Positions 1 to 64,000 of a stretch of DNA of 64,000 bases are shown one piece after another (the stretch's first letter is position 1; each line of letters begins with the position of its first letter). Below the pieces are notes generated by a model. That model was not told the DNA's origin. It was given only the letters and a program-made list of their open reading frames with translations, and did no database searches. Made by a program: the position numbers and the translations under genes. Source of the stretch: Phycisphaerae bacterium. Lineage in GTDB: Bacteria > Planctomycetota > Phycisphaerae > UBA1845. The DNA lies in NCBI GenBank assembly GCA_013360585.1, contig JABWBH010000006.1, positions 1 to 64,000 on the forward strand, written 5' to 3'.

Positions 1-1
1 C

Positions 2-334
2 ACCTGGCGCTGGCACGCCCCGCCGATCGAGACGGCGCGCGGCGACGCGGTTCTTGACGATCCCCCCGCCGCGGACGCGCACCGCTCCGGCGCCGCCGTC
101 TGGCGCGTCGAAATCCCCGGCGGCGACGCGGATTTCGTCGCCCGCTCGATCGAACGCACCGCGATCGGCGCGACCCTCCTCGAGCATCTGATCGGGCTGC
201 ACGCAGGGCTGGTCGCGGTCAACCGCCGGCCCCACCCCGTCGAGTTCCCGCCCTTCGCGCCGGTCGCACCGGGCGAGGCGCTGATCGTCCCGGCGGGGCG
301 CCTTTTCCCGCGCGACGCCGCCGAGTCGGCGTAG
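2..334 (+). CDS. C-terminal fragment of an unidentified protein (truncated by window start)
   Basis: Open frame 2 from the window edge to TAG at 332-334; no recognisable family. Confidence 0.5.
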   Translation, partial: TWRWHAPPIETARGDAVLDDPPAADAHRSGAAVWRVEIPGGDADFVARSIERTAIGATLLEHLIGLHAGLVAVNRRPHPVEFPPFAPVAPGEALIVPAGRLFPRDAAESA

Positions 335-469
335 CCGTCCCGAGCGCCGGCGCCCTTTCCCTGAATTAGACGATGCGGACGCGTCGACGTAGCATGACGC
401 CCGGCGGCGAGCACCGCGCTGCGCCGCATTCACACGAGGCATAAGGGCTGGAAGAAAAGCGAGCGTCAC

Positions 470-1414
470 ATGAAACGGGCGAAAATCACCATCGTCGGAG
501 CGGGGAACGTCGGGTCGAGCTGCGCGCTGTGGGCGGCGGCGAAGGAACTGGGGGACATCGTGCTCATCGACATCCCCGAGTTTGCGGACAAGACGGCGGG
601 AAAGGCCCTCGACCTGGCGGAGTGCGCCCCGATCGAACGTTTCGACTCGAAGATCATCGGCACCGCCGATTACGCCCACGCCAGGGACAGCGACGTCGTC
701 GTCATCACCGCGGGCATCCCGCGCAAACCCGGCATGAGCCGCGACGACCTCGTGCAGACCAACGTCCAGATCGTCAAAGCGGTGGCCGAGCAGGTCGCCA
801 GGGTCGCTCCCAACTCCGTGCTCATCGTCGTCTCCAACCCGCTCGACGCGATGGTGTACACGGCGTGGAAAGTCAGCGGGTTTCCGACCCACCGCGTCGT
901 GGGCCAGGCCGGCTGCCTCGACATCGCCCGCTACCGCACGTTCATCGCGATGGAGCTGAATTGCAGCGTGGAGGACATCACGGCGCTGCTGCTGGGCGGC
1001 CACGGCGACGACATGGTTCCGCTGCCGCGGTACACCAGCGTCTCGGGCATCCCCGTAACGCAACTGATTCCGCCCGCGCGGCTCAACGAGATCATCGAGC
1101 GCGCCAAGCAGGGCGGCGGCGAGATCGTCAAACTGATGGGCACCAGCGCCTACGTCGCCCCGGCGAGTGGCACGATCCAGATGGCCGAGGCGATCATCAA
1201 GGACAAGCGCCGCATCCTGCCGTGCGCCGCGTTCTGCCAGAAGGAATACGGCGTGGGCGGCTACTTCGTCGGCGTACCGTGCATTCTCGGCAAGGGCGGG
1301 GTGGAGAAAGTGGTCGAGGTGGAACTCGACGCCGCGGAGCGCAAACTGCTGGACACCAGCGTGAGCCACGTGAAGGAGCTTGTGGCCGTGGCGGAGAAGT
1401 TCCTGAAAGGATAA
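470..1414 (+). CDS. mdh: Malate dehydrogenase (LDH/MDH family)
   Basis: MKRAKITIVGAGNVGSSCA Rossmann motif, VVVITAGIPRKPGMSRDDLV, GGHGDDMVPLPRY active-site motif. Confidence 0.95.
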   Translation: MKRAKITIVGAGNVGSSCALWAAAKELGDIVLIDIPEFADKTAGKALDLAECAPIERFDSKIIGTADYAHARDSDVVVITAGIPRKPGMSRDDLVQTNVQIVKAVAEQVARVAPNSVLIVVSNPLDAMVYTAWKVSGFPTHRVVGQAGCLDIARYRTFIAMELNCSVEDITALLLGGHGDDMVPLPRYTSVSGIPVTQLIPPARLNEIIERAKQGGGEIVKLMGTSAYVAPASGTIQMAEAIIKDKRRILPCAAFCQKEYGVGGYFVGVPCILGKGGVEKVVEVELDAAERKLLDTSVSHVKELVAVAEKFLKG

Positions 1415-1758
1415 CCACCCGTCGAGAAAGGGCGGCGCGTCCTTCCGGGGCGTGAATTTCAACGCGAAAAACAGGCATCGCCAAAGCCGGCGCACACAAT
1501 CGCGACAAGCGTACATCCGCAGGTGTCGTGCGCCCGCGTGCGCACGCAACATAGCGGCCTGTTGAAGCAGGGTACGACCTCTCTCCGAGAGACCGACTCG
1601 GGGATGACCAGCCTGCACGATCAATGTCCCCAGGTGTTTCTCAACAATTGGCGGGGATGAACTCGCATGCTCACGCGGAGTCCCGCGAGAGCATGCCACC
1701 CGGCCTCCCCGAGGGACGCGCCACCCGTTTTCAACGGGCGGTTAAGGCGCGGGCGACG

Positions 1759-2082
1759 TCACGCGTCCGGCGTGGTCAGTTTAAGCCCGATGATGGACAC
1801 CAGGAGCAGACAGAGGAAGAAAACCCTCCCGACCGTCACGGGTTCGTTCAGCAACACCATGCCGAGCGTCGCCGCGCCCACCGTTCCGATGCCCACCCAC
1901 ACGGCGTAGGCCGTCCCGATGGGCAGCGTCTTCGCCGCGACCGCCAGAAGGTACATGCTGATCACGAGCGCGACGATGGTGAGCACGCTCGGCCAGAATC
2001 GCGTGAATCCGTGGGTGTATTTCAGCCCGACGGCCCACGTGATTTCAAACAGCCCCGCGAGCACGAGCATCATCCAAGCCAC
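1759..2082 (-). CDS. sugE: SMR-family transporter, SugE/Gdx-like (guanidinium exporter subfamily)
   Basis: 107 aa, 4-TM; AWMMLVLAGLFEITWAVGLKYTHGFTRFWPS and GTAYAVWVGIGTVGAATLGM typical of SugE; GTG start with GGGAGG SD. Confidence 0.9.
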   Translation of the reverse strand: MAWMMLVLAGLFEITWAVGLKYTHGFTRFWPSVLTIVALVISMYLLAVAAKTLPIGTAYAVWVGIGTVGAATLGMVLLNEPVTVGRVFFLCLLLVSIIGLKLTTPDA

Positions 2083-2230
2083 GACCAGCCTCCCGTCGAG
2101 TCACGTTGTCCCGTCGAAGGGTATCACGCCCGACTCCTCGCGCCGCGGGCGACCGGATCAAATGTGTGCCGCTGCTTGGCGAGCAGTGTTCTTCGCCTGC
2201 CGGACGGACCTTGCCCCGGGCATCCGGCCG

Positions 2231-2335
2231 CAACCCTCTCAGGGTTGGGGAATCGCAGAACATGCCAACCCAGGGTAGATCGCCGCCGGCGATCAACCCT
2301 GGGCTGTAAGACGCAACCCCTTCGGGGTTGGCCCA
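2231..2335. repeat. Intergenic palindromic repeat, planctomycete-style (CAACCC..GGGTTG / AACCCTGGGC units)
   Basis: Direct reading: caaccctctcagggttgg, gatcaaccctgggctg, caaccccttcggggttgg hairpins; related layouts near 6.42-6.52 and 50.1 kb. Confidence 0.6.
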
Positions 2336-2346
2336 TTCTGAAAGTC

Positions 2347-2445
2347 TCACACCTTCCTGAACTCCGTCTGCGCCCCGCGCGTTCCGTCCGGCAGCTCCAC
2401 GAGCGTGTAATCCCCGAACAGGTTCGGCGAGTCCTTCCGGAGAAT
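2347..2445 (-). pseudogene. Detached duplicate of the thyX 3' end (32 codons + stop)
   Basis: 99 bp identical to 3122..3220 including the thyX stop codon. Confidence 0.95.
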
Positions 2446-2481
2446 CGTCGGACATGCCCTCGAGGAAGGCGCAGCCGTCGC

Positions 2482-2727
2482 TCATGCAGCGCCGCCGAAG
2501 GTGGCCAGGGGGAAGGGCTTTTCGACGGTGAGTTGCCGCCAGTGCAGGCGAATTCGCTCGATTTCCTTGAGGGTTTCGGCGGTGTAGTAGCTTTCGCCGC
2601 ACGACGGGCATGTCACCAGGGGGACATTCTCGATAAGGAAAGTCGTCTTGCCTCGACCCATCGTTCGGGTTACCCGACGGATGCGAGCTCCCTTCTTGCC
2701 GCAGTTATCGCATGTCATAGAGGTCAA
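2482..2727 (-). CDS. YgiT-type zinc finger protein (MqsA-like antitoxin N-terminal domain)
   Basis: MTCDNCGKKG...LVTCPSCGESYYTAETL two CxxC pairs; start overlaps upstream toxin-like ORF stop (ATGA). Confidence 0.85.
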   Translation of the reverse strand: MTSMTCDNCGKKGARIRRVTRTMGRGKTTFLIENVPLVTCPSCGESYYTAETLKEIERIRLHWRQLTVEKPFPLATFGGAA

Positions 2728-3014
2728 CCTTGTTCTAATCCAAACACGGTGATGAAAACCAACTTTGCCGCGCGACTGATTCTACCGACGACGCGAAGCG
2801 GCTCGCCGCCAAGATCGACGCCTTCGATCACGTATTTCCACTGCCCGGTTTGCTCGTCCTTTTGCCGTTCGATAATTTCCCCGGTCAAGACCGCATGCTC
2901 TACGTCGAAGATCGTCAACTCGTCGGCTTCTATTTCCTCGGCGGCATGGACGGTAACAATGTACTCACTCGTTCGGACAAGCTCACGCATCCGCAGCAGT
3001 ACACGGTTGTGCAT
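2724..3014 (-). CDS. DUF4258-like putative toxin of a YgiT-linked TA pair
   Basis: MHNRVLLRMRELVRTSEYIVTVHAAEEIEADELTIFDVEHAVLTGEIIE...GRISRAAKLVFITVFGLE; 4-nt overlap with YgiT gene; 96 aa. Confidence 0.8.
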   Translation of the reverse strand: MHNRVLLRMRELVRTSEYIVTVHAAEEIEADELTIFDVEHAVLTGEIIERQKDEQTGQWKYVIEGVDLGGEPLRVVGRISRAAKLVFITVFGLEQG

Positions 3015-3121
3015 CGCATCGTCCTCGCTCGCGGCTAGATTACGTCGAAACCGTGGGGAAAACCAATCATGTCCGTGCAATTCATCCAGGCGGTCTTGGG
3101 ACGGTCCTTGCCCGGTTCTTG

Positions 3122-3856
3122 TCACACCTTCCTGAACTCCGTCTGCGCCCCGCGCGTTCCGTCCGGCAGCTCCACGAGCGTGTAATCCCCGAACAGGTTC
3201 GGCGAGTCCTTCCGGAGAATGTGTTCGTTGCAGCGGAGTTCGATGAAGTGGCGCAGCGCCCGGGCGTTGGCGGTGACGAAGATTTTCGTCTCGGTGGCGT
3301 TGGGCAGGACGGAGCGGGCGGCCTGGCGGGCCATTTTGCGGCGGAGGGTCGCGTCGGGGACGTCGGCGAACTTGCGGGCCAGGCCTTCGGTGAGGCGGAT
3401 GTAGGCCTGCTGCGACTGCTCGACGGCGGCGCGGAAGATCTCGTGCAGCTCCGGGTCGTCGCCGATGCAATCCGGCTCGACGAACTCGGCCACGGATTCG
3501 TCGACGTACCTCTGACTTAATTGGGAAAATCCAAATCCTGCGCGATGCCGCACCAGCTCGTGCGTGAAGGAACGCGACACGCCGGTGATCAGCAAATTCC
3601 AGACCGCGTGCTCCAGCACACTTCCGTGCCCGACCTCCTTGATGTGCGACAGGTACTTGCTGTTGCCGCCCGGACGGGGCTTGGCAAAGCTCATGTAGCA
3701 GACGCGCCCCGCAATTTCGGCGAGCTTCTCGCCGGCGACCTCGGTGTCCGTGGTCCACGACGCGACGCCGTGATCGCCGAGGAAACGGTCGATCTCGGCA
3801 TCGTTAACCACCTGCCGGCCGACAAGGTAGACGCTGGGACGACGAATGATTCGCAT
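3122..3856 (-). CDS. thyX: FAD-dependent thymidylate synthase ThyX
   Basis: VGHGSVLEHAVWNLLITGVSRSFTHELVRHRAGFGFSQLSQRYVDE (RHR...SQRY ThyX motif). Confidence 0.95.
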   Translation of the reverse strand: MRIIRRPSVYLVGRQVVNDAEIDRFLGDHGVASWTTDTEVAGEKLAEIAGRVCYMSFAKPRPGGNSKYLSHIKEVGHGSVLEHAVWNLLITGVSRSFTHELVRHRAGFGFSQLSQRYVDESVAEFVEPDCIGDDPELHEIFRAAVEQSQQAYIRLTEGLARKFADVPDATLRRKMARQAARSVLPNATETKIFVTANARALRHFIELRCNEHILRKDSPNLFGDYTLVELPDGTRGAQTEFRKV

Positions 3857-4445
3857 GGGAAGCGAGTTGCTCCTTTTTGATCGCGCTTAGCAGCCCGTTG
3901 TATCAGGGTAGCGCGTCCCTCCGAGACGCGAAGTTCACCGATAGAAGCCGACATTACAAAGACCGATCATGCGTTCTTCAACGGGCCGGTCGCTGCTGGC
4001 GGTTCGCTCTTTAGCTTGTTCGCTCCCAGCCCCGGGCTTCTGGCTCCCGGCTGTCGTAAGTTGCAAGCCGGACCCACCTCTTGCCGCCGGTCTTACGGTT
4101 GACGATAAACCGGATTCTCAACGGCGACATTAACGCGCCGCTTCGAAATCCGCCCGAAAGGCCCGCGTCCTTGACGGGCGCGGCTCGGTTTTCAGATCGC
4201 ATCCAAGATTACCCGGGCACAGAGCCTCGGAATACAACGCCGCCAGGCCTTCCCACGTGGTGCGGCGCGGTGCTGGTGCGATAAGGAACGATCAATTCGA
4301 AGGATAAGATGAATTTCAGAATCAACGCACAGTTTTCGAGGGAAGGTCGCGCGGTCGCTCGGCGGGCGGGGCGCGGTTATCCTGCGCCGATCTGGACCGG
4401 AGCAGGTACGGCGAAGCGTGCGTCCGGGGGGTTGCGGAGCAGCGG

Positions 4446-6008
4446 ATGGCGGAGCTGAAGACGAGACTGATCGTCGGCATGGAGATTCACGTGCAGGTGC
4501 GCACGGCGTCGAAGCTGTTCTGCGCCTGCCCCGTGGTATATGACGCGCCGCCAAACTCGGCGGTGTGCCCCGTGTGCCTCGGACATCCGGGGACGCTGCC
4601 GGTGATGAACCGCCGGGCGGTCGAGCAGGCGGCGCTCGTGGGCCTGGCGCTGAACTGCACCATCGCGCACTTTACCAAGTGGGACCGCAAGAGCTACTTC
4701 TACCCCGACCTGCCGAAGAATTACCAGATCAGCCAGTACGACCTGCCGATCGCCCGCGACGGGTGGTTCGAGTTTCCAGACCCGAACGGTGCCGGGTCCG
4801 GTGCTTCACGCGACGGAGCGTCGCCTTCAGGGCTGTCGCGCGTGCGCATCCGCCGGGCGCATCTCGAGGAGGACGCGGGGAAGAACCTGCATGACCGGGG
4901 GGACGGCTCGCTCATCGACCTGAACCGCGCCGGAACGCCGCTGATCGAGATCGTCACCGAGCCGGACCTGCACACGCCGGGCGCCTGCTACGCCTTCGCC
5001 GTCGAGTTGCAGCGCCTGATGCGCCATCTCGGCGTCAGCGACGGCGTCATGCAGCGCGGGCAGATGCGCTTCGAGCCGAACGTCAACGTGGCGATCGAGT
5101 GCGACGGATGCGAGATTCGCACGCCGATCGCGGAGATCAAGAACCTCAACAGCTTCAAGGCGATCCGCAACGCCGTCGAGTACGAGTACGGCCGGCAGGT
5201 GGCGCAGTGGCGCGGCGACCCGGAATATGTGATCGGCCGACGACCGAACGAGAATCGCGGCTGGAACGACGCCCGCGGCCTCACCGAGTATCAGCGACCG
5301 AAGGAGGCCGCCCACGATTACCGCTACTTCCCCGATCCGGACCTCGCGCCGGCGACATTCGACGATGCGAAGCTGGCCGCGATCCGGGCGAGACTGCCCG
5401 AGCTTCCGGCGGCGAGGGTGCGGCGGCTGGCGGAGCGTTTCGGACTGTCGGCGGCGGATGCGGAAACGATCGTGGATGACCGGGCGACGGCGGACTTGTT
5501 CGACGAAAGCATCCGGGCGGGCGCTCCGGCGGACGTTCTCGCGCGGCAGGTGGTCAACGTCTGGGCGTCGCTGGCGAACGAGCATGGAACGACGGTGGCG
5601 GGGCTGGGGGTGGGCGCGGCCGCGATGGCGGAGCTGGCGGAGATGGTGCGGTCGGGGACGGTCAGTGCCACGGCTGCGGCACGGATCGCCGCGGCGATGA
5701 TCCCGGACGCTGATCCGGCGCCGACCACCGTCACGCCGCACGTCGCCGCCGCGGAGGACCGCTCGCCGCAAGCCCTCGCCGCCAAGCTGGGCCTCCTTCA
5801 GGAAAAGGATGCCGATGCGACGCAGGCGTGGGTGGACGAAGCGTTCCGCCTCAATGAGCAGGCCGTGCGCGACGCCCGGTCGAATCCGAAGAAAGCAAAG
5901 CAAGCCGCCGGGTTTCTGCGCGGACAGGTGATGAAACTCTCCGAAGGCCGGGCGGACCCGGCGCTGGTCGGCGAACTGATCGAGAAGAAACTGGCGGAAC
6001 CGACCTAG
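4446..6008 (+). CDS. gatB: Aspartyl/glutamyl-tRNA(Asn/Gln) amidotransferase subunit B
   Basis: IVGMEIHVQV, NSAVCPVCLGHPGTLPVMN, KSYFYPDLPKNYQISQYD, RVRIRRAHLEEDAGK, C-terminal YqeY-like domain. Confidence 0.97.
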   Translation: MAELKTRLIVGMEIHVQVRTASKLFCACPVVYDAPPNSAVCPVCLGHPGTLPVMNRRAVEQAALVGLALNCTIAHFTKWDRKSYFYPDLPKNYQISQYDLPIARDGWFEFPDPNGAGSGASRDGASPSGLSRVRIRRAHLEEDAGKNLHDRGDGSLIDLNRAGTPLIEIVTEPDLHTPGACYAFAVELQRLMRHLGVSDGVMQRGQMRFEPNVNVAIECDGCEIRTPIAEIKNLNSFKAIRNAVEYEYGRQVAQWRGDPEYVIGRRPNENRGWNDARGLTEYQRPKEAAHDYRYFPDPDLAPATFDDAKLAAIRARLPELPAARVRRLAERFGLSAADAETIVDDRATADLFDESIRAGAPADVLARQVVNVWASLANEHGTTVAGLGVGAAAMAELAEMVRSGTVSATAAARIAAAMIPDADPAPTTVTPHVAAAEDRSPQALAAKLGLLQEKDADATQAWVDEAFRLNEQAVRDARSNPKKAKQAAGFLRGQVMKLSEGRADPALVGELIEKKLAEPT

Positions 6009-6344
6009 CCGCCGTCCCAGAACCAACCCGCACCCGTTCCCACATCGGGGCCTGTCGCATCGCGGTCATGAATTCCGCAGGGACGGGCGAACCCAGCGAG
6101 TACGTGGAATGCCGCGGCAGGGCTTCAGAGCATTTCCAGGCCGTATCTCGCATTGATGTCAGAGCTGCGACCGCCAAGGAGCGAACCACCCGGCGGGTTG
6201 CTATGGCCTGATGTACTCACCTAGCCGTGCCGGAGGAGCAAAACGCCGTTCCTCGCCGGACACGGGTCCACTGCTGCGGACCTGCGCCACCCGACGTGCC
6301 GGCAGACCTCAGAGTGCGGTCGCCCTGGGCGAAGGAAAGGGATT

Positions 6345-6520
6345 GCATGAACACGTCGGGCGCATTCATCTCAATCCCGCAAGGGTGCATGATGGCATCG
6401 CGCGCATTCATCTCAATTTCGAAGGGATTGTGGCCTTCAGCCCAAGGTTGGACGCCGCGACTCCGTTGGGGTCGTGCGGTGGGCAACCCTGGGCTGCGGG
6501 GCGCGGCTCTGTTGGGGGGC
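6345..6520. repeat. Intergenic repeat cluster (two GCGCATTCATCTCAA-type units plus planctomycete-style CAACCCTGGGC units)
   Basis: gcgcattcatctcaat occurs twice about 43 nt apart; followed by cccaaggttgga and gcaaccctgggctg. Confidence 0.5.
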
Positions 6521-6702
6521 GTGCGGTCGGCGGCGTCCTCTCGGGATCAGGCGGATGAAGTTCGGCAGATAAGATTGGCGCAGCGGCATCACAGCGTCGG
6601 CATGAGACCAGGCTGAGGCGATCCCCAAAGCGGAACTCGCTGAGGTAGTCCCGTCTTGTTCCGGGCATTCTCGCCGTTCCGGGCCAAGGCGCTCTTACAA
6701 CG

Positions 6703-6718
6703 TTGGCACGGCGCTTGC
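6703..6718 (+). promoter_or_regulatory. Candidate sigma54 (-24/-12) promoter upstream of asnA
   Basis: TTGGCACGGCGCTTGC: TGGCAC-N5-TTGC with GG-N10-GC spacing, 150 bp upstream of the asnA start. Confidence 0.65.
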
Positions 6719-6742
6719 GGCCTTCTTTCCCTGAGCCGTCGC

Positions 6743-6795
6743 CGACTTGCGCGGAACGTCCGCGCGAGGTCGGGCAGGGTTCGCGCGCACCCTGC
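6743..6795 (+). promoter_or_regulatory. Structured 5' leader of asnA: two consecutive GC-rich hairpins
   Basis: CGACTT-GCGCGGA-acg-TCCGCGC-g-AGGTCG (6743-6772) and GCAGGGT-tcgcgcgc-ACCCTGC (6774-6795). Confidence 0.5.
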
Positions 6796-6868
6796 AACCA
6801 CCCGGGGCCGGTGAGGGGCGCAGGGGTCGCGCGACCGGCGGCTGAACCAGCTTGGCGGAGGACTCATC

Positions 6869-8008
6869 ATGGTTGTTGTCGCAGACAAGAAGGCGGATCT
6901 CGCCGGTCCGGGGATCAGCACCTACCCCGAGGTCGAAAAGATCCTCCCGAAGGACTACGCCTCCCTCCTGACCCCCAAGGAGACGCAGAAGGCCATCTTC
7001 ATCCTCAAGGACTACATCGAGGAGCACCTGGGCAAGGCGCTGAATCTGTTTCGCGTCACGGTTCCGCTGATCGTGAGTGAGGAGAGCGGCGTCAACGACT
7101 ATCTCGACCGGGACGGCTCACGGACGCCCGTCGGATTCCGATGCGGGCTGGGTCTCGCCGAGCCGATCAAGGCGCAGGTGGTGCAGGCCGCGACGAAGTG
7201 GAAACGCATGGCGCTGAAGTATTTCGATTGCGCCGTCGGCGAGGGGATCCTCACCGACATGCGCGCCGTGCGGAAGGACTACTTCCTCGATCATGACCAC
7301 AGCGCCTACGTGGATCAGTGGGACTGGGAGCGGGTCATCACGGCCGACCAGCGTACGCTGACGTACCTGACCGAGACGGTCGAGGCGATCTGGGACGTGC
7401 TTCGCGGCGCGGAACGCAAAGTCATGCAGCTTTTCCCTCAGCTTAAGGACGACCGCTTCCCGGCCCTGCCGCGGAAGCTGACCTTCCTGCACGCCGAGGA
7501 GATTCTCGAGCGCTTTCCGGACCTGCCGCGCAAGGCGCGCGAGACGGCGATCCTTCAGGATCATCCGGCCGTCTTCATCTACGGTATCGGCTACCCGCTG
7601 GCGGACGGGTTCCCGCACGAGATGCGGGCGGCGGACTACGACGACTGGGTGACGCCGACGCGCAGCACGTCGGGTCGGCCGATGCACGGACTTAACGGCG
7701 ACATTCTGGTGTGGAATCCCGTGACCCGGCGGCGGCACGAGCTGACCTCGATGGGCATCCGGGTCACTGCCGAAACCCTCCGCAAGCAACTTGAGATGTC
7801 CGGTCAGACGGATTTCCTCAAGCTGCCCTATCACCAGGCGATCCTGAAAGGGCAGATTCCGCTGTCCATCGGCGGCGGAATCGGGCAGTCGCGCACGTTC
7901 ATGCTCCTGCTGCGCAAGGCCCACCTCGGAGAGGTGAGCACGACGGTCTGGCCGCGCGAGCTGAAGGACATCTGCCGGAAGAGGAACATCCACGTCCTGG
8001 AATGCTGA
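6869..8008 (+). CDS. asnA: Aspartate--ammonia ligase (AsnA type)
   Basis: LFRVTVPLIVSEESGVNDYLDRDGSRTPVGF, HSAYVDQWDWE, LPYHQAILKGQIPLSIGGGIGQSR. Confidence 0.93.
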   Translation: MVVVADKKADLAGPGISTYPEVEKILPKDYASLLTPKETQKAIFILKDYIEEHLGKALNLFRVTVPLIVSEESGVNDYLDRDGSRTPVGFRCGLGLAEPIKAQVVQAATKWKRMALKYFDCAVGEGILTDMRAVRKDYFLDHDHSAYVDQWDWERVITADQRTLTYLTETVEAIWDVLRGAERKVMQLFPQLKDDRFPALPRKLTFLHAEEILERFPDLPRKARETAILQDHPAVFIYGIGYPLADGFPHEMRAADYDDWVTPTRSTSGRPMHGLNGDILVWNPVTRRRHELTSMGIRVTAETLRKQLEMSGQTDFLKLPYHQAILKGQIPLSIGGGIGQSRTFMLLLRKAHLGEVSTTVWPRELKDICRKRNIHVLEC

Positions 8009-8320
8009 TCGGGCATCCGACAACGACGCGAAGGCTGCGTTTCATCGGATAGGACCGGTGGAGCGATAACGCCCGACGCTTCGGCGGCGGCTTGTCATCG
8101 CCCGCCGGTCCTCCTCGCTCGGCTGTCCTCGCCCGCGGCGGACCTGCCCGAGGCGGACACATGACGACGCCCCCCGATGCTTCGAGAGCCTTGAACTCAG
8201 GGACAGCGGTTTCTACACTACCGGCCCCCGTTCGACCGACGATTCCCGGTGGGGGTCGGCGGTCCGCTGACGGCTGGCGGCTGACTCGATCAAAGAACAC
8301 GGTCAAGGAACTGCACCATC

Positions 8321-9058
8321 ATGAAAGGCGTCATCCTCGGAGGCGGCACGGGGTCACGGTTATTCCCGCTCACCAAGGTCACCAATAAGCACCTTCTGCC
8401 GGTTTATAACCGCCCGATGATCTACTACCCGATCGAGTGCCTGGTGAAATCGGGCATCGATGAAATCCTGCTGGTCACCGGCGGGGAGAACGCGGGCGAC
8501 TACCTGCGCCTGCTTGGAAACGGGAAGGAGCTCGGCGTCAAGAACCTGCACTACACCTACCAGGAAGCCGCCACGGGCATCGCCGGAGCGCTCTCGCTGG
8601 CGGAGGATTTCGCCGACGGGGGTCCGATCTGCCTGGTGCTCGGCGACAACATTCTCGAATACGTCATCAAAAAGAGCGTGGACGTGTTCCGCGCTCGCCC
8701 CGAGGGCGCCCGCATCCTGCTCGCCCAGGTCCAGAACCCGCAGGCTTACGGCGTCGCGGACATCGATGGCGACCGCGTCGTCAACATCATCGAGAAACCG
8801 AAGAATCCGAAGACGAACTGGGCCGTCATCGGCATCTACTTCTACGACAACTCGGTCTTCGACTACGTGAAGAAGCTCACGCCGTCCGCCCGAGGCGAGC
8901 TGGAAATCACGGACGTTAATAATCACTTCATCAAGGCCGGTAAGATGGCCTTTGACAAGGTTGAGGGCTGGTGGGCTGACGCGGGGGAGAACATCGATTT
9001 CTACCTGCAAAGCTGCATCCGCGTGTCGCAAACGGGGGCGAATCATCCGGTGGATTAA
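8321..9058 (+). CDS. rfbA: Glucose-1-phosphate thymidylyltransferase-like nucleotidyltransferase
   Basis: MKGVILGGGTGSRLFPLTKVTNKHLLPVYNRPMIYYPIE; LVLGDNI; EITDVN. Confidence 0.9.
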   Translation: MKGVILGGGTGSRLFPLTKVTNKHLLPVYNRPMIYYPIECLVKSGIDEILLVTGGENAGDYLRLLGNGKELGVKNLHYTYQEAATGIAGALSLAEDFADGGPICLVLGDNILEYVIKKSVDVFRARPEGARILLAQVQNPQAYGVADIDGDRVVNIIEKPKNPKTNWAVIGIYFYDNSVFDYVKKLTPSARGELEITDVNNHFIKAGKMAFDKVEGWWADAGENIDFYLQSCIRVSQTGANHPVD

Positions 9059-9317
9059 GGCGGGGCGCCCGGGTCCGTCGGAGGGGCGGCGTGGGCTAGC
9101 GCTGGTTATCCGGACCTGACGTAGCGGCTGACCGTCGCGGGAAGCGCCGAAATCGCCGGTTCCGGCGCGGGGCGTCCGAGTAGGGCAACCGCTTGCGTTG
9201 AAACGGGTTGGCGCTCGCGCCATAATGTGCGGCTCGCCCTCCCGGATATGCCAGAATGAATCTGCCCACGGTTCCCGGCGGCATCGGTGAACGCGACGGA
9301 ACGGAAAGGAGCGGACG

Positions 9318-10106
9318 ATGGATTACAAGACGATTATCGTCATGCCGGCGTACAACGCTGAGCGGACGGTCGAGCGCATCTACAAGGACATCCCGAAAGG
9401 GTGCTTCGCGGAATGCATCCTGGTGGACGACTTCAGCCGGGACAAGACCTGCGAGGTCGCCGAGAAACTCGGCATCACCGTCATCAAGCACGACCGCAAC
9501 AAGGGCTACGGCGGGAATCAGAAGACGTGCTACCGGGCGGCGATGGAGCGCGGGGCGGACTTCGTCATCATGCTGCACCCGGATTATCAGTACGACGCGC
9601 GGGTCATCCCCGCGGCGGTGGACATCATGCGCCACGGCATCTGCGACGTGCTGCTGGGCAACCGCATCCGCACGCGGCGTGAGGCGCTCGACGGCGGCAT
9701 GCCGCTGCCGAAGTACCTCGCCAACCGGGGTCTGACTTTCATCGAAAACATCGTGATGGGCCAGAACGCCGGCGAGCTGCACAGCGGCTTCCGCGCCTAC
9801 ACCCGCAAGGTGCTGGAGACGATCCCCTTCGAGCGCAACAGCGACGATTTCGTCTTCGACTCGCAATTCCTCATGCAGACGGTGCACTTCGGATTCAAGC
9901 TCGGCGACATCCCGGTGCCCGTGCGCTACTTCGACGAGATGAGCAGCATCAACTACAAGCGGGCGAGCGAGTACGCCATCCTGACGATGTGGTACCTGTT
10001 CCGCTACGTCACGCACCGCGTCGGCGTCTGGAAACACCCGATCTTCAACCCCGGCGGCGAGGATCTTCAGCGGTCCTGGGCGAGGTTGCAGGGGGCGAGA
10101 GCGTAG
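9318..10106 (+). CDS. Glycosyltransferase family 2
   Basis: [65 protein letters not shown]. Confidence 0.9.
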
Positions 10107-10107
10107 A

Positions 10108-10223
10108 GAATGCAGAATGCAGAATGAAGAATGACAGGTCGGGGAGATTCAGCGCCGCCTTTGATTTCCGAATTCTGCATTCAGCATTCTTCATTCGGCA
10201 TTCAGCATTCAGCATTCAAGGTC
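10108..10223. repeat. GAATGC-type palindromic repeat array, upstream of rfbC
   Basis: gaatgcagaatgcagaatgaagaatg ... gaattctgcattcagcattcttcattcggcattcagcattcagcattc (inverted arms). Confidence 0.8.
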
Positions 10224-10264
10224 TGAGATTTTACAGGATTGAGTAGACTTGGCGAGGAATTCGT

Positions 10265-10834
10265 ATGCCGTTTACCTTTACTCCGTGCCACATCCCTGAC
10301 GTCCTGCTCATTCAGGCGAAAGCCTTCAATGACCCGCGCGGATTTTTCATGGAGACGTTTAAGCGCTCGGATTTCGAGAAGCATATTCCGAAGCGCTTCG
10401 TGCAGGGCAACTACAGCCACTCGACGCAGCGCGGCGTGATCCGGGGCATGCACTTCCAGATCAATCCGCACGCTCAGGGCAAGCTCATGTGGTGCCAGCG
10501 CGGCGAGATCTACGACGTCGCGATCGACATCCGCAAAGGATCGCCGTGGTACGGCAAGTATGTCGGTGAAATCCTGTCCGGCGAGAACAAGCGGATGCTC
10601 TGGGTTCCGGAGGGATTCGCCCACGGGTTCCAGGTGCTGTCCGACGCGGCGGACGTGCTGTACCAGGTGACCGATGAGTGGGCGCCGGCGACCGAGCGCT
10701 CGATCATCTGGAACGATCCGGATATCAGGATCGACTGGCCGATCAAGGGCGAGCCGCTGCTTTCAGACAAGGACGCCAAGGCGCCGAAGCTGAAGGAGGC
10801 GACGGATATCAATTTTGTGTACGAGGGGAAGTGA
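10265..10834 (+). CDS. rfbC: dTDP-4-dehydrorhamnose 3,5-epimerase
   Basis: DPRGFFMETFKRSDFE, FVQGNYSHSTQRGVIRGMHFQ, LWVPEGFAHGFQVLSDAADVLYQVTD. Confidence 0.95.
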   Translation: MPFTFTPCHIPDVLLIQAKAFNDPRGFFMETFKRSDFEKHIPKRFVQGNYSHSTQRGVIRGMHFQINPHAQGKLMWCQRGEIYDVAIDIRKGSPWYGKYVGEILSGENKRMLWVPEGFAHGFQVLSDAADVLYQVTDEWAPATERSIIWNDPDIRIDWPIKGEPLLSDKDAKAPKLKEATDINFVYEGK

Positions 10835-10838
10835 GGAA

Positions 10839-10946
10839 ATGCAGAACGAAGAATGAAGCATGCTGAATGAACGCGCCGCGCGACACGGGGAGCGGCGCTC
10901 AAACCAGCTCGCATTCTTACCGTCATTCTGCATTCCGCATTCATCA
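10839..10946. repeat. Second GAATGC-type palindromic repeat, downstream of rfbC
   Basis: aatgcagaacgaagaatgaagcatgctgaatga ... cattcttaccgtcattctgcattccgcattcatcatg. Confidence 0.75.
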
Positions 10947-10976
10947 TGCGGCTTTCGAAGCCAGGGAACGTAACTC

Positions 10977-11999
10977 ATGATCAAGAACGTATTCGTCACC
11001 GGCGGCGCGGGGTACATCGGCTCGGTTCTTGTCCCGATGCTGATGCAGAAGGGCTACAACGTCACGGTGCTAGATCGCCTGTTCTTCGGGCGCGACACGC
11101 TTCCGCCGGACGGGCCGAACCTCAAGGTCATCCGCGACGACATCCGCACGTGCAGCGGTTCGCTCCTTAAGGGGCAGGACGCGGTCATTGACCTCGCGGC
11201 CATCTCCAACGACCCGGCCGGCGAACTCGATCAGGAGAAGACCTGGCAGATCAATCACCGCGGCCGGGCGCGCATCTGCAAGCTCGCCAAGGAAAACGGC
11301 GTGCAGCGTTACATCCTGCCGTCTTCGTGCAGCATTTACGGATTCCAGGAAGGCGTGCTTGACGAAACGTCGGGCATCAACCCGCTGACCACGTACGCCG
11401 AGGCGAACGGCGCGGCCGAGCGTGACAACCTGCCGCTGGCGGACAAGAACTTCACCGTCGTCGTCATCCGCCAGGCGACGGTCTACGGCGCGTCACCGCG
11501 CATGCGTTTCGACCTGGCGATCAACGGCATGGTCAAGGGCTTCCTCGAGAAGGGGAAGATTCCGATCCTGCGCGACGGGACACAGTGGCGCCCGATGGTG
11601 CATGTGGCGGACACGTCGAAGTGCCAGGTGATGCTGCTGTCGGCGCCCGCGGAGAAGATCAACGGGCAGATCTTCAACGTCGGGTGCAACGCGCAGAACT
11701 ACCAGATCAAACCGCTGGCGGAGGAAGTCGCGCGGGGGCTGAACATGCCGTTTGAGTTCGAGTGGTACGGTGCGCCGGATCATCGCTCGTATCGCGTGAG
11801 CTTCGACAAGCTCACCAGGACGATCGACTGGACGCCGGACTTCGACGCCGCCAAGGGCGCCCGCCAGATCGCCGACCAGATCAAGAGCGGCCAGCTCAAA
11901 CCGACCGACCCGCGCACAATCACGGTGGCCTGGTACAAGCATCTCATCGAAGGCAACCGGATTGCCAAGGAAGTGGCGATGAACGGGGAAGTGCTGTAG
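10977..11999 (+). CDS. NAD-dependent epimerase/dehydratase (extended SDR)
   Basis: NVFVTGGAGYIGSVLVPMLMQKGYNVTVLDRL; YADVN-region catalytic motif divergent (TTYAEANGAAE). Confidence 0.9.
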   Translation: MIKNVFVTGGAGYIGSVLVPMLMQKGYNVTVLDRLFFGRDTLPPDGPNLKVIRDDIRTCSGSLLKGQDAVIDLAAISNDPAGELDQEKTWQINHRGRARICKLAKENGVQRYILPSSCSIYGFQEGVLDETSGINPLTTYAEANGAAERDNLPLADKNFTVVVIRQATVYGASPRMRFDLAINGMVKGFLEKGKIPILRDGTQWRPMVHVADTSKCQVMLLSAPAEKINGQIFNVGCNAQNYQIKPLAEEVARGLNMPFEFEWYGAPDHRSYRVSFDKLTRTIDWTPDFDAAKGARQIADQIKSGQLKPTDPRTITVAWYKHLIEGNRIAKEVAMNGEVL

Positions 12000-12387
12000 G
12001 GAAGCCAGCAGAGCACCGAGGCACAGAGGGTGGGGCGGGTTCTCCGTGCGGGCGACTCTCCGGCGGTTGAGGCGGGACGCCAACCGCCTGGGGTCGTTCG
12101 TCGCTCAGCGACAAAGGCGCGGAACAAGGGGCCGAACTACCCGATAGGCGCCACCACGGTGATCTACTCGGCGGTCGCCGACCGATCTTGATGCTGAAGG
12201 ATCGTCATGCCCGGAGCACGGCCGGTCGTTGTGGTCCGGCCCCCCCCGAAATGTTTCGCATGAACCGGCTCGAACGGTCAAGGGTTGCGTGCCCCATCAC
12301 ATTCCGAAGACCCGCGCGCTGCGGAGGTCCGGGCGTTCCGGAGATTCGTGCGAATTGAAGTTCGCGGCTCGGGTTCCGGGACCGCCC

Positions 12388-13830
12388 CTACTTCCCGATG
12401 CAGAAGCCCGCGAAGACGCGGCCGAGAAGGTCGTCGGTGGTGACGGCACCGGTGACGGTTCCGAGGGCGTCCAGCGCGTCGCGGAGTTCGAACGCCAGCA
12501 GCTCCGACCGGTCCGCGACCGTCGCCGACGACCGCACAAGCTCCGTCGCACGGCCCAGCGCCGACCGGGCCGTCGCCACGGCTTGCGTCTGCCGCGCGTT
12601 CAGAAGGGCTGACACCGCGCCCGAGGATCGTCGCAGACGGATCAGCGCATCCGCCAGGCGGTCCTTCAGGGCGGGCATCCCGCGGCCGGACAGCGCGCCC
12701 ACCGGCACGACATCGGAGAAGCCCGACGCTTGAAGCACTTCAAGGCGACGGCGCTCGTCGGCGTCGGTCAGCAGGTCGCACTTGCTCAGCACGACAAGGC
12801 GCAGCCCGGCAGGTGAGGCGGATGCGGGGTCAGACGCGAGTTCCGGCGCAGCGTCACATGCGGGTTCTGTCGCCGGGATGACCGGGTTCGATCCGTCGAT
12901 CACGTGAACGATCATATCCGCCCGGTCCCGCTCGCGCAGCGCGGCGTCGCGCGCCTGCGCCGCGACCCCGGAGTCCGCGTCGTCAATTCCGGCGGCGTCC
13001 ACCAGCACGGCCTCGCCCGTCGCCAGAACCAGCTTCGCGGCGAGCACGTCCCGGGTCGTGCCGGCCACGGGGGAGGTGATCGCCCGCTCGCGCCCGAGCA
13101 GCGTGTTGAACAGCGTGCTTTTCCCGGCGTTCGGCGGACCGGCAAGGAGGATCCGGGGAAGGGCACTGTCGCGCTCCTGCGCTGGGGGCGGACCGCAGAG
13201 GCGGACCAGCGCCTCATCGAGCCGCGCGACGCGCGTGACCAGTTCCGTGGCGGAGATGAACTCGATCGGCTCGTCCGCGAAATCGATCTGGGCCTCGACC
13301 AGCGCCGCAAGATCGGCGAGTTCGTCCGCGATGCGCCGGACTTCGCGCGTCGTGCGTCCGGATCTCGCCGCCTGAGCCGCGGCGAAGTCCTGATCTGAGT
13401 CGGCCCGGATGACCGCGGCGACGGTTTCGGCGTCGGCGATCGACATCGCGCCGTTCAGGCAGGCCCGCGCCGTGAACTCCCCTGGACTTGCCGGACGCGC
13501 GCCGTGCGCCGACGCCAGCCGCACGATCCACGACAGCAGCGCCGGGGCGCCGATTGTGTGTATCTCCACGAGGTCGTTGCGCGTGTAACTGCGAGGAGCG
13601 CGGAAAACGTAGACCACCGCCGGAGCGTCGACGCCGCCGGGACTGAGTCGCACGCGGCCGATGTGGCGGGTTGACCCGCCCGCCGACTCGATTGCGGCGC
13701 CGCCGTCCAGTGCAACGAGGTTCGCCGCAACCGGTATCGCCTCCGGACCGTCCAGGCGGACGATCCCCACGGCTCGGGGTCCGTGAGCGCTGGATATCGC
13801 CGCAATCGTGTCGGAAACCCCCTCAATCAT
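12388..13830 (-). CDS. mnmE: tRNA uridine-5-carboxymethylaminomethyl modification GTPase MnmE
   Basis: SDTIAAISSAHGPRAVGIVRLDGP N-term, GPPNAGKSTLFNTLLGRERAITSPVAGTTRD G-domain, C-terminal FAGFCIGK. Confidence 0.97.
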   Translation of the reverse strand: MIEGVSDTIAAISSAHGPRAVGIVRLDGPEAIPVAANLVALDGGAAIESAGGSTRHIGRVRLSPGGVDAPAVVYVFRAPRSYTRNDLVEIHTIGAPALLSWIVRLASAHGARPASPGEFTARACLNGAMSIADAETVAAVIRADSDQDFAAAQAARSGRTTREVRRIADELADLAALVEAQIDFADEPIEFISATELVTRVARLDEALVRLCGPPPAQERDSALPRILLAGPPNAGKSTLFNTLLGRERAITSPVAGTTRDVLAAKLVLATGEAVLVDAAGIDDADSGVAAQARDAALRERDRADMIVHVIDGSNPVIPATEPACDAAPELASDPASASPAGLRLVVLSKCDLLTDADERRRLEVLQASGFSDVVPVGALSGRGMPALKDRLADALIRLRRSSGAVSALLNARQTQAVATARSALGRATELVRSSATVADRSELLAFELRDALDALGTVTGAVTTDDLLGRVFAGFCIGK

Positions 13831-13969
13831 TTTTTCGGCGCTGTCCCTCGACCGTGGTGAATAACCCAGGTTGCATTGTACGCAGCCGGGTTCCTGAAGC
13901 GTGGTGTTTTCGGTATCATGTGAATTCTGTGGTCTGGGGGGATCAAGTTCTGTGTGGGGAGATTGCACG

Positions 13970-15751
13970 ATGAAGGGGAGAAGGTCTGCGCGGCAGGGGT
14001 TGTTGGGTGCGTGTGCGGCGGCGGCGCTGCTGCTGACGGGTTCGGCCGGGGCGGGCGCGCTGCCTGACCGCGGAGCGCCGCTGGCGGGGGACGATCAGGC
14101 GCTTTTTGAGCCGATCGAAGGCGTCCGCGAGTTCTCCGGACGGTTGATCGTCCGCCCGGTGCAGGTGGCGGAGTGGGTCAAGCGGGGAGTCTCGCGGGAA
14201 GAGGCGCTGGACCGTCACGCGGAGGCGCATGCGGCGGTCAGCGGCTTCGAGGTTGTAAATTACGTTCCTCAGACGGACGAGTACATCATCACGCTTCCGC
14301 CGGGTACGACGGAGGACGAGATGGCTCGGACGCTGCTGGGGACCGGAAACTTCCAGTACGCGGAGCCGGACTGGCTGGTTTACCCGCTGGGTTGCCCGAA
14401 TGACACGCGGTTCGGAAATCAGTGGCATCATGCGGCGAACCGGATCAACTCCTGTGCGGGGTGGGATCTTCATAGCGGCGATCCGTCGGTGTCGGTCGGG
14501 ATCTGCGACACGGGCATCCGCGTCACGCACGAGGATTTTCAGCTTCATCGCCTCGAGGGATACAACGCGGTGGACCAGCGCTGGGAAAGCCAGGGCGGTC
14601 AAATCAGCGATCTCCACGGCCACGGGACGGCGACCACCGGCTGTGCCGCCGCCAACGGGAACAACGGCAAGGGCATCGCCGGCGTCGGCTGGGATCTGTC
14701 GCACCGCATGTTGCGGGTGAGCAACAACAGCGGCGGCGGATCGAGCCTGTCCACGCTGCAACACGCGGCGCGCACCGCGGTCGAGGCGGGCGACAAGGTG
14801 GCCAGCGTCTCCTACAGCGGGGTGGACGCCGACTCGAACCTGACGACGGCGACGTATGTGAAGTCAATCGGCGGTCTGATGGTCTGGGCGGCGGGAAACG
14901 AGGGCCGGAACCTGAGTCTGTCCAGCCGCGACAACGATGATCTGCTGGTGATCGGGGCGACGGACCAGAATGACAATAAGGCGAGCTTCTCGAATTTCGG
15001 TCCGATGGTGGACTTCACCGCGCCGGGCGTGGATGTGTACACGTGCAGCAACGGATCGGACACGTCTTACGGCGGCGCGAGCGGAACGAGCTTCGCGTGT
15101 CCGCTGTCGGCGGGGCTGGCGGCGCTGGTCTGGTCGCGGAACCCGCAGCTCGATCCGGACACGGTCGAGGAAGTCCTGAAGCTCTCCTGCGACGACCTCG
15201 GTTCGCAGGGCGTGGACAACACCTACGGATACGGGCGGATCGACGTGTACGAGGCGCTGGGGCGCGGTGGCAGCGGCGAGCCGGTGCTCGGGGCCTGCTG
15301 CTTCAATGACGGAAGCTGCTCGGACCAGTTCGCGCAGGACTGCCGGAACGCCGGCGGATCGTGGAAGTTCAACGAGACCTGCGGGACGTTCCAGTGTCCG
15401 CAGCCGGGCGCCTGCTGCGTGGACGACGCGCGGTGCGAGGTCGTGCTGGAACGCGACTGCAACGGCACGTTCGCCGGCGAGGGTTCCTCGTGTGAGCGTC
15501 AGTGCCCCTGCGACCGGGTGAAGAAGTTCCGGGCGGCGTGCAGCAGCGCCGGAACGATGAAGGTCATCGTCAAGTTCCGCGACAACAGCTTCGACGGCGA
15601 GGTGCTGGGCATCACGATCGGCGACGTGGAATATACGGTCGGCGTGCTCGACGGGAAGGCGAAGCTTTTCGCCGGACCCTTCTCGGGTTCGCAGACGGCG
15701 ACGCTGACAACGCCGAACTGCGCGATGTCCTCGACGGCGCAATGCCCGTGA
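13970..15751 (+). CDS. Secreted subtilisin-like (S8) serine protease with C-terminal Cys-rich GACC repeats
   Basis: Signal peptide MKGRRSARQGLLGACAAAALLLTGSAGAGA; GICDTGIRVTHEDF, DLHGHGTATTGCAAA, GASGTSFACPLSAGLAALV; GACCFNDGSCSD / GACCVDDARCE. Confidence 0.92.
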   Translation: MKGRRSARQGLLGACAAAALLLTGSAGAGALPDRGAPLAGDDQALFEPIEGVREFSGRLIVRPVQVAEWVKRGVSREEALDRHAEAHAAVSGFEVVNYVPQTDEYIITLPPGTTEDEMARTLLGTGNFQYAEPDWLVYPLGCPNDTRFGNQWHHAANRINSCAGWDLHSGDPSVSVGICDTGIRVTHEDFQLHRLEGYNAVDQRWESQGGQISDLHGHGTATTGCAAANGNNGKGIAGVGWDLSHRMLRVSNNSGGGSSLSTLQHAARTAVEAGDKVASVSYSGVDADSNLTTATYVKSIGGLMVWAAGNEGRNLSLSSRDNDDLLVIGATDQNDNKASFSNFGPMVDFTAPGVDVYTCSNGSDTSYGGASGTSFACPLSAGLAALVWSRNPQLDPDTVEEVLKLSCDDLGSQGVDNTYGYGRIDVYEALGRGGSGEPVLGACCFNDGSCSDQFAQDCRNAGGSWKFNETCGTFQCPQPGACCVDDARCEVVLERDCNGTFAGEGSSCERQCPCDRVKKFRAACSSAGTMKVIVKFRDNSFDGEVLGITIGDVEYTVGVLDGKAKLFAGPFSGSQTATLTTPNCAMSSTAQCP

Positions 15752-15788
15752 CGTCCGCGTCACGATGACGCTGAACAATGCGGCAGGG

Positions 15789-16460
15789 TTAAGTTTGACG
15801 GGGGGCGGGCGGCTTCAAAGGCGGCCTGTCCCCCGCTTCATGGCGCGCCACCGCCGGGGAGGATCCGGCGTCCGCGGGGGCTTTCCGCCAGGCGTCAATC
15901 ATCGGGCGCAGGCCGTCGGCCAGTTTCTCCTCGGGCGCTCCGCAGAAGTTCAGAAGAAGCCGTCGAACGCAGCGCGGCACCTGCGGATGCCGAAGGCGCG
16001 GCAGCATCGTCCGTCGCTGCGTCTCCTCGGGAAGGAAAGCCTCGAACTGACCTTCCTCAAGCTCTTCGTCATCCATCTCAAACAGGTATCGCGCCTCGAT
16101 CCGCTCCGCATCGAGGCGCCCCGAGCCGAACGGCCCGAGCCGCCACGAAAGCCCCCGCGCGTCGGCGACGAACCCGACTCGCCCCGGCCAAAGCGCCAGC
16201 AGCACCCACCGCCCGCCCCACGCCGCCGCGACCAGCCCGGCGATCCCGATCAGCAGCAGCGCGAAGCTCAGCGCATAATCCTCAATCTGGTTGGACGCGC
16301 CGGAATGACGAAAACTCAGGGAGGAGGCGGCCAGATTGAGCACCAGCGCCGCCGGCGCCGCGGCAATTCCCCCGAGAACACCGCGCATCGCCGCCCGCGC
16401 TCGCGACGCGGGAAGAAAGATCTGCGGAATTGCACCGGGATGGATGCTTGCGTCGGGCAT
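15789..16460 (-). CDS. Hypothetical membrane protein
   Basis: Two predicted TM segments; uninterrupted ORF. Confidence 0.6.
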   Translation of the reverse strand: MPDASIHPGAIPQIFLPASRARAAMRGVLGGIAAAPAALVLNLAASSLSFRHSGASNQIEDYALSFALLLIGIAGLVAAAWGGRWVLLALWPGRVGFVADARGLSWRLGPFGSGRLDAERIEARYLFEMDDEELEEGQFEAFLPEETQRRTMLPRLRHPQVPRCVRRLLLNFCGAPEEKLADGLRPMIDAWRKAPADAGSSPAVARHEAGDRPPLKPPAPRQT

Positions 16461-16503
16461 GACTGGCGGCCTGACGGCGGCGCGTGGACGCCCCGGACCT
16501 TCG

Positions 16504-17709
16504 TTACTCGATCACCCGGTAATAACAATCCCGCTTCTTCGGCTCCCAGCCCGCGTCCGCGATCAAGCGGCGGATGCGCTGCTCGTCGAGGCAGTACGTC
16601 GTGCCCGCGGCGGAGACGACGTTCTCCTCCATCATGACCGAGCCCATGTCGTTGGCGCCGTAGACGAGCGCGAGCTGGCCGATCTTCTCACCCTGCGTGA
16701 CCCAGCTTGACTGAATGTTGGGGATGTTGTCGAGGTAGATGCGCGACAGGGCGTTCATGCGCAGGTACTCCGCGGCGTCGGCGAGCATCAGGTGCTTGCC
16801 GTCGGGCAGGCCGTCGTACTCCGGCGGAAACTGCTTGATGCGGCCCAGCGGCGTCCCGCCGGGCTGGAAGGTCCAGCAGATGAACGCGGTGAACCCGCCG
16901 GTTTCGTCCTGAAGGTCGCGGATGCGCCGCAGATGCTCGATGCGGTCGTCGATCGTCTCGATGTGGCCGAACATCATCGTGATGCTGGTGCGCATGCCGA
17001 GCAGGTGCGCCTCGCGCATGACGGTGAGGTACTGCTCGACGTCGGTCTTGCCCTGGGCGATGCGCTCGCGGACGCGGTCGACGAGAATCTCGCCGCCGCC
17101 GCCGGGGATCGTGTCCAGCCCCGCGTCGCGCAGGCGCAGGAGCACGTCGCGCACGGGCATCTCGAAGATCTCGTGAAACGCCCAGATTTCCGGCGGGCTG
17201 AAGGCGTGAATGTGGATCGACGGATACTCGCGCGAGATGAACCGCAGCAGGTCGAGATACCACTCAAACGGGAGGATCTCCTTCGGCACGAGTCCGCCCT
17301 GCATGAGAATCTGCGTCCCGCCGATCGCGAGAAGCTCCTCGATCTTGCGCCCGATCTCCGCGAACGACAGGACGTATCCCTCGGGAAGGTCGGTGCGCCC
17401 GGTTTTCATCCCCGGCGGGTCGGCCTTGAAGTTGCAGAAGATGCATTTCGCCGAACACCAGTTGGCGTAGTTGATGTTGCGATCAACGACGTAGGTTCGG
17501 TAAGGCTCGGGGTGGAGCCGCGTCGTGATGGCGTGTGCCCGCCGACCGAGTTCGTGGATCGGGGCGTTGAGGTACAGGTCCATCGCTTCGGCGTCGCTGA
17601 TGCGCGCGGATCTCCGTGTTCCCAGACCCGCGTCGCCGCTCACGTTTGCGCCGCGACCGGCTCCCGCCGTCCCCGCTGCCGCCGTCTCGACCTCCGCCGC
17701 CTTGATCAC
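16504..17709 (-). CDS. mqnC: Radical SAM cyclic dehypoxanthinyl futalosine synthase, MqnC-like (futalosine menaquinone pathway)
   Basis: NINYANWCSAKCIFCNF CxxxCxxC, ILMQGGLVP, IPGGGGEIL, MTTSITMMFGHIET-like, WVTQGEKIGQLALVYGANDMGSVMMEENVVSAAG. Confidence 0.9.
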   Translation of the reverse strand: MIKAAEVETAAAGTAGAGRGANVSGDAGLGTRRSARISDAEAMDLYLNAPIHELGRRAHAITTRLHPEPYRTYVVDRNINYANWCSAKCIFCNFKADPPGMKTGRTDLPEGYVLSFAEIGRKIEELLAIGGTQILMQGGLVPKEILPFEWYLDLLRFISREYPSIHIHAFSPPEIWAFHEIFEMPVRDVLLRLRDAGLDTIPGGGGEILVDRVRERIAQGKTDVEQYLTVMREAHLLGMRTSITMMFGHIETIDDRIEHLRRIRDLQDETGGFTAFICWTFQPGGTPLGRIKQFPPEYDGLPDGKHLMLADAAEYLRMNALSRIYLDNIPNIQSSWVTQGEKIGQLALVYGANDMGSVMMEENVVSAAGTTYCLDEQRIRRLIADAGWEPKKRDCYYRVIE

Positions 17710-17866
17710 CCGTCATCCCCTTTTCTCGGTGTCGCCCTCGCCTGAAGCACCGGTCAATTGACGGTCTCGACGATCGACTGTCAACCGTCGCTGCCCCACG
17801 GCCGATGTCGGGGGGATACCGCAGATTCGTTGGCGACGGGATAGCGCCCCAGACCCTGCGGGGCGG

Positions 17867-18490
17867 TCAACCCGGACCGGTGCGGTACAGCCCCGCCGAC
17901 TCGATGTAATTTCGGACCCGATCGGGGACGAGATAGCGGATCGAGCGCCCCTCGCGGACGCGGCGGCGGATGTCCGTGGCGGAGATGTCGATCAGGGGGG
18001 TCTCGAGCACGCCGGATTGCAGCACGGCGATCTGATCTTCGCTGAGGCGCGACCGCAACAGGGTCCAGTCAATCTGCTCCCACCCGGGCCGGGCGGCGGT
18101 GATGATGCGGCAACTGTCCACCAGCGCCCGGACGCGGTACCAGGTCGTCAGCTCCACCAGCGAGTCCGACCCGATCACCCAGTAAAGGATGATGTCCATC
18201 CCCAGCGCCTCGCGGAAGTGGGCCACCGTGTCGATCGTATAACACGGCCCCTGCCGCAGGTCGTAATCTGAAATCTCGAATCCGCGCTCCCCCTCGATCG
18301 ACAGGCGGACCATCGCGGCGCGATCGTCGGGCGGGGCAAGCGTCCCCTGCGGTTTATGCGGAGGCTGCGCGGAGGGCAGGAAAATGATCCGATCGAGCTG
18401 AAGTTGCTCGAAGATCGACCGGGCGATCAGAAGGTGGCCGTGGTGGATCGGGTTGAAACTTCCGCCGAAGAGTGCGAGTTTCTCGGGCAT
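17867..18490 (-). CDS. nadD: Nicotinate-nucleotide adenylyltransferase
   Basis: LALFGGSFNPIHHGHLLIARSIFEQLQLDRIIFLPSAQPPHK; ISATDIRRRVREGRSIRYLVPDRVRNYI. Confidence 0.95.
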   Translation of the reverse strand: MPEKLALFGGSFNPIHHGHLLIARSIFEQLQLDRIIFLPSAQPPHKPQGTLAPPDDRAAMVRLSIEGERGFEISDYDLRQGPCYTIDTVAHFREALGMDIILYWVIGSDSLVELTTWYRVRALVDSCRIITAARPGWEQIDWTLLRSRLSEDQIAVLQSGVLETPLIDISATDIRRRVREGRSIRYLVPDRVRNYIESAGLYRTGPG

Positions 18491-18648
18491 GTGCGATGTC
18501 CACCGTGGTCGCAACCGGTCGGTGCGGCCTCGCCCGTCGTGGGCGGGCCGGATGCGGGGCCGTCCACGCGCCCGATCCCTTGACTCCGCCCGAGTCTAGG
18601 CGTCGCGGTCCGGGGATTCAACCGCGTTCAGAGATCGCGGATCGGTCT

Positions 18649-20916
18649 TCACTGATCTTCCGAGCGCAGCCGCCACGCCCTGGCAGCGCCGCCGACGCCC
18701 TCCGCGACCGGCTCAAAGATGTCGCTCCGCGCGGTCATCCAGATCTCCTCGATCGTGCGGGGCGGAAGGGCTGCCACCGCATCCACGCCGACATCCCGCA
18801 GGCGCCCGACCCACGTCTCGAAATCCGCCTCGGCAAGCAGTTCCTCCCCGAGGCGGTAGTCGATCACCGAGCCGTCGCGCGTCGGAGCGATGTAGACGAC
18901 CTTGTTGGACAGCCGACGTCCGAGGAAGGGATAGCGAAACCAGTTGTGCCCGATGCCGTCGAACCCGGCGGCAACGGCGATCGTGAGGGAGGCTGTCGGC
19001 GTCGATCCGCGCCCGGGAACTCCGGGCGCCGCGTCAAAATGACGCCAGATCGTCCAACTGGCGGCGTAATCGGAGCGCAGAGGATGGGCGTCATACGCGC
19101 GACCCTCCGCCGCGGCGGCGTAGATCGGGTAACGCCAGCGGTCCTTGTGCGTCTGAAACCAGGGCAAACAAGCTGCGAGTCCCACGGCCGCCGCCGCAAC
19201 CTTCACGCCCGCGCGTGATGCGCGGAGGCGCGGAAGGATATACCCCAACGCCCACGCGGCACAGCCCAGAATCGCCGCCACGCCGAAAACAGGCATCGCG
19301 CCGATGCCTGCGGCGACATCCTCGCGACTCCAGCCGAGCGGAATCGCCAACCCCACGCCGACAGCCGCCGCAATCGTCGCAAGCGTCTCAAAGGCGCGCC
19401 GGGGAAGGTGCGTTGCAAGAATGACGAGCACGGCGCACGGTAAAGCGAGGAAGCGTCCGGCGGACAACACGAACAACGTTCGCAGCGCCCGCTCGCTTTC
19501 CGATGCGAAACCGGCGATGACGGTCCCCGCCCCCGCGAGCATCAGGGCGGACGTCCACGCGACCGCGCTCGACGCCGCGTCGCGCGCTTTGCATTGCCGC
19601 AATGACGCCGCCCCCTCCGTCCGCCGTGCTCGAGTGCGCTTCAGATTCGAGAGGACGATCCCCCCCGCGCCGGCGCCCCCGGCCAGCAGCCAGACCGGCC
19701 AGAGCGGCCCGAGTCCGAGGTGCTCCTCTGCGCGCAGCAGGTGCGGGAAACTCAAAGCGTCAACCAGCTTCACCCCGTCGAAATCCAGCCCGCGGGCGAT
19801 CCGTGCGGAATGCACGAGCGTCCGCTCTTCATTGCCGGGCAGGAGGACGCTCTGCCCCACCCCCACTTCAAGCGGGTAGAGCGGATTCCCCGTGTCGCGC
19901 CACGCGATCACATAACCCGGCAGCGCCGGGAGGCACGCCAGAACGATCCGCGCTGCTTTCACCCGGCGCTGCGGCGCTTTGCCCCACGCCCCACCGACGA
20001 CGACCACGCCGCCCAGCAGCAGGGGCAGCGCCGTCACCTTTACCCCCGCGGCGCAGGCCAGCGCCGCGACCGCCAGCGCCGCGTCCCCACCGCAAGGCCG
20101 GACAAGGGCGCGCCGAAGAAAGGGTGCGGAAAGCAGAACCAGCGCAAGCGTCGTGTTCTCCACGTAGGCGGCCGTCAGGTAGTTCACCACCGCCGGCAAC
20201 GTCAACACGGCGAGCGCCGCCGCCGTCGCGGTCCGGCGACGCGCGCCGAGACTGCGCGCCGTCCCCCACGCCCCCAGCCCGATCAACGCCCAGATCGACG
20301 CTCCGGCCGGCGCCAGCAGCAAGTCCGACCGCAAGGGAAGCATCGCCACCGCCCAGAGCAGGTCGCCACCGGGAGGGGAGTACGCGTAATACCCCCACGC
20401 ATCGGGGGCGATCTCGTGTGCCCAGTGTCCGGTTTGAACCCAGCGTCCGGCCTTGAACAGATGATACGTGAGGGCATCCCACGCCAGCGGCGGAGCGACG
20501 AGTCCGCGCAGAACGCGGACCGCAACAATCGCCAGCGAGGCGATCGCAACTCCCGTCAGCGGCCCGCGCATGCCGCACGTGATTCTCCTGAAAGCGGTGG
20601 CGATGTCCGTCGAGAGGGAAACGCTCGGAGGCCGGGGCGAGCGAGAAAGCAGAAATCCGGCCCGGATCAGAACAAGAACCAGCAAGACGATCTCGATCCG
20701 GAACGCGCCGAGGCTGAGCAACGTCGAACCCAGCGTCATCATCAGCCAGCAGGAGACGATCGCAGCCGCAGCAAGACGCAGGACCGGTCCGCTGCGCGGA
20801 GCAAGCCGCAACGCGGCGCGGTGAGCGAGGCTCGCCGTCAGCACGACGATTCCGGCTGCGGCCAGCCCCCCGAGAAAGATCCTGAAATCACCGGACAAAC
20901 CTTCGCTCCGCGCCAC
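18649..20916 (-). CDS. Large polytopic membrane protein, glycosyltransferase 39/87-like
   Basis: Multiple TM segments; PPLAWDALTYHLFKAGRWVQTGHW periplasmic loop resembling GT-C enzymes. Confidence 0.7.
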   Translation of the reverse strand: MARSEGLSGDFRIFLGGLAAAGIVVLTASLAHRAALRLAPRSGPVLRLAAAAIVSCWLMMTLGSTLLSLGAFRIEIVLLVLVLIRAGFLLSRSPRPPSVSLSTDIATAFRRITCGMRGPLTGVAIASLAIVAVRVLRGLVAPPLAWDALTYHLFKAGRWVQTGHWAHEIAPDAWGYYAYSPPGGDLLWAVAMLPLRSDLLLAPAGASIWALIGLGAWGTARSLGARRRTATAAALAVLTLPAVVNYLTAAYVENTTLALVLLSAPFLRRALVRPCGGDAALAVAALACAAGVKVTALPLLLGGVVVVGGAWGKAPQRRVKAARIVLACLPALPGYVIAWRDTGNPLYPLEVGVGQSVLLPGNEERTLVHSARIARGLDFDGVKLVDALSFPHLLRAEEHLGLGPLWPVWLLAGGAGAGGIVLSNLKRTRARRTEGAASLRQCKARDAASSAVAWTSALMLAGAGTVIAGFASESERALRTLFVLSAGRFLALPCAVLVILATHLPRRAFETLATIAAAVGVGLAIPLGWSREDVAAGIGAMPVFGVAAILGCAAWALGYILPRLRASRAGVKVAAAAVGLAACLPWFQTHKDRWRYPIYAAAAEGRAYDAHPLRSDYAASWTIWRHFDAAPGVPGRGSTPTASLTIAVAAGFDGIGHNWFRYPFLGRRLSNKVVYIAPTRDGSVIDYRLGEELLAEADFETWVGRLRDVGVDAVAALPPRTIEEIWMTARSDIFEPVAEGVGGAARAWRLRSEDQ

Positions 20917-20946
20917 AGCCGGCGTCAGGACGACCGCACCCGCACC

Positions 20947-21648
20947 TCAATTGAAGAAGCGGAAGCGCACGATGGCGACCATCGCGGTGACCGCGTCACG
21001 CCAGCCGATCTTCTTCCCCTCGGCGTAGGTCCGTCCGGAGTAGCTGATGCCGACCTCGTAAATGCGCCAGCGGCCGCGGGCGATCTTCGCCGTCAGCTCG
21101 GGTTCAATCGTAAACCGGTTGCTGCGCAGGGACAGCCCCGCGACCACCTCTCTGCGGAAAACCTTGTAACAGGTCTCCATGTCAGTGAGGTTGAGGTTTG
21201 TCATCATGTTCGAGAAGAGCGTCAGGAACCGGTTGCCGATGTAGTGCCAGAAATACAGAACCCGGTGTGCCTTGCTGCCGACGAAGCGCGAGCCGAAAAC
21301 GACGTCGGCCTTGCCCTCGAGGATCGGTTCGAGCAGCGCCGGGTAATCCGCCGGATCATACTCGAGGTCGGCGTCCTGGATGAGCACGATGTCGCCTTGA
21401 GCAAGGCGAAATCCTTCGCGCAGAGCGGCGCCCTTGCCCTGGTTGCGCTCCTGAAGGCGGATGTCGAACCGCTGACCGGGCCAGCGGGCCTGGATTTTCG
21501 GATAAAGCTCACGTGTCCCGTCCGTGCTGCCGTCGTCCACGAGAATGATCTGGCGGTCCAGCCTCACGTCGATCGACAGCACACGCTCGATGATCGCTTC
21601 GAGCGTCTTCACCTCATTGAACACGGGGATGACAATCGACAGGAGCAT
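20947..21648 (-). CDS. Glycosyltransferase family 2 (DPM1-like)
   Basis: [63 protein letters not shown]. Confidence 0.93.
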
Positions 21649-21653
21649 GAGGT

Positions 21654-22667
21654 TCAGGTGACAAATCCGCGGGCGATGAGATCCTGAATGTCGATCAAGC
21701 CGGTTGCGCCGTCGGCCGCATCCACGACGGGCAGGTCGTCGATCGCGTACTGCTGCATGATCCGCAGCGCCTCGACCGCCGGCTCGTCCTCGCCGACGCG
21801 CTTCGGGTTTCGGGTCATAACGTCCGCCACCTTCAGCGCCGACAGGGGTTCCGCGCGGGAGAGCAGGCGGAAAAAGTCGCCGTGGGTGACGATGCCGACG
21901 AGGCGACCGGCGGGATCGACGACGCAGGCGGCTCCCGCCCGCTTCGGCGCCGCGAGGATCGCCCGGTAACAGTCCTCCAGGGTCGCCGCCTCCGGGACGA
22001 TCGGACAGTTCGGACCGGTGCGCATGACCTCCCGGGCCCGCATCAACAGGCGCCCGAGCGCGCCGCCGGGGTGATTGCGGGCGTACTGCTCCGGCGTGAA
22101 CCGGCGGACTTCCATCACCGTCAGGGCCAGCGCGTCGCCCAGCGCCAGCATCGCCGCACCCGAAGAACTGGGCGCCAGTCCGAGCGGACACGCTTCCGGC
22201 GTCTGCCCGATGTCAAGCACGACGTCCGCATGCCGGGCGCACATCGAGTCCAGCCGGGCGGTCAGGAGGATGATCCGACAACCTTGCCCACATAGCACGG
22301 GCAAAAGACCGGCAAGCTCAGACCCGCCGCTTTTTGACAGCGCCAGGATGACGTCGTCGGCGTGGATCATGCCCAGGTCGCCGTGGAGCGCCTCGACCGG
22401 GTGAATCCGGTAGGAAAGCGTCCCCGTGCTCGCCAGGGTCGCCTGAATCTTGTTGCCGATCAGACCGGCCTTGCCCATCCCGGTCACGCCGACGCGCCCG
22501 GTCGAGTCAAGAATCATCTCGACCGCCTTGACGAACGCGTTGTCAAGCCGGGCGTCGGCGTCGAGGATCGCCTCGGCCTCACGCCGCAGGACCGAGTGCC
22601 CGCGCCGAAGGATATTCTCGGTCCGATCCGTGTCGCCCCCCTGCCCCACCGTGATAGTCTCCGTCAT
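21654..22667 (-). CDS. kdsD: D-arabinose-5-phosphate isomerase (SIS + 2 CBS domains)
   Basis: [51 protein letters not shown], two CBS motifs. Confidence 0.93.
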
Positions 22668-22770
22668 GCCCACGGAGGGATTGTGCAGGAAGGCGGGCCG
22701 GACATCAACGTGGCGCAGCGCCGGGGTGGCGGCAGAGGTCTCGTTGCTCCGGGGGCGCGGATTCCGGACA

Positions 22771-23568
22771 ATGCCGGGCATGTTGCGCCACCTGCGACTG
22801 ATCCCGATCTTTGTGCGCGTCAGCTTCCAGAATGACGCCGCGTACCGCGCGGACTTCATTCTGCACTCGATCCTGGCGCTCCTCCAGCTTGCGGCGGAGT
22901 TGATCGGAGTCTGGATTATCTTTTCGAACACGACCTCAATCGCCGGTTGGACGGCGTGGCAGGTCCTGACGTTGATGGGGGTGTTCCGGATGATGAGCGG
23001 GATCATCGGCCTGGTCATCGCCCCGAATATGCGGCTTATCATGGAGGACATCCGATCCGGGTCGCTGGATTTCGTCCTGCTCAAGCCGGTCAACGCCCAG
23101 TTCTACGCCAGCATCCGGCAGGTGATTCTGTGGCGCGGGGCGGATATTGTGGCCGGTCTGATCCTGATCGGAGTCGCCGGGTTCAAGCTGGGCACGGGCG
23201 TGGAGGCGATCGCGGCGGCGGGGTTCGCCCTGATGCTCGCGGCCGGGGCGACGATCATTTACTCGATCTGGTTGATCCTGGCGACGCTGGCGTTCTGGCT
23301 GACCCGGATCGCCAACATCGAGATGGTGTTCTGGAACGTCTTCGAGGCGGGGCGCTACCCGGTGGACATCTACCAGCCGCGGCTGCGCTGGACGCTGACC
23401 TACATCATCCCGCTGGCGTTCCTGACGACGTATCCGGCGGCGACGCTGCTGGGCAAGTCCGCGCCGTCGGTTCTGCTGGTGGCGTGGGGGGCGGCGACGG
23501 CGGCACTGGTCGCGGCGACGTGGTTCTTCCGGTTCGGGTTGCGTCGTTACAGCGGCGCGTCGGCGTAG
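22771..23568 (+). CDS. ABC-2 (DUF990-type) transporter permease
   Basis: FQNDAAYRADFILHSILALLQLAAELIGVWIIF, LDFVLLKPVNAQFYASIRQ, PLAFLTTYPA. Confidence 0.85.
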   Translation: MPGMLRHLRLIPIFVRVSFQNDAAYRADFILHSILALLQLAAELIGVWIIFSNTTSIAGWTAWQVLTLMGVFRMMSGIIGLVIAPNMRLIMEDIRSGSLDFVLLKPVNAQFYASIRQVILWRGADIVAGLILIGVAGFKLGTGVEAIAAAGFALMLAAGATIIYSIWLILATLAFWLTRIANIEMVFWNVFEAGRYPVDIYQPRLRWTLTYIIPLAFLTTYPAATLLGKSAPSVLLVAWGAATAALVAATWFFRFGLRRYSGASA

Positions 23569-23645
23569 GCAGCGCCGATCCGCCGGCATCCGACGGCTTG
23601 CCGGGGCTTGTGACCTCGTCCGTCCGCGTCATACTGGCGAGTCCG

Positions 23646-24764
23646 ATGGCGTCCGTCACGCTTGAAAACGTGTCCAAGTCGTATCCGTCGCGCAAGGGCG
23701 CGGTCTGCGCGGTGCGCGGGTTCAATCTCGATATCCGCGACGGCGAATTCGTCGTGCTCGTCGGCCCGTCGGGCTGCGGCAAGACGACGACGCTGCGGAT
23801 GATCGCGGGGCTGGAAGAGGTCAGCGGCGGGGTGATCCGCATCGGCGATCGCGTCGTCAACGACGTGCAGCCGAAGGACCGGGATGTGGCGATGGTGTTT
23901 CAGAACTACGCCCTGTATCCGCACATGACCGTGTACGACAACCTGGCTTTCGCCCTGAAGATCCGCCGGATGCCGAAAGCGGACATCCGCGCGCGGGTTC
24001 ATGAGGTCGCCGAAATGCTGCACATCGCGGGGTTGCTGGACCGTCGGCCGAAGGATCTGTCGGGGGGCGAGCGGCAGCGCGTCGCCGTCGGACGGGCGAT
24101 CGTGCGCCGACCGAGCGTCTTCCTCTTTGACGAGCCGCTCAGCAACCTCGACGCGCGTCTGCGTCTGCACACGCGGACCGAGCTGAAGGCGCTGCACCAG
24201 CGCCTCGGAACGACGTGCATCTACGTCACGCACGATCAGGAGGAGGCGATGACGCTCGGGGAGCGCCTCGTGCTCATGCGCGACGGCGTGATTCAGCAGT
24301 CCGGGCCTCCGATGGAGCTTTACACGCGGCCGGTCAACCGCTTCGCGGCGAGTTTCATCGGCTCACCGGGAATGAACTTTCTTCAGGCGACGCGCGACGA
24401 CGGACGGTGGCGTCTGACCGCGGGCGGATACTGGCGGCGCGACCGCGAACCGTCGTCCGAAGCGGCACGGGTCGCCGTGGAACTCGCCTTCCGTCCCGAG
24501 CATGTGCGGCTTCAAGGCGACGGCGGAACACCGGCTCGCGTAAACGACGGCGCGCTGTGCTTCAGCGGAAGCGTGAGCGTGGTGGAGCCGCTGGGCGAGA
24601 CGATGAACGTTCACATCATGCTGTCATCGGGCGAGTCCGTCATCGCGCGCGTGCCGCCGGTCACGCCCGTTTCGCCGGGGAGCGCCGTCACGGCGATCGT
24701 CGACGGGGAGCGTGTTCACGTTTTCGACGACGGCGACGACGGCGAGAACGGCGCGCGAGTTTAA
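23646..24764 (+). CDS. ABC transporter ATP-binding protein, UgpC/MalK-type with TOBE domain
   Basis: GPSGCGKTTTLRMIAGLE Walker A, MVFQNYALYPHMTV, LSGGERQRVAVGRAIVRRPSVFLFDEPLSNLDARLR, C-terminal TOBE. Confidence 0.95.
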   Translation: MASVTLENVSKSYPSRKGAVCAVRGFNLDIRDGEFVVLVGPSGCGKTTTLRMIAGLEEVSGGVIRIGDRVVNDVQPKDRDVAMVFQNYALYPHMTVYDNLAFALKIRRMPKADIRARVHEVAEMLHIAGLLDRRPKDLSGGERQRVAVGRAIVRRPSVFLFDEPLSNLDARLRLHTRTELKALHQRLGTTCIYVTHDQEEAMTLGERLVLMRDGVIQQSGPPMELYTRPVNRFAASFIGSPGMNFLQATRDDGRWRLTAGGYWRRDREPSSEAARVAVELAFRPEHVRLQGDGGTPARVNDGALCFSGSVSVVEPLGETMNVHIMLSSGESVIARVPPVTPVSPGSAVTAIVDGERVHVFDDGDDGENGARV

Positions 24765-24773
24765 TCCGACCGC

Positions 24774-25739
24774 TCAGACCCGCAGGAGTCCGAGCATCTT
24801 CGCCGCCACGGTCGGCAGTTCGAGCAACTTCGGCGGGCGCGGACCGGCGGCCGTGTGATGCAGGAGGATGAGCGTCTGATCGTCCTCAGCGGGCTTTGCG
24901 CCGCGGAACCGGTTGATCCGCTCCAGGAGGCCGGCGCTTAGGGTCGCCGGGCGGTGAGGATCCGACTGCTCCAGCATGCGGCGCAATCCTTCAGGACCGA
25001 GCATCTCTCCCTCGGGAGACTCCGCCTCCACGACGCCGTCGGTGTAGATGAGCACCAGATCGTCGGGATCCAGCGTCACGGAGAACTGCTCATACTCGGT
25101 GGGGGCGACAATGCCCAGCGGCAGGTTGGCGAGGCGCTTTGCTCCAGCGGGAGCCCGCGCGGCGGAAGGCGACGGCTCGCTTTCCGAAGCCGGTTCAAGC
25201 GGCTGCCAGCGATCGAGCCGCGAGCGATACCACCACGGCGCCGGATGCCCTGCGAGACACACGATCAACTCACGGGTGGGTGCGTAATACGTCGCCAGGG
25301 CGGCCGTGGCGAAGACGCCCTGAGACGAACGACGTGAGAACTCGTCGTTCAACGCGCGTACGAACCGGGATTGATCGACAGTGTCGATGTGCTTGCGCAT
25401 CAGGCGTCGTAGTTCGACGGCGACGCCCGCGACCGCCTGTCCGTGTCCGGCCACATCGGCGACGGCGAACCGGGCGATCTTCCCGCCGCCGCAGGTGGAG
25501 ACGTAATGAATGTCGCCCCCGAGGGACTCGCCGTGGTAGGTTTCGCCGCAGACCCACGCGTCAATGCCCGGCACGCGGACCCCCGAGCGCACCGCATGAT
25601 TTCCGCCCCAGATCTCGAGGCAGTGCATCGCGTGAAGCGGGTTGGCCCGCGTTTCCGGACCCTCGGCCGGTTCTATCACGGACGCCCACCCTTCCGTGGT
25701 TTCAATGATACTCTGGTATGTCGTGGGTAATGCGGTCAC
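24774..25739 (-). CDS. PP2C-like SpoIIE/RsbU-type serine phosphatase
   Basis: GGDIHYVSTCGGGKIARFAVADVAGHGQAVAGVA, LVLIYTDGVVEAESPEGEMLG. Confidence 0.9.
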   Translation of the reverse strand: MTALPTTYQSIIETTEGWASVIEPAEGPETRANPLHAMHCLEIWGGNHAVRSGVRVPGIDAWVCGETYHGESLGGDIHYVSTCGGGKIARFAVADVAGHGQAVAGVAVELRRLMRKHIDTVDQSRFVRALNDEFSRRSSQGVFATAALATYYAPTRELIVCLAGHPAPWWYRSRLDRWQPLEPASESEPSPSAARAPAGAKRLANLPLGIVAPTEYEQFSVTLDPDDLVLIYTDGVVEAESPEGEMLGPEGLRRMLEQSDPHRPATLSAGLLERINRFRGAKPAEDDQTLILLHHTAAGPRPPKLLELPTVAAKMLGLLRV

Positions 25740-25807
25740 ACTGCCTCAGATGCGCCGCAGGCGGTTGACGTTACACCGCGTGACCGGCGGCGGGGATACG
25801 GAGCAAG

Positions 25808-27154
25808 ATGCGGGAGGGGCAGACAAAATCGATCAGTGAGGGTACGCCGCCCACGGCAAAGCAGGGTTCGGTCCGACGGGCGGCGGTGGCGGTGTTCGTG
25901 GTCGCCCTCGGGTTGCGTCTGGCGTTCGCTTTCGCGTTCGGCGGAAACGAGATCGTGGCGCGGTTCGGGGGGAACCGGGAGGATCCGCAGGTATACGACT
26001 GGGCGGCGAGGAACCTGCTGGAGGACGGCGTGCTCGGGTTCCGAGGCAAGCCCAGCGCTCGTCGAGGTCCGGCGTACCCGCTGTTTCTCTCCGGGATTTA
26101 CGCCGCCGTGGGAGATGCGCCGCTTCGAGTGCGGGTCGTCCAGTCCGGTGTGGATGCGACCGCGGCGGTGTTGATTCTTCTGGCCGTCGCCAGCGTCGCG
26201 GGTCGCCGCGCCGGAGTGCTCTCCGGAATCACTTACGCTGGTTACCCGATCTTTGTCTTCAACGCATCGGAGATCATGACCGAGGTACTCGCGCTGATGT
26301 TCCTCGCCGGCGGGATGCTGGCGTTGTTCCGCGCGGTCAGCGCTCAGGATGGGCGGAAACCCAGCCTGGTCTGGTCCGCAGCCTGCGGCGTGTGTTGCGG
26401 GCTGGCGGCGCTGACGCGGGAGAATCTGGCGCTGGTGGGGGCTTTGTGGGCCGCAGCGATGCTTGTCGCGGGGAAGGCGACGGGGGTGCGGGAACGAGTC
26501 TGCCGTGCGGGAGCCGTGGCGCTGGGGTTTGCGGTCGCGTATGCGCCGTGGGTTGTGCGCAACACGATCGTGTTCGGCACGTTCATGCCTGCCGGAAGCA
26601 GCGGCGGAGAGAACCTTCTCCGTGGCGCGGGCCTGGCGCGGGAAGGATCGGCGTTCAAGTGGCGGGAGTGTCTCAGCGAGAACGGGTTGCTGGATTACTG
26701 GGCCTATCACAATCCGATCAACCGGGGTGCGGCGTTCCCGGATGAGATCGAGAGCGACCGGCGAGCGGCGGCACTGGCGGCGACGTGGATCCGGGAGGAT
26801 CCGGCGCGGCACGTTGTTTACGGCGTGGAGAAAGTTCTGCGCTTGCTGATTCAGATCGAGGAGCGGACCGGGAGTTCCGGGGGCGTCCTGCGGGCGGGGC
26901 AGGCGTGGGCGTACCGCTTGGTTGCGACACTGGGCGTGATCGGCGCGATCGTGCTGTGGCGACGGGGCGGGCGCTTCGCGGTCGGGGCGCTGGCGCTGCT
27001 GTCGCTTTCGGGGTGGGCGGTGATCTTCGTCGTGGTGGCGTGGAAGCGCTACCGGTACGTGACGTTCGACCTGGCGTGCGTGGCGCTGGCGGGCGTCGCC
27101 CTCGACGCGCTGATCGCGCGGGTTCGGGCGCGCCGCGCGGCGGATCAATCCTGA
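25808..27154 (+). CDS. ArnT/GT39-like membrane glycosyltransferase
   Basis: LRLAFAFAFGGNEIVARFGGNREDPQVYDWAARNLLEDG, multiple TM segments. Confidence 0.75.
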   Translation: MREGQTKSISEGTPPTAKQGSVRRAAVAVFVVALGLRLAFAFAFGGNEIVARFGGNREDPQVYDWAARNLLEDGVLGFRGKPSARRGPAYPLFLSGIYAAVGDAPLRVRVVQSGVDATAAVLILLAVASVAGRRAGVLSGITYAGYPIFVFNASEIMTEVLALMFLAGGMLALFRAVSAQDGRKPSLVWSAACGVCCGLAALTRENLALVGALWAAAMLVAGKATGVRERVCRAGAVALGFAVAYAPWVVRNTIVFGTFMPAGSSGGENLLRGAGLAREGSAFKWRECLSENGLLDYWAYHNPINRGAAFPDEIESDRRAAALAATWIREDPARHVVYGVEKVLRLLIQIEERTGSSGGVLRAGQAWAYRLVATLGVIGAIVLWRRGGRFAVGALALLSLSGWAVIFVVVAWKRYRYVTFDLACVALAGVALDALIARVRARRAADQS

Positions 27155-27906
27155 TCGGGCATGCCGTCGATCTCGTCGCGGAGACGGGCGGCTTCCTCGA
27201 AGCGTTCGTCCTCGATCGCGCGGCGCAGTTTCTCGCGCAGGTTGGATCGAGGCTGCGCCGGAAGGTCCGACGCGAGCTTGGCGCGCATGTTGCGCAGGAT
27301 GCGCACTTCCTCGCTGCGTTCGTAAGCTTCAGGCTCGCCGCGTTCGTCATAAATTTCGCGGATCGTGATGAGTCCGCGGTTGACGTGGGCGAGCGCGCTG
27401 TTGGCGTGTCCCTCGCGCAGGGCGAGGTGGGCCTGGGCACGGGCGTTCATCATGACGACGTAAGGGCGGAAGACTTCGAGGCGCCGCGCGTCCTCCGGAT
27501 CGAGGGCGTGATCGCGTACGAAGTCGAGAAGGTTCAGATTGTGCTGGGTGTCCTCGATGACGCGGTCATAATCCTCGAGGACGAAGTAGGCGACGTAGCG
27601 TCGGTAATACTGCGACGCTTCCTCGCGAAGCTGGCGGCATTCCTCGGCCGAAAGTCCGAAGCCGACGACGGTTCCGTTGCGGTCCTCATACTCGGCGAGG
27701 CGCGCCCGGTGGTGATCAAGCAGCGTGTCGTGCCCGAAGGGTCGTCCGCCGTCGGGGCGTCCCTCCGCGAACATCTGAACGATCCCGAGTTCGACGCGCT
27801 GCTGAATCTTGATCAGCCCGTCGGCGCCGCGGATCTTGCGCACGGAAATCTTATCGGAATCATAAGGCCAGTCGAGCAACGCTTCTTTGAGGTCTACGAA
27901 GGACAT
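27145..27906 (-). CDS. UvrB/UvrC (UVR) motif-containing protein
   Basis: C-terminal LREKLRRAIEDERFEEAARLRDEIDGM UVR motif. Confidence 0.8.
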   Translation of the reverse strand: MSFVDLKEALLDWPYDSDKISVRKIRGADGLIKIQQRVELGIVQMFAEGRPDGGRPFGHDTLLDHHRARLAEYEDRNGTVVGFGLSAEECRQLREEASQYYRRYVAYFVLEDYDRVIEDTQHNLNLLDFVRDHALDPEDARRLEVFRPYVVMMNARAQAHLALREGHANSALAHVNRGLITIREIYDERGEPEAYERSEEVRILRNMRAKLASDLPAQPRSNLREKLRRAIEDERFEEAARLRDEIDGMPDQD

Positions 27907-28159
27907 CGTTCACCCTCCCGTCCACGCCCGGCGGGTCGATCGTTCGACCCCGGCGCGATTACGCTCAGCTTACGATTCCGTCGCCTGACTGAACGAGCGA
28001 AAGAGTGCGCGAATGCATCGCTACCGAGAATCCGACGGACCGCCGGTCGTGGCGCGCCCGATCGGCAGAATTCGCCGCCACAACCGGGGATTAACCCGAC
28101 GTGAGGAACCCGCCGGTCGCATGATTCCGCCGGGCCGCAAGCCGGGTTATCCTTTGTAT

Positions 28160-28906
28160 ATGCTGGCAGATGACAGACCCGCGACCTGGAGCCACGAGTT
28201 GCTCCGATCTCCGCACACGACGGCGGACAAGGCCGGTCGCGTCCGGGCGATGTTCAACGCGATCGCGCCGACGTACGAGCGCGTCAACCGCGTGTTCAGC
28301 TTCGGACGCGACGCCGCGTGGCGTCGGGACGCGGTGAGGTTGGCGCGTCTGACCGGAACGGAGCGCGTGTTGGACGTGGCGTGCGGAACCGGGGATCTTG
28401 CGCGGGCGTTTCTGGCCGGGGGTGTGGCGCGCGTCACCGGACTGGATTTCGCGCATGAGATGCTGGTCCGCGCCGCGAGGGGCGGGGGCGGCGCGACGTG
28501 GTGCGAAGGCGACGCGCTGGAGCTGCCTTTTGCGAGCGGGTCATTCGACGTGGTGAGCTGCGCCTTCGGGATCCGCAACTTTCAGGATCTGCGCGCCGGG
28601 TTGGGCGAGTGCTTTCGCGTACTGGCGCCGGGAGGGCGGCTGGTGATCCTCGAATTCTCCCGTCCCGCCGGGAGATTCGCACGATGGTTCACCGAGTTAT
28701 ACACGGCGCGGGTGATGCCACGGCTGGCGACGTGGATGTCGGGCGATCGGACGGGCGCCTATCGCTACCTGCCCAGTTCGGTGGTAACGTTTCCGGGGGC
28801 TGATGCGGTGGCGCAGGAATTGCGCGCCGCAGGGTTTTCGCGGGTTGAGCTTCACCCGCGCACGTTGGGAGTCGTCACGATTTACGTCGCGTGGAACATC
28901 CCGTGA
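28160..28906 (+). CDS. menG: Demethylmenaquinone methyltransferase (UbiE/MenG family)
   Basis: RVRAMFNAIAPTYERVNRVFSFGRDAAWRRDAV, VLDVACGTGDLA, GLDFAHEML, FGIRNFQDLRAGLGECFRVLAPGGRLVILEFS. Confidence 0.93.
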   Translation: MLADDRPATWSHELLRSPHTTADKAGRVRAMFNAIAPTYERVNRVFSFGRDAAWRRDAVRLARLTGTERVLDVACGTGDLARAFLAGGVARVTGLDFAHEMLVRAARGGGGATWCEGDALELPFASGSFDVVSCAFGIRNFQDLRAGLGECFRVLAPGGRLVILEFSRPAGRFARWFTELYTARVMPRLATWMSGDRTGAYRYLPSSVVTFPGADAVAQELRAAGFSRVELHPRTLGVVTIYVAWNIP

Positions 28907-30831
28907 CAAGCGTTATCGCCGCGCCAACGTTGAGCGCTGATTCCTCCCGACCGGCCGAGGATGTCTGGTCGCTGTGGGGCGGGCAATACCGGTTGCGCGC
29001 CTTCTTACTGCTGGGGGTGAACCTCGCCTTGTTCCTCGGCGTGGGATGCTTCACGTACTGGTTGCGGACGGGGGTGTTCTTCGCCCCGGCGCAAGAGGGA
29101 TACTGGAACATCCTGAGATTGACGTTCAGCTTCACGGGCGACACGGGAGTGACGCTCGCCTCGTTCCTGCTGGGTCCGATCAAGGTGACCGACGTTCCGG
29201 CGATGATTCCGGTGGTCGGACTGCTCGTGTCATGCCTGGTGTCGATCCCGGTGCTGGTGGCGATTCTGTACCGGATCTGGGCGAGCCTGCCTTTCATCCT
29301 GGCGGTGGCGTTTCTGGCGGTGATGCCGTGGCTGGCGATCACGCTGCTGGGTTGCTGCATGTTGGCGTCGTGCCGGCCTTTCCGCCAGCGATCGCAGTTC
29401 ATGTCCGCCCTGATCGGGCAGGTGCCGGTAGTGTTGTATTTTCTGCTGGCGTGGCGCGGATCGCCGGGATCGGAGTTGAACGCGGCGGATCCGCTCGATC
29501 CGATCAAGTTTCTGGCGCCGTGGGTGATGGCGATCGTCGCGGGGGCCGTGGTGACGGCGGTGGTGCTGGGGATCGCGCGGATCGTGCGTTTTCGCCCGGG
29601 GGCGATCGCGCCGGTGCTGGCGCTGATGTTCTCCCTGCCGGTGCTGCTTTTTGAGTATCTGGTGGGGCGCGACGAACTGCACTACCGGCGCCTGGTCGAG
29701 ACGCGGCGCAGCTTTTTCAGCGATCGGGGCGATCCGTCCGACGGATACGACGCAACGGATGACCTGCTTCGCGCTGCGGAGCGGGAGTGGTTCGGTTATC
29801 CCGAGCCGCGACCGCGTTTCAGCGACATCCTGGATCGCGTCAAGCTTCAGTGGACGCTGAGAATGTCCGGTCCCGAGCATCACGATGTCGAGGGTTTTCT
29901 CCAGGTTGAGGGCTCGGCGCTCGCCGAACATCAGTGGACGCATGCGTTTCAATGTGATGCGTTTCTGAAATACTACCCGGACAGTCGTTACGCGCCCGAC
30001 GCTCTTTTCCTGAAGGCGTCGGCGCTGGACATGCGCGTCGATCTCGGGGCGTTCCGTCGGAAGAATCTGATCCGGTTTTACGACGACTTTCCCAGTCCGT
30101 GGTCGGCGTTCGAGTGGCGCCGTTTGCTGGAGAACTTTCCGGATTCGACGTACGCCGCGGCGGCGCGATTGCGGCTGGCGCAGATCGAGTTGCGGCGCGG
30201 GCGGGTCGAGGCGGCGCGGTCGCTCCTTTCGGATCTGGTGACGCGCGTCGGCGTCGGCGCGGACGAACCTGCACCCTCCCCGCCGCCTTCGACGTGGAGC
30301 GCCTTCTTTCAGCGCCGGGCGCCGCGCGAGGAGCATCCGCTGAGCTTCAGCCGGATGCGGGTCGAGGCGCGTCGCCTGCTGGAGTGGATCGAAGCGAACG
30401 AGGATCCCGTCGTGGGCTGGGAGCCGCTGTGCGGAACGGACCGCCCGGCCAGACCGGTGGCGTTCGGACTTGCGCACCTGGATCCGCGTGCGGAAGGTTA
30501 CGCCGCCAACGTCGAGAGGCTGCTCAAGGCTTACGAGGCCAGCATCTGGGCGGACAATCTGAAGCTGGAGATCATCAAGTCGCAGCGCGATGCGAAGGCG
30601 CGAGCGGAGGCGCTGAGCGCGTTTCTGGCGAGTTACGACGGGCGCGGCGCCGACGCCGAGCCCGAGGCGCGATTCCTTCTGTGCCTGGCGTACAATGAAA
30701 TTGACCGACCGCAGGACGCGGGGAAAGAGCTTGAGACCCTGGTGCGGCGGTTTCCGTCAAGTTTGTGGGCGGAGCAGGCCGGCGCCGTCGCCTTGCGAAC
30801 GCTGCGGACGATGGAGGGGACGGGCGGATGA
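28891..30831 (+). CDS. Membrane protein with C-terminal TPR-like repeats
   Basis: N-terminal TM segments; C-terminal ...YYPDSRYAPDALFLKASALD..., ...NFPDSTYAAAARLRLAQIELRRG... tol-pal/YbgF-like repeats. Confidence 0.75.
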   Translation: MEHPVTSVIAAPTLSADSSRPAEDVWSLWGGQYRLRAFLLLGVNLALFLGVGCFTYWLRTGVFFAPAQEGYWNILRLTFSFTGDTGVTLASFLLGPIKVTDVPAMIPVVGLLVSCLVSIPVLVAILYRIWASLPFILAVAFLAVMPWLAITLLGCCMLASCRPFRQRSQFMSALIGQVPVVLYFLLAWRGSPGSELNAADPLDPIKFLAPWVMAIVAGAVVTAVVLGIARIVRFRPGAIAPVLALMFSLPVLLFEYLVGRDELHYRRLVETRRSFFSDRGDPSDGYDATDDLLRAAEREWFGYPEPRPRFSDILDRVKLQWTLRMSGPEHHDVEGFLQVEGSALAEHQWTHAFQCDAFLKYYPDSRYAPDALFLKASALDMRVDLGAFRRKNLIRFYDDFPSPWSAFEWRRLLENFPDSTYAAAARLRLAQIELRRGRVEAARSLLSDLVTRVGVGADEPAPSPPPSTWSAFFQRRAPREEHPLSFSRMRVEARRLLEWIEANEDPVVGWEPLCGTDRPARPVAFGLAHLDPRAEGYAANVERLLKAYEASIWADNLKLEIIKSQRDAKARAEALSAFLASYDGRGADAEPEARFLLCLAYNEIDRPQDAGKELETLVRRFPSSLWAEQAGAVALRTLRTMEGTGG

Positions 30832-31448
30832 GCGGCGGCGGAGAGCTGAAGCGGATCATTGTCGGCGTAACCGGCGCCAGCGGCGCGCGTTACGCGACGG
30901 GGCTGCTTCGCGCGCTGCTGGACGGCGGCGCGGAGGTTCACCTGATCGTATCCACCTTCGGGCGCCGCCTGCTTCGGGATGAGCTGGGTCTGGAGCGGGT
31001 TGACGACGTCTCGCTGATCGGGCGGCGCGACGAGCGGTTGGTCGTCCACGGATACAAGGACGTCGGCAGCGTGCTGGGCAGCGGGTCGTTCCGCACGGCG
31101 GGGATGATCGTCTGTCCGTGCAGCACGAACACGTTCGCCTCGATCGCCGCCGGACTGGGCGACAATCTGATCGACCGCGCCGCCGCCGTGACGCTCAAGG
31201 AACGGCGCAGACTCGTCCTCGTCCTGCGCGAGATGCCCCTGACGCACATCGACCTGCTCAATGCGGTGCGTCTGAGCGAGGCCGGGGCGATCATCTGCCC
31301 GGCATCGCCCGGGTTTTACATGCTCCCGGAGAAGATCGACGATCTCGTGAATTTCGTCGTGGGGAAGCTCGCGGACCTTTTTGACGTGCCGCACGCGCTG
31401 CACACCCGGTGGCAGGACAGCGAGGTGATGCGGCGATCGCAGCCATGA
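30828..31448 (+). CDS. ubiX: UbiX family flavin prenyltransferase
   Basis: RIIVGVTGASGARYATGLLRAL, VCPCSTNTFASIAAGLGDNLIDRAAAVTLKERRRLVLVLREMPLTHIDL; 4-nt overlap with preceding gene. Confidence 0.95.
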   Translation: MSGGGELKRIIVGVTGASGARYATGLLRALLDGGAEVHLIVSTFGRRLLRDELGLERVDDVSLIGRRDERLVVHGYKDVGSVLGSGSFRTAGMIVCPCSTNTFASIAAGLGDNLIDRAAAVTLKERRRLVLVLREMPLTHIDLLNAVRLSEAGAIICPASPGFYMLPEKIDDLVNFVVGKLADLFDVPHALHTRWQDSEVMRRSQP

Positions 31449-32374
31449 CGCAGGCAGGGACGGAAATCAAAGGGGCATCGCGGGTGGCGTGGGTGGCGCC
31501 GATCCGGATCTGGGCGGACATGGTCAAGTTCGCGCATACCGTGTTCGCCCTGCCTTTTGCATTGATGGCGGCGTTCCTGGCGGCGCGGAATCTCCCGAAC
31601 CGGACTGCGCCTTACGCCGGGCAGGCGGCATTGATCCTCCTTTGCATGATCGGGGCGCGGAGTGCGGCGATGACGTTCAACCGGATCGCGGACGCCCGGA
31701 TTGACGCCCGCAATCCGCGCACGCAAGGCCGGCCGCTGCCCGCCGGACGACTTTCCTCCACGGCCGCGTGGGCGATGTTCGCGGCGGCGGTGCTGGTTTT
31801 TCTGGGCGGATGCGCCTTGTTCAAGGCGGTGTACGAGAATCCCTGGCCGCTGCGGCTTTCGCTGCCGGTGCTGGCGGCGTTGCTGGGGTATTCGTATGCG
31901 AAGCGGTTTACGAAGTGGTCGCACCTCTGGCTGGGCGCGGGGATCGGGCTGGCGCCGGCGGCGGCGTGGATCGCGGTGCATCCCGGCTCGCTGGGCTGGG
32001 GGGCGGGTCTGTTGTGGTTATGTGTGACCTGCTGGATCGGCGGGTTCGACATCATCTACGCATGCCAGGACATCGATGTGGACCGCCGCGAGGGTCTGCA
32101 CAGTCTTCCGTCCCGAGTCGGGCCTGCGCGGGCGCTGGCGCTGGCGCGGGTGCTGCATGCCGCCGCGATCGTCGCGCTCGTCGTGCTGGGCGCGGTCGAA
32201 GACCTGGGGGTCGTCTACGGCGCGGGCGTCGCCGCCTCAGCCGTCCTGCTCGCCGTCGAAAACAACCTCGTGCGTCCCGGCGCTTATGAGAAGGTCAACG
32301 TCGCCTTTTTCACGGTTAACGGCGTCGTAAGCTGCGTCCTCGCCGCCGCCGCGATCCTCGACGTGGTCCGATGA
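31445..32374 (+). CDS. ubiA: UbiA family prenyltransferase (4-hydroxybenzoate/MqnP-like)
   Basis: KFAHTVFALPFALMAAFLA, MTFNRIADARIDARNPRTQGRPLPAG, DIIYACQDIDVDRREGLHSLPSRVG. Confidence 0.93.
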   Translation: MTQAGTEIKGASRVAWVAPIRIWADMVKFAHTVFALPFALMAAFLAARNLPNRTAPYAGQAALILLCMIGARSAAMTFNRIADARIDARNPRTQGRPLPAGRLSSTAAWAMFAAAVLVFLGGCALFKAVYENPWPLRLSLPVLAALLGYSYAKRFTKWSHLWLGAGIGLAPAAAWIAVHPGSLGWGAGLLWLCVTCWIGGFDIIYACQDIDVDRREGLHSLPSRVGPARALALARVLHAAAIVALVVLGAVEDLGVVYGAGVAASAVLLAVENNLVRPGAYEKVNVAFFTVNGVVSCVLAAAAILDVVR

Positions 32375-32424
32375 GGTTCGCTCGACCCGTCCGTCCGGAC
32401 GTCCGTCCGCGGTGGCGGTGCGAG

Positions 32425-33183
32425 TCAATCTTCCCCGGCTGAGTCCAGGTCTGCCGGAGGCAACGCGACCGTCCAGTTCACGCGGGTCGTTTGTCCGGCG
32501 CGGACGTCGAATTCGCTGATGACCGGGTATTCGAGGGTGGGTTCGTTGAGGTCGGCGACGTAATGACCCGGGAAAAGCGCGGACTGGTGGAAGGCGCCGC
32601 GCTCGTCCGTCGTGGCGTACCTGAGAAAACTCCCTGGCGTCTGAAGATACAGGCGCAAATCGACAGACCGGGGCGCCCCGGTATCCGCATCACGCACGAC
32701 GCCTTCGACCGTCCCTCCCGGAATCAGCGTGAGGTCGAAGCGCGTCACCGCCCCGGGAGACGATGACACGGTCAGATCCCACCACGAGTGTCCGTCGGCG
32801 CTGACCCGCGTCGCATGTTCGATCTGGATTCCGACGTAGTAGTCCCACCGATCCGAAGCCTCGTTACGAATCCTTGAACCGTAACGCATCGGATTGAATT
32901 CGTAGCGCCCCTGTGCGTCCGTCCGCGTCTCGGCGACGCGCCATCGCGTGGCGAAACCGGCAAAAAGGACAATGCGAACATCGGGGACGGGGCGACCGCT
33001 TTCATCCTTCATGCAACCCGTCAGCACCGCCGCCGTGCCGGCGGAGGCGGACGGCGGATCGGCATCCGGCAAGGATTCGCCAGGCGAACCCGGGTTCGAA
33101 GGCGCGGTTCGGCAGCCGGCGCCCGATAACGTCAAGCACACGCCAGCGGCAAGCGCCAGCCTCAGTCCGGGCATCCTGGTCAT
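32425..33183 (-). CDS. Lipoprotein with carboxypeptidase regulatory-like (CarboxypepD_reg) domains
   Basis: LTLSGAGC lipobox; TGCMKDESGRPVPDVRIVLF, TDAQGRYEF, GTVEGVVRDADTGAP. Confidence 0.75.
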   Translation of the reverse strand: MTRMPGLRLALAAGVCLTLSGAGCRTAPSNPGSPGESLPDADPPSASAGTAAVLTGCMKDESGRPVPDVRIVLFAGFATRWRVAETRTDAQGRYEFNPMRYGSRIRNEASDRWDYYVGIQIEHATRVSADGHSWWDLTVSSSPGAVTRFDLTLIPGGTVEGVVRDADTGAPRSVDLRLYLQTPGSFLRYATTDERGAFHQSALFPGHYVADLNEPTLEYPVISEFDVRAGQTTRVNWTVALPPADLDSAGED

Positions 33184-33433
33184 AATGCTCCTCCACATTT
33201 GCACAGGCCGCGGCGCGGATGCGTGCTTCGTCCGCCGATATCCGGGGTTTCCGCCCAACGTCGTCCCGGCAAGGCCCGTGAATCGTAGGCTCGGAGTGCA
33301 CGGCCCGTGAAACCGGAAAACCCGGGCAACACGGGAAGCCCTCGACGACGGATTCGACGCCTGCTCGACGCAAAAGTTCCCGGGCGTCGCCCAGCGTCGC
33401 GTTGCGGCGCAATACCGAGAACCGGAGGGAAAG

Positions 33434-35692
33434 ATGAGTTGCACGGAGCAACCGCGCGGAAGGTGCGCGCGGCGGTCGGCGCGGAGGGCGGGTGTGCTGC
33501 CGCTGGCAGCGCTGGTGACGGCGTTGACGGCATGCAGCGCCGGCGTCGAGGATCCGGATCGCGGCGGGGCGTCGCTCGACGAACCGCTCGTCGGCGTGGA
33601 CCCGCAGGCGGATCCCGATGACGGGGACGCGACCGGCGGAAGCGGAGCCTCCTCCGACGTTCGCTTCAGCGCGACGCGCGTCTTCTGCTGCAACCCCCTT
33701 TCCGTCGATTTCCGGCTGGAGCTGCCGCAGGACGTTCCCTTGGCCGGGTTGCTCGCCACGTGGGACTTCGGCGATGACAAGGACGGAGCCGGACTGAGCG
33801 TCGGTCATACGTACTCGCGCGAGGGGCGATATCGCATCACGGTCGAGTTGGCCTGGCCGGACGGACGGGTCGAACTTATCTCCGGCGTCATCGACGTTGG
33901 TCGCGACGGATCGAACGACGATCTGCTGGTGGATCCCTCCGCGGAGGAGGGTCAACTCATCGCGAACGCCGGACCCGACGTGGAAGCGATCCCCGGACAG
34001 ACGGTGACGTTGGACGGCCGCGGAAGCGAACTCCCCGCGAACGCGGATACGCAGGTCATGTGGTCGCAGACGCTCGGGCCGAAGGTGTCGATCGGCGGAG
34101 CGGACTCCCTGGCGGCGTCGTTCGTCGCGCCCGCGACGGATGCGAACGCGGTGCTCGTCTTCCGCCTGACGCTGCGTGCAGGCGATCAGGAGACGCACGA
34201 CGATGTAGGCGTGCTCGTGCGCGGAGGGGGTCCGGAAAACCAGCCGCCCGAAGGCATGCCGGCGCATGTGTTCGTCGAAGCCGGGCAAACCGCGCGCCTA
34301 ACACTTCGCGGAAGCGATCCCGACGGGGACGATCTCACGTTCTCGATCGCCGACGCTCCCGGACACGGTCAACTCGGCCGCGTCGAGAACGACGGGCACG
34401 ACACCGCGAGCGTCACGTACACCGCCAACGCCGACGCCGAGGGCGAGGACGCCTTCTCCTTCACGGTCACCGACGGGCTTGCCCGATCAGCGCAAGCCGT
34501 GGTGACCGTCTCTTTTGATGTCGGCGGAGACGGCCTCCGCGCGGAGGACGGCAGCGCGTTCGTTCCAGTTGGTGCGCGGGCGACGCTCACGCTCCACGGA
34601 TCGGACGCCGAGGACGACGACCTGACGTTCGAGATCGTCGAAGCGCCCCGGCACGGGAACATCCTGGAGATCGACAACTCAGAACGGGACTTGGCCCGCG
34701 TCGTTTATCAGCCGCGCTCGGGGTTCCACGGACGCGACGAATTTACCTTCCGCGCAACCGACGGCGACGGCGCATCAAAGGAAGCGATTTTTTCGATCAC
34801 CCTCAACAAGCTCCTGCTGCCGTGGAATGAGGTGAACCAACCGTGGGAGCCGGCGTTGAACTTGTTCACCGAGGAGCAGGGCGCTCGCGAGGGGATGACG
34901 GTCTTCGACTTCGCGATGGTGGGCATCGAGAACTGGGCGAAAGTCACCAACACCGTCGTCATCACCACCACCGGGAGCAACGTTCGAGGGTTGTATGACG
35001 CACTGCGCGAAAACAAGCCCCGGGGGCTGACCGTCATCGGCGGGTTCAAGACCGCGTCGTACCTGCCGCCGGACAACTTCGCCTATCAACCGGGCTGGGT
35101 CACGATCCTGGACCGGGCGAAGCTGACGGTTCAGCATTCGGGCGTGAACGTCGTGGTTCTCGAGAACGAAACCGCACTCGAGATGTTCAACGGTCATCGG
35201 GCGACGATCGACCTGGACGAGCTTCGGGCCAGCCTTCAGCCGCTGGCGGAATCCGGCATCGAGTTCTGGTGGTGGATGCCCGCCGTGTTCCGCAACCGCG
35301 AATACTGGGAAGAGCGTGAGGAAGGAACCGCCGAGCTGACCCGCACCGTCGTCGAGGCCGTCCCGAACAGCAAGTTCATCACCGGGTACACCGGCTGGCC
35401 TGACTGGGAGCGTGGCGTATTTCAGGAACCGCGTCTTCGGGAGTGGATGATCGACCTCGTATCGGCCGAGCGATTCTTCGACCGCCACATGGTCACACGC
35501 AGCGGACGGCGCATGCGCGGAAATCAGGAGGCCGATTGTTACACCGCCGCCACGTCGCTGGAGGCGATGCAGACGCTCATCAATTCCGAGTTCTTCCTCT
35601 ATCCGGGCGCAAGCCAGTGGATCCTCACGTCGGAGGACTACGCAGCCGAACTCCCGGATATCGCCGAAGTCCGGTCTCCTTATGAGCGGTGA
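33434..35692 (+). CDS. Lipoprotein with PKD/Ig-like and cadherin-like (VCBS) domains plus uncharacterised C-terminal domain
   Basis: LVTALTAC lipobox; DFGDDKDGAGLSVGHTYSREGRYRITVEL PKD; two LTLRGSDPDGDDLTFSI..YTANADAEGEDAFSFTVTDG repeats. Confidence 0.85.
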   Translation: MSCTEQPRGRCARRSARRAGVLPLAALVTALTACSAGVEDPDRGGASLDEPLVGVDPQADPDDGDATGGSGASSDVRFSATRVFCCNPLSVDFRLELPQDVPLAGLLATWDFGDDKDGAGLSVGHTYSREGRYRITVELAWPDGRVELISGVIDVGRDGSNDDLLVDPSAEEGQLIANAGPDVEAIPGQTVTLDGRGSELPANADTQVMWSQTLGPKVSIGGADSLAASFVAPATDANAVLVFRLTLRAGDQETHDDVGVLVRGGGPENQPPEGMPAHVFVEAGQTARLTLRGSDPDGDDLTFSIADAPGHGQLGRVENDGHDTASVTYTANADAEGEDAFSFTVTDGLARSAQAVVTVSFDVGGDGLRAEDGSAFVPVGARATLTLHGSDAEDDDLTFEIVEAPRHGNILEIDNSERDLARVVYQPRSGFHGRDEFTFRATDGDGASKEAIFSITLNKLLLPWNEVNQPWEPALNLFTEEQGAREGMTVFDFAMVGIENWAKVTNTVVITTTGSNVRGLYDALRENKPRGLTVIGGFKTASYLPPDNFAYQPGWVTILDRAKLTVQHSGVNVVVLENETALEMFNGHRATIDLDELRASLQPLAESGIEFWWWMPAVFRNREYWEEREEGTAELTRTVVEAVPNSKFITGYTGWPDWERGVFQEPRLREWMIDLVSAERFFDRHMVTRSGRRMRGNQEADCYTAATSLEAMQTLINSEFFLYPGASQWILTSEDYAAELPDIAEVRSPYER

Positions 35693-35893
35693 CACGTGAC
35701 GTTCCCCCGACCGCAGGCCAGGACGACGTCGGGATCGGAGAACTCCACCGGGCTGGCGCCGTCTCCGCCAGACCTGTCGCTTGACGCCGACCAGGCGGGG
35801 CGCAACAATGCCCTCCGGGTCGGCGCCTGCGTCGCAAAACGATCGGGCGATGCGGGCCAACCTTGGCGGCGAAAAAACGTTGTCGTATCCCAC

Positions 35894-35984
35894 GGAGAGG
35901 TGGGTGAGTGGCTGAAACCAACGGTTTGCTAAACCGTCGTGCGGGTATAAACCTGCACCGCGGGTTCGAATCCCGCCCTCTCCG
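35894..35984 (+). tRNA. tRNA-Ser (anticodon GCT)
   Basis: GGAGAGG/CCTCTCC acceptor; anticodon arm ggtttGCTaaacc; long variable arm; GGTTCGAATCC T-arm. Confidence 0.95.
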
Positions 35985-36185
35985 TTTTGTCCCCGTCCCC
36001 CTGCCCCTCAAGCAGAACGCGGACTTCACGTATAATAACTCGATGACGTTCATGACGTTCTTCGGCACGAACCCTTGATACGGCGGGCTGCTACGCGGCG
36101 GTTGCTGCGCATCGGTGTGCTCCGCACCCATCGCCGCGTCAAGAGTCGGCTGGGCGTCGGTTCGTGAAACAGGGAGGATCCGGAC

Positions 36186-36572
36186 GTGGAGGCCTTGAGT
36201 CGAATCCTGGCGGTGGCGGTCGGCGGGGCGGCGGGCAGTGCGCTTCGCTACCTGTTTTCCGGTTGGGTTCAGGGCCGGGCGATCGGGTTTCCGTGGGGGA
36301 CGCTGGCGGTGAACGTCTCCGGCTGTCTGCTGATCGGATTCCTGGCGACGAGGTTTGACGCGGCGGCGGTGGATCCGCGGCTTCGTGCGGCGGTGCTCAT
36401 CGGGGTGCTCGGCGGGTACACGACGTTCAGCAGTTTCTCGTGGGAGACGCTGAAACTGGTTCAATCCGGGCAGTTCGCCCGGGCGATGGGGAACGTGTTG
36501 GGAAGCGTCGGCCTGTGCATGATCGCCGTGTACGCCGGATGCTGGCTGGCGCGCCGGGGGGCGGGGTCATGA
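36186..36572 (+). CDS. crcB: Fluoride exporter CrcB/Fluc
   Basis: VGGAAGSALRYLFSGW, GTLAVNVSGCLLIGFLATRF, GVLGGYTTFSSFSWET. Confidence 0.95.
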   Translation: MEALSRILAVAVGGAAGSALRYLFSGWVQGRAIGFPWGTLAVNVSGCLLIGFLATRFDAAAVDPRLRAAVLIGVLGGYTTFSSFSWETLKLVQSGQFARAMGNVLGSVGLCMIAVYAGCWLARRGAGS

Positions 36573-36690
36573 AACACGGCGAGGGACGGCGCCGACGCAC
36601 GACGGAAACCCTCCCGTTGCGCCGGACGGCGCTCCGTGATACATTCCCCCGGCGGGGTTCGGACCGCCGCGGACAGAAGGACGGACGGTC

Positions 36691-37032
36691 ATGAGTCTTC
36701 CGGGAAAGGCGGCATTGTTGCGGATCTTCGTCGGCGAGGCTGACCGTGCGGACGGTCGTCCGCTGCACGAGGCGATCGTCCTGAAGGCACGCGAGCAGCA
36801 TCTGGCAGGTGCGACGGTCGTCAAAGGTGTGATGGGGTTCGGGGCGAATTCACGCGTGCATTCGGCCGGCGTGCTGCGGCTTAGCGAGGATCTCCCGCTG
36901 ATCATCGAGATCGTGGACGAGCGGGCGAAGATCGACGCCTTTCTGGCGCATCTGGACGGGCTGATCCGCGAAGGGTTGGCGACGATCGAAGAGGTCGAGG
37001 TGGTGTGGTACCGGTCGTCGAAGGGGCGGTAA
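36691..37032 (+). CDS. DUF190 family protein
   Basis: LLRIFVGEADRADGRPLHEAIVLKAREQHLAGATVVKGVMGFGANSRVHS; linked to crcB. Confidence 0.9.
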   Translation: MSLPGKAALLRIFVGEADRADGRPLHEAIVLKAREQHLAGATVVKGVMGFGANSRVHSAGVLRLSEDLPLIIEIVDERAKIDAFLAHLDGLIREGLATIEEVEVVWYRSSKGR

Positions 37033-37038
37033 TCGAGG

Positions 37039-37758
37039 ATGAGCGAGTTGATGCCGCCGGCGATCGAACAAACCTCAGGCTCCCGTGAAACGGGGCCGCC
37101 CACATCGACCGTGCGAGTTACGCCGCAGGTTCCTGAGGTGCAGGCGGGGGCTCGCTGGGCGGTCGCGACGGCCGTCGGATGCGCGCTGGCGGCGCCTTTC
37201 GGCGTGCTGCTGTCGTACGTTTCCTTTTTGATGGCCTATCTCGGGCTTTTCTTCTACGCCCTTTTCGGGTTGGTGATCGGCGCCTCGGTTTACCGCGTCG
37301 CGGCGCGCCGGCGCCCGGTCCCGAAGGCGCAGGTGCTCGCCGGGACGACGCTGATCGTGCTTGTCGGCTGGGGGCTTTCGATCCGCGGGGAGATCGCCGG
37401 GCTCCCGCGCGACATCGCCAACCTCGCGGTGGAGGCGCGGACGCGCCTGCCGGAAGGCCTAAGCAAGGCGGAGTACCTGGCGTCGATCGAAGACCAGGTC
37501 CGCCGGTATCTTTCCGATCGGTATCCGCCCGGCGGGGCGATCGGCTACGTTCGCTGGATCACCGACAGCGGACGCTTTCCCAAGGGAACGTTCGAGGGCG
37601 TCAACCGCGAACTGGCGAGGCCTCAGCGGCGGTGGGTCTGGGCGATCCGCGTGGTGTTGTCGATCGTGTTGTTCTCGTTCGGGATCGCGTCGATGACCTG
37701 GCCGCTCGCCTCCGCCTTGCCGCCGCCGCGCGTTCCGGCATCGGAACCTTCGACCTGA
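37039..37758 (+). CDS. Hypothetical membrane protein
   Basis: TM segments; tight spacing with flanking genes. Confidence 0.65.
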   Translation: MSELMPPAIEQTSGSRETGPPTSTVRVTPQVPEVQAGARWAVATAVGCALAAPFGVLLSYVSFLMAYLGLFFYALFGLVIGASVYRVAARRRPVPKAQVLAGTTLIVLVGWGLSIRGEIAGLPRDIANLAVEARTRLPEGLSKAEYLASIEDQVRRYLSDRYPPGGAIGYVRWITDSGRFPKGTFEGVNRELARPQRRWVWAIRVVLSIVLFSFGIASMTWPLASALPPPRVPASEPST

Positions 37759-37759
37759 C

Positions 37760-38158
37760 ATGCCTGACCTCTGGGCGAACACGCGCGTTATCGGATTGAT
37801 CCAGCGTTTTGACAACGCTTACCTCGTGTGCCGCGCGGCGGGCGATCCGACGGCGCCGTGGACGTTTCCGACGGGAGAAACGACGCCCGGAGAATCCTGC
37901 GAAGCCGCAATGCGCCGCTGCGGCGAGTCTTTGCTGGGCATGAGGCTGGAGATCGACGTCGGTCAGCCCCCGATCGCCGCCGTGCTGGAGGGCAGACCGG
38001 TGACGCTTCGGTACTTCTTCTGCGGGGTGCTCGGTGAGCGCCCGCCGCAACCGCCGCGCGTCGAACATCGCTGGGTCCGCAAGGACGAGCTTCTCACGCT
38101 TCCGGTGGATCCGCTGCACGCTGACGTCATCCGCTGGCTCGCGCAGCAACCGCTGTAG
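37760..38158 (+). CDS. Nudix-fold protein with degenerate Nudix box
   Basis: FPTGETTPGESCEAAMRRCGESLLGMRLEI resembles GX5EX7REUXEEXGU but lacks REUXEE glutamates. Confidence 0.55.
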   Translation: MPDLWANTRVIGLIQRFDNAYLVCRAAGDPTAPWTFPTGETTPGESCEAAMRRCGESLLGMRLEIDVGQPPIAAVLEGRPVTLRYFFCGVLGERPPQPPRVEHRWVRKDELLTLPVDPLHADVIRWLAQQPL

Positions 38159-38186
38159 CGGACCGTCCGAAGCCTTCGCGCCGGTG

Positions 38187-39770
38187 TCAGGGCGGCGACC
38201 CGGCTGCCGAGCGCAATTCGTTCCACGCCTCGCGCAGACGGATGCGCGACAGGATCAGCTCGGCGTCCGCGGTGATGTAATCGCGCTGCGTCTCATTCAG
38301 CCGCGTCAGCGTCTCCTTGCCGGCGTCATACCCGGCGCGGACGGCGTCGCGAATCTTCCGGCTCATGTCGACCGCCCGCGCGTTCAGTTCGATCTCGCGC
38401 TGCGCACGCACGACCTCGATCACCGCCTGACGGACCTGCGACTCGACGGCCAGATGTTGCCGACGCAGGAGCGCCTCGGCTTCGCGCCGCAGCGCCCCCG
38501 CCTCGAGCACCTTCTGACGGCGCATTCCGCCGGTGAAGATGTCCCAGCGCACCTCGACGCCCGCCGCCGTCGCCTGATCCTCGACGCTGTATTCGATGTT
38601 CGACGGCCGGGTGAACCCCCACGACGCCGTGAGCGATATCATCGGGGTGTAAAGCGCCTGCGCCGCCAGAACGTTCTCATCCTGACTCCGCAGGAACGCC
38701 TCAAGCTGCCGCAGGTCGGGCCTTTGCCTCGCCGCCTCCGCAAGCCAGTGCGCCGCGTCAGGCGCGGACAGATCCTCCACGGTCTCAGCCGAAAGCTCGG
38801 CGAGGCGGGCCCCCTCCGGAAGCCGCCCTCCCGCCAACCCCAGCAATTCCGCCAGGACGACCAGACTCGTGTCCCGGATGCCTTGCGCCGCCGCGAGGTT
38901 CGCCTGCGCCGCCGTCACGCGAAGCTCGAAGTTCGTCACGTCCGTCGGCGCCGCCTTCTGCGCCGCCAGCAAGCGGCGGGTCGCCTCGAGCTGCTCCCGC
39001 CCGAACGCTTCATCCGCAGCGGCGATCCGAAGCTGCCCCTCGCCGAGTTGCGCCTGATGATACGCCGTGATCACCGACCGCCGGATCAACCGCGCGGCGT
39101 CCTCCCGCGCTGCCTTCGACGCCGACTCCAGGTGACGGGACGCGCGCTCCCGCGCCTCGCGGGCGAACCCGTCGTACACCAGCCACGACAGGCTGAACGC
39201 CGTCGTGTGTTCGCTGAACGAGTTCCGGTCACCCTTCAGATCAATATTACTGAACAGCGGCAGGCGCAGCAGCCCGAGGATCGTCGTCAGGTCCAGCAGA
39301 CTCGAAGAATCTGACGGCGTCGTGAGGATCGTCGGCTGTTGAAGACCGAGCGCGAGCCGGTTGCGGCTGGCGGGCGTGTGAAACGTCCGGCTTGAAGCGT
39401 GCGTGAACGCCGCCAGCGGCCAGAACGCGGCTTGCGCCTGACCGACGCGCGCCTGCGCCGCCTCGAGCCGGGCCAGCGCTGCATGAAGGTCGGGATTCCC
39501 GCGCAGCGCCTGCTCGACCGCTCGCTCCAACGTAAGCACGCCGCTTGCGTCGAGCAGATCGACGGGCGCCTCCGGATCGGCGGCCTCGGTCTCCGGGTGT
39601 GCACCGCCCGCGTTCGACGACGCCTCGACGGCAGCCTGTCGCGCGGGGCGAAGGTCGAACTCCTGCGGCACGGACTTGTACCGGGCGGCGGTCTCCTCGA
39701 AACCGCGGCATCCGACGATCAGCGCCGCCGCCGCACACGTTGCTGAAATGCGACGCACCCTGCGACTCAC
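38187..39770 (-). CDS. TolC/OprM-family outer membrane efflux lipoprotein
   Basis: Likely GTG start, ALIVGC lipobox; two TolC-like halves; GTGA overlap with upstream RND gene. Confidence 0.85.
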   Translation of the reverse strand: MSRRVRRISATCAAAALIVGCRGFEETAARYKSVPQEFDLRPARQAAVEASSNAGGAHPETEAADPEAPVDLLDASGVLTLERAVEQALRGNPDLHAALARLEAAQARVGQAQAAFWPLAAFTHASSRTFHTPASRNRLALGLQQPTILTTPSDSSSLLDLTTILGLLRLPLFSNIDLKGDRNSFSEHTTAFSLSWLVYDGFAREARERASRHLESASKAAREDAARLIRRSVITAYHQAQLGEGQLRIAAADEAFGREQLEATRRLLAAQKAAPTDVTNFELRVTAAQANLAAAQGIRDTSLVVLAELLGLAGGRLPEGARLAELSAETVEDLSAPDAAHWLAEAARQRPDLRQLEAFLRSQDENVLAAQALYTPMISLTASWGFTRPSNIEYSVEDQATAAGVEVRWDIFTGGMRRQKVLEAGALRREAEALLRRQHLAVESQVRQAVIEVVRAQREIELNARAVDMSRKIRDAVRAGYDAGKETLTRLNETQRDYITADAELILSRIRLREAWNELRSAAGSPP

Positions 39771-42700
39771 GTCATCCCTCCCGCCGCAACGGCGTCCACG
39801 TCGCCGCGCCGCGCCGCAAAATGCTCGACCTCCTCCGGCGACGGGTACGCCCCGCCCCGGAAGATCCACCGCGCCCCCCGACGTACGTCGTTGAACGCCA
39901 GGTAGATCGCGGGAACCAGCACCAGCGTCACCACCGTTGAGAACGTCAGTCCGAATCCCAGCGAGATCGCCATCGGAATCACGCTGTAAACTTCCCCGCT
40001 CGTGTCCAGCGACACCGGAATCAGCCCGACGACCGTCGTGATCGACGTTAACGCCACCGCCGTGAACCGCGCCTTGCCGGATTCCACCACCGCCTCGATC
40101 ACCGTCGCTCCCTGACGCAGGCGCGCGTTGATGAAGTCGATCAGCACCAGCACGTTGTTCACGACGATGCCCGCCAGCCCCAGCATCCCGAAAAGACTCA
40201 TCAACGAAAGGTCAAACCCCATCACCACGTGCCCCAGCAGCGAACCCACCAGCCCGATCGGGATCGCCGACATGATGATCAGCGGCTGGTAGTACGACCC
40301 CAGCGTCACCGCCAGCATCACGTACATCCCCGCCATCGCGATCGCCGCCCCGACCGCAAGACTCCGCAAAGACTCGTCCACCAGTTGCCGCTGACCCGCG
40401 ATCCGGAAGCGCATGCCCGGGTGCGCCGCGACCAGCTCCGGAAGAAACGCCGGGGTCAGGTGTGAGAGAATCTGCTCCGCGTTGGCGAGACGTTCGTCCA
40501 GGTCCGCGTAGACCTCGACCTTCCGCATGCCGTTCTCATGCCGGATCGCCGCCGGTCCGCGGACCCACGTCACGTCAACCGCCTCATGAAAAGGCACTTC
40601 CGTCCCGGCCGTCGTCCGGAACCGGATGTTCTCCAGCGCCGACAACGACTGCCGCTCGTCGAGCGGGTAGCGCACGCGGACCTGCACTTCCTCGCGGTCC
40701 CGCTGAAGACGCAGCGCCTCGCCGCCGAAATACCCCTGTCGAAGCTGCGTCGCCACGTCCGCCACCGTCAGCCCGAGCATCCGCGCCTCCGACCGCAAGC
40801 TCACCTGAAGCTCACGCTTCCCCGCGATCATGTCGTCATACACGGAGCGCACCCCGCTGAACTCCGCCAGCCGCTCCTGAAGACGCTCCGACGCCTCGCG
40901 CAGATCGTCGAGGTCCGGCCCCAGCAGGCGGATCTCGATCGGCCGGTCGGTCGGCGCGATGCCGTCCGGCTCGACGACGAACGAGGTCGCCTCCGGAATG
41001 TCGCCGACGGCGCGCCGCCACCGGTCCACGATGTCGCGGTCGCGGATCCAGCGCTGTCCGGGCGGCATCAGTTCGATCTTCACTTCGCAGAGGTTGTTGC
41101 CCCGGCGGGGAAGGAAGTCGTTCCACGCCCCGAGCGTCGCGTACACGTGGCGCACCAGTTCGCCGTCACGCCGAGGTTTCAGATCCGGATCGGCGTTCAG
41201 CGCCCACGCCCCCGCCTCCAGCTCCGACACGATCCGCCGGCTGACGTCCGCAGGCGTGCCTTCGGGAAGCTCGACCCGCGCCCGCAGGATCGTGTTGTCG
41301 TCGCTGGACAGCAGCACCAGCGGAAGCCTCCCCCCCGCCACCAGCCCCACGCCGATCAGCACCAGCGCCGTCGCTCCCGACAGAAAGGCGTAACGATGCG
41401 CCAGCGCGAAGCGGTACATCGGCGCGTACACGCGATCGATCACCCGCTCCATCGCGCCATCCAGCGCCCGGCGAAAGCGCGATCGCGCAGTCGCTCCCGC
41501 TCCCGCCACCGCCAGCCCGCCGTGATGACGAAGATGCGGCGGCAGGATCAGCAGCACCTCCACCAGCGACGCCACGAGCGCCGCGATGATCACCAGCGGC
41601 GCCTCGCGCACGAACTTGCCCATCACGCCCACGATGAAAAACAACGGGATGAACGCGATGATCGTCGTGAACGACGACGCCACCACCGGCATCGCTACGT
41701 CCATCACGCCTTCAATCGTCGCCGTATCCGCGTCCTCGCCGCGGCGACTCCTCGCGTAGATGCTCTCGCTGATGACGATCGCGTCGTCGTCGATCATCCC
41801 GCTCACCATGATGAGCGCGAAAAGGCTCAGAATGTTGATCGTGTGCCCGGTGAAATACATCACCAGCAGCGCCCCCGCGTACGCCACCGGCAACCCGGTC
41901 ATCACCCACAACGCCACCCGCGGACGCATGAAGAACGCCAGCGCCCCCACCATCAGCGCCACGCCCTGAAGCCCGTTCCACAGCAGCATCCGCACCCGGC
42001 CGTCGATCTCGGTCGAACCGTCCGCCCACGCCGACAATTTCAGCGCCGGCGGAAGCTCCCCTTGCTTCGCCGCCGCGTACTCGCGCACCGCATTCGATAT
42101 CAGGATCGTGTCCTGCTCCGGCGTCTTGTACACCGCGATCACCGCACAGTGCGCCCCGTCGAAGCGGGATTCGATCGCCGTGTCCTCGAACGTCTCGCGC
42201 ACCGTCGCCAGTTGACCGAGGCGGACCGCCGTCCCGTCCGGACGCGATAACACGACCAGATCCTCATATTCCGACGCCCTCATCCGACGCCCCGTCACCC
42301 GCAGCACCAGCTCCTCCCGCGCGGTGCGCAACACGCCCGCCGGAAGGTCCAGGCTGTTCGACGCCACCGCCCGCATGACTTCGTCGAACGACAGCGCATA
42401 CGCCCGCAGCGTGTCTTCCTTGACCTCGATCAGAATCTCGCGGTCCCGCACACCCCAGATCGCCGTCTGCGAAATCCCCGGCAGCGACCGCAGTTCCCGC
42501 TCCACCTCGCGCGCCACGTCCCGCAGCACCGACTCCGGGACGTCTCCCGACAACGCAAGATTCACCACCCCCGTGCGCAACACCATCTCACGCACGACCG
42601 GTTCCTCCGCCTCCGCGGGAAGGCTGTCCACCTGGTCCACCGCAACACGGATCTCGTCCAGAACGCGCATCGTCTCCGCGTCCTCGTTCAGAAACGCGAC

Positions 42701-42976
42701 CACGATGCCGTGCCCTTCCGACGCGACCGAGGAAAGCTCCCGGATCCCGTCGATGCCCTCGATCGCCGTCTCGATCGGAGTGCAGACGCCCGTCTCGACG
42801 TCCGCCGGACCGGCGCCGGGATAGACGACCTCCACGGCGATCCGGTCAATTGAAAACTCCGGGTACCGCTCTCGAACGATGTGTCGCGCGGCGTAGAACC
42901 CGCCGGCGATCAGACACAGCATCAGCACGTTGGCCGATACCGGATTGCGGACACCGAAAGTGATGAGCGTGCGCAT
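39767..42976 (-). CDS. RND family (AcrB/MdtB-like) efflux permease
   Basis: RNPVSANVLMLCLIAGGFYAA, GIDGIRELSS, ALIMVSGMIDDDAIVISESIY, MFGMLGLAGIVVNNVLVLIDFINARLRQG. Confidence 0.95.
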   Translation of the reverse strand: MRTLITFGVRNPVSANVLMLCLIAGGFYAARHIVRERYPEFSIDRIAVEVVYPGAGPADVETGVCTPIETAIEGIDGIRELSSVASEGHGIVVAFLNEDAETMRVLDEIRVAVDQVDSLPAEAEEPVVREMVLRTGVVNLALSGDVPESVLRDVAREVERELRSLPGISQTAIWGVRDREILIEVKEDTLRAYALSFDEVMRAVASNSLDLPAGVLRTAREELVLRVTGRRMRASEYEDLVVLSRPDGTAVRLGQLATVRETFEDTAIESRFDGAHCAVIAVYKTPEQDTILISNAVREYAAAKQGELPPALKLSAWADGSTEIDGRVRMLLWNGLQGVALMVGALAFFMRPRVALWVMTGLPVAYAGALLVMYFTGHTINILSLFALIMVSGMIDDDAIVISESIYARSRRGEDADTATIEGVMDVAMPVVASSFTTIIAFIPLFFIVGVMGKFVREAPLVIIAALVASLVEVLLILPPHLRHHGGLAVAGAGATARSRFRRALDGAMERVIDRVYAPMYRFALAHRYAFLSGATALVLIGVGLVAGGRLPLVLLSSDDNTILRARVELPEGTPADVSRRIVSELEAGAWALNADPDLKPRRDGELVRHVYATLGAWNDFLPRRGNNLCEVKIELMPPGQRWIRDRDIVDRWRRAVGDIPEATSFVVEPDGIAPTDRPIEIRLLGPDLDDLREASERLQERLAEFSGVRSVYDDMIAGKRELQVSLRSEARMLGLTVADVATQLRQGYFGGEALRLQRDREEVQVRVRYPLDERQSLSALENIRFRTTAGTEVPFHEAVDVTWVRGPAAIRHENGMRKVEVYADLDERLANAEQILSHLTPAFLPELVAAHPGMRFRIAGQRQLVDESLRSLAVGAAIAMAGMYVMLAVTLGSYYQPLIIMSAIPIGLVGSLLGHVVMGFDLSLMSLFGMLGLAGIVVNNVLVLIDFINARLRQGATVIEAVVESGKARFTAVALTSITTVVGLIPVSLDTSGEVYSVIPMAISLGFGLTFSTVVTLVLVPAIYLAFNDVRRGARWIFRGGAYPSPEEVEHFAARRGDVDAVAAGGMT

Positions 42977-43013
42977 GAGATTGGTTCGGCGCCCCGGCGC
43001 ATCACGCCTGCGG

Positions 43014-43142
43014 CAACACCGGGCGTCCTCCATGCCGGTCCGCCGCATCACCGCGGACTTCGGACCGCAGACTTCGGACCGCGGACCTCCGGTCCGCACC
43101 GGGACCGCAGCACCTGCAACGGACTGCGGACCTCCGGTCCGC
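43014..43142. repeat. GGACC-rich short palindromic repeats in the RND operon intergenic region
   Basis: gcggacctccggtccgc at 43081-43097 and 43126-43142 (7-bp arms), plus tandem acttcggaccgc units. Confidence 0.75.
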
Positions 43143-43274
43143 TTCGTCCTGATCAGCCCCTCGAAATCTCAAACCGGACACAACAGCGCCGCAACTCAGG
43201 GGGCTTTGAACAACACCTCAGAAACGTGGCGTCGTGTCAAACCGAGCCGCGCCCATCAGAAAGCGGTTCGGGAG

Positions 43275-43310
43275 GGATCCGCGACCGCGACATCGTGGAC
43301 CGGTGGCGGC
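43275..43310 (+). repeat. 36-bp inverted copy of RND permease coding sequence (41014..41049)
   Basis: ggatccgcgaccgcgacatcgtggaccggtggcggc is the exact reverse complement of 41014-41049. Confidence 0.95.
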
Positions 43311-43342
43311 TTGAAAAGAGGAAGCCATCCCGGATCACGACA

Positions 43343-44839
43343 CTAGCGCACTCCCAGTGCAACGCGCACCCCACCCTCGCCCGACTCCGCATCCGCCTTC
43401 AGCGCCGCAAGCGACTCCGGTGACAACCGGACCGGCATGCCCGGTACCGGACGCGGCAGCGGTGACGTGATGATCCGGTCGCCCGCCGCCAGCTCCGTTT
43501 CCCACGCCCCGTGGCCCTCGATCCCCTCATACCCGACGAGCACATCATCCCCGCTGGTACGCAGCAGCGTCACCCGCCGTCGTCCCAGCCGCCCGACCCC
43601 CGCCTCCGGTGAAGCGGGATCATCTTCATAGACGTAGACCCACGCATCCTCGTGTATCGCGTGACGCGGAACCGTCAGCGCGCCCGGAACCCGTCGCGCC
43701 GGAATCTCCGCCTGACAGAACGTCCCGATCGAGATCGGCGGCATCTCATCCGCCTCGTCGCAATCCAGCCCCAGCACCACGTCGCGGATCTGAACCACGA
43801 TCCGCGCCGTCCGCGTCGCTTCGTCCAGCCGCTCAAATCGCGTCACGCGCCCGCGGCAACTGAATTGCCGACCGTAAAGCGACCACCGCACAACCACCTC
43901 CGGTGCCTCGTTTTCCGCCGACTCCCCGCGCACCGCAGACGCCACCCCGTCATGCACCCATCGCAGTTCACGTGGATCCACAACCGCGGATATCTCGAAT
44001 GACGAAACGTCCGTCAGCGTCGCGATCGCCACGAATGCCGTCACATACTGGCTGGCGAACGCCGTCGCAGACTCGACCCGGGCGTCAAAAGGACACACGA
44101 TCTTCGTATTCTCAAGGTCGAAGGTCGCCTGGCGCAATGCCGCGCTCGCGGCGTCAAGCTGCGCCTTCAGCTCGTCCAGCGTCAGAGGGATCATGCGCTC
44201 CTTCGACTCAAGCTCGACCACTTCCCCCTTCAGACGCAGGTAACTCTGACGGTCCGCGTTCACACGCACCCCGCTCAGCGTCCCGTCTTCCAGCAACTCG
44301 CTCGCGTCCCGCTCACGCTCCGCGATCTCAAGCATGTCCCGCGCGACCTCCAGCCGCGCCTGCGTCGCTATCAGCTCCTCCTTCTGACGTGCGATCGACG
44401 CCCTGAGCCGTCGCGTGTTCGCCTCCGCCGTGTCCACCTGAGCCTGATAGACCGTCGGGTCGATCTCGAACAGCAGTTCCCCCTTCTTGATAAGCTTGCC
44501 CTCTGCGAGATCTTCATGCGCGTAGATCAGCCGACCGTTGACGTTCGGCACCACGCGAACCTGTTTCTCCGGACGCAGCGTCCCGTGACCCAGGATCGGC
44601 GCCGCAAACTCCTTCGGACGCACTTTCTCAACCTGCACGACCGGAATCGCCCGGCGAACCTCGCCTTTGTCCGGCGCCGGCGCCGTCTCGACCAGCCAGA
44701 GGCACGCCCCCGCCCCCGCCGCCAGCAACGCCGCGCAAAGCAGCCCTCGTATGACTTTCCTCAGTCGCTCCATCCGCTCCCAGTCTGAAAAAACACCCCG
44801 TCCGGATCCTTCCGGACCAGGGTTCGTATCATCTCTCAC
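43343..44839 (-). CDS. RND periplasmic adaptor (HlyD/membrane fusion) protein
   Basis: TM anchor; VVPNVNGRLIYAHEDLAEGKLIKKGELLFEIDPTVYQAQVDTAEANTRRLRASIARQKEEL. Confidence 0.9.
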   Translation of the reverse strand: MRDDTNPGPEGSGRGVFSDWERMERLRKVIRGLLCAALLAAGAGACLWLVETAPAPDKGEVRRAIPVVQVEKVRPKEFAAPILGHGTLRPEKQVRVVPNVNGRLIYAHEDLAEGKLIKKGELLFEIDPTVYQAQVDTAEANTRRLRASIARQKEELIATQARLEVARDMLEIAERERDASELLEDGTLSGVRVNADRQSYLRLKGEVVELESKERMIPLTLDELKAQLDAASAALRQATFDLENTKIVCPFDARVESATAFASQYVTAFVAIATLTDVSSFEISAVVDPRELRWVHDGVASAVRGESAENEAPEVVVRWSLYGRQFSCRGRVTRFERLDEATRTARIVVQIRDVVLGLDCDEADEMPPISIGTFCQAEIPARRVPGALTVPRHAIHEDAWVYVYEDDPASPEAGVGRLGRRRVTLLRTSGDDVLVGYEGIEGHGAWETELAAGDRIITSPLPRPVPGMPVRLSPESLAALKADAESGEGGVRVALGVR

Positions 44840-45016
44840 CCGGTTCTTGTTCCTTTCGCGCCGGGCGAATACCAGATCGTCGCAGGCCTGATCGTTCCAC
44901 GCCCCGCGCCAACAAGGCGTTGGAAACCTGCGTTACCGCACGCCCGGACCGCAGCGTCAAGCCGCCCCTCGGCACGCCAGCACCTCAATCGACCTCGTCT
45001 GTGATTTCCGTAGGAT

Positions 45017-45071
45017 AATATCGGCCTGCCTGCGCGGCGAGAACCCGGGCGACTTGCCGATATTGCAGGCC
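45017..45071 (+). promoter_or_regulatory. Interlaced inverted repeats upstream of the TPR membrane glycosyltransferase-like gene
   Basis: AATATCGGC(45017-45025)/GCCGATATT(45056-45064) and GGCCTGC(45023-45029)/GCAGGCC(45065-45071). Confidence 0.45.
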
Positions 45072-45144
45072 GGTGTAATCGTTGGTTTAATAAGATTTTC
45101 CTGACTGAATATCCTGGCCCGGCATCCGCCGCATAAGGTCTGAC

Positions 45145-47385
45145 GTGATGTCGGAAAAGCCCGTCCAGATTGATCCTTCGATCCTCTTAAGGGGTTCATG
45201 TGCGCCGCTCGTCGGCGCCCTGATCCTCACCCTCGCAACCGCTGCGGTATTCTCGGGCGCCTTGGGTCACGATTTCGTTAACTACGACGACGACGTCGTT
45301 GTCACGGACAATCCCCACATCCGCGATCTCACGGCCGCCAACCTTCGCTGGATGTTCACCGAAAACCGCGCCGGGCACTACCACCCCCTGACCTGGCTTT
45401 CCCTGGCCCTGGATTACCGCATCTGGAACGGCCTGGATCCCTTCGGGTTTCATCTGACGAACCTGCTGCTTCATACCGCAACCGTGATCGGGTTCTACTT
45501 TGTCGTTCGCCGCGTGCTCACCCTTGCAGGGTCGAACTCGCTCGGGCTGCGATCGGAATCCGTCGAACCTCCCGACGCTTCGACCGAACTGGCGGCCGTG
45601 GTGGCGGCGGCGGCGTTCGCCGTCCATCCCCTGCGCGTCGAGTCCGTCGCGTGGGTCACCGAGCGCCGCGACGTGCTCAGCGGCGCGCTCCTCATGCCCG
45701 CGGTCCTCCTTTACCTTCGCGCCGTCTCTTCGCCTTCCCCGCGCGCACGCCGTCTTCAGCTTGCCGCGTCCCTGCTCGCCTACGTGCTTTCCCTGCTCTC
45801 GAAGGCGTGGGGGATTACGCTTCCGGCCGTGCTGCTGGTGCTCAACGTCTACCCGCTCGCCCGCCTGGGCCGCAACGCCGTGCCCGCGAATATTGCGGAA
45901 CGACGCCGCGTCATCCTCGAAGTCGCTATGTACACGCTGCCCGCCGTCGCGTTCGCCATCGCCGCTATCGCGGCGCAGCACTCCGTCGGCGCGCTGCAGC
46001 CGCTGAACGAATCCTACTCTCTCGGGATGAGGCTTCAGCAGTCCGTGTTCGGACTGGGGTTCTACCTTCTGAAATCGCTCGCCCCGGTTTCGCTTGTGCC
46101 CTTTTACGGCTGGCCGGTAGACCGGGCCCAGATGCTCCCGAAGACGCTGATCTCCGCCGCTGCGTTGATCATCCTCGGAGGGGTCGCCTGGCGCGCCCGC
46201 CGCCGGTTCCCGGCCCTGGCGGCCGCCGCGATCGGCTACGCGATCCTCGTGTCGCCGGTGCTGGGGCTGACACAATCCGGTCCGCAACTCGCCGCCGATC
46301 GGTACACCTACATCCCCTGCATGCCCTGGATGATCTCGCTCGCAGCCCTCGTCGCCCACGGCCTCCGGCGCAGCAGCGCGTCCGGACGGAGGCTGATCCT
46401 GAGCGTTGGCCTGCTCGGGCTGCTCACCCTGGGCGCCCTGACCTCCCGGCAGGTCGGGCGCTGGCGCGACAGCCTCACGCTCTGGTCTTACCACCTTTCG
46501 CAGCGACCTGATTGTCCGATCGGACACGTCAACTACGGCTCCGCGCTTTTCGCGGAGGCCGAACGCGAGAAAGACCTGCACAGCCCGCGCCGCATCTCCC
46601 TGATTGAGGAGGCGATGAGCCACTATCACACCGCCTCACAACTGCGACCGGGGTACGTGCTTTCTGTGCGCGGCGTCGGACGCTGCCTGCGCGCGATCGA
46701 ACGATATGAGGAGGCGCTGACCTGGTTCAACGAAGCGCTCGCCTTGCGCGATGACGATGACGAGACGCTCTTCGACATCGCCGACACGCTCGCCGTGCTC
46801 GGTCGGCCCGAGGACGCCCTCCCTCACTATCGCCGGATCGCCGCTCTCGGCGGCAAGCACGCCTACGACGCTCAGTATGAACTCGGACGGATTCTGCACC
46901 TGACCGGAAAACCCGCCGAAGCCGTCGAGGCCTTCCGCGCCGCCCTACGACTCCGCGATAATGACCCCACCTGCCACCAGGCGCTGGCGGAATCTCTCCT
47001 CGTCCTCGGGCAGGATGACGCCGCCGCGACGGAACTCGAGACCGCGCATCGTCTGTCGCCTTCAGATCTGCTGATTGAGGCGCGACTCGCGTTCGTGATT
47101 GCGACGTCGGATGACGCGGCGGTACGTGATCCGGGTCGAGCGGTCAGGCTCGCTCAGTCCGCCTTCAACCGCTGGCGGGCGTCGGAACCGGAACCCTCTG
47201 ACCTGGGGGTCGAGTTTCATGAAGCGCTCGCCGCCGCACAGGCGGCTTCCGGTGAGCCCGCCCGGGCGGTGGACACGCTCGACCGCGTCATCGCCCGCGC
47301 CCCGACCAGCAAAACGCCGAAGTGGTTGACGCGATTGTCCGAGCAACGCGACCGGTATCAGCGACAGATCACCCCCTTGCCGTGA
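45145..47385 (+). CDS. TMTC-like polytopic membrane protein with C-terminal TPR repeats
   Basis: GHDFVNYDDDVVVTDNPHIRDLTAANLRWMFTE...YHPLTWLSLALDYRIWGLDPFGFHLTNLLLH; TPR repeats. Confidence 0.88.
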   Translation: MMSEKPVQIDPSILLRGSCAPLVGALILTLATAAVFSGALGHDFVNYDDDVVVTDNPHIRDLTAANLRWMFTENRAGHYHPLTWLSLALDYRIWNGLDPFGFHLTNLLLHTATVIGFYFVVRRVLTLAGSNSLGLRSESVEPPDASTELAAVVAAAAFAVHPLRVESVAWVTERRDVLSGALLMPAVLLYLRAVSSPSPRARRLQLAASLLAYVLSLLSKAWGITLPAVLLVLNVYPLARLGRNAVPANIAERRRVILEVAMYTLPAVAFAIAAIAAQHSVGALQPLNESYSLGMRLQQSVFGLGFYLLKSLAPVSLVPFYGWPVDRAQMLPKTLISAAALIILGGVAWRARRRFPALAAAAIGYAILVSPVLGLTQSGPQLAADRYTYIPCMPWMISLAALVAHGLRRSSASGRRLILSVGLLGLLTLGALTSRQVGRWRDSLTLWSYHLSQRPDCPIGHVNYGSALFAEAEREKDLHSPRRISLIEEAMSHYHTASQLRPGYVLSVRGVGRCLRAIERYEEALTWFNEALALRDDDDETLFDIADTLAVLGRPEDALPHYRRIAALGGKHAYDAQYELGRILHLTGKPAEAVEAFRAALRLRDNDPTCHQALAESLLVLGQDDAAATELETAHRLSPSDLLIEARLAFVIATSDDAAVRDPGRAVRLAQSAFNRWRASEPEPSDLGVEFHEALAAAQAASGEPARAVDTLDRVIARAPTSKTPKWLTRLSEQRDRYQRQITPLP

Positions 47386-47425
47386 TCGAGGAGGCGTCGG
47401 GCGGTTCCGCCCCGGCTCTCGACGA

Positions 47426-48574
47426 TCAGGCTCCGCCCCCACCCGCCCCCGGCAAGCCTTCCCCGGGCTTGCTCGAAGCTGCCGGCGGATTCTTCTCGAT
47501 CTCATCGAGCAGCTTGATGCACCGGTCGTAGAACGCCAGGTCGCCGCGCATCAAATCCGCCTCGAATCCCTTGATCTTCTCGCAGGCGTCCGCCAGCACC
47601 TTGCGACCTTCGCGGACGGCCCCGAGTTGGAACAGGGCCCTGGCGTAGATCGGCGCCGTGTCCCCCAGCAACTCCGTCCCGAGCGAGGCGTCATATGCGA
47701 TCTTCGCCGCGCGATAGGCCGTCTCCGGTTCGCGGTCAGCGAACCCGCCCATCGTTGCCGGATTCGTGATCGCCGTCGCCAGATTCAGCATGACGTGCGG
47801 ATCCTTGCCGTGCGCCGCGAAAAACTCCTTCGCCCAGGCGTTCAGTCCGGCGTAATCCTTAAGCTGTTGAGCGAAAGCGAATACCTTGAAATTGACTCCC
47901 TTTGAACTGTGAGGGTACATCCGCAGCAGCTCATCAAGATCCTTCAACACCTCACGCCACTGTCCGCCTCGAGCCTTGCCCGCGATGACCCGCTCGATCT
48001 CCTCCATCCGCGCCCACACCGCCGGGTCCAGCCGGTTCTCCACCAGGTCGATCACGGCGTCCTCGAAGTTCGGATCCGCCGGCGTCCCCATCCAGACGAT
48101 CCTCCCTTCCCGGTTGACCAGGTAGGCGCGAGGCATCCCGATGCCCTCGCCCGGGCGCTGCGACGCCACCTGATAGGCGTCCCAGGTCTCTTTCACATTG
48201 TCCAACGCTACGGTCCAGCCCACCTGCGGTCCGCCCGCGTCGACAAAGGCCCGAACGCCGTCGATCGTCGTCTTCTCATCTTCCGTCGCCACCCCGACGA
48301 TCCGAAGCCCCTTTGCCTTGTAACGCTCCTGAAAAACCGTTAACCGCGGAGCCAGTTGCTGGCTGCCCAGGTCCTGCGGACGCCAGAACCAGATGACGAA
48401 GCATTGCGCGCCGCGCCCTGCCTCGATATCGATCGGCTCACCCTTCACCCACGTATGCACGGAAAGCGCGGGCGCCGGGTCGCCGATCTTCAACGTCGGG
48501 CCCGCAGGCGCCGATGCGCCTTCCTGCGCCCCAAGAAACATCACGCCAACGATCAAGCTCATCAATCCGTTCAT
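47426..48574 (-). CDS. Secreted thioredoxin-like (AhpC/TSA/TlpA-fold) protein
   Basis: Signal peptide; LKIGDPAPALSVHTWVKGEPIDIEAGRGAQCFVIWFWRPQ; no CxxC. Confidence 0.8.
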   Translation of the reverse strand: MNGLMSLIVGVMFLGAQEGASAPAGPTLKIGDPAPALSVHTWVKGEPIDIEAGRGAQCFVIWFWRPQDLGSQQLAPRLTVFQERYKAKGLRIVGVATEDEKTTIDGVRAFVDAGGPQVGWTVALDNVKETWDAYQVASQRPGEGIGMPRAYLVNREGRIVWMGTPADPNFEDAVIDLVENRLDPAVWARMEEIERVIAGKARGGQWREVLKDLDELLRMYPHSSKGVNFKVFAFAQQLKDYAGLNAWAKEFFAAHGKDPHVMLNLATAITNPATMGGFADREPETAYRAAKIAYDASLGTELLGDTAPIYARALFQLGAVREGRKVLADACEKIKGFEADLMRGDLAFYDRCIKLLDEIEKNPPAASSKPGEGLPGAGGGGA

Positions 48575-48581
48575 TCGCGCG

Positions 48582-49856
48582 TCACTCCTCTTGCGTCGCT
48601 CCACCGGAAGCCAGCCGCGTCGCGTCTCTCGAATGCTTCAGAACCCACCGGCGATAGTAGGCAATCCCCAACGAGGTCAGCGGAATCGCCAGCAGCAATC
48701 CCAACAATCCAAGCAGCTTACCCCAGACAAAAACGCCCAGCAAAATCGCCACCGGCCTCAGACCGGTCGCCTTGCCCATGATTCTCGGGGTCAGCACCAC
48801 GTCCTGAATAAGCTGAACAAGGATGAACACCACGCCCACCAGCAGCAGCGACGTCCCCAGCCCCGCCCCGCTCTCCTCAAACGGTCGCATCAGCGCCAGA
48901 AAAATCGCCGGGACCACCCCCACCGCCTGAAGGTAGGGAACCATGTTCAGCACCCCGATGAACAACCCCAGCGGTATCGCCATCGGAAGTCCGATGATCG
49001 AGAACCCCGCCGCCATCAACGCCCCCGTCAGCATCGCCACGACGAACTGACCCCGCAGGTACCTCCGCAGCACAACGTCGAAATCCTCGACGAATTCCAG
49101 AATGTCCGTCCGATAGTTCGGCGGCAGATACTCCCGCCAGGTCCGAACGTACTCCGGATAGTCCAGCAGCAGAAAGCACAGGTACACCGCCACCAGCACG
49201 ATGAACGTTGCCCCCACGATCACCGCGCTCACTCCCGTCGTCAGCGCCGACCACGCCCCCCCCAGAAGCCCCCTGACTTTGCCCAGCAGCCACTGCCGAG
49301 CATCAAAATCCGCAGGAAGCTGATCCCCCACCATCTGAAACGCGCTCGTGTTGGACAACCGCTTCCAGAAACGCGTGTAACGGTCCAGCGAGGACGACGC
49401 AGCCCCCTCAGGTCCGGGCGCCGAAAGCTCGCCGAATGCGGCACGCAATTCGCTGAACATCGATGCGGCGGTCGGAGTCGCGCCCGTCCCCTCTTCCACC
49501 GGATGCGACGCCACTTCACGCGCCACCTGCTCGTACGACCGCGCGAGGTTCTTCACCGTGGCGGTAAACTTCTCCGTCTGCCCGGCCGCAAGGATGACCC
49601 CCGTCGTAAGCAGGGCGAACGCGATGATCCCCAACCCCCCCAGCGTCAGCGCCACCGCGTACACGCGACGCTTCACGCGCTCCGTCAGCAGCGTCACCAC
49701 CGGGTTCAGAACGTACGCCAGCACTGCCGCGGCGACAAAGGGAATCAGCACGTCGGACAGATATCGCAGAAGCAGAAAAAGCCCGGCCGCCCCGAGCACG
49801 CTCAGCACCATCCGGACGACCCGATCGAACGTATATCGTGTCTGCGGTGCGGACAT
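48582..49856 (-). CDS. AI-2E/PerM family transporter
   Basis: ADVLIPFVAAAVLAYVLNPVVTLL-like N-term; FSIIGLPMAIPLGLFIGVLNMVPYLQAVGVVPAI; QDVVLTPRIMGKATGLRPVAILLGVFVWGKLLG. Confidence 0.93.
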   Translation of the reverse strand: MSAPQTRYTFDRVVRMVLSVLGAAGLFLLLRYLSDVLIPFVAAAVLAYVLNPVVTLLTERVKRRVYAVALTLGGLGIIAFALLTTGVILAAGQTEKFTATVKNLARSYEQVAREVASHPVEEGTGATPTAASMFSELRAAFGELSAPGPEGAASSSLDRYTRFWKRLSNTSAFQMVGDQLPADFDARQWLLGKVRGLLGGAWSALTTGVSAVIVGATFIVLVAVYLCFLLLDYPEYVRTWREYLPPNYRTDILEFVEDFDVVLRRYLRGQFVVAMLTGALMAAGFSIIGLPMAIPLGLFIGVLNMVPYLQAVGVVPAIFLALMRPFEESGAGLGTSLLLVGVVFILVQLIQDVVLTPRIMGKATGLRPVAILLGVFVWGKLLGLLGLLLAIPLTSLGIAYYRRWVLKHSRDATRLASGGATQEE

Positions 49857-50100
49857 GACCCACGATCCTCGACTTCCCCGCCGGACCTGCGACCGACAGG
49901 CTTTTCTAACACACGAACCGCAACCCTGCGAGAGAGACAAACAGACGGCTTGGAGACGCCGCGCCGGAAGAGAAAGAGCAACCCTGAGTATTCATCCGGC
50001 TCCCGGTCGCGGGGTGTTGAAATCACATGAACTTGCCCGTCGCGATCCTGCGGGGGGGACGACGGGAGGGGTCGTACCCCGAAGAATCATCCGGAAGTCT

Positions 50101-50150
50101 CAGCCCCGAAAGGGGCGCCAGAAAGCAGCCCAGCCCGCCAGGGCTGGGGA
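50101..50150. repeat. Planctomycete-style intergenic palindrome pair
   Basis: cagccccgaaaggggcgcc and agcccagcccgccagggctggg. Confidence 0.55.
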
Positions 50151-50305
50151 TCCCTCTTCCGTTATCCGATGCCCGCCCCTCTCGAACACCCTGACGAACG
50201 CACCCGGATGCCTCTCCGGGACGTCAGGGCGCGATGCATCGCAACTTCAAACACCTCAAGGATGCTGCGCACCGGAGTCGGAGGGAAACTTAGTAGAAAA
50301 AAGAA

Positions 50306-50702
50306 GCAAAGTCGGCGGAGTAAGCCGAATTCTGTCGCGCGCCCTGCTTAGGGACGGGTCGAACCCGTCCTGCGAGGCGTCACGGGCGATCATCCATCTA
50401 GGCCGTCGGTCGCCCGGCGGCTCAAGCGCCCTACCCACAGCTCAACGGGACGGGCCGCCCCTCGCTGCTTACTTGGGCTTGCCGGCGGTGGGGTTTGACC
50501 TGCCACGCGAGTCACCCCGCGCGCGGTGCGCTCTTACCGCACCTTTTCACCCTTACCTTTCGGCGGTGTCTTTTCTGTGCCACTTTCCCTCGGGTCGCCC
50601 CGGGTTGGCGTTACCAACCACCGTGCCCTGCCCGGTTCGGACTTTCCTCACTTCCAGGGGGATCGCTCCCGCCCGAAGCGCGATCGCCTTCGCCGACTTT
50701 GC
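50306..50702 (-). ncRNA. rnpB: RNase P RNA (bacterial class A)
   Basis: Minus strand reads GAGGAAAGTCCGAACCGGGCAGGGCACGGTGGTTGGTAACG..., GGTAAGGGTGAAAAGGTGCGGTAAGAGCGCACC, GTAAGCAGCGAGG, ACAGAATTCGGCTTAC; P1 GCAAAGTCGGCG/CGCCGACTTTGC closes the ends. Confidence 0.97.
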
Positions 50703-50830
50703 GCCTCTATCCTACGCCGCAGGCACGCTTCGGTCGAACTCGTACAACCCGGATCGTCCGGGGCGCAGTCTCGACGGTTCTTATTCTGTCGATAATATTG
50801 AAAGACAGTGATAGTTGCGGAGTGAACAAA

Positions 50831-51298
50831 ATGCCGAAGGCGATCAGTTCGCCGGAAATCGACGCGATGGCCGAGGAAATCCTCCAAGTCTCACAACTGG
50901 CGGCCATCGTGCGCGCTCGCCGCTCCAACGCGGGAGATACTCTGACGGAGCCGGAATTCCTCGCCCTCGAAGCCCTGATCAAGTCGGGCTCGATGACCGT
51001 CGGCGAGGTTCAACGCACCGTGGGCGTGCTTCCGGCCCAGATGTCGAGAATCCTTCGCGGACTGGAGAGGCATACTTCCGGAAAACCGCTCGTCACCTGC
51101 AGCATCAACGCCGACGACCGTCGCAGGGTGGACGTATCTCTAACCGAAGCCGGACGCGAGGTTTACAACGCCTACCGTAGAATGCGCCTCAGTTTCCTCT
51201 GCGATTTTCTCGACAATTTGACCCCTGACGACCGAGTCGTTTTCATGCGCATTGTCCGGGACTTTGCAGTCAGAATTAAAGCCACAATGTCATCATGA
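50831..51298 (+). CDS. MarR-family winged-helix transcriptional regulator
   Basis: TLTEPEFLALEALIKSGSMTVGEVQRTVGVLPAQMSRILRGLERHTSGKPLVTCSINADDRRRVDVSLTEAGREVY. Confidence 0.85.
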   Translation: MPKAISSPEIDAMAEEILQVSQLAAIVRARRSNAGDTLTEPEFLALEALIKSGSMTVGEVQRTVGVLPAQMSRILRGLERHTSGKPLVTCSINADDRRRVDVSLTEAGREVYNAYRRMRLSFLCDFLDNLTPDDRVVFMRIVRDFAVRIKATMSS

Positions 51299-51451
51299 AA
51301 GCAGAGAGAAATCTAAAAAAAATATTTCTTGCCTGCTAACTTTCTCGACTCGTAAACTGTCTCAGGAAATGACGCACCCCGCCGGGACCGCGTGGATCAG
51401 GCGGCGGATACCGCCCGCGGTGCGGAGGTGCGGTAACGAAGGAGATGGAAC

Positions 51452-51853
51452 ATGTTGCGCGGAACACATCGTAAGGTTGCGACCCTCGCGGTGGTGATCG
51501 GGGTGCTGGGTTGCGCGGCGATCGCGACAGACGCCCGCGCGGACCACCGGTACTACGGCGGAGGCGGGTATTACAGCGGGGGTGGATACTCCAGCGGGGG
51601 GTATTACCGGAGTTACAATTACTACCGTCCCGCGCCTTCGTGTTACCGACCGGCGCCGGTGTATTGCGCGCCGCGTCCCGTGTACTGCGAACCGCGTCCG
51701 GTCGTCTGCTACAGCGGACCGTCGTACTACCGCAGCTCCTCCTACTACGGCGGCGGATACTACCGCGGCGGAAGCTCGTTCTCGGTCGGCGGATACTACA
51801 ACCGCGGCTACAGCCGCGACGGTGGCGGGTTCTACTTCAACTATCGCCGCTGA
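51452..51853 (+). CDS. Small secreted Gly/Tyr/Pro/Cys-rich protein
   Basis: Signal peptide to ADA/RAD; YYGGGGYYSGGGYSSGGYYRSYNYYRPAPSCYRPAPVYCAPRPVYCEPRPVVCY. Confidence 0.75.
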   Translation: MLRGTHRKVATLAVVIGVLGCAAIATDARADHRYYGGGGYYSGGGYSSGGYYRSYNYYRPAPSCYRPAPVYCAPRPVYCEPRPVVCYSGPSYYRSSSYYGGGYYRGGSSFSVGGYYNRGYSRDGGGFYFNYRR

Positions 51854-51920
51854 ACCGTCGGAAGCCTCCGGCGATCCGCCCGCCGGACCCGACTGACAGG
51901 GAAGTGACATCGACCAAGAA

Positions 51921-51964
51921 GACCGGGTTCGATCCTGCTTCGCAGGCGAACCCGGTCGTTTTTC
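51921..51964 (+). terminator. Intrinsic terminator
   Basis: GACCGGGTTCG-at-CCTGC-ttc-GCAGG-CGAACCCGGTC followed by GTTTTTCATTT. Confidence 0.88.
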
Positions 51965-52269
51965 ATTTCAGCACAGCGACGCGGCTGCTGACAACCTCCC
52001 GATCCTCACCACCGCGCCACGTCCGATGCCGCCGCAACCCCGCTTGTACCCGTATTCTCGGCGCGAACGCATTAACTCGCCGATGCGGACGTTTCACCAG
52101 CGACCGGAACCGGACCCCTGTCGGTGCGTCTAACGCCGACGGGCATGAGAGAGTTCTTTGAGTTCGTCCCGCGCCGTGCGAAGCCGAGCGGCTTCGTTCG
52201 CGCGTCGGTTGTGCTCCGCTTCTCAACACACAAGGAAGGCGCCGCGCCTTCTGAACCCGGAGTCCGATC

Positions 52270-54759
52270 ATGAGTCAGTCGTGGGTCTTTGTTCGACGGG
52301 TTTCCGCCGCGATCTTCGTCTTCGCCGCTTTCGCGCCGACGGTGTCCGGTCAGACTATCATCATCGACGTGGACCGTCCGATCCCGCTTCCCCCGCCTCC
52401 GGATCGCCCTGAACCGCAGCCGCCCGACCGTCCGCCTCCGCCTCCGCGCCCGCCTCAGCGCGACATGCGCCTTGTCGTGCGCCAACTCAATGTCGAGACC
52501 CGGATCATCGAGGGCGCCGCCGTCACCACGATCGACCAGACCTTTCATAACCCGCACGGGTTCGTCGTCGAGGGGACGTACATCTTCCCGCTCGAGGAGG
52601 ACGTGGCGATCTCCCGCTTCACGATGGACGTCAACGGCGAGGAAGTCGAGGGAAAACTCCTCGACGTAGCCGAAGCGCGGCGCACCTACGAGCAGATCGT
52701 GCGCAGTATGCGCGACCCCGCGCTGCTCGAATACGTCGGGCGGCGCATGATCAAGGCCAGCATCTTCCCGATCAATCCGCAAAGCGACGTCCGCGTGCGT
52801 CTTTCCTACAACCAGATGCTGGAGGCGAAGGACGGGCTGGTGCGCTATCGCTACCCGCTGAACGTCGAGAAACACCTGCCCGCGGCGATCGAGAGGTTCA
52901 CTTTCCTGGCGACGATCCAGAGTCGCACCCCGATCAAGAGCGTCTTCTCCCCGACGCACGACGTGGCCGTCTCGCGCGGATCGGATTCCCGCGTCAGCGC
53001 CAGCCTTGAAGGCGCGAACGTCTTCCCGGACCGCGACCTGGATCTGTTTTACACCCTCTCGGAGAAAAACTTCGGCCTGAGCGTGCTGATCTTCCGCGAA
53101 CCGGGCGAGGACGGCTACTTCCTCGTGCGAATCTCGCCGGACGCGGTGGTCAAAGCGGAGGACGTGATCCCGAAGGACATCACCTTCGTGCTGGACACCT
53201 CGGGCAGCATGTCCGAGGAGGACAAGATGGCGCAGGCGCGGGCGGCGCTGAAGTTCTGTCTCTCGCATCTCAACGAGCGCGACGCCTTCAACATCATCAC
53301 GTTTGCTCACGAGCCGCGCCGCTTCCGGGATGAGATGACGCCGGCGACGCCTGAGAGCCGCGACGCCGCGAAAAAATTCGTGGATTCGGTCGAATCCGTC
53401 GGAGGTACGAACATCAACGACGCCCTGCTCTCCGCCCTGAAGGACGCGCCGCGGAAAGACCCGTCACGGCCTTATTACATCGTCTTTCTCACGGACGGGC
53501 AGCCGACGGTGGGCGTGTGCAAAACGGACGAGATCCTGAAGAACGTGCGCGAGGCGAACGAGTCCGGGTCGCGCCTCTTCGTCTTCGGCGTCGGGCACGA
53601 CGTCAACACGCAATTGCTGGACCTGCTGGCGGAGCAGAACCGCGGAACGCGCGAATACGTCGAACCCGGTGAGAACCTCGAACTGGCGCTGTCGAGTTTC
53701 TACCGCCGGATCGCGGACCCCGTCCTTTCCGACCTTGCGCTTTCGCTGGGCGACCTGCGCGTGTACGACCAGTTTCCGCCTCGGCTCGGCGATCTTTTCG
53801 GCGGAACCGAACTGGTGGTGCTCGGGCGTTACAGCGGCGCCGGACACAAGGCCGTCGAGCTGACCGGGCAGCGGCGCGGCGTGACCGAGCGGCATGTTTA
53901 TGAAACGACGTTCGCCGACGACGCCCGCGAGCACGACTTCCTGCCCCGGCTCTGGGCGACGCGGAAGGTCGGCTACCTGCTCGACGAGATCCGCCTGCAC
54001 GGCGAGAAGAACGAACTGAAGCAGAGCGTCATCACGCTGGCGAAGAAATACGGGATCGTGACGCCTTACACGGCCTACCTCGTGACCGAACCGGGGCAGT
54101 TCGCAATGCGCGAGGCGGGCCGGCCGGAGCTTTCGAGAGCGCGGTCCGGATCAGGTTCCGATCAGCGCCGGGCGCTGCAGACGCTGGGCTACCTCGATGA
54201 GGACGAAGGCGAGAACGACGCGCTGTCGGGCGACGAAGCCGCGCTGCGCGTCCTCGCCCTCCGCGGACTGGGATACGGCGAGGTCAGCGCCGAAAATTCC
54301 GCGCCGGCTGGGACCGAGAAGGCCGACCGGGCGCCGTCGCGGGCGAGGGCGGGTTCGCCGCAACCGGCGCCCGCTTCCGGCGCGCTGGCGGTCGGGCAAT
54401 CCAAGGAGGCCAAGGCGCTTCAGGAGTCCCGCATCTCGGCGGACGAAGGTCGAGGAGGCTCGGGATCGGCGGACAAGAAGAGCAAAGACGCAGACCGTAT
54501 CCGCACCGTCGGCACGCGGACGTTCTACCGCGCCGGAGAAACCTGGATCGACTCGACTTACGACAAGAAGGTCGAAACCCGGAAGATCGAGGTTTTCAGT
54601 GAGGAGTATTTCAAGCTCGTGTCGGAGCACAAGGAGCTGGCGAAATGCTTCGCCCTCGGAGAGCGTGTGATCGTCGTCCTCGGCGATGTTGCCTACGAGA
54701 CCACCCCGCCGAAGGAAACGGACGCCGACAAGGAAAAGACCGAGAAGCCGGAGAAGTAG
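52270..54759 (+). CDS. VIT and von Willebrand factor A domain protein (inter-alpha-trypsin inhibitor heavy chain-like)
   Basis: VIT: TTIDQTFHNPHGFVVEGTYIFPLEEDVAISRFTMDVNGEEVEGKLLD; vWA: DITFVLDTSGSMSEEDKMAQARAAL; proline-rich N-term. Confidence 0.93.
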   Translation: MSQSWVFVRRVSAAIFVFAAFAPTVSGQTIIIDVDRPIPLPPPPDRPEPQPPDRPPPPPRPPQRDMRLVVRQLNVETRIIEGAAVTTIDQTFHNPHGFVVEGTYIFPLEEDVAISRFTMDVNGEEVEGKLLDVAEARRTYEQIVRSMRDPALLEYVGRRMIKASIFPINPQSDVRVRLSYNQMLEAKDGLVRYRYPLNVEKHLPAAIERFTFLATIQSRTPIKSVFSPTHDVAVSRGSDSRVSASLEGANVFPDRDLDLFYTLSEKNFGLSVLIFREPGEDGYFLVRISPDAVVKAEDVIPKDITFVLDTSGSMSEEDKMAQARAALKFCLSHLNERDAFNIITFAHEPRRFRDEMTPATPESRDAAKKFVDSVESVGGTNINDALLSALKDAPRKDPSRPYYIVFLTDGQPTVGVCKTDEILKNVREANESGSRLFVFGVGHDVNTQLLDLLAEQNRGTREYVEPGENLELALSSFYRRIADPVLSDLALSLGDLRVYDQFPPRLGDLFGGTELVVLGRYSGAGHKAVELTGQRRGVTERHVYETTFADDAREHDFLPRLWATRKVGYLLDEIRLHGEKNELKQSVITLAKKYGIVTPYTAYLVTEPGQFAMREAGRPELSRARSGSGSDQRRALQTLGYLDEDEGENDALSGDEAALRVLALRGLGYGEVSAENSAPAGTEKADRAPSRARAGSPQPAPASGALAVGQSKEAKALQESRISADEGRGGSGSADKKSKDADRIRTVGTRTFYRAGETWIDSTYDKKVETRKIEVFSEEYFKLVSEHKELAKCFALGERVIVVLGDVAYETTPPKETDADKEKTEKPEK

Positions 54760-54987
54760 GAAGATTCCCGGGTCGGTGCGATGACGCAAGTGCCCGACCG
54801 CCGGCGTCGGGCAGAGGTTTCCAGGCTGCGGGAACCCCCGCACCGGACTCAGGGAGAACAACCGACCGCCACGGGGCCGCCGCGGGGCGAGCAACGGACG
54901 GCTGTGGGCTGCCGCCGACGGCGACCGTGCGGGTATAATCCTGATGCGGGGGCACGGTGTCGCCCTGTCCCGCGCGGGAGATTGCAG

Positions 54988-56076
54988 ATGCGCCTGAACC
55001 ACGCCGGTCATTTTGAAAAGCGGAATGCGGGAGTTCCTTGTTGGGGGTTCATCCTTGCCTTGCTGACGGCCGGACCTGCGTTTGCCCAGACTGAGGACGG
55101 CGAGTCCGGCGACGCTTTGACCGGCGTCGCGCAACAGGATGCACCCGCGATGCAGGAAGAACCTCAGCAGGAGGAGGGCGCGTATCCTTCGGATTCGACG
55201 CTGCCGCGCGCTCTGCGGCAGGATTACGCCCTGCCCGACCCGAATCTGCCCGGCGGATACCGGCAAAGCCCGCCCGTCTCCCGTTATTACCAGCGCGGCG
55301 GGCGTCCTTACGGGTGGGGGCGGTATTCGGCGCGGCCTTACTCTTACGACTACGGATACGGCTCGTACTGGCGTTACCTGGATCCGTATGACCCCTACCT
55401 TTTCGAGCGAGTGTACCGACAGGGCGTGACCGACGGTCGGTGGTTCGAGCAGTACGAGCGCGAGCTTGAGCTGGGTCTGAACACGTATTTAAAGGCCTTC
55501 GAGTTCGGGCACGAGGCGTTCTCGAAGGGCGAGTATGATCGCGCGGCGCGAGGGTACATCCTCGCGGCCCGGCAGAACCAGGGCGACCCGGCAAGCCGCC
55601 TGTGTGCGGGAAACGCCCTGATTGCGCTGGGGCGCTACGATGAGGCGGCGCAATTGCTCCGCCGCGCGTTCGAACTTCAGCCGAGGATGGCGTATCTGCC
55701 GCTCGACCTTCGTGAAGAATACGGCCGGGCTGAGGATTTTCATCAGCATCTGTCGAAGGTGAAGACCGCGGCCGAAGCTGCCGAGGCCGCGTTTTCCGCC
55801 GCATCAGGTTCCTCGTCGGCCAGCGCGCCAGCGCCCGCGGCCGCCGCAGCGGACACTTCGACGGCGACGCCCGCCGCACCGGCGGCGTTTGTCGATTTCG
55901 CGGAGCAGAAGGCACGGGCGGCGGATATCTGGGCGCTCGCCGGGTACATGATGCACTTCAGCGGGCGCTCCGCCGACGCCGCCGACGCGCTCGGTCGGGC
56001 TGCACGACTCGCCCCGCAGGATGACTGGATCCGCACGTTGCACGACGCGGCGAGAATGACCGCGCCTCAGCCTTAA
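54988..56076 (+). CDS. Secreted TPR-containing protein
   Basis: Signal peptide ALLTAGPAFAQ; tetratricopeptide-like GEYDRAARGYILAARQNQGDPASRLCAGNALIALGRYDEAAQLLRRAFELQPRMAYL. Confidence 0.8.
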   Translation: MRLNHAGHFEKRNAGVPCWGFILALLTAGPAFAQTEDGESGDALTGVAQQDAPAMQEEPQQEEGAYPSDSTLPRALRQDYALPDPNLPGGYRQSPPVSRYYQRGGRPYGWGRYSARPYSYDYGYGSYWRYLDPYDPYLFERVYRQGVTDGRWFEQYERELELGLNTYLKAFEFGHEAFSKGEYDRAARGYILAARQNQGDPASRLCAGNALIALGRYDEAAQLLRRAFELQPRMAYLPLDLREEYGRAEDFHQHLSKVKTAAEAAEAAFSAASGSSSASAPAPAAAAADTSTATPAAPAAFVDFAEQKARAADIWALAGYMMHFSGRSADAADALGRAARLAPQDDWIRTLHDAARMTAPQP

Positions 56077-56201
56077 CGTGAATCCGCGATCATCGACGAC
56101 CTGACAGCCCGGCAGTGAGATAACGTCGACATGAAAGGTGTCGATCGGCCGAAAACTCCCGTGTCTGCGGAAGGACGACGGACAAGCGGCTCTTCGAAAT
56201 G

Positions 56202-56233
56202 AAAAAAGGACGCAGCGGGCGTGGCGCTCGTCC
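56202..56233 (-). terminator. Intrinsic terminator at the 3' end of the candidate large ncRNA
   Basis: Minus strand GGACG-AGC-gccacgccc-GCT-g-CGTCC-TTTTTT. Confidence 0.8.
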
Positions 56234-57326
56234 TGCCCTTCAGAGTTTTCAGGCTGCCGGCTCGCACGTCGGGCTTTCCGCCCGGCGGCGTTCTCCTGCA
56301 GGGTTGGCTGCTCGTTCGGAGTTCTCTGACGTGCCGAGGTTACGCGGTTACTGGTTCCGCGTGACCGCCTTGCCGTCAGCCTTTTCCTCGGCTTCGCGGC
56401 TCTGCCTTTGGCGCGCCTGACGGGTCATGTGTTAAGACGCCCGTCCACCCTCCCGTCGAGTTTCGCCCCCTCTTGAAGAAATCCCCCGCAACCCTAGCCG
56501 TCAGCCGAACCTTCCGGTCCGGCCGCCCTGCGCCGGTCCGAAGACCGTCGCAGGTGAGTCCGCATCCGAAGACGCGCGCCCACGGCACCTCTCCTGGGCT
56601 TTTGTCCCCTTCAGCACATGCGGCATCGAGGATCCACCGGACACGGGCCTGTCCACCCGCGTCGTTCCGCCCTCAGGGTTTGATCACCCTCTCGACGGTT
56701 TGCTCTCCTCGAAGCCTCGTCGGCCTTGTTTCGTGCCGACAGCACTCCTGGGGTTCCCCCTTCGGAGCTTTCTCCTCCCGCGAGGTACCGGTTCGTTTCC
56801 GTCCCGGAGCACCCACCTGCCGTTTCTCCCGGCGTTGTTCCCGATCGCCGAAGCGACAGGCCGGCCCGCCGGGCCGCGACTCCTGGGTTTCACCCCTCGA
56901 CGGGAGTCCTCTAACGAACGCCGCGGTATGAGCGCGACGCGCGCCGGATGCTCCCCTGGGTTTCATCCCTCCTGAGGCATCAAGGCGGAAGACCTTGTCC
57001 GGGATTTCGCCCCGACTCCTTCCTCGCGCTTTCGAGCGATCACGCCTTGCGGCCCGACCGTCGCGGCGCCTCGAAGTATCCATCAGCCTCCGCCGCGCTC
57101 CGCTCCGAATTCCGAAGAACGTCGAGCTGGAGCAACCCCTTCAGGGTTTCCGTGCCTCCGCCATCGCCACCGCTCGGCTCGCCCGCTTCCCGGGCTATGT
57201 GTTCACCTCGCGCCCGGACGAACGTCTCCGTCCGCCCCGCCAGCGCCTCTTTGAGAAGCGACCGAACCTGCCTTAGCCGGTGGGACCGCGTTGCGGCACC
57301 GAGCTGCGACACGCCCCCGCGTCGCA
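56202..57326 (-). ncRNA. Candidate large structured non-coding RNA (~1.1 kb), unassigned family
   Basis: No credible CDS; near-consensus promoter and terminator at the ends; many local hairpins and a repeated GGG-loop-CCC-AGGAG module (56586-56620, 56668-56698, 56741-56770, 56816-56833, 56878-56908, 56951-56970). Confidence 0.65.
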
Positions 57327-57331
57327 ATCTC

Positions 57332-57360
57332 ATTATAAACCCCGTTTCAGCGCGAGGCAA
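57332..57360 (-). promoter_or_regulatory. Sigma70-type promoter for the candidate ncRNA
   Basis: Minus strand TTGCCT-N17-TATAAT (-35 at 57355-57360, -10 at 57332-57337). Confidence 0.8.
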
Positions 57361-57388
57361 GCAAAAACGTAATAATCCCTTTGTTTTA

Positions 57389-57428
57389 CAGGAGTTTCAC
57401 AGGCTCCTGCCGTACAACAAGTGTTGTA
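57389..57428. promoter_or_regulatory. Operator-like inverted repeats upstream of the ncRNA promoter
   Basis: CAGGAG-N9-CTCCTG (57389-57409) and TACAACA-ag-TGTTGTA (57413-57428). Confidence 0.5.
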
Positions 57429-57618
57429 AGCTCTTTGATTTCAACACGGAGCGCCGCGAGGTTTTATCCTTCCCTTTAAGAAAAAAATTTCCGAAAACCG
57501 CTTCTGACAACGAATTCACGGGCGTTGCCGCGGCGGATCCGGCGCAAACCGGGTGCGCCGGGAGGGGCGTCGTGGAGGCGCCCGGGGCGCACCCGACGGA
57601 CACGGGCGTCGCGCGGAA

Positions 57619-57642
57619 GAAGTGTCATGATATTGACACTTC
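57619..57642. promoter_or_regulatory. Operator-like perfect palindrome upstream of sugar ABC operon
   Basis: GAAGTGTCA-tgatat-TGACACTTC, 9-bp perfect arms, ~72 bp before SBP start. Confidence 0.65.
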
Positions 57643-57713
57643 ACGGCCGAACCTTCCGTCCGCTCCGTCATCCGCATTGACCCAGCGGCGGCGCGCTTCT
57701 AGTTTCCGACGAC

Positions 57714-59132
57714 ATGCGCGCGATGGCTCCGAGAGAACCCCTCGTGTCCCGCGGCGCCGCAACGCACCGCACCTTGGCGCTGAGGCTGCTGCGCGCGAGC
57801 GCGATCCTCGTTGCGGGGCTGGCGGTCGCGATGTGGTTGTTCGGCGACACGTGGCGTCATCACTTTCCGGCTGCGGAGAATGCGAACGCGACGGCGGAGA
57901 TCCGTTTTGCGCATTTCGGCGGATATGAGGAGTATGTGCTGTGGCGCGAGGCGATCCAAGCTTTCGAGCGCGAACATCCGCGCGTCCGGGTTCGTCAGGA
58001 ATTCGTGGTGGGCGGTCAGGCGCTTTATCACGGCAAGTTGAGCCGACAGGCGAGCGCTGCGGACCTGCCCGACGTCTTCCTCGTTCAGGCCGGACCCTTT
58101 AACGATCTGGCGGATCAACTTGCGGATGTGGGCGGCGTGTTGAACGCCGTGCCGAATCCGGACGGCCGGTCCGAAGAGATCTCCGAGCTGGACGTTCTCG
58201 GGGTCGAAGCATTCCGGGTGGACGGTGTGCAGCGGGCGCTTCCGGTTTGCGGGGGTCCGCTGCTGATCTACGTCAATCTCGCCTGTTTCGACCGGGCGAC
58301 GCGGTTCCTCGGGTCGGTTGTTCCGCAGCCGCACGAGGACTGGACGATCGACGAGTTCCTCACGATCGCGTCGCAAGCGACGATCCGCGACGCGCGGTTG
58401 GAGGGCGGAGCGCAGTTCGGGTTCTGGCATCCGCGGTGGGTGTATTACCTTCCGTTTTTGTGGTCGTTCGGCGCGGACGTGGGGGACGCACAAGGATGGG
58501 CGCTGGAGGGGGGCGAGGCGGAGTCGGCGCTGACGTTGTATCACGACTTGTTGAGGGTGCATCGCGTGTGTCCCGGGGACGCGGAGCTTCCGCAGGTCTG
58601 GCAGGACGTTGCGTTTCTGACCGGCCGGGTGGCGATGTGCGTTAACGGACCGTGGTTTGAGCGCTTTATCGAAGGCGGCGTGACGGGCGACATCGGCCGC
58701 TTCGACGTTCTGCCGATCCCCCGCGGACCGGGGGGACGCTGGACGCGCGTGACGTGGGACGGCGCGGCGCTGAACCCGTCCACGACCGGCGCGCGCCGAC
58801 GCGCCGCCGAGGCCTTCCTGCGACATCTGCTTTCCGGACCGGTGCAGGACCGCCTTGCGGCGCAAGGTCTGGCGATGCCGGCGCGGCGCGCCTCGCTGGA
58901 CGCCTACGTGACCGGCCCGCGCGCGGCGCAGCGAGCGCGCTTCGTTGAGGCGCTGGCGTACTCGCGGCTTCAACCGCGCTTTCCGCGTTTTCAGGAGGTG
59001 GATCAGCTCTTGAATCGCAGTCTGGATCGGTATCTGAATGAGGCGGATGACCGCAGCGCACGGGAGTTTCTCGCGGATCTTCGGGCGGAGCCGCTGATCC
59101 GCGCGTGTTTCGAGACGGGAGGCGGGTCGTGA
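57714..59132 (+). CDS. ABC transporter extracellular solute-binding protein family 1 (sugar type)
   Basis: N-terminal TM/signal; AEIRFAHFGGYEEYVLWREAIQAFEREHPRVRVRQEFV; TGRVAMCVNGPWF. Confidence 0.9.
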   Translation: MRAMAPREPLVSRGAATHRTLALRLLRASAILVAGLAVAMWLFGDTWRHHFPAAENANATAEIRFAHFGGYEEYVLWREAIQAFEREHPRVRVRQEFVVGGQALYHGKLSRQASAADLPDVFLVQAGPFNDLADQLADVGGVLNAVPNPDGRSEEISELDVLGVEAFRVDGVQRALPVCGGPLLIYVNLACFDRATRFLGSVVPQPHEDWTIDEFLTIASQATIRDARLEGGAQFGFWHPRWVYYLPFLWSFGADVGDAQGWALEGGEAESALTLYHDLLRVHRVCPGDAELPQVWQDVAFLTGRVAMCVNGPWFERFIEGGVTGDIGRFDVLPIPRGPGGRWTRVTWDGAALNPSTTGARRRAAEAFLRHLLSGPVQDRLAAQGLAMPARRASLDAYVTGPRAAQRARFVEALAYSRLQPRFPRFQEVDQLLNRSLDRYLNEADDRSAREFLADLRAEPLIRACFETGGGS

Positions 59133-60136
59133 GCCTTCAGGGTCGCGGAGCGGCGTGGGTGTTCGTTGCGCCTTTCAGCGTCGGGTTCGCGGCGTTGTGC
59201 GCCGGACCGCTGGCGGCATCGTTGTACCTGTCGTTGACCGACGCGTCAGGGGCGTCGGCACGTCGTGCCGAGTATGTCGGACTGGCGAACTACCGGGAAG
59301 CGCTGGGCGTGGACTGGACCGCGCGCGGGACTCCAGCTGCGCCGGGGCCGTGGCTGGCGGGCGACGGACGACCGACGGATCCGCTCGTGTACCGGTCGGT
59401 GGGAAATTCCCTGGCGTACACGGCAATGACGGTTCCGGTGACGCTGGTGATGTCGCTGATGCTGGCGTTGCTGCTGATGCAGCCGGTGCGCGGGTTCACG
59501 ATCGTGCGCACAGTCGTGTATCTGCCGCACCTGCTGGGAGGCGTGGCGTCGCTGGTGATCTGGAGCTGGTTGTTGAATCCTCGTTACGGGGGGCTCAATG
59601 CGGCGATCCGCGCGGCGTACGCCGCCGCCGATCCGCTGGCGCGCGCCACGTTGGGCGTGACGACGGAGGGCTGGCCTGTTCCGGACTGGTTGTTCTCGCC
59701 GGCGTGGTGCAAACCCGCGCTGGTGCTGATCCGCGCGGGGACAGTCGGCGGGAGCGTGCTGATCCTGATGGCGGCGTTGCGGCGTATTCCGCGGGAGCTG
59801 GAAGAGGCCGCGGCGCTGGACGGCGCAGGGGCGTGGATGCGGTTGCGACGCGTCACGCTGCCGCAGTTGCGCCCGGCGCTGGCGTTCGTCGGATTGATCG
59901 AGACGGTGTTTGCAATGCAGGCCTTCACCGAGTCGTACATCTTGAGCCACCGATCTCAGCAGGACGGACTTCTTTTTGCGGCGACCTATCTTTATCGCAC
60001 GGCGTTCGAGTCGCCACACCGGTTGGGATATGCAGCGACGATCGGCTGGATTCTGGCGGGAACGACGGCGGTCGTCGTCGCGCCGTGGCTGGTGTGGGGG
60101 CGGCGACGGGCGGCGCACGAGAAGGGCGGAACCTGA
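59129..60136 (+). CDS. Carbohydrate ABC transporter permease (MalF/UgpA-like)
   Basis: GTG start overlapping SBP stop; LVYRSVGNSLAYTAMTVPVTLVMSLMLALLL; EAA motif EELEEAAALDGAGAWMRLRRVTLPQLRP-like. Confidence 0.92.
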   Translation: MSLQGRGAAWVFVAPFSVGFAALCAGPLAASLYLSLTDASGASARRAEYVGLANYREALGVDWTARGTPAAPGPWLAGDGRPTDPLVYRSVGNSLAYTAMTVPVTLVMSLMLALLLMQPVRGFTIVRTVVYLPHLLGGVASLVIWSWLLNPRYGGLNAAIRAAYAAADPLARATLGVTTEGWPVPDWLFSPAWCKPALVLIRAGTVGGSVLILMAALRRIPRELEEAAALDGAGAWMRLRRVTLPQLRPALAFVGLIETVFAMQAFTESYILSHRSQQDGLLFAATYLYRTAFESPHRLGYAATIGWILAGTTAVVVAPWLVWGRRRAAHEKGGT

Positions 60137-60993
60137 TGCGGCTGTCGCGCGTCATGCACGTGACATCGATCTCGCTGGCGGCGGGGGTCTGCGCGTGGAT
60201 GCTGCTGCCGATGTTGTGGGCGGCGACGTCAGCGTTGAAGCCGCTGGAGGAGACGTATGCTTTTCCGCCGACGTTCCGGACACAATCCCCGCAGCCGGGA
60301 AACTTCGTCGAGGCGTTCCGACGGCTGCCGATGGCGCGGTTCGTGCTGAACTCGACGTGGATCGCGGGGGTGTCGGCGTTCGGCGCGGTGTTGACGTCGG
60401 CGATGGCGGGTTATGCGTTGGCGCGGTTCGAGTTTCGGGGGCGGCGGATCGTCGGCGCGTGTGTGCTGGCGGCGCTGCTGGTTCCGTCGCAAATCCTGAT
60501 CGTGCCGCGGTTCCTGCAATATGAGTGGCTGGGCTGGCTGGGGACGTACAAGCCGCTGATCGTTCCTGCGTGGCTGGGAGGCGGGGCGTTCAACGTGCTG
60601 CTGTTCCGGCAGTTTTTCGTTGCGACGCCGCGGGAGGCGGAGGACGCCGCGCGGCTGGACGGGGCGGGGCCGTGGACGGTGTTTCTGCGCGTGGCGCTGC
60701 CTTCCGTGCGACCGGCGGTCGTCACCGCCTGGTTCCTGAGTTTTGTATTTCACTGGCAGGAGTTTCTTGATCCGCTACTGTATTTGACGGACTTCAAGAC
60801 GTTTCCGGTGTCCCTGGGGTTGCGGATGTTTCAGACGCTGGCGGGAACGTGGGCGAACCTTCTGATGGCGGCGAGTCTGACGGCGATGCTGCCGCTGGTC
60901 CTTCTTTTCCTGATGATGGAGCGCGACCTGATGCGCGGGCTGGGCGTGCTGGCGTCGGTGCGGCGCGGCCGCGAGACGGGCGACCCGGATTGA
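60136..60993 (+). CDS. Carbohydrate ABC transporter permease (MalG/UgpE-like)
   Basis: TGATG overlap; EAA motif PREAEDAARLDGAGPWTVFLRVALPSVRPAVVT. Confidence 0.93.
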   Translation: MRLSRVMHVTSISLAAGVCAWMLLPMLWAATSALKPLEETYAFPPTFRTQSPQPGNFVEAFRRLPMARFVLNSTWIAGVSAFGAVLTSAMAGYALARFEFRGRRIVGACVLAALLVPSQILIVPRFLQYEWLGWLGTYKPLIVPAWLGGGAFNVLLFRQFFVATPREAEDAARLDGAGPWTVFLRVALPSVRPAVVTAWFLSFVFHWQEFLDPLLYLTDFKTFPVSLGLRMFQTLAGTWANLLMAASLTAMLPLVLLFLMMERDLMRGLGVLASVRRGRETGDPD

Positions 60994-61025
60994 GAGTGCC
61001 CGGCGCGGTTCATATACTCGGCCGG

Positions 61026-62807
61026 ATGAGGCTGCGGAGATGGATGCCGGGGGCGTTGGCTGCGTTGGCGATGCTCGCGTGGTCCGAGGCCGTGCGCGGT
61101 GCGCCGCGAGGAGCGCCCCCGCCGCTAACGGAGGATCACCGGGCGTTTTTGTCCCGCGTCGCCCGGCGCACGCTGATCGACGCCGCGGAGGGCAGACCGC
61201 GGTATGCGCTCGGGTATGTGCCGAAAGCGCTGGAGTCGGTCCAAGCGGAGGTCGTCGTCCGATTCCGGGTTCGCGGGTTGCTTGTCGGACAGGGGACGTC
61301 GGGGCCCGCGCCGATCGCCACCGCCTGTCGTGACGCGGCGCTTGCCGCCTTCAAGTTGTGGCGCACGCGTGCGCCGGCTGCGATGGCGGCACCGGGCGAA
61401 GTCCTGATCGAGATCGAGGTTCCCGGCGCGGCGGAAGTCGTTGCGTTCGGCGCAGACGCGACGATCGGCGCCCGAGCGAACGCATTTGCCCCGGGGCTGG
61501 ACGGGGTGATCGCGCGACACGGGAACCGCCGGCTGGTCGTTTATCCGACGGAGTTCTTCTCGACCAACACGGGCACGGCGGACACGCTGCGGACCTTGAT
61601 GAGCCAACTGGGGCTGAGCGAGGCGGACGCGGGGAAGGCGTCGCTGGAGCGCTTCCGGTCGGAGCACTGGTACGAGGCGTCCTCCGGCGGACCGGTCGTG
61701 TCGTTGCGGCGAGGCATGACGGCGGTGGAGGGGGACGAGCTGGATCGCGTGCGCTTGACGCGGGCGATCGACGCGCTGGGAGATCACCTGCTCGGGCGGC
61801 AGCAATCCTCCGGATTCTTCAGTTACGAGTACGACCCGGTCCGCGATGCTTACGACTCGGAACCGGAATTCGTGCGACAGGCGGGGGCGGCGGCGGCGAT
61901 TGCGGTCCTTGCGGCACGGACCGACGGAGACGCTCCGGCGTCGGCGGCGCGGCGCACGATCGAGGAGCATCTGAAAGGGCTGCGTGCGTTTCCGGATGAT
62001 GCGGAGGCGGCGTTCATCGCGACGCCGGACGGCGCGAATCCGCTGGGCGTGACGGCGTTGCTCGCGCTGGCGCTGGCGGAGCATCCGTCCGCGGCGGAGT
62101 TCGCGGCGGTGCGCGGGCGGTTGATCCGAGGCATGTTGCGCCTGCAGGCGCCGTCGGGCTTGTTTCCGACGGCGTTTCCGCCGGCGCGGAGTCTTGCCGC
62201 GCAGGATTATTTCCCTGGAGAGGCGTTTCTGGCGCTGGCGGCGGACTTCACGTTGGCGCCGTCGCAGGCGGTCAATGACGGGTTCGACCGGGGGATCGGG
62301 TGGTACCGCGAACACTTCCGGGAGCGCCCGTCACCGGCGTTCGTGATCTGGCAGGGGCAGGCTTACGCAAGGATGGCGCAGAAAACGAGGCGCGAGGATT
62401 ACATCGCGTTCGCGTTCGAGCTGGCGGACTGGGGGGCGCGGGGCGTGATCGAGGCGGGTCCGGGCGTCGATCCCGATCTGGCGGGCGGCGTGCGCGGGTC
62501 GTATGAGGAGGGGGCGGGGGCGTCGACCGCGTCGTTTCTGTGCTTGTTCGCGGACGCCGCGCAGTTGGCGCGGACGGTGGGTGATCGCGGACGGGAGGAT
62601 CGTTATGTCGCGTTGACACGGTCGGCGGCTCGCTTCGTGGTGCAGCTTCAGATCCGGCCTGAAGAGGCGTACTTCTGTCCGGTTCCCGGGGATGCGGTGG
62701 GAGGCGTCCGCAACAGCCCGGCAATCAACCGCCTACGCCTCGACGTTTGCGGGCACGCGCTCGTCGGATTGATCAAGGCCCGCGACGTTTTGTTCGGCGA
62801 CGAGTAA
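61026..62807 (+). CDS. Secreted protein: AMMECR1-like N-terminal region fused to alpha/alpha-toroid-like C-terminal domain
   Basis: VRFRVRGLLVGQGTSGPAPIATACRDAALAAF ... GLDGVIARHGNRRLVVYPTEFF...LMSQLGLSEADAGKASLERFRSEHWYE resembles AMMECR1; C-terminal toroid-like repeats. Confidence 0.6.
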   Translation: MRLRRWMPGALAALAMLAWSEAVRGAPRGAPPPLTEDHRAFLSRVARRTLIDAAEGRPRYALGYVPKALESVQAEVVVRFRVRGLLVGQGTSGPAPIATACRDAALAAFKLWRTRAPAAMAAPGEVLIEIEVPGAAEVVAFGADATIGARANAFAPGLDGVIARHGNRRLVVYPTEFFSTNTGTADTLRTLMSQLGLSEADAGKASLERFRSEHWYEASSGGPVVSLRRGMTAVEGDELDRVRLTRAIDALGDHLLGRQQSSGFFSYEYDPVRDAYDSEPEFVRQAGAAAAIAVLAARTDGDAPASAARRTIEEHLKGLRAFPDDAEAAFIATPDGANPLGVTALLALALAEHPSAAEFAAVRGRLIRGMLRLQAPSGLFPTAFPPARSLAAQDYFPGEAFLALAADFTLAPSQAVNDGFDRGIGWYREHFRERPSPAFVIWQGQAYARMAQKTRREDYIAFAFELADWGARGVIEAGPGVDPDLAGGVRGSYEEGAGASTASFLCLFADAAQLARTVGDRGREDRYVALTRSAARFVVQLQIRPEEAYFCPVPGDAVGGVRNSPAINRLRLDVCGHALVGLIKARDVLFGDE

Positions 62808-62837
62808 GCCGTCAGCACGACGGAGAGACGTGCGCAC

Positions 62838-64000
62838 ATGTTCAACGAGCGGTACCCTTACTACCTCGCGGGCCGGCCGATCTTCGACGGGCCTGAGCTG
62901 ACTGTCGTGAACAAGTACACGGGAGCGGCGGCGTGCCGCGTCGCGCTGGCGGACACGGCGGCGATCGACCGCGCGTTGACGGCGGCCGTTGCGGCGCTGG
63001 AGGTGACGCGGCGGATGCCCGCGTACCAGCGGCAGGGGGTGCTTGAGCACGTGGTGCGCCGGGTGCGCGAGCGGCATGAGGAACTCAGCCGGGTGCTCTG
63101 CATCGAGGCGGGGAAGGCGATCCGGGACGCCCGCGGCGAGGTTACGCGGCTGATCGACACGTTTCGCGTGGCGGCGGAGGAGTCGGTGCGGATCGGGGGC
63201 GAGTTCCAGCCGCTGGACATCAGCGCGCGGGCAAGCGGCGTAATGTCGTTCTGGCGGCGCGTGCCGATCGGCGTGTGCAGTTTCATCGCGCCGTTCAATT
63301 TTCCGCTTAATCTCGTGGCGCACAAAGTCGCGCCCGCGATCGCCTGCGGCTGTCCCTTCATCCTCAAGCCCGCGTCGCGCACGCCGGTCAGCGCGATTCT
63401 GCTGGCGGAGATCCTCGCGGAAACGGAGTGGCCGGCGGGGGCATGCAGCGTCCTGCCTTGCAGCCGTGACGGCGCTGATCTTTTCACGACGGATGAGCGG
63501 ATCAAGCTCCTGAGCTTCACGGGATCGCCGGATGTCGGGTGGGATCTGAAGGCGCGGGCGGGCAAGAAGAAGGTCGTGCTCGAGCTGGGGGGCAACGCGG
63601 GGTGCCTCGTTGACGAAGGCGTCGACGTGGAGCACGCCGCGGAGCGCCTGATCTTCGGCGCGATGTACCAGTCCGGACAAAGCTGCATCAGCGTTCAGCG
63701 GATCTTCGCGCACGAAAGCGTGTATGACGCGCTGAAGGGCGCACTGGTGCGCCGGGCGGGGGGGCTGAAGATGGGCGACCCGCTGGACGAGAACACCTTC
63801 CTGGGACCGATGATTTCGGAGGAGGATGCGCGGCGGTTGGAAACGTGGGTTCAGGAGGCGGCGCGGGGTGGGGCGCGGGTGTTGTGCGGGGGGCGCCGCC
63901 ACGGCGCATTCTTTGAGGCGACGTTTCTCGAAAACGTCTCCCCCTCCGCGAAGGTCAATTGTCTCGAGGCATTCGGACCCGTGGCGACGCTGGCGCCGTT
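62838..64000 (+). CDS. Aldehyde dehydrogenase family protein (truncated by window end)
   Basis: PIGVCSFIAPFNFPLNLVAHKVAPAIACGCPFILKPASRTP, LSFTGSPDVGWDLKARAGKKKVVLELGGNAG, SGQSCISVQRI. Confidence 0.95.
   Translation, partial: MFNERYPYYLAGRPIFDGPELTVVNKYTGAAACRVALADTAAIDRALTAAVAALEVTRRMPAYQRQGVLEHVVRRVRERHEELSRVLCIEAGKAIRDARGEVTRLIDTFRVAAEESVRIGGEFQPLDISARASGVMSFWRRVPIGVCSFIAPFNFPLNLVAHKVAPAIACGCPFILKPASRTPVSAILLAEILAETEWPAGACSVLPCSRDGADLFTTDERIKLLSFTGSPDVGWDLKARAGKKKVVLELGGNAGCLVDEGVDVEHAAERLIFGAMYQSGQSCISVQRIFAHESVYDALKGALVRRAGGLKMGDPLDENTFLGPMISEEDARRLETWVQEAARGGARVLCGGRRHGAFFEATFLENVSPSAKVNCLEAFGPVATLAP

Follow-up and report, generated by a model that had tools for sequence, protein, structure and literature searches.

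To our knowledge, very few bacterial RNAs longer than 500 nt are known to possess an elaborate conserved structure. HEARO (OMEGA RNA) accompanies a nuclease gene. OLE is an RNA of ~600 nt from Gram-positive bacteria (PMC9723947), and ROOL, which presents multiple pseudoknots, occurs in phage and prophage genomes close to tRNA islands and was demonstrated to assemble from RNA only (PMC12286853). All three of OLE, ROOL and GOLLD proved to build complexes made of RNA alone (PMC12286853).

We describe here an element of the minus strand of a 64,000-nucleotide stretch of a Phycisphaerae genome (contig JABWBH010000006.1, positions 1 to 64,000), hereafter called the window. In the computational sense, this element is a large structured ncRNA: it is long, noncoding and endowed with a structure supported by covariation. 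It almost certainly represents a real, new family of structured RNA outside Rfam 15, and it is probably best explained as a free-standing gene for a trans-acting structured ncRNA of ~1.1 kb that would serve as an architectural scaffold and found this non-Rfam family. As an additional family with no relation to those above, found in almost every genome tested of certain Planctomycetota classes, it would enlarge the set of natural RNA architectures. The coordinates of all features are collected in Table 1.

Table 1. Features of the structured RNA locus and other RNA genes of the window (positions refer to the window).
Feature	Position	Partner	Strand	Basis or description
Structured RNA, ~1,125 nt	57326..56202		minus	End-to-end homologue conservation and covarying fold
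-35 box TTGCCT	57355..57360		minus	Promoter scan; conserved in alignment
-10 box TATAAT	57332..57337		minus	Promoter scan; conserved in alignment
Conserved upstream elements: TTA block, GTAA, CTGT.A block	57387..57430		minus	Column information content, 28 homologues
5' arm of terminal helix, GCGACGC	57319..57325		minus	Pairs with 3' arm
3' arm of terminal helix and T-run	56202..56213		minus	TTTTTT at 56207..56202
Domain I	57152..57299		minus	GCACC/GGUGC helix with inner arms; loop GGUGAACACAUAGCC almost invariant; conserved columns
Domain II	56966..57146		minus	Closed by CCCU[ANR]..AGGG 3x3-loop module
Domain III	56757..56961		minus	Closed by CCC[AAG]GGAGC/GCUCC[GAA]GGG
Domain IV	56606..56753		minus	Most conserved core; basis of R1 (56589-56763)
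Domain V	56235..56599		minus	Closed by GCCC[AGG]AGAG/CUCU[GAA]GGGC
3x3 loop 1	57140..57142	56971-56973	minus	A.A/G.G exchange, both outer oppositions
3x3 loop 2	57070..57072	57023-57025	minus	Alignment
3x3 loop 3	56955..56957	56761-56763	minus	Alignment
3x3 loop 4	56881..56883	56816-56818	minus	Alignment
3x3 loop 5	56747..56749	56610-56612	minus	Alignment and phylum-wide core
3x3 loop 6	56691..56693	56672-56674	minus	Alignment and phylum-wide core
3x3 loop 7	56593..56595	56239-56241	minus	Alignment
3x3 loop 8	56472..56474	56297-56299	minus	Alignment
3x3 loop 9	56454..56456	56315-56317	minus	Alignment
3x3 loop 10	56393..56395	56369-56371	minus	Alignment
RNase P RNA (class A), closely followed by an Acido-Lenti-1 sRNA in the same orientation	50102-50700		minus	Both known families

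Extent, promoter and coding potential

A sequence-only reading of the window had proposed an element of ~1.1 kb, preceded by a near-consensus sigma70 promoter and containing only short ORFs, and all three proposals held. Sequence, length and structure of the element are kept in dozens of genomes, with homologue matches that span it entirely and a length that stays within 1.05-1.13 kb. Its start (57326, +/-2 nt) was inferred from the -10 box and from the position where the conserved terminal helix begins. The TTGCCT-17-TATAAT promoter (57360..57332, minus strand) is the sole sigma70-like match within 3.5 kb (10/12, 0.3 expected), and promoter-like hexamers with spacers of 16-18 nt occur at the same position in nearly all of 28 homologues. 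Upstream of this promoter, the conserved blocks at 57387..57430 form a candidate site for an activator or regulator.

The ~1,125 nt of the element carry no convincing ORF, and none is conserved. There is next to no probability that either strand of the locus codes for a protein or that the locus is the long leader of a neighbouring gene. In some species (L006, L016), antisense frames do extend without a stop over as many as 352 codons, but open frames are not common to the homologues, codon-like conservation was not found, indel lengths modulo three (1/2/0) amount to 420/97/38 and are thus not multiples of three, and compensatory changes keep pairs rather than codons. As for a leader, the two genes next to the RNA in the window, encoding a solute-binding protein upstream and a TPR protein downstream, both lie on the plus strand, opposite to the RNA.

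The antisense frames of L006 and L016 (350 and 352 codons) span the whole RNA gene, and gene callers may annotate spurious proteins there.

Conserved fold and covariation

The consensus structure predicted by RNAalifold from 28 full-length sequences comprises 317 pairs, with 91% of the cells paired and at least two Watson-Crick types at 230 of the 317 pairs. With 45 non-redundant sequences, the consensus fold retains 299 pairs and 89.5% of paired cells. Covariation among these 45 sequences was scored by a G-test with average-product correction and compared to an empirical null that consists of all column pairs away from the fold (n = 556,728) and preserves relatedness. As many as 33 predicted pairs score at least as high as the best null column pair, and 51 pass at the level of the fifth-best one. 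This strong covariation supports the earlier proposal of a long, heavily folded RNA, and the local hairpins then listed are real, most of them forming part of the conserved fold.

When the 3' partners were slid, the paired cells fell from 89.5% to 37-43%, and the cells with double changes numbered 561-670 against 2,047 in the fold, a comparison in which the fold is favoured over its slid versions because it derives from the same 45 sequences. A shuffled control reached 74.7% of paired cells and 623 double-change cells. The core alignment is paired at 97.4%, and none of 500 shuffles was as high on all five measures. The phylum-wide core retains nearly all pairs, with many compensatory types, in an alignment that was made by the model and leans toward it.

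The RNA is organized in five domains (Table 1), and a covariance model, hereafter R1, was built on the 176 most conserved positions in the domain IV region. In several homologues, domain V also contains the core module a second time, in degenerate form. No clear pseudoknot emerged from the covariation, the top non-nested column pairs looking phylogenetic rather than pair-like, and no oligomer contact was detected in the same analysis.

Search for known families

The sequence-only reading had not recognised the RNA as OLE, ROOL, GOLLD or HEARO and had set aside tmRNA and RNase P, in agreement with the absence of any Rfam covariance-model match. At gathering score, the cmscan of the whole window against Rfam 15 gave nothing in the RNA interval and matched RNase P, a tRNA and Acido-Lenti-1 elsewhere; the recovery of RNase P and the tRNA indicates that the scan works. 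In a permissive search, the best hit of the window RNA was a chance match at E=1.5, with none at E<=1, and five homologues yielded only chance matches, none of them within the RNA. No description of the RNA was found in the open-access literature on large or ornate RNAs and on ncRNAs of Planctomycetes, and the main text of certain genome-wide ncRNA surveys leaves Planctomycetota unmentioned; a lack of matches in this subset and in Rfam 15 does not prove that the RNA is undescribed.

The size of the RNA and its highly conserved internal segments would suit a catalytic RNA, such as a derelict intron or an unrecognised ribozyme. Such an identity is improbable, as the RNA matches none of the intron or ribozyme covariance models of Rfam, has no recurrent adjacent gene of the kind associated with introns or ribozymes, and is mostly present as a single copy per genome at loci that are stable within clades.

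Terminal helix and termination

The 5' end of the RNA (GCGACG) pairs with the last arm (CGUCGC), located 1.1 kb away and directly before the T-run. This terminal helix is paired at 91.7%, with double changes at 6/7 pairs. Both arms are altered in concert in L017 (GCGGTC/GACCGC), L027 (GCTACTGATGAG/CTCATCAGCAGC) and L028 (GTGGCAAGAAGG/CCTTCTTGCCCAC), and the helix is likewise preserved in L021 despite a quite different sequence. In other classes, the equivalent arms are CGGTGTTGGG/CCCGACACCG in L144 and GTTGAGCGCA/TGCGCTCAAT in L141, and L142 and L145 also preserve the helix with a quite different sequence.

Of the stem-loop followed by TTTTTT that had been read at the end of the element, only the T-run, which is at the same place in most homologues, was retained. 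The terminator scan of the window locus gave no local hairpin before the T-run, and a local intrinsic terminator was rejected given that the folds of the last 35 nt differ between species. Since a conserved local hairpin is lacking and the 5' and 3' arms pair with each other, the terminator is most likely long-range, a composite of the terminal helix and the T-run. The pairing of both ends at the T-run suggests that such a long-range terminator couples release to folding.

A repeated 3x3 internal loop

Outside Watson-Crick pairs, the strongest covariation sits in symmetric 3x3 internal loops. Their unit is 5'-ANG/5'-GNA, with outer oppositions A.A and G.G. In the order, ten such loops present A.A or G.G as outer oppositions in nearly every sequence, the middle one being free, and at several loop positions A.A and G.G exchange together. 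The long arms of the RNA are stacks of 4-5-bp helices linked by ~ten copies of this purine loop. Separate alignments and folds of four clades from other classes each exhibited 6 to 10 3x3 loops, nearly all of the same kind, and the loops are also visible in the phylum-wide core alignment.

In several species, a second, degenerate match of R1 is found within the same RNA (best in L143, E=4.5e-9), which points to the internal duplication of a module. Given the repeated loops and this second core copy, the RNA was apparently built by reusing one module. The repetition of an A.A/G.G 3x3 loop with coordinated exchange offers a rule of construction that can be tested directly and applied to the structure and design of RNA.

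Distribution and genomic context

The source genome harbors one copy of the RNA, and DNA searches identified homologues in 39 of 100 related genomes. Beyond Planctomycetota, the distribution was searched by exact pattern: in a collection of bacterial and archaeal genomes sampled at the level of species, the conserved pattern matched 35 contigs, all titled Planctomycetota, Planctomycetaceae, Phycisphaerae, Phycisphaerales or planctomycete. R1 was found in 48 of the 114 genomes of the RNA's own order in the Phycisphaerae, to judge by isolate names probably GTDB UBA1845 (29/65 for high-quality genomes), and in none of 400 genomes sampled elsewhere in this class. Other Planctomycetota groups added 34 genomes (lowest E=1.7e-29), with matches in 15/17 genomes of one class (9/9 of the high-quality ones), 9/9 of a second, 9/13 of a third, a count that includes weak matches, and 1/1 of a fourth. 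Thus, at least two other classes carry the RNA in almost every genome, and its distribution within its own order is patchy; this patchiness and its absence from the 400 genomes sampled elsewhere in the class indicate that it is dispensable in some lineages. Because most motif regexes of the order no longer match in other classes, distant membership relies on the covariance model and on the independently folded alignments.

Two copies, instead of the single one present elsewhere, are encoded by certain large genomes of one class, 9-12 Mb in size: G454 (L149, L150), G553 (L157, L129) and G592. In the RNA tree, the sequences of genome families f1 and f8 are scattered over several places, which may reflect horizontal transfer, old paralogues or poor resolution.

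A PIN-PhoH ATPase gene with the same orientation as the RNA directly precedes it at eight loci (L069, L070, L074, L077, L079, L080, L081 and L133) and lies at a greater distance in L067. It is absent beside the window RNA and present in several families of the order, which suggests that the PIN-PhoH-adjacent locus is the ancestral place of the RNA in the order. In other classes, the neighbours are a sigma54 activator, an amidase and PTS IIA. PIN-PhoH was rejected as a functional partner owing to its absence in the window and to these other neighbours, and the comparison of loci identified no partner gene that accompanies the RNA across clades. As the neighbours are unrelated and differ between clades, the RNA is likely free-standing and acts in trans.

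ROOL and GOLLD frequently form part of prophages or mobile elements; that the new RNA does so is very improbable. A patchy distribution and an RNA tree that matches the genome families only in part would be expected in that case. However, no match was obtained in viral contigs (exact pattern) or in phage and plasmid records, no tRNA array lies near the window RNA, and the flanks are ordinary chromosomal genes that members of a clade share, among them the PIN-PhoH gene. Across several Planctomycetota classes, the RNA is inherited as an intergenic gene of the chromosome.

Proposed role and alternatives

The gene neighbourhood gives no readable function across clades. The repeated 3x3 connectors are the reason to consider an architectural job, as an RNA-only or RNP particle; by analogy with other large RNAs, such a job is quite possible, at somewhat less than an even chance. 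The RNA would be transcribed from its own sigma70-type promoter, with a regulation that probably involves the conserved upstream block, and the T-run would release the transcript once the 5' end has paired with the last arm. The finished RNA would then be a stable trans-acting scaffold, whose repeated loop modules may dock on helices, be it within one RNA molecule or between two of them, or, alternatively, may each bind one copy of a protein; in either case a large particle could result. Scaffold and particle formation are both proposed from the likeness to other large RNAs.

The protein-binding variant may be formulated as an RNP core in which a small RNA-binding protein is bound by each 3x3 module and is stored, titrated or positioned by the RNA, in place of an assembly by RNA-RNA contacts. 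The ~ten near-identical modules per molecule do resemble repeated binding sites, and the symmetric loop of SRP RNA, which is bound by Ffh, has a similar pattern of oppositions (C/A.A, N.N, G.G). We nevertheless regard this reading as rather unlikely, given that no protein gene travels with the RNA between clades.

With a mean of 30 GGA and 7 AGGAG/GGAGG strings per RNA, the RNA could also be envisaged as an anti-Shine-Dalgarno decoy or as a sponge that captures a regulator with affinity for GGA, for instance CsrA. Sponges of the CsrB type carry many GGA motifs in hairpin loops. On the contrary, only 1.2 GGA per RNA fall in hairpin loops here, against ~4.3 expected (14% of positions being in hairpin loops), and most occur in conserved helices and 3x3 loops. 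A CsrB-type sponge was thus rejected, and we consider the whole sponge or decoy reading quite improbable.

The architectural scaffold remains our preferred explanation. A broader version of it, which we put forward tentatively and hold to be doubtful, is that of an ancient, vertically inherited RNA machine of ~1.1 kb, proper to Planctomycetota and carried by nearly every member of several classes that are documented chiefly by MAGs, in which ~ten purine 3x3 connectors (A.A / N.N / G.G) would build a cage or particle and transcription would end only when the 5' end folds back to the last arm.

Comparison with known large RNAs

Like OLE, the new RNA is a large bacterial ncRNA that is highly structured and includes stretches of strongly conserved nucleotides, but it measures ~1,125 nt against ~600 nt and has no sequence or covariance-model match to OLE. 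With ROOL it shares the character of a large ornate RNA that has no known protein partner, whereas the phage location, tRNA islands and pseudoknots of ROOL were not seen for the new RNA, nor was a covariance-model match. GOLLD is of a comparable size class and also contains many helices; the new RNA differs by its lack of a covariance-model match, phage context or tRNA array. Similarly, HEARO is a large structured bacterial RNA, but the new RNA has no match to its model and no recurrent nuclease gene beside it.

The repeated loop has its closest counterparts in ribosomal RNA and SRP RNA. Ribosomal RNA shows A.A to G.G covariation next to helices, whereas a single molecule of the new, small RNA repeats one 3x3 unit ~ten times. 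The symmetric-loop pattern of SRP RNA resembles the ANG/GNA unit; however, SRP RNA has one symmetric loop, together with an asymmetric loop and a tetraloop, and matches the new RNA, with its ~ten such loops, by no covariance model.

Follow-up and report, generated by a model that had tools for sequence, protein, structure and literature searches.

The 64,000-nt stretch of Phycisphaerae DNA analysed here (the window) carries, within a candidate noncoding RNA on its minus strand, a short GGG/CCC element that a first-pass annotation described as a hairpin module repeated at least six times. This raises the question of what kind of gene the locus is and what, in structural terms, is being repeated. 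Our computational analyses indicate that the ~1.12-kb interval listed first in Table 1 almost certainly represents a real and new family of large structured noncoding RNA. Our final alignment contains 43 distinct homologues, all full length, which span 1076 to 1178 nt including the promoter and share a mean identity of 62% (minimum 48%). The locus is a standalone RNA gene with its own predicted promoter and terminator, and in most of the aligned homologues the promoter and the terminal T-run occupy matching offsets. Specifically, a like promoter precedes the RNA in 38 of the 43, mostly with a 16- to 17-nt spacer, and in 34 of the 43 the −10 box ends 6 to 7 nt short of where the closing helix begins. 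Long open frames do occur on both strands of the region, as they would if this were protein-coding sequence or a chance feature of high-GC DNA. However, the longest stop-free sense stretch per homologue ranges from 56 to 235 codons, and therefore no conserved reading frame is evident. The compensatory changes described below, the fixed offsets of promoter and terminator and the folding energy of the RNA (MFE z = −4.2) also speak against that interpretation, whose probability we consider negligible. In several homologues the strand preceding the T-run pairs better with the 5′ end of the RNA, 1 kb away, than locally (alignment columns 41-47 × 1090-1096). One homologous locus, L009, contains a second terminator-like stretch ~150 nt beyond the RNA terminator that resembles the RNA's own 3′ end (CGCCACGCCCACCGCGTCCTTTTTT) and is perhaps a partial duplication.

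The consensus fold was derived with RNAalifold from a MAFFT alignment of the 43 sequences, made without structural refinement. In this fold the 5′ and 3′ ends pair with each other and enclose a 5′ domain followed by four tandem domains, A to D. Covariation was assessed in the style of R-scape against a home-made null of 20 tree-based simulated alignments; the simulated identity (0.55) is below that observed (0.65), and the resulting E-values are thus approximate. At E ≤ 0.05, 31 column pairs were significant. Canonical pairs of the model account for 27 of these, including pairs of the 5′-3′ closing helix, and the remaining four comprise three A.A/G.G loop flanks and one G.A/A.G extension of a hairpin stem. 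A scan of column pairs returned no extra canonical stacks indicative of pseudoknots. For Domain C, pair counting gave 97.6%, compared to 32 to 47% for slid versions, and none of 500 shuffles reached any of five measures. The fold was also examined in 25 distant homologues that played no part in deriving it, which come from other families and are 53 to 62% identical to sequence L012. In these, 77% of positions were paired versus 38 to 48% for slid versions, a figure that is probably a lower bound because the alignment of the variable arms is rough at such distance. The domain-closing helices were 86 to 100% paired in the same sequences, with many double changes. Domains A to D fold differently from one another, and the modules have only short motifs in common. 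The RNA also contains near-invariant sequence blocks, such as CAAACCCTG and GGTGAA..ATAGCCC. The alignment already provides a fold of sufficient quality for planning cryo-EM, probing and knockout experiments.

Table 1. Positions in the window of the predicted RNA gene, its domains, the 3x3 internal loops and the GGG/CCC modules (cols, alignment columns; like-purine, A.A or G.G)
Feature	Position	Strand	Remarks
~1.12-kb noncoding RNA	56202..57325	-	predicted start to T-run; 43 distinct full-length homologues, promoter-to-terminator model
Predicted sigma70 promoter TTGCCT-17-TATAAT	57332..57360	-	sole promoter-like site in region, 0.1 expected
Terminal T-run TTTTTT	56202..56207	-	T-run near 3′ end in 41/43 homologues
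Closing helix P1, 5′ strand GCGACGC	57319..57325	-	cols 41-47 x 1090-1096, 92% paired on average; 46x1091 significant
Closing helix P1, 3′ strand	56207..56213	-	immediately before T-run
5′ domain, conserved GGTGAA...ATAGCCC strand	57152..57299	-	cols 66-212, covarying helices
Domain A, closed by CCCT/AGGG	56966..57146	-	cols 218-404; 94% paired in near set
Domain B, closed by CCC/GGG	56757..56961	-	cols 409-612
Domain C, closed by YCCC/GGGR	56606..56753	-	cols 616-764; 97.6% of cells paired
Domain D, closed by GCCC/GGGC	56235..56599	-	cols 771-1068; 99% paired, compensatory changes
Loop I1	5′ strand 57140..57142, 3′ strand 56971-56973	-	both flanks switch AA<->GG
Loop I2	5′ strand 57070..57072, 3′ strand 57023-57025	-	like-purine 98-100%; AA<->GG in distant set
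Loop I3	5′ strand 56955..56957, 3′ strand 56761-56763	-	like-purine 98-100%
Loop I4	5′ strand 56881..56883, 3′ strand 56816-56818	-	like-purine 100%
Loop I5	5′ strand 56747..56749, 3′ strand 56610-56612	-	inner flank GG 35/AA 6
Loop I6	5′ strand 56691..56693, 3′ strand 56672-56674	-	GG 21/AA 20/CA 2
Loop I7	5′ strand 56593..56595, 3′ strand 56239-56241	-	flanks AA 43/43, GG 42/43
Loop I8	5′ strand 56472..56474, 3′ strand 56297-56299	-	outer flank GG 28/AA 11
Loop I9	5′ strand 56454..56456, 3′ strand 56315-56317	-	like-purine 93-98%
Loop I10	5′ strand 56393..56395, 3′ strand 56369-56371	-	flanks AA 30/GG 7, AA 25/GG 15
Module 1, joint	56951..56969	-	GGG closes Domain A, GAA linker, CCC opens Domain B + 5′ half of I3
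Module 2, branch point in Domain B	56880..56896	-	AGG of helix cols 464-474, CCCA of helix cols 481-485
Module 3, 3′ strands of two stacked I4-arm helices	56816..56833	-	long-range 87-99% with covariation; local 52%
Module 4, joint	56745..56760	-	GGG closes Domain B, CCC opens Domain C
Module 5, string (~56,680)	56671..56689	-	within true hairpin
Module 5, hairpin carrying loop I6	56667..56698	-	CCGTC-3x3-AGGGT...ACCCT-3x3-GGCGG; 99.5% paired
Module 6, joint	56591..56609	-	GGG closes Domain C, GCCC opens Domain D + 5′ half of I7

The first-pass annotation had read the GGG/CCC elements as a tandem array of small hairpins with AGGAG tails exposed for binding of a protein or of the anti-Shine-Dalgarno sequence. 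Part of its description holds. All six quoted strings lie on the minus strand where it placed them, at a spacing of ~65-80 nt; the noncoding RNA is present and modular, with module sequences that differ while the architecture is kept, and homologues retain both the elements and this architecture. A pattern modelled on that description (GGG, a short A-containing spacer, then CCC[AT][AG], with overlapping matches counted) occurs eight times in the 1130-nt transcript, whereas 1000 dinucleotide shuffles gave 0.5 on average and never more than 7. Besides this nonrandom pattern, thermodynamics favours local hairpins when the single sequence is folded (local pair probabilities of ~0.2-0.46, with domain-closing pairs near 0), so a hairpin reading was the natural one. 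The homologues, however, show that a G-rich/C-rich stem forms at only one of the six places, the true hairpin at ~56,680. Across the 43 sequences, local stem pairing at modules 1, 2, 3, 4 and 6 is 54%, 56%, 52%, 81% and 76%, respectively, and the bases flanking the GGG/CCC triplets are mostly mismatched locally, without covariation. In contrast, long-range alternatives for the same bases are 87 to 99% paired with compensatory changes, as at columns 470 × 588 (CG, GC, GT, AT and TG) and 485 × 553 (AT in 31 sequences, GC in 12). In module 2, both long-range helices covary (APC 48.5 and 46.9) and no local helix does. Most of the GGGs close one domain, and the next CCC opens the following domain.

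The proposed check of compensatory changes between species therefore favours long-range helices over a row of independent hairpins. The outer stems that had been drawn around at least two of the modules (GACTCC/GGAGTC and GATG.CTC/GAG.CATC) are not conserved, with several of their pairs forming in only 7 to 25 of the 43 sequences. Nor do the AGGAG tails hang free: they make up the 5′ strands of 3x3 internal loops together with the helices that follow, which are ~95-100% paired. Three looser relatives of the module, noted at 57131-57155, 56441-56475 and 56233-56257, are halves of the cassettes described below. Since covariation overrules thermodynamics, we conclude that the local-hairpin reading is wrong for five of the six modules, and an array of hairpins with exposed tails is very improbable. 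The triplets are nearly invariant, and for this reason transient local GGG/CCC pairing during transcription is possible. The case also carries a caution, that energy-based folding picks the wrong local hairpins in this RNA.

What actually repeats is a cassette of one helical turn, consisting of 4 to 5 bp, a symmetric 3x3 internal loop and another 4 to 5 bp, present in about ten copies. Cassettes run from 57146 to 56235, well past the 56586-56970 interval to which the repeat had been assigned. Each comprises 11 to 13 layers, or about one turn of an A-form helix. Nine 3x3 internal loops appear in the RNAalifold consensus, the tenth, I7, being drawn with a central pair, and no other size of two-way loop recurs more than four times. 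In 86 to 100% of sequences the outer and inner oppositions of these loops are A.A or G.G. The exception is the inner flank of I8, the weakest loop, where only 51% are like-purine and many sequences have gaps. Moreover, the two kinds of opposition exchange for one another. The flanks of I1, for example, are AA in 22 sequences and GG in 15, and GG in 22 and AA in 18, respectively, and the flank of I6 is the top-scoring noncanonical covarying pair. A C.A opposition is also present at I1, I6 and I10. All four two-flank combinations occur at I1 and I10, indicating that each flank pair obeys the like-purine rule by itself. When all column pairs were scanned for AA/GG exchange blind to the fold, the seven top-scoring pairs were loop flanks and others scored lower; parsimony on the RNA tree assigned 5 to 12 joint changes to each of these seven. 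In the distant set (n = 25) all ten loops retain mostly like-purine flanks, with exchange at I2 (GG 10/AA 6), I6 (GG 14/AA 10) and I10 (GG 12/AA 6). This repeated exchange is a clear signal of non-Watson-Crick covariation.

Like-purine exchange has precedent at single sites. A.A can replace G.G, apparently isosterically, at G48.G71 of the HIV RRE and at a few rRNA positions; those are isolated pairs, whereas the planctomycete RNA has about ten loops in a regular cassette. Three known internal-loop motifs were also considered and rejected. In a kink-turn, an asymmetric 3-nt bulge precedes tandem sheared G.A/A.G pairs, and the loops found here are symmetric, 3x3, and flanked by like-like A.A or G.G. 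Tandem G.A motifs consist of G.A/A.G oppositions and UAA/GAN motifs place UAA opposite GAN; the flanks found here are AA or GG at the frequencies given above, again with the inner flank of I8 excepted. A search of open-licence papers for a large planctomycete RNA or for A.A/G.G loop covariation returned nothing matching. We tentatively raise the possibility, to which we give somewhat less than even weight, that the roughly ten one-turn cassettes with their like-with-like purine code embody a new RNA building principle, a three-dimensional module that would dock arms within or between molecules. If so, this would be a recurrent three-dimensional module absent from current motif lists, with arms docked into a large particle.

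The RNA belongs to a family absent from Rfam 15. A search of the whole window at gathering thresholds left it without a match, permissive filters applied to the RNA region returned no family (best unrelated E of 2.1), and three homologous loci gave none at E ≤ 0.1. Memberships of the OLE, ROOL, GOLLD, raiA, HEARO, group II intron and rRNA families were each rejected, there being no match to their Rfam 15 models. The size and complexity of the RNA and its near-invariant blocks are reminiscent of natural ribozymes, and a large ribozyme or catalytic core in which the cassettes serve as architectural struts would be one explanation. However, no Rfam ribozyme model matched and the invariant stretches are mostly parts of scaffold helices and loops, so we regard a ribozyme as improbable. 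A replacement of a missing housekeeping RNA was likewise rejected. RNase P class A RNA, tmRNA and SRP RNA are structured housekeeping RNAs of the same genome, RNase P within the window, and their Rfam models do not match the RNA described here; since each has its own separate locus, this RNA replaces none of them. The RNase P class A RNA lies at 50304-50700 (-) of the window, with a match to the Acido-Lenti-1 sRNA just downstream of it, at 50102-50148 (-).

By its predicted features, a long independent unit with extensive covarying structure and no conserved ORF, the locus resembles the large ornate noncoding RNAs. Most likely, then, it encodes a structural RNA of large size, of the same general kind as OLE, ROOL and GOLLD and unrelated to them in sequence. 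These three RNAs are homo-oligomers by cryo-EM, ROOL and GOLLD forming nanocages and OLE a dimer of parallel helix "pipes" with an unusual set of symmetric A-A pairs between its chains (PMC12286853). Like OLE, the planctomycete RNA is a large, ornate, standalone bacterial noncoding RNA with conserved structure. OLE, however, occurs mainly in Gram-positive extremophiles, and its A-A pairs join separate molecules, in contrast to the like-purine pairs described here, which lie in intramolecular 3x3 loops. The likeness to ROOL and GOLLD is that of very large ornate RNAs. ROOL has been described as linked to phages and located close to tRNA islands; the planctomycete RNA has neither a phage link nor an adjoining tRNA. 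Searches of 50,697 phage records and of plasmid records gave no homologue, and a lone pattern match on a viral contig is a chance match without RNA homology, so the phage or prophage trait of ROOL and GOLLD does not extend to this RNA. OLE is ~600 nt long (PMC9723947). At ~1.12 kb, against roughly 600-660 nt for OLE and ROOL, the planctomycete RNA is the longer and would be one of the largest structured noncoding RNAs of bacteria, those of the ribosome aside.

Planctomycetota are known for unusual cell biology, and the predicted RNA is kept across several of their classes. A DNA search matched it in 26 of 60 related genomes. A degenerate pattern scanned over 85,488 species genomes yielded 43 stretches, nearly all from MAGs labelled Phycisphaerae, Phycisphaerales or Planctomycetota. 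We also built a covariance model, R1, from the 170-nt core at Domain C. Among 400 genomes of the class R1 matched 41, every one within the window's order, and among 114 genomes of that order it matched 49 (~40%), the match in G040 and a second match in G293 being weak. A phylum-wide sample added 33 genomes from families outside the window's class, and in one other class the RNA was present in 15 of 17 genomes and in all nine of good quality. Presence within the window's own family is patchy, which implies that the RNA is nonessential there. The RNA tree largely agrees with family labels f2, f4, f5 and f8, and f1 is split. As a rule there is a single copy per genome. Second core matches were found in three large planctomycete genomes (G450, G549 and G576), and two copies from two-copy genomes (L171 and L174) are too diverged for a full-length sequence model. 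In one exact-pattern scan of genomes, the RNA was not found outside Planctomycetota. The pattern matches in Myxococcales (L041), Anaerolineae (L058) and Gammaproteobacteria (L075) show no homology beyond the pattern itself, with an alignable stretch in L058 of only 54 nt (E 8e-4). Since ~2 such matches are expected, as estimated from the number of specified bases, these three are consistent with chance.

Neighbouring genes are common within clades and different between clades, with none linked to the RNA in all clades, and the RNA is an independent gene and not part of an operon. A PIN-PhoH gene immediately precedes the RNA on its own strand in eight loci of the near set, family F0 (among them L142, L145, L146, L148, L155, L157 and L177), and RnpA lies upstream, transcribed away from the RNA, in three (L151, L153 and L154). 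These RNA-related neighbours in two clades, together with repeated, near-identical purine loops whose regular spacing suits repeated recognition, are what might be seen if the 3x3 loops were about ten similar sites for one RNA-binding protein, that is, if the RNA were a protein-dependent RNP scaffold, as is OLE with its partners. PIN-PhoH and RnpA genes, however, are ordinary bacterial genes, neither is universal among the loci and no gene is linked in every clade; we consider such an RNP scaffold rather unlikely, if worth keeping in view.

On balance we lean towards a structural RNA scaffold or machine that folds by itself. A large structural noncoding RNA would be transcribed from its own promoter. 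In the consensus fold its first nucleotides base-pair with those just ahead of the T-run, which closes the molecule, and inside lie the 5′ domain and the four consecutive domains A to D, with a cassette at the base of each domain. The like-purine loops would reshape the groove locally at regular intervals and, by extrapolation from the sequence pattern, these distortions may allow arms to pack against one another or against further copies of the same RNA, giving a compact scaffold or machine. A single structure would explain the RNA and also supply a rule for reading other RNAs.

On the side of the predicted promoter, a divergent ABC transporter operon encoding a solute-binding protein and a permease lies at 57714-60993 (+). 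It also adjoins the RNA in a near relative (L140) and not at the other loci examined. An operator-like inverted repeat, AAGTGTCAATATCATGACACTT, at ~57618-57645 (-), lies between the RNA promoter and the gene for the solute-binding protein.
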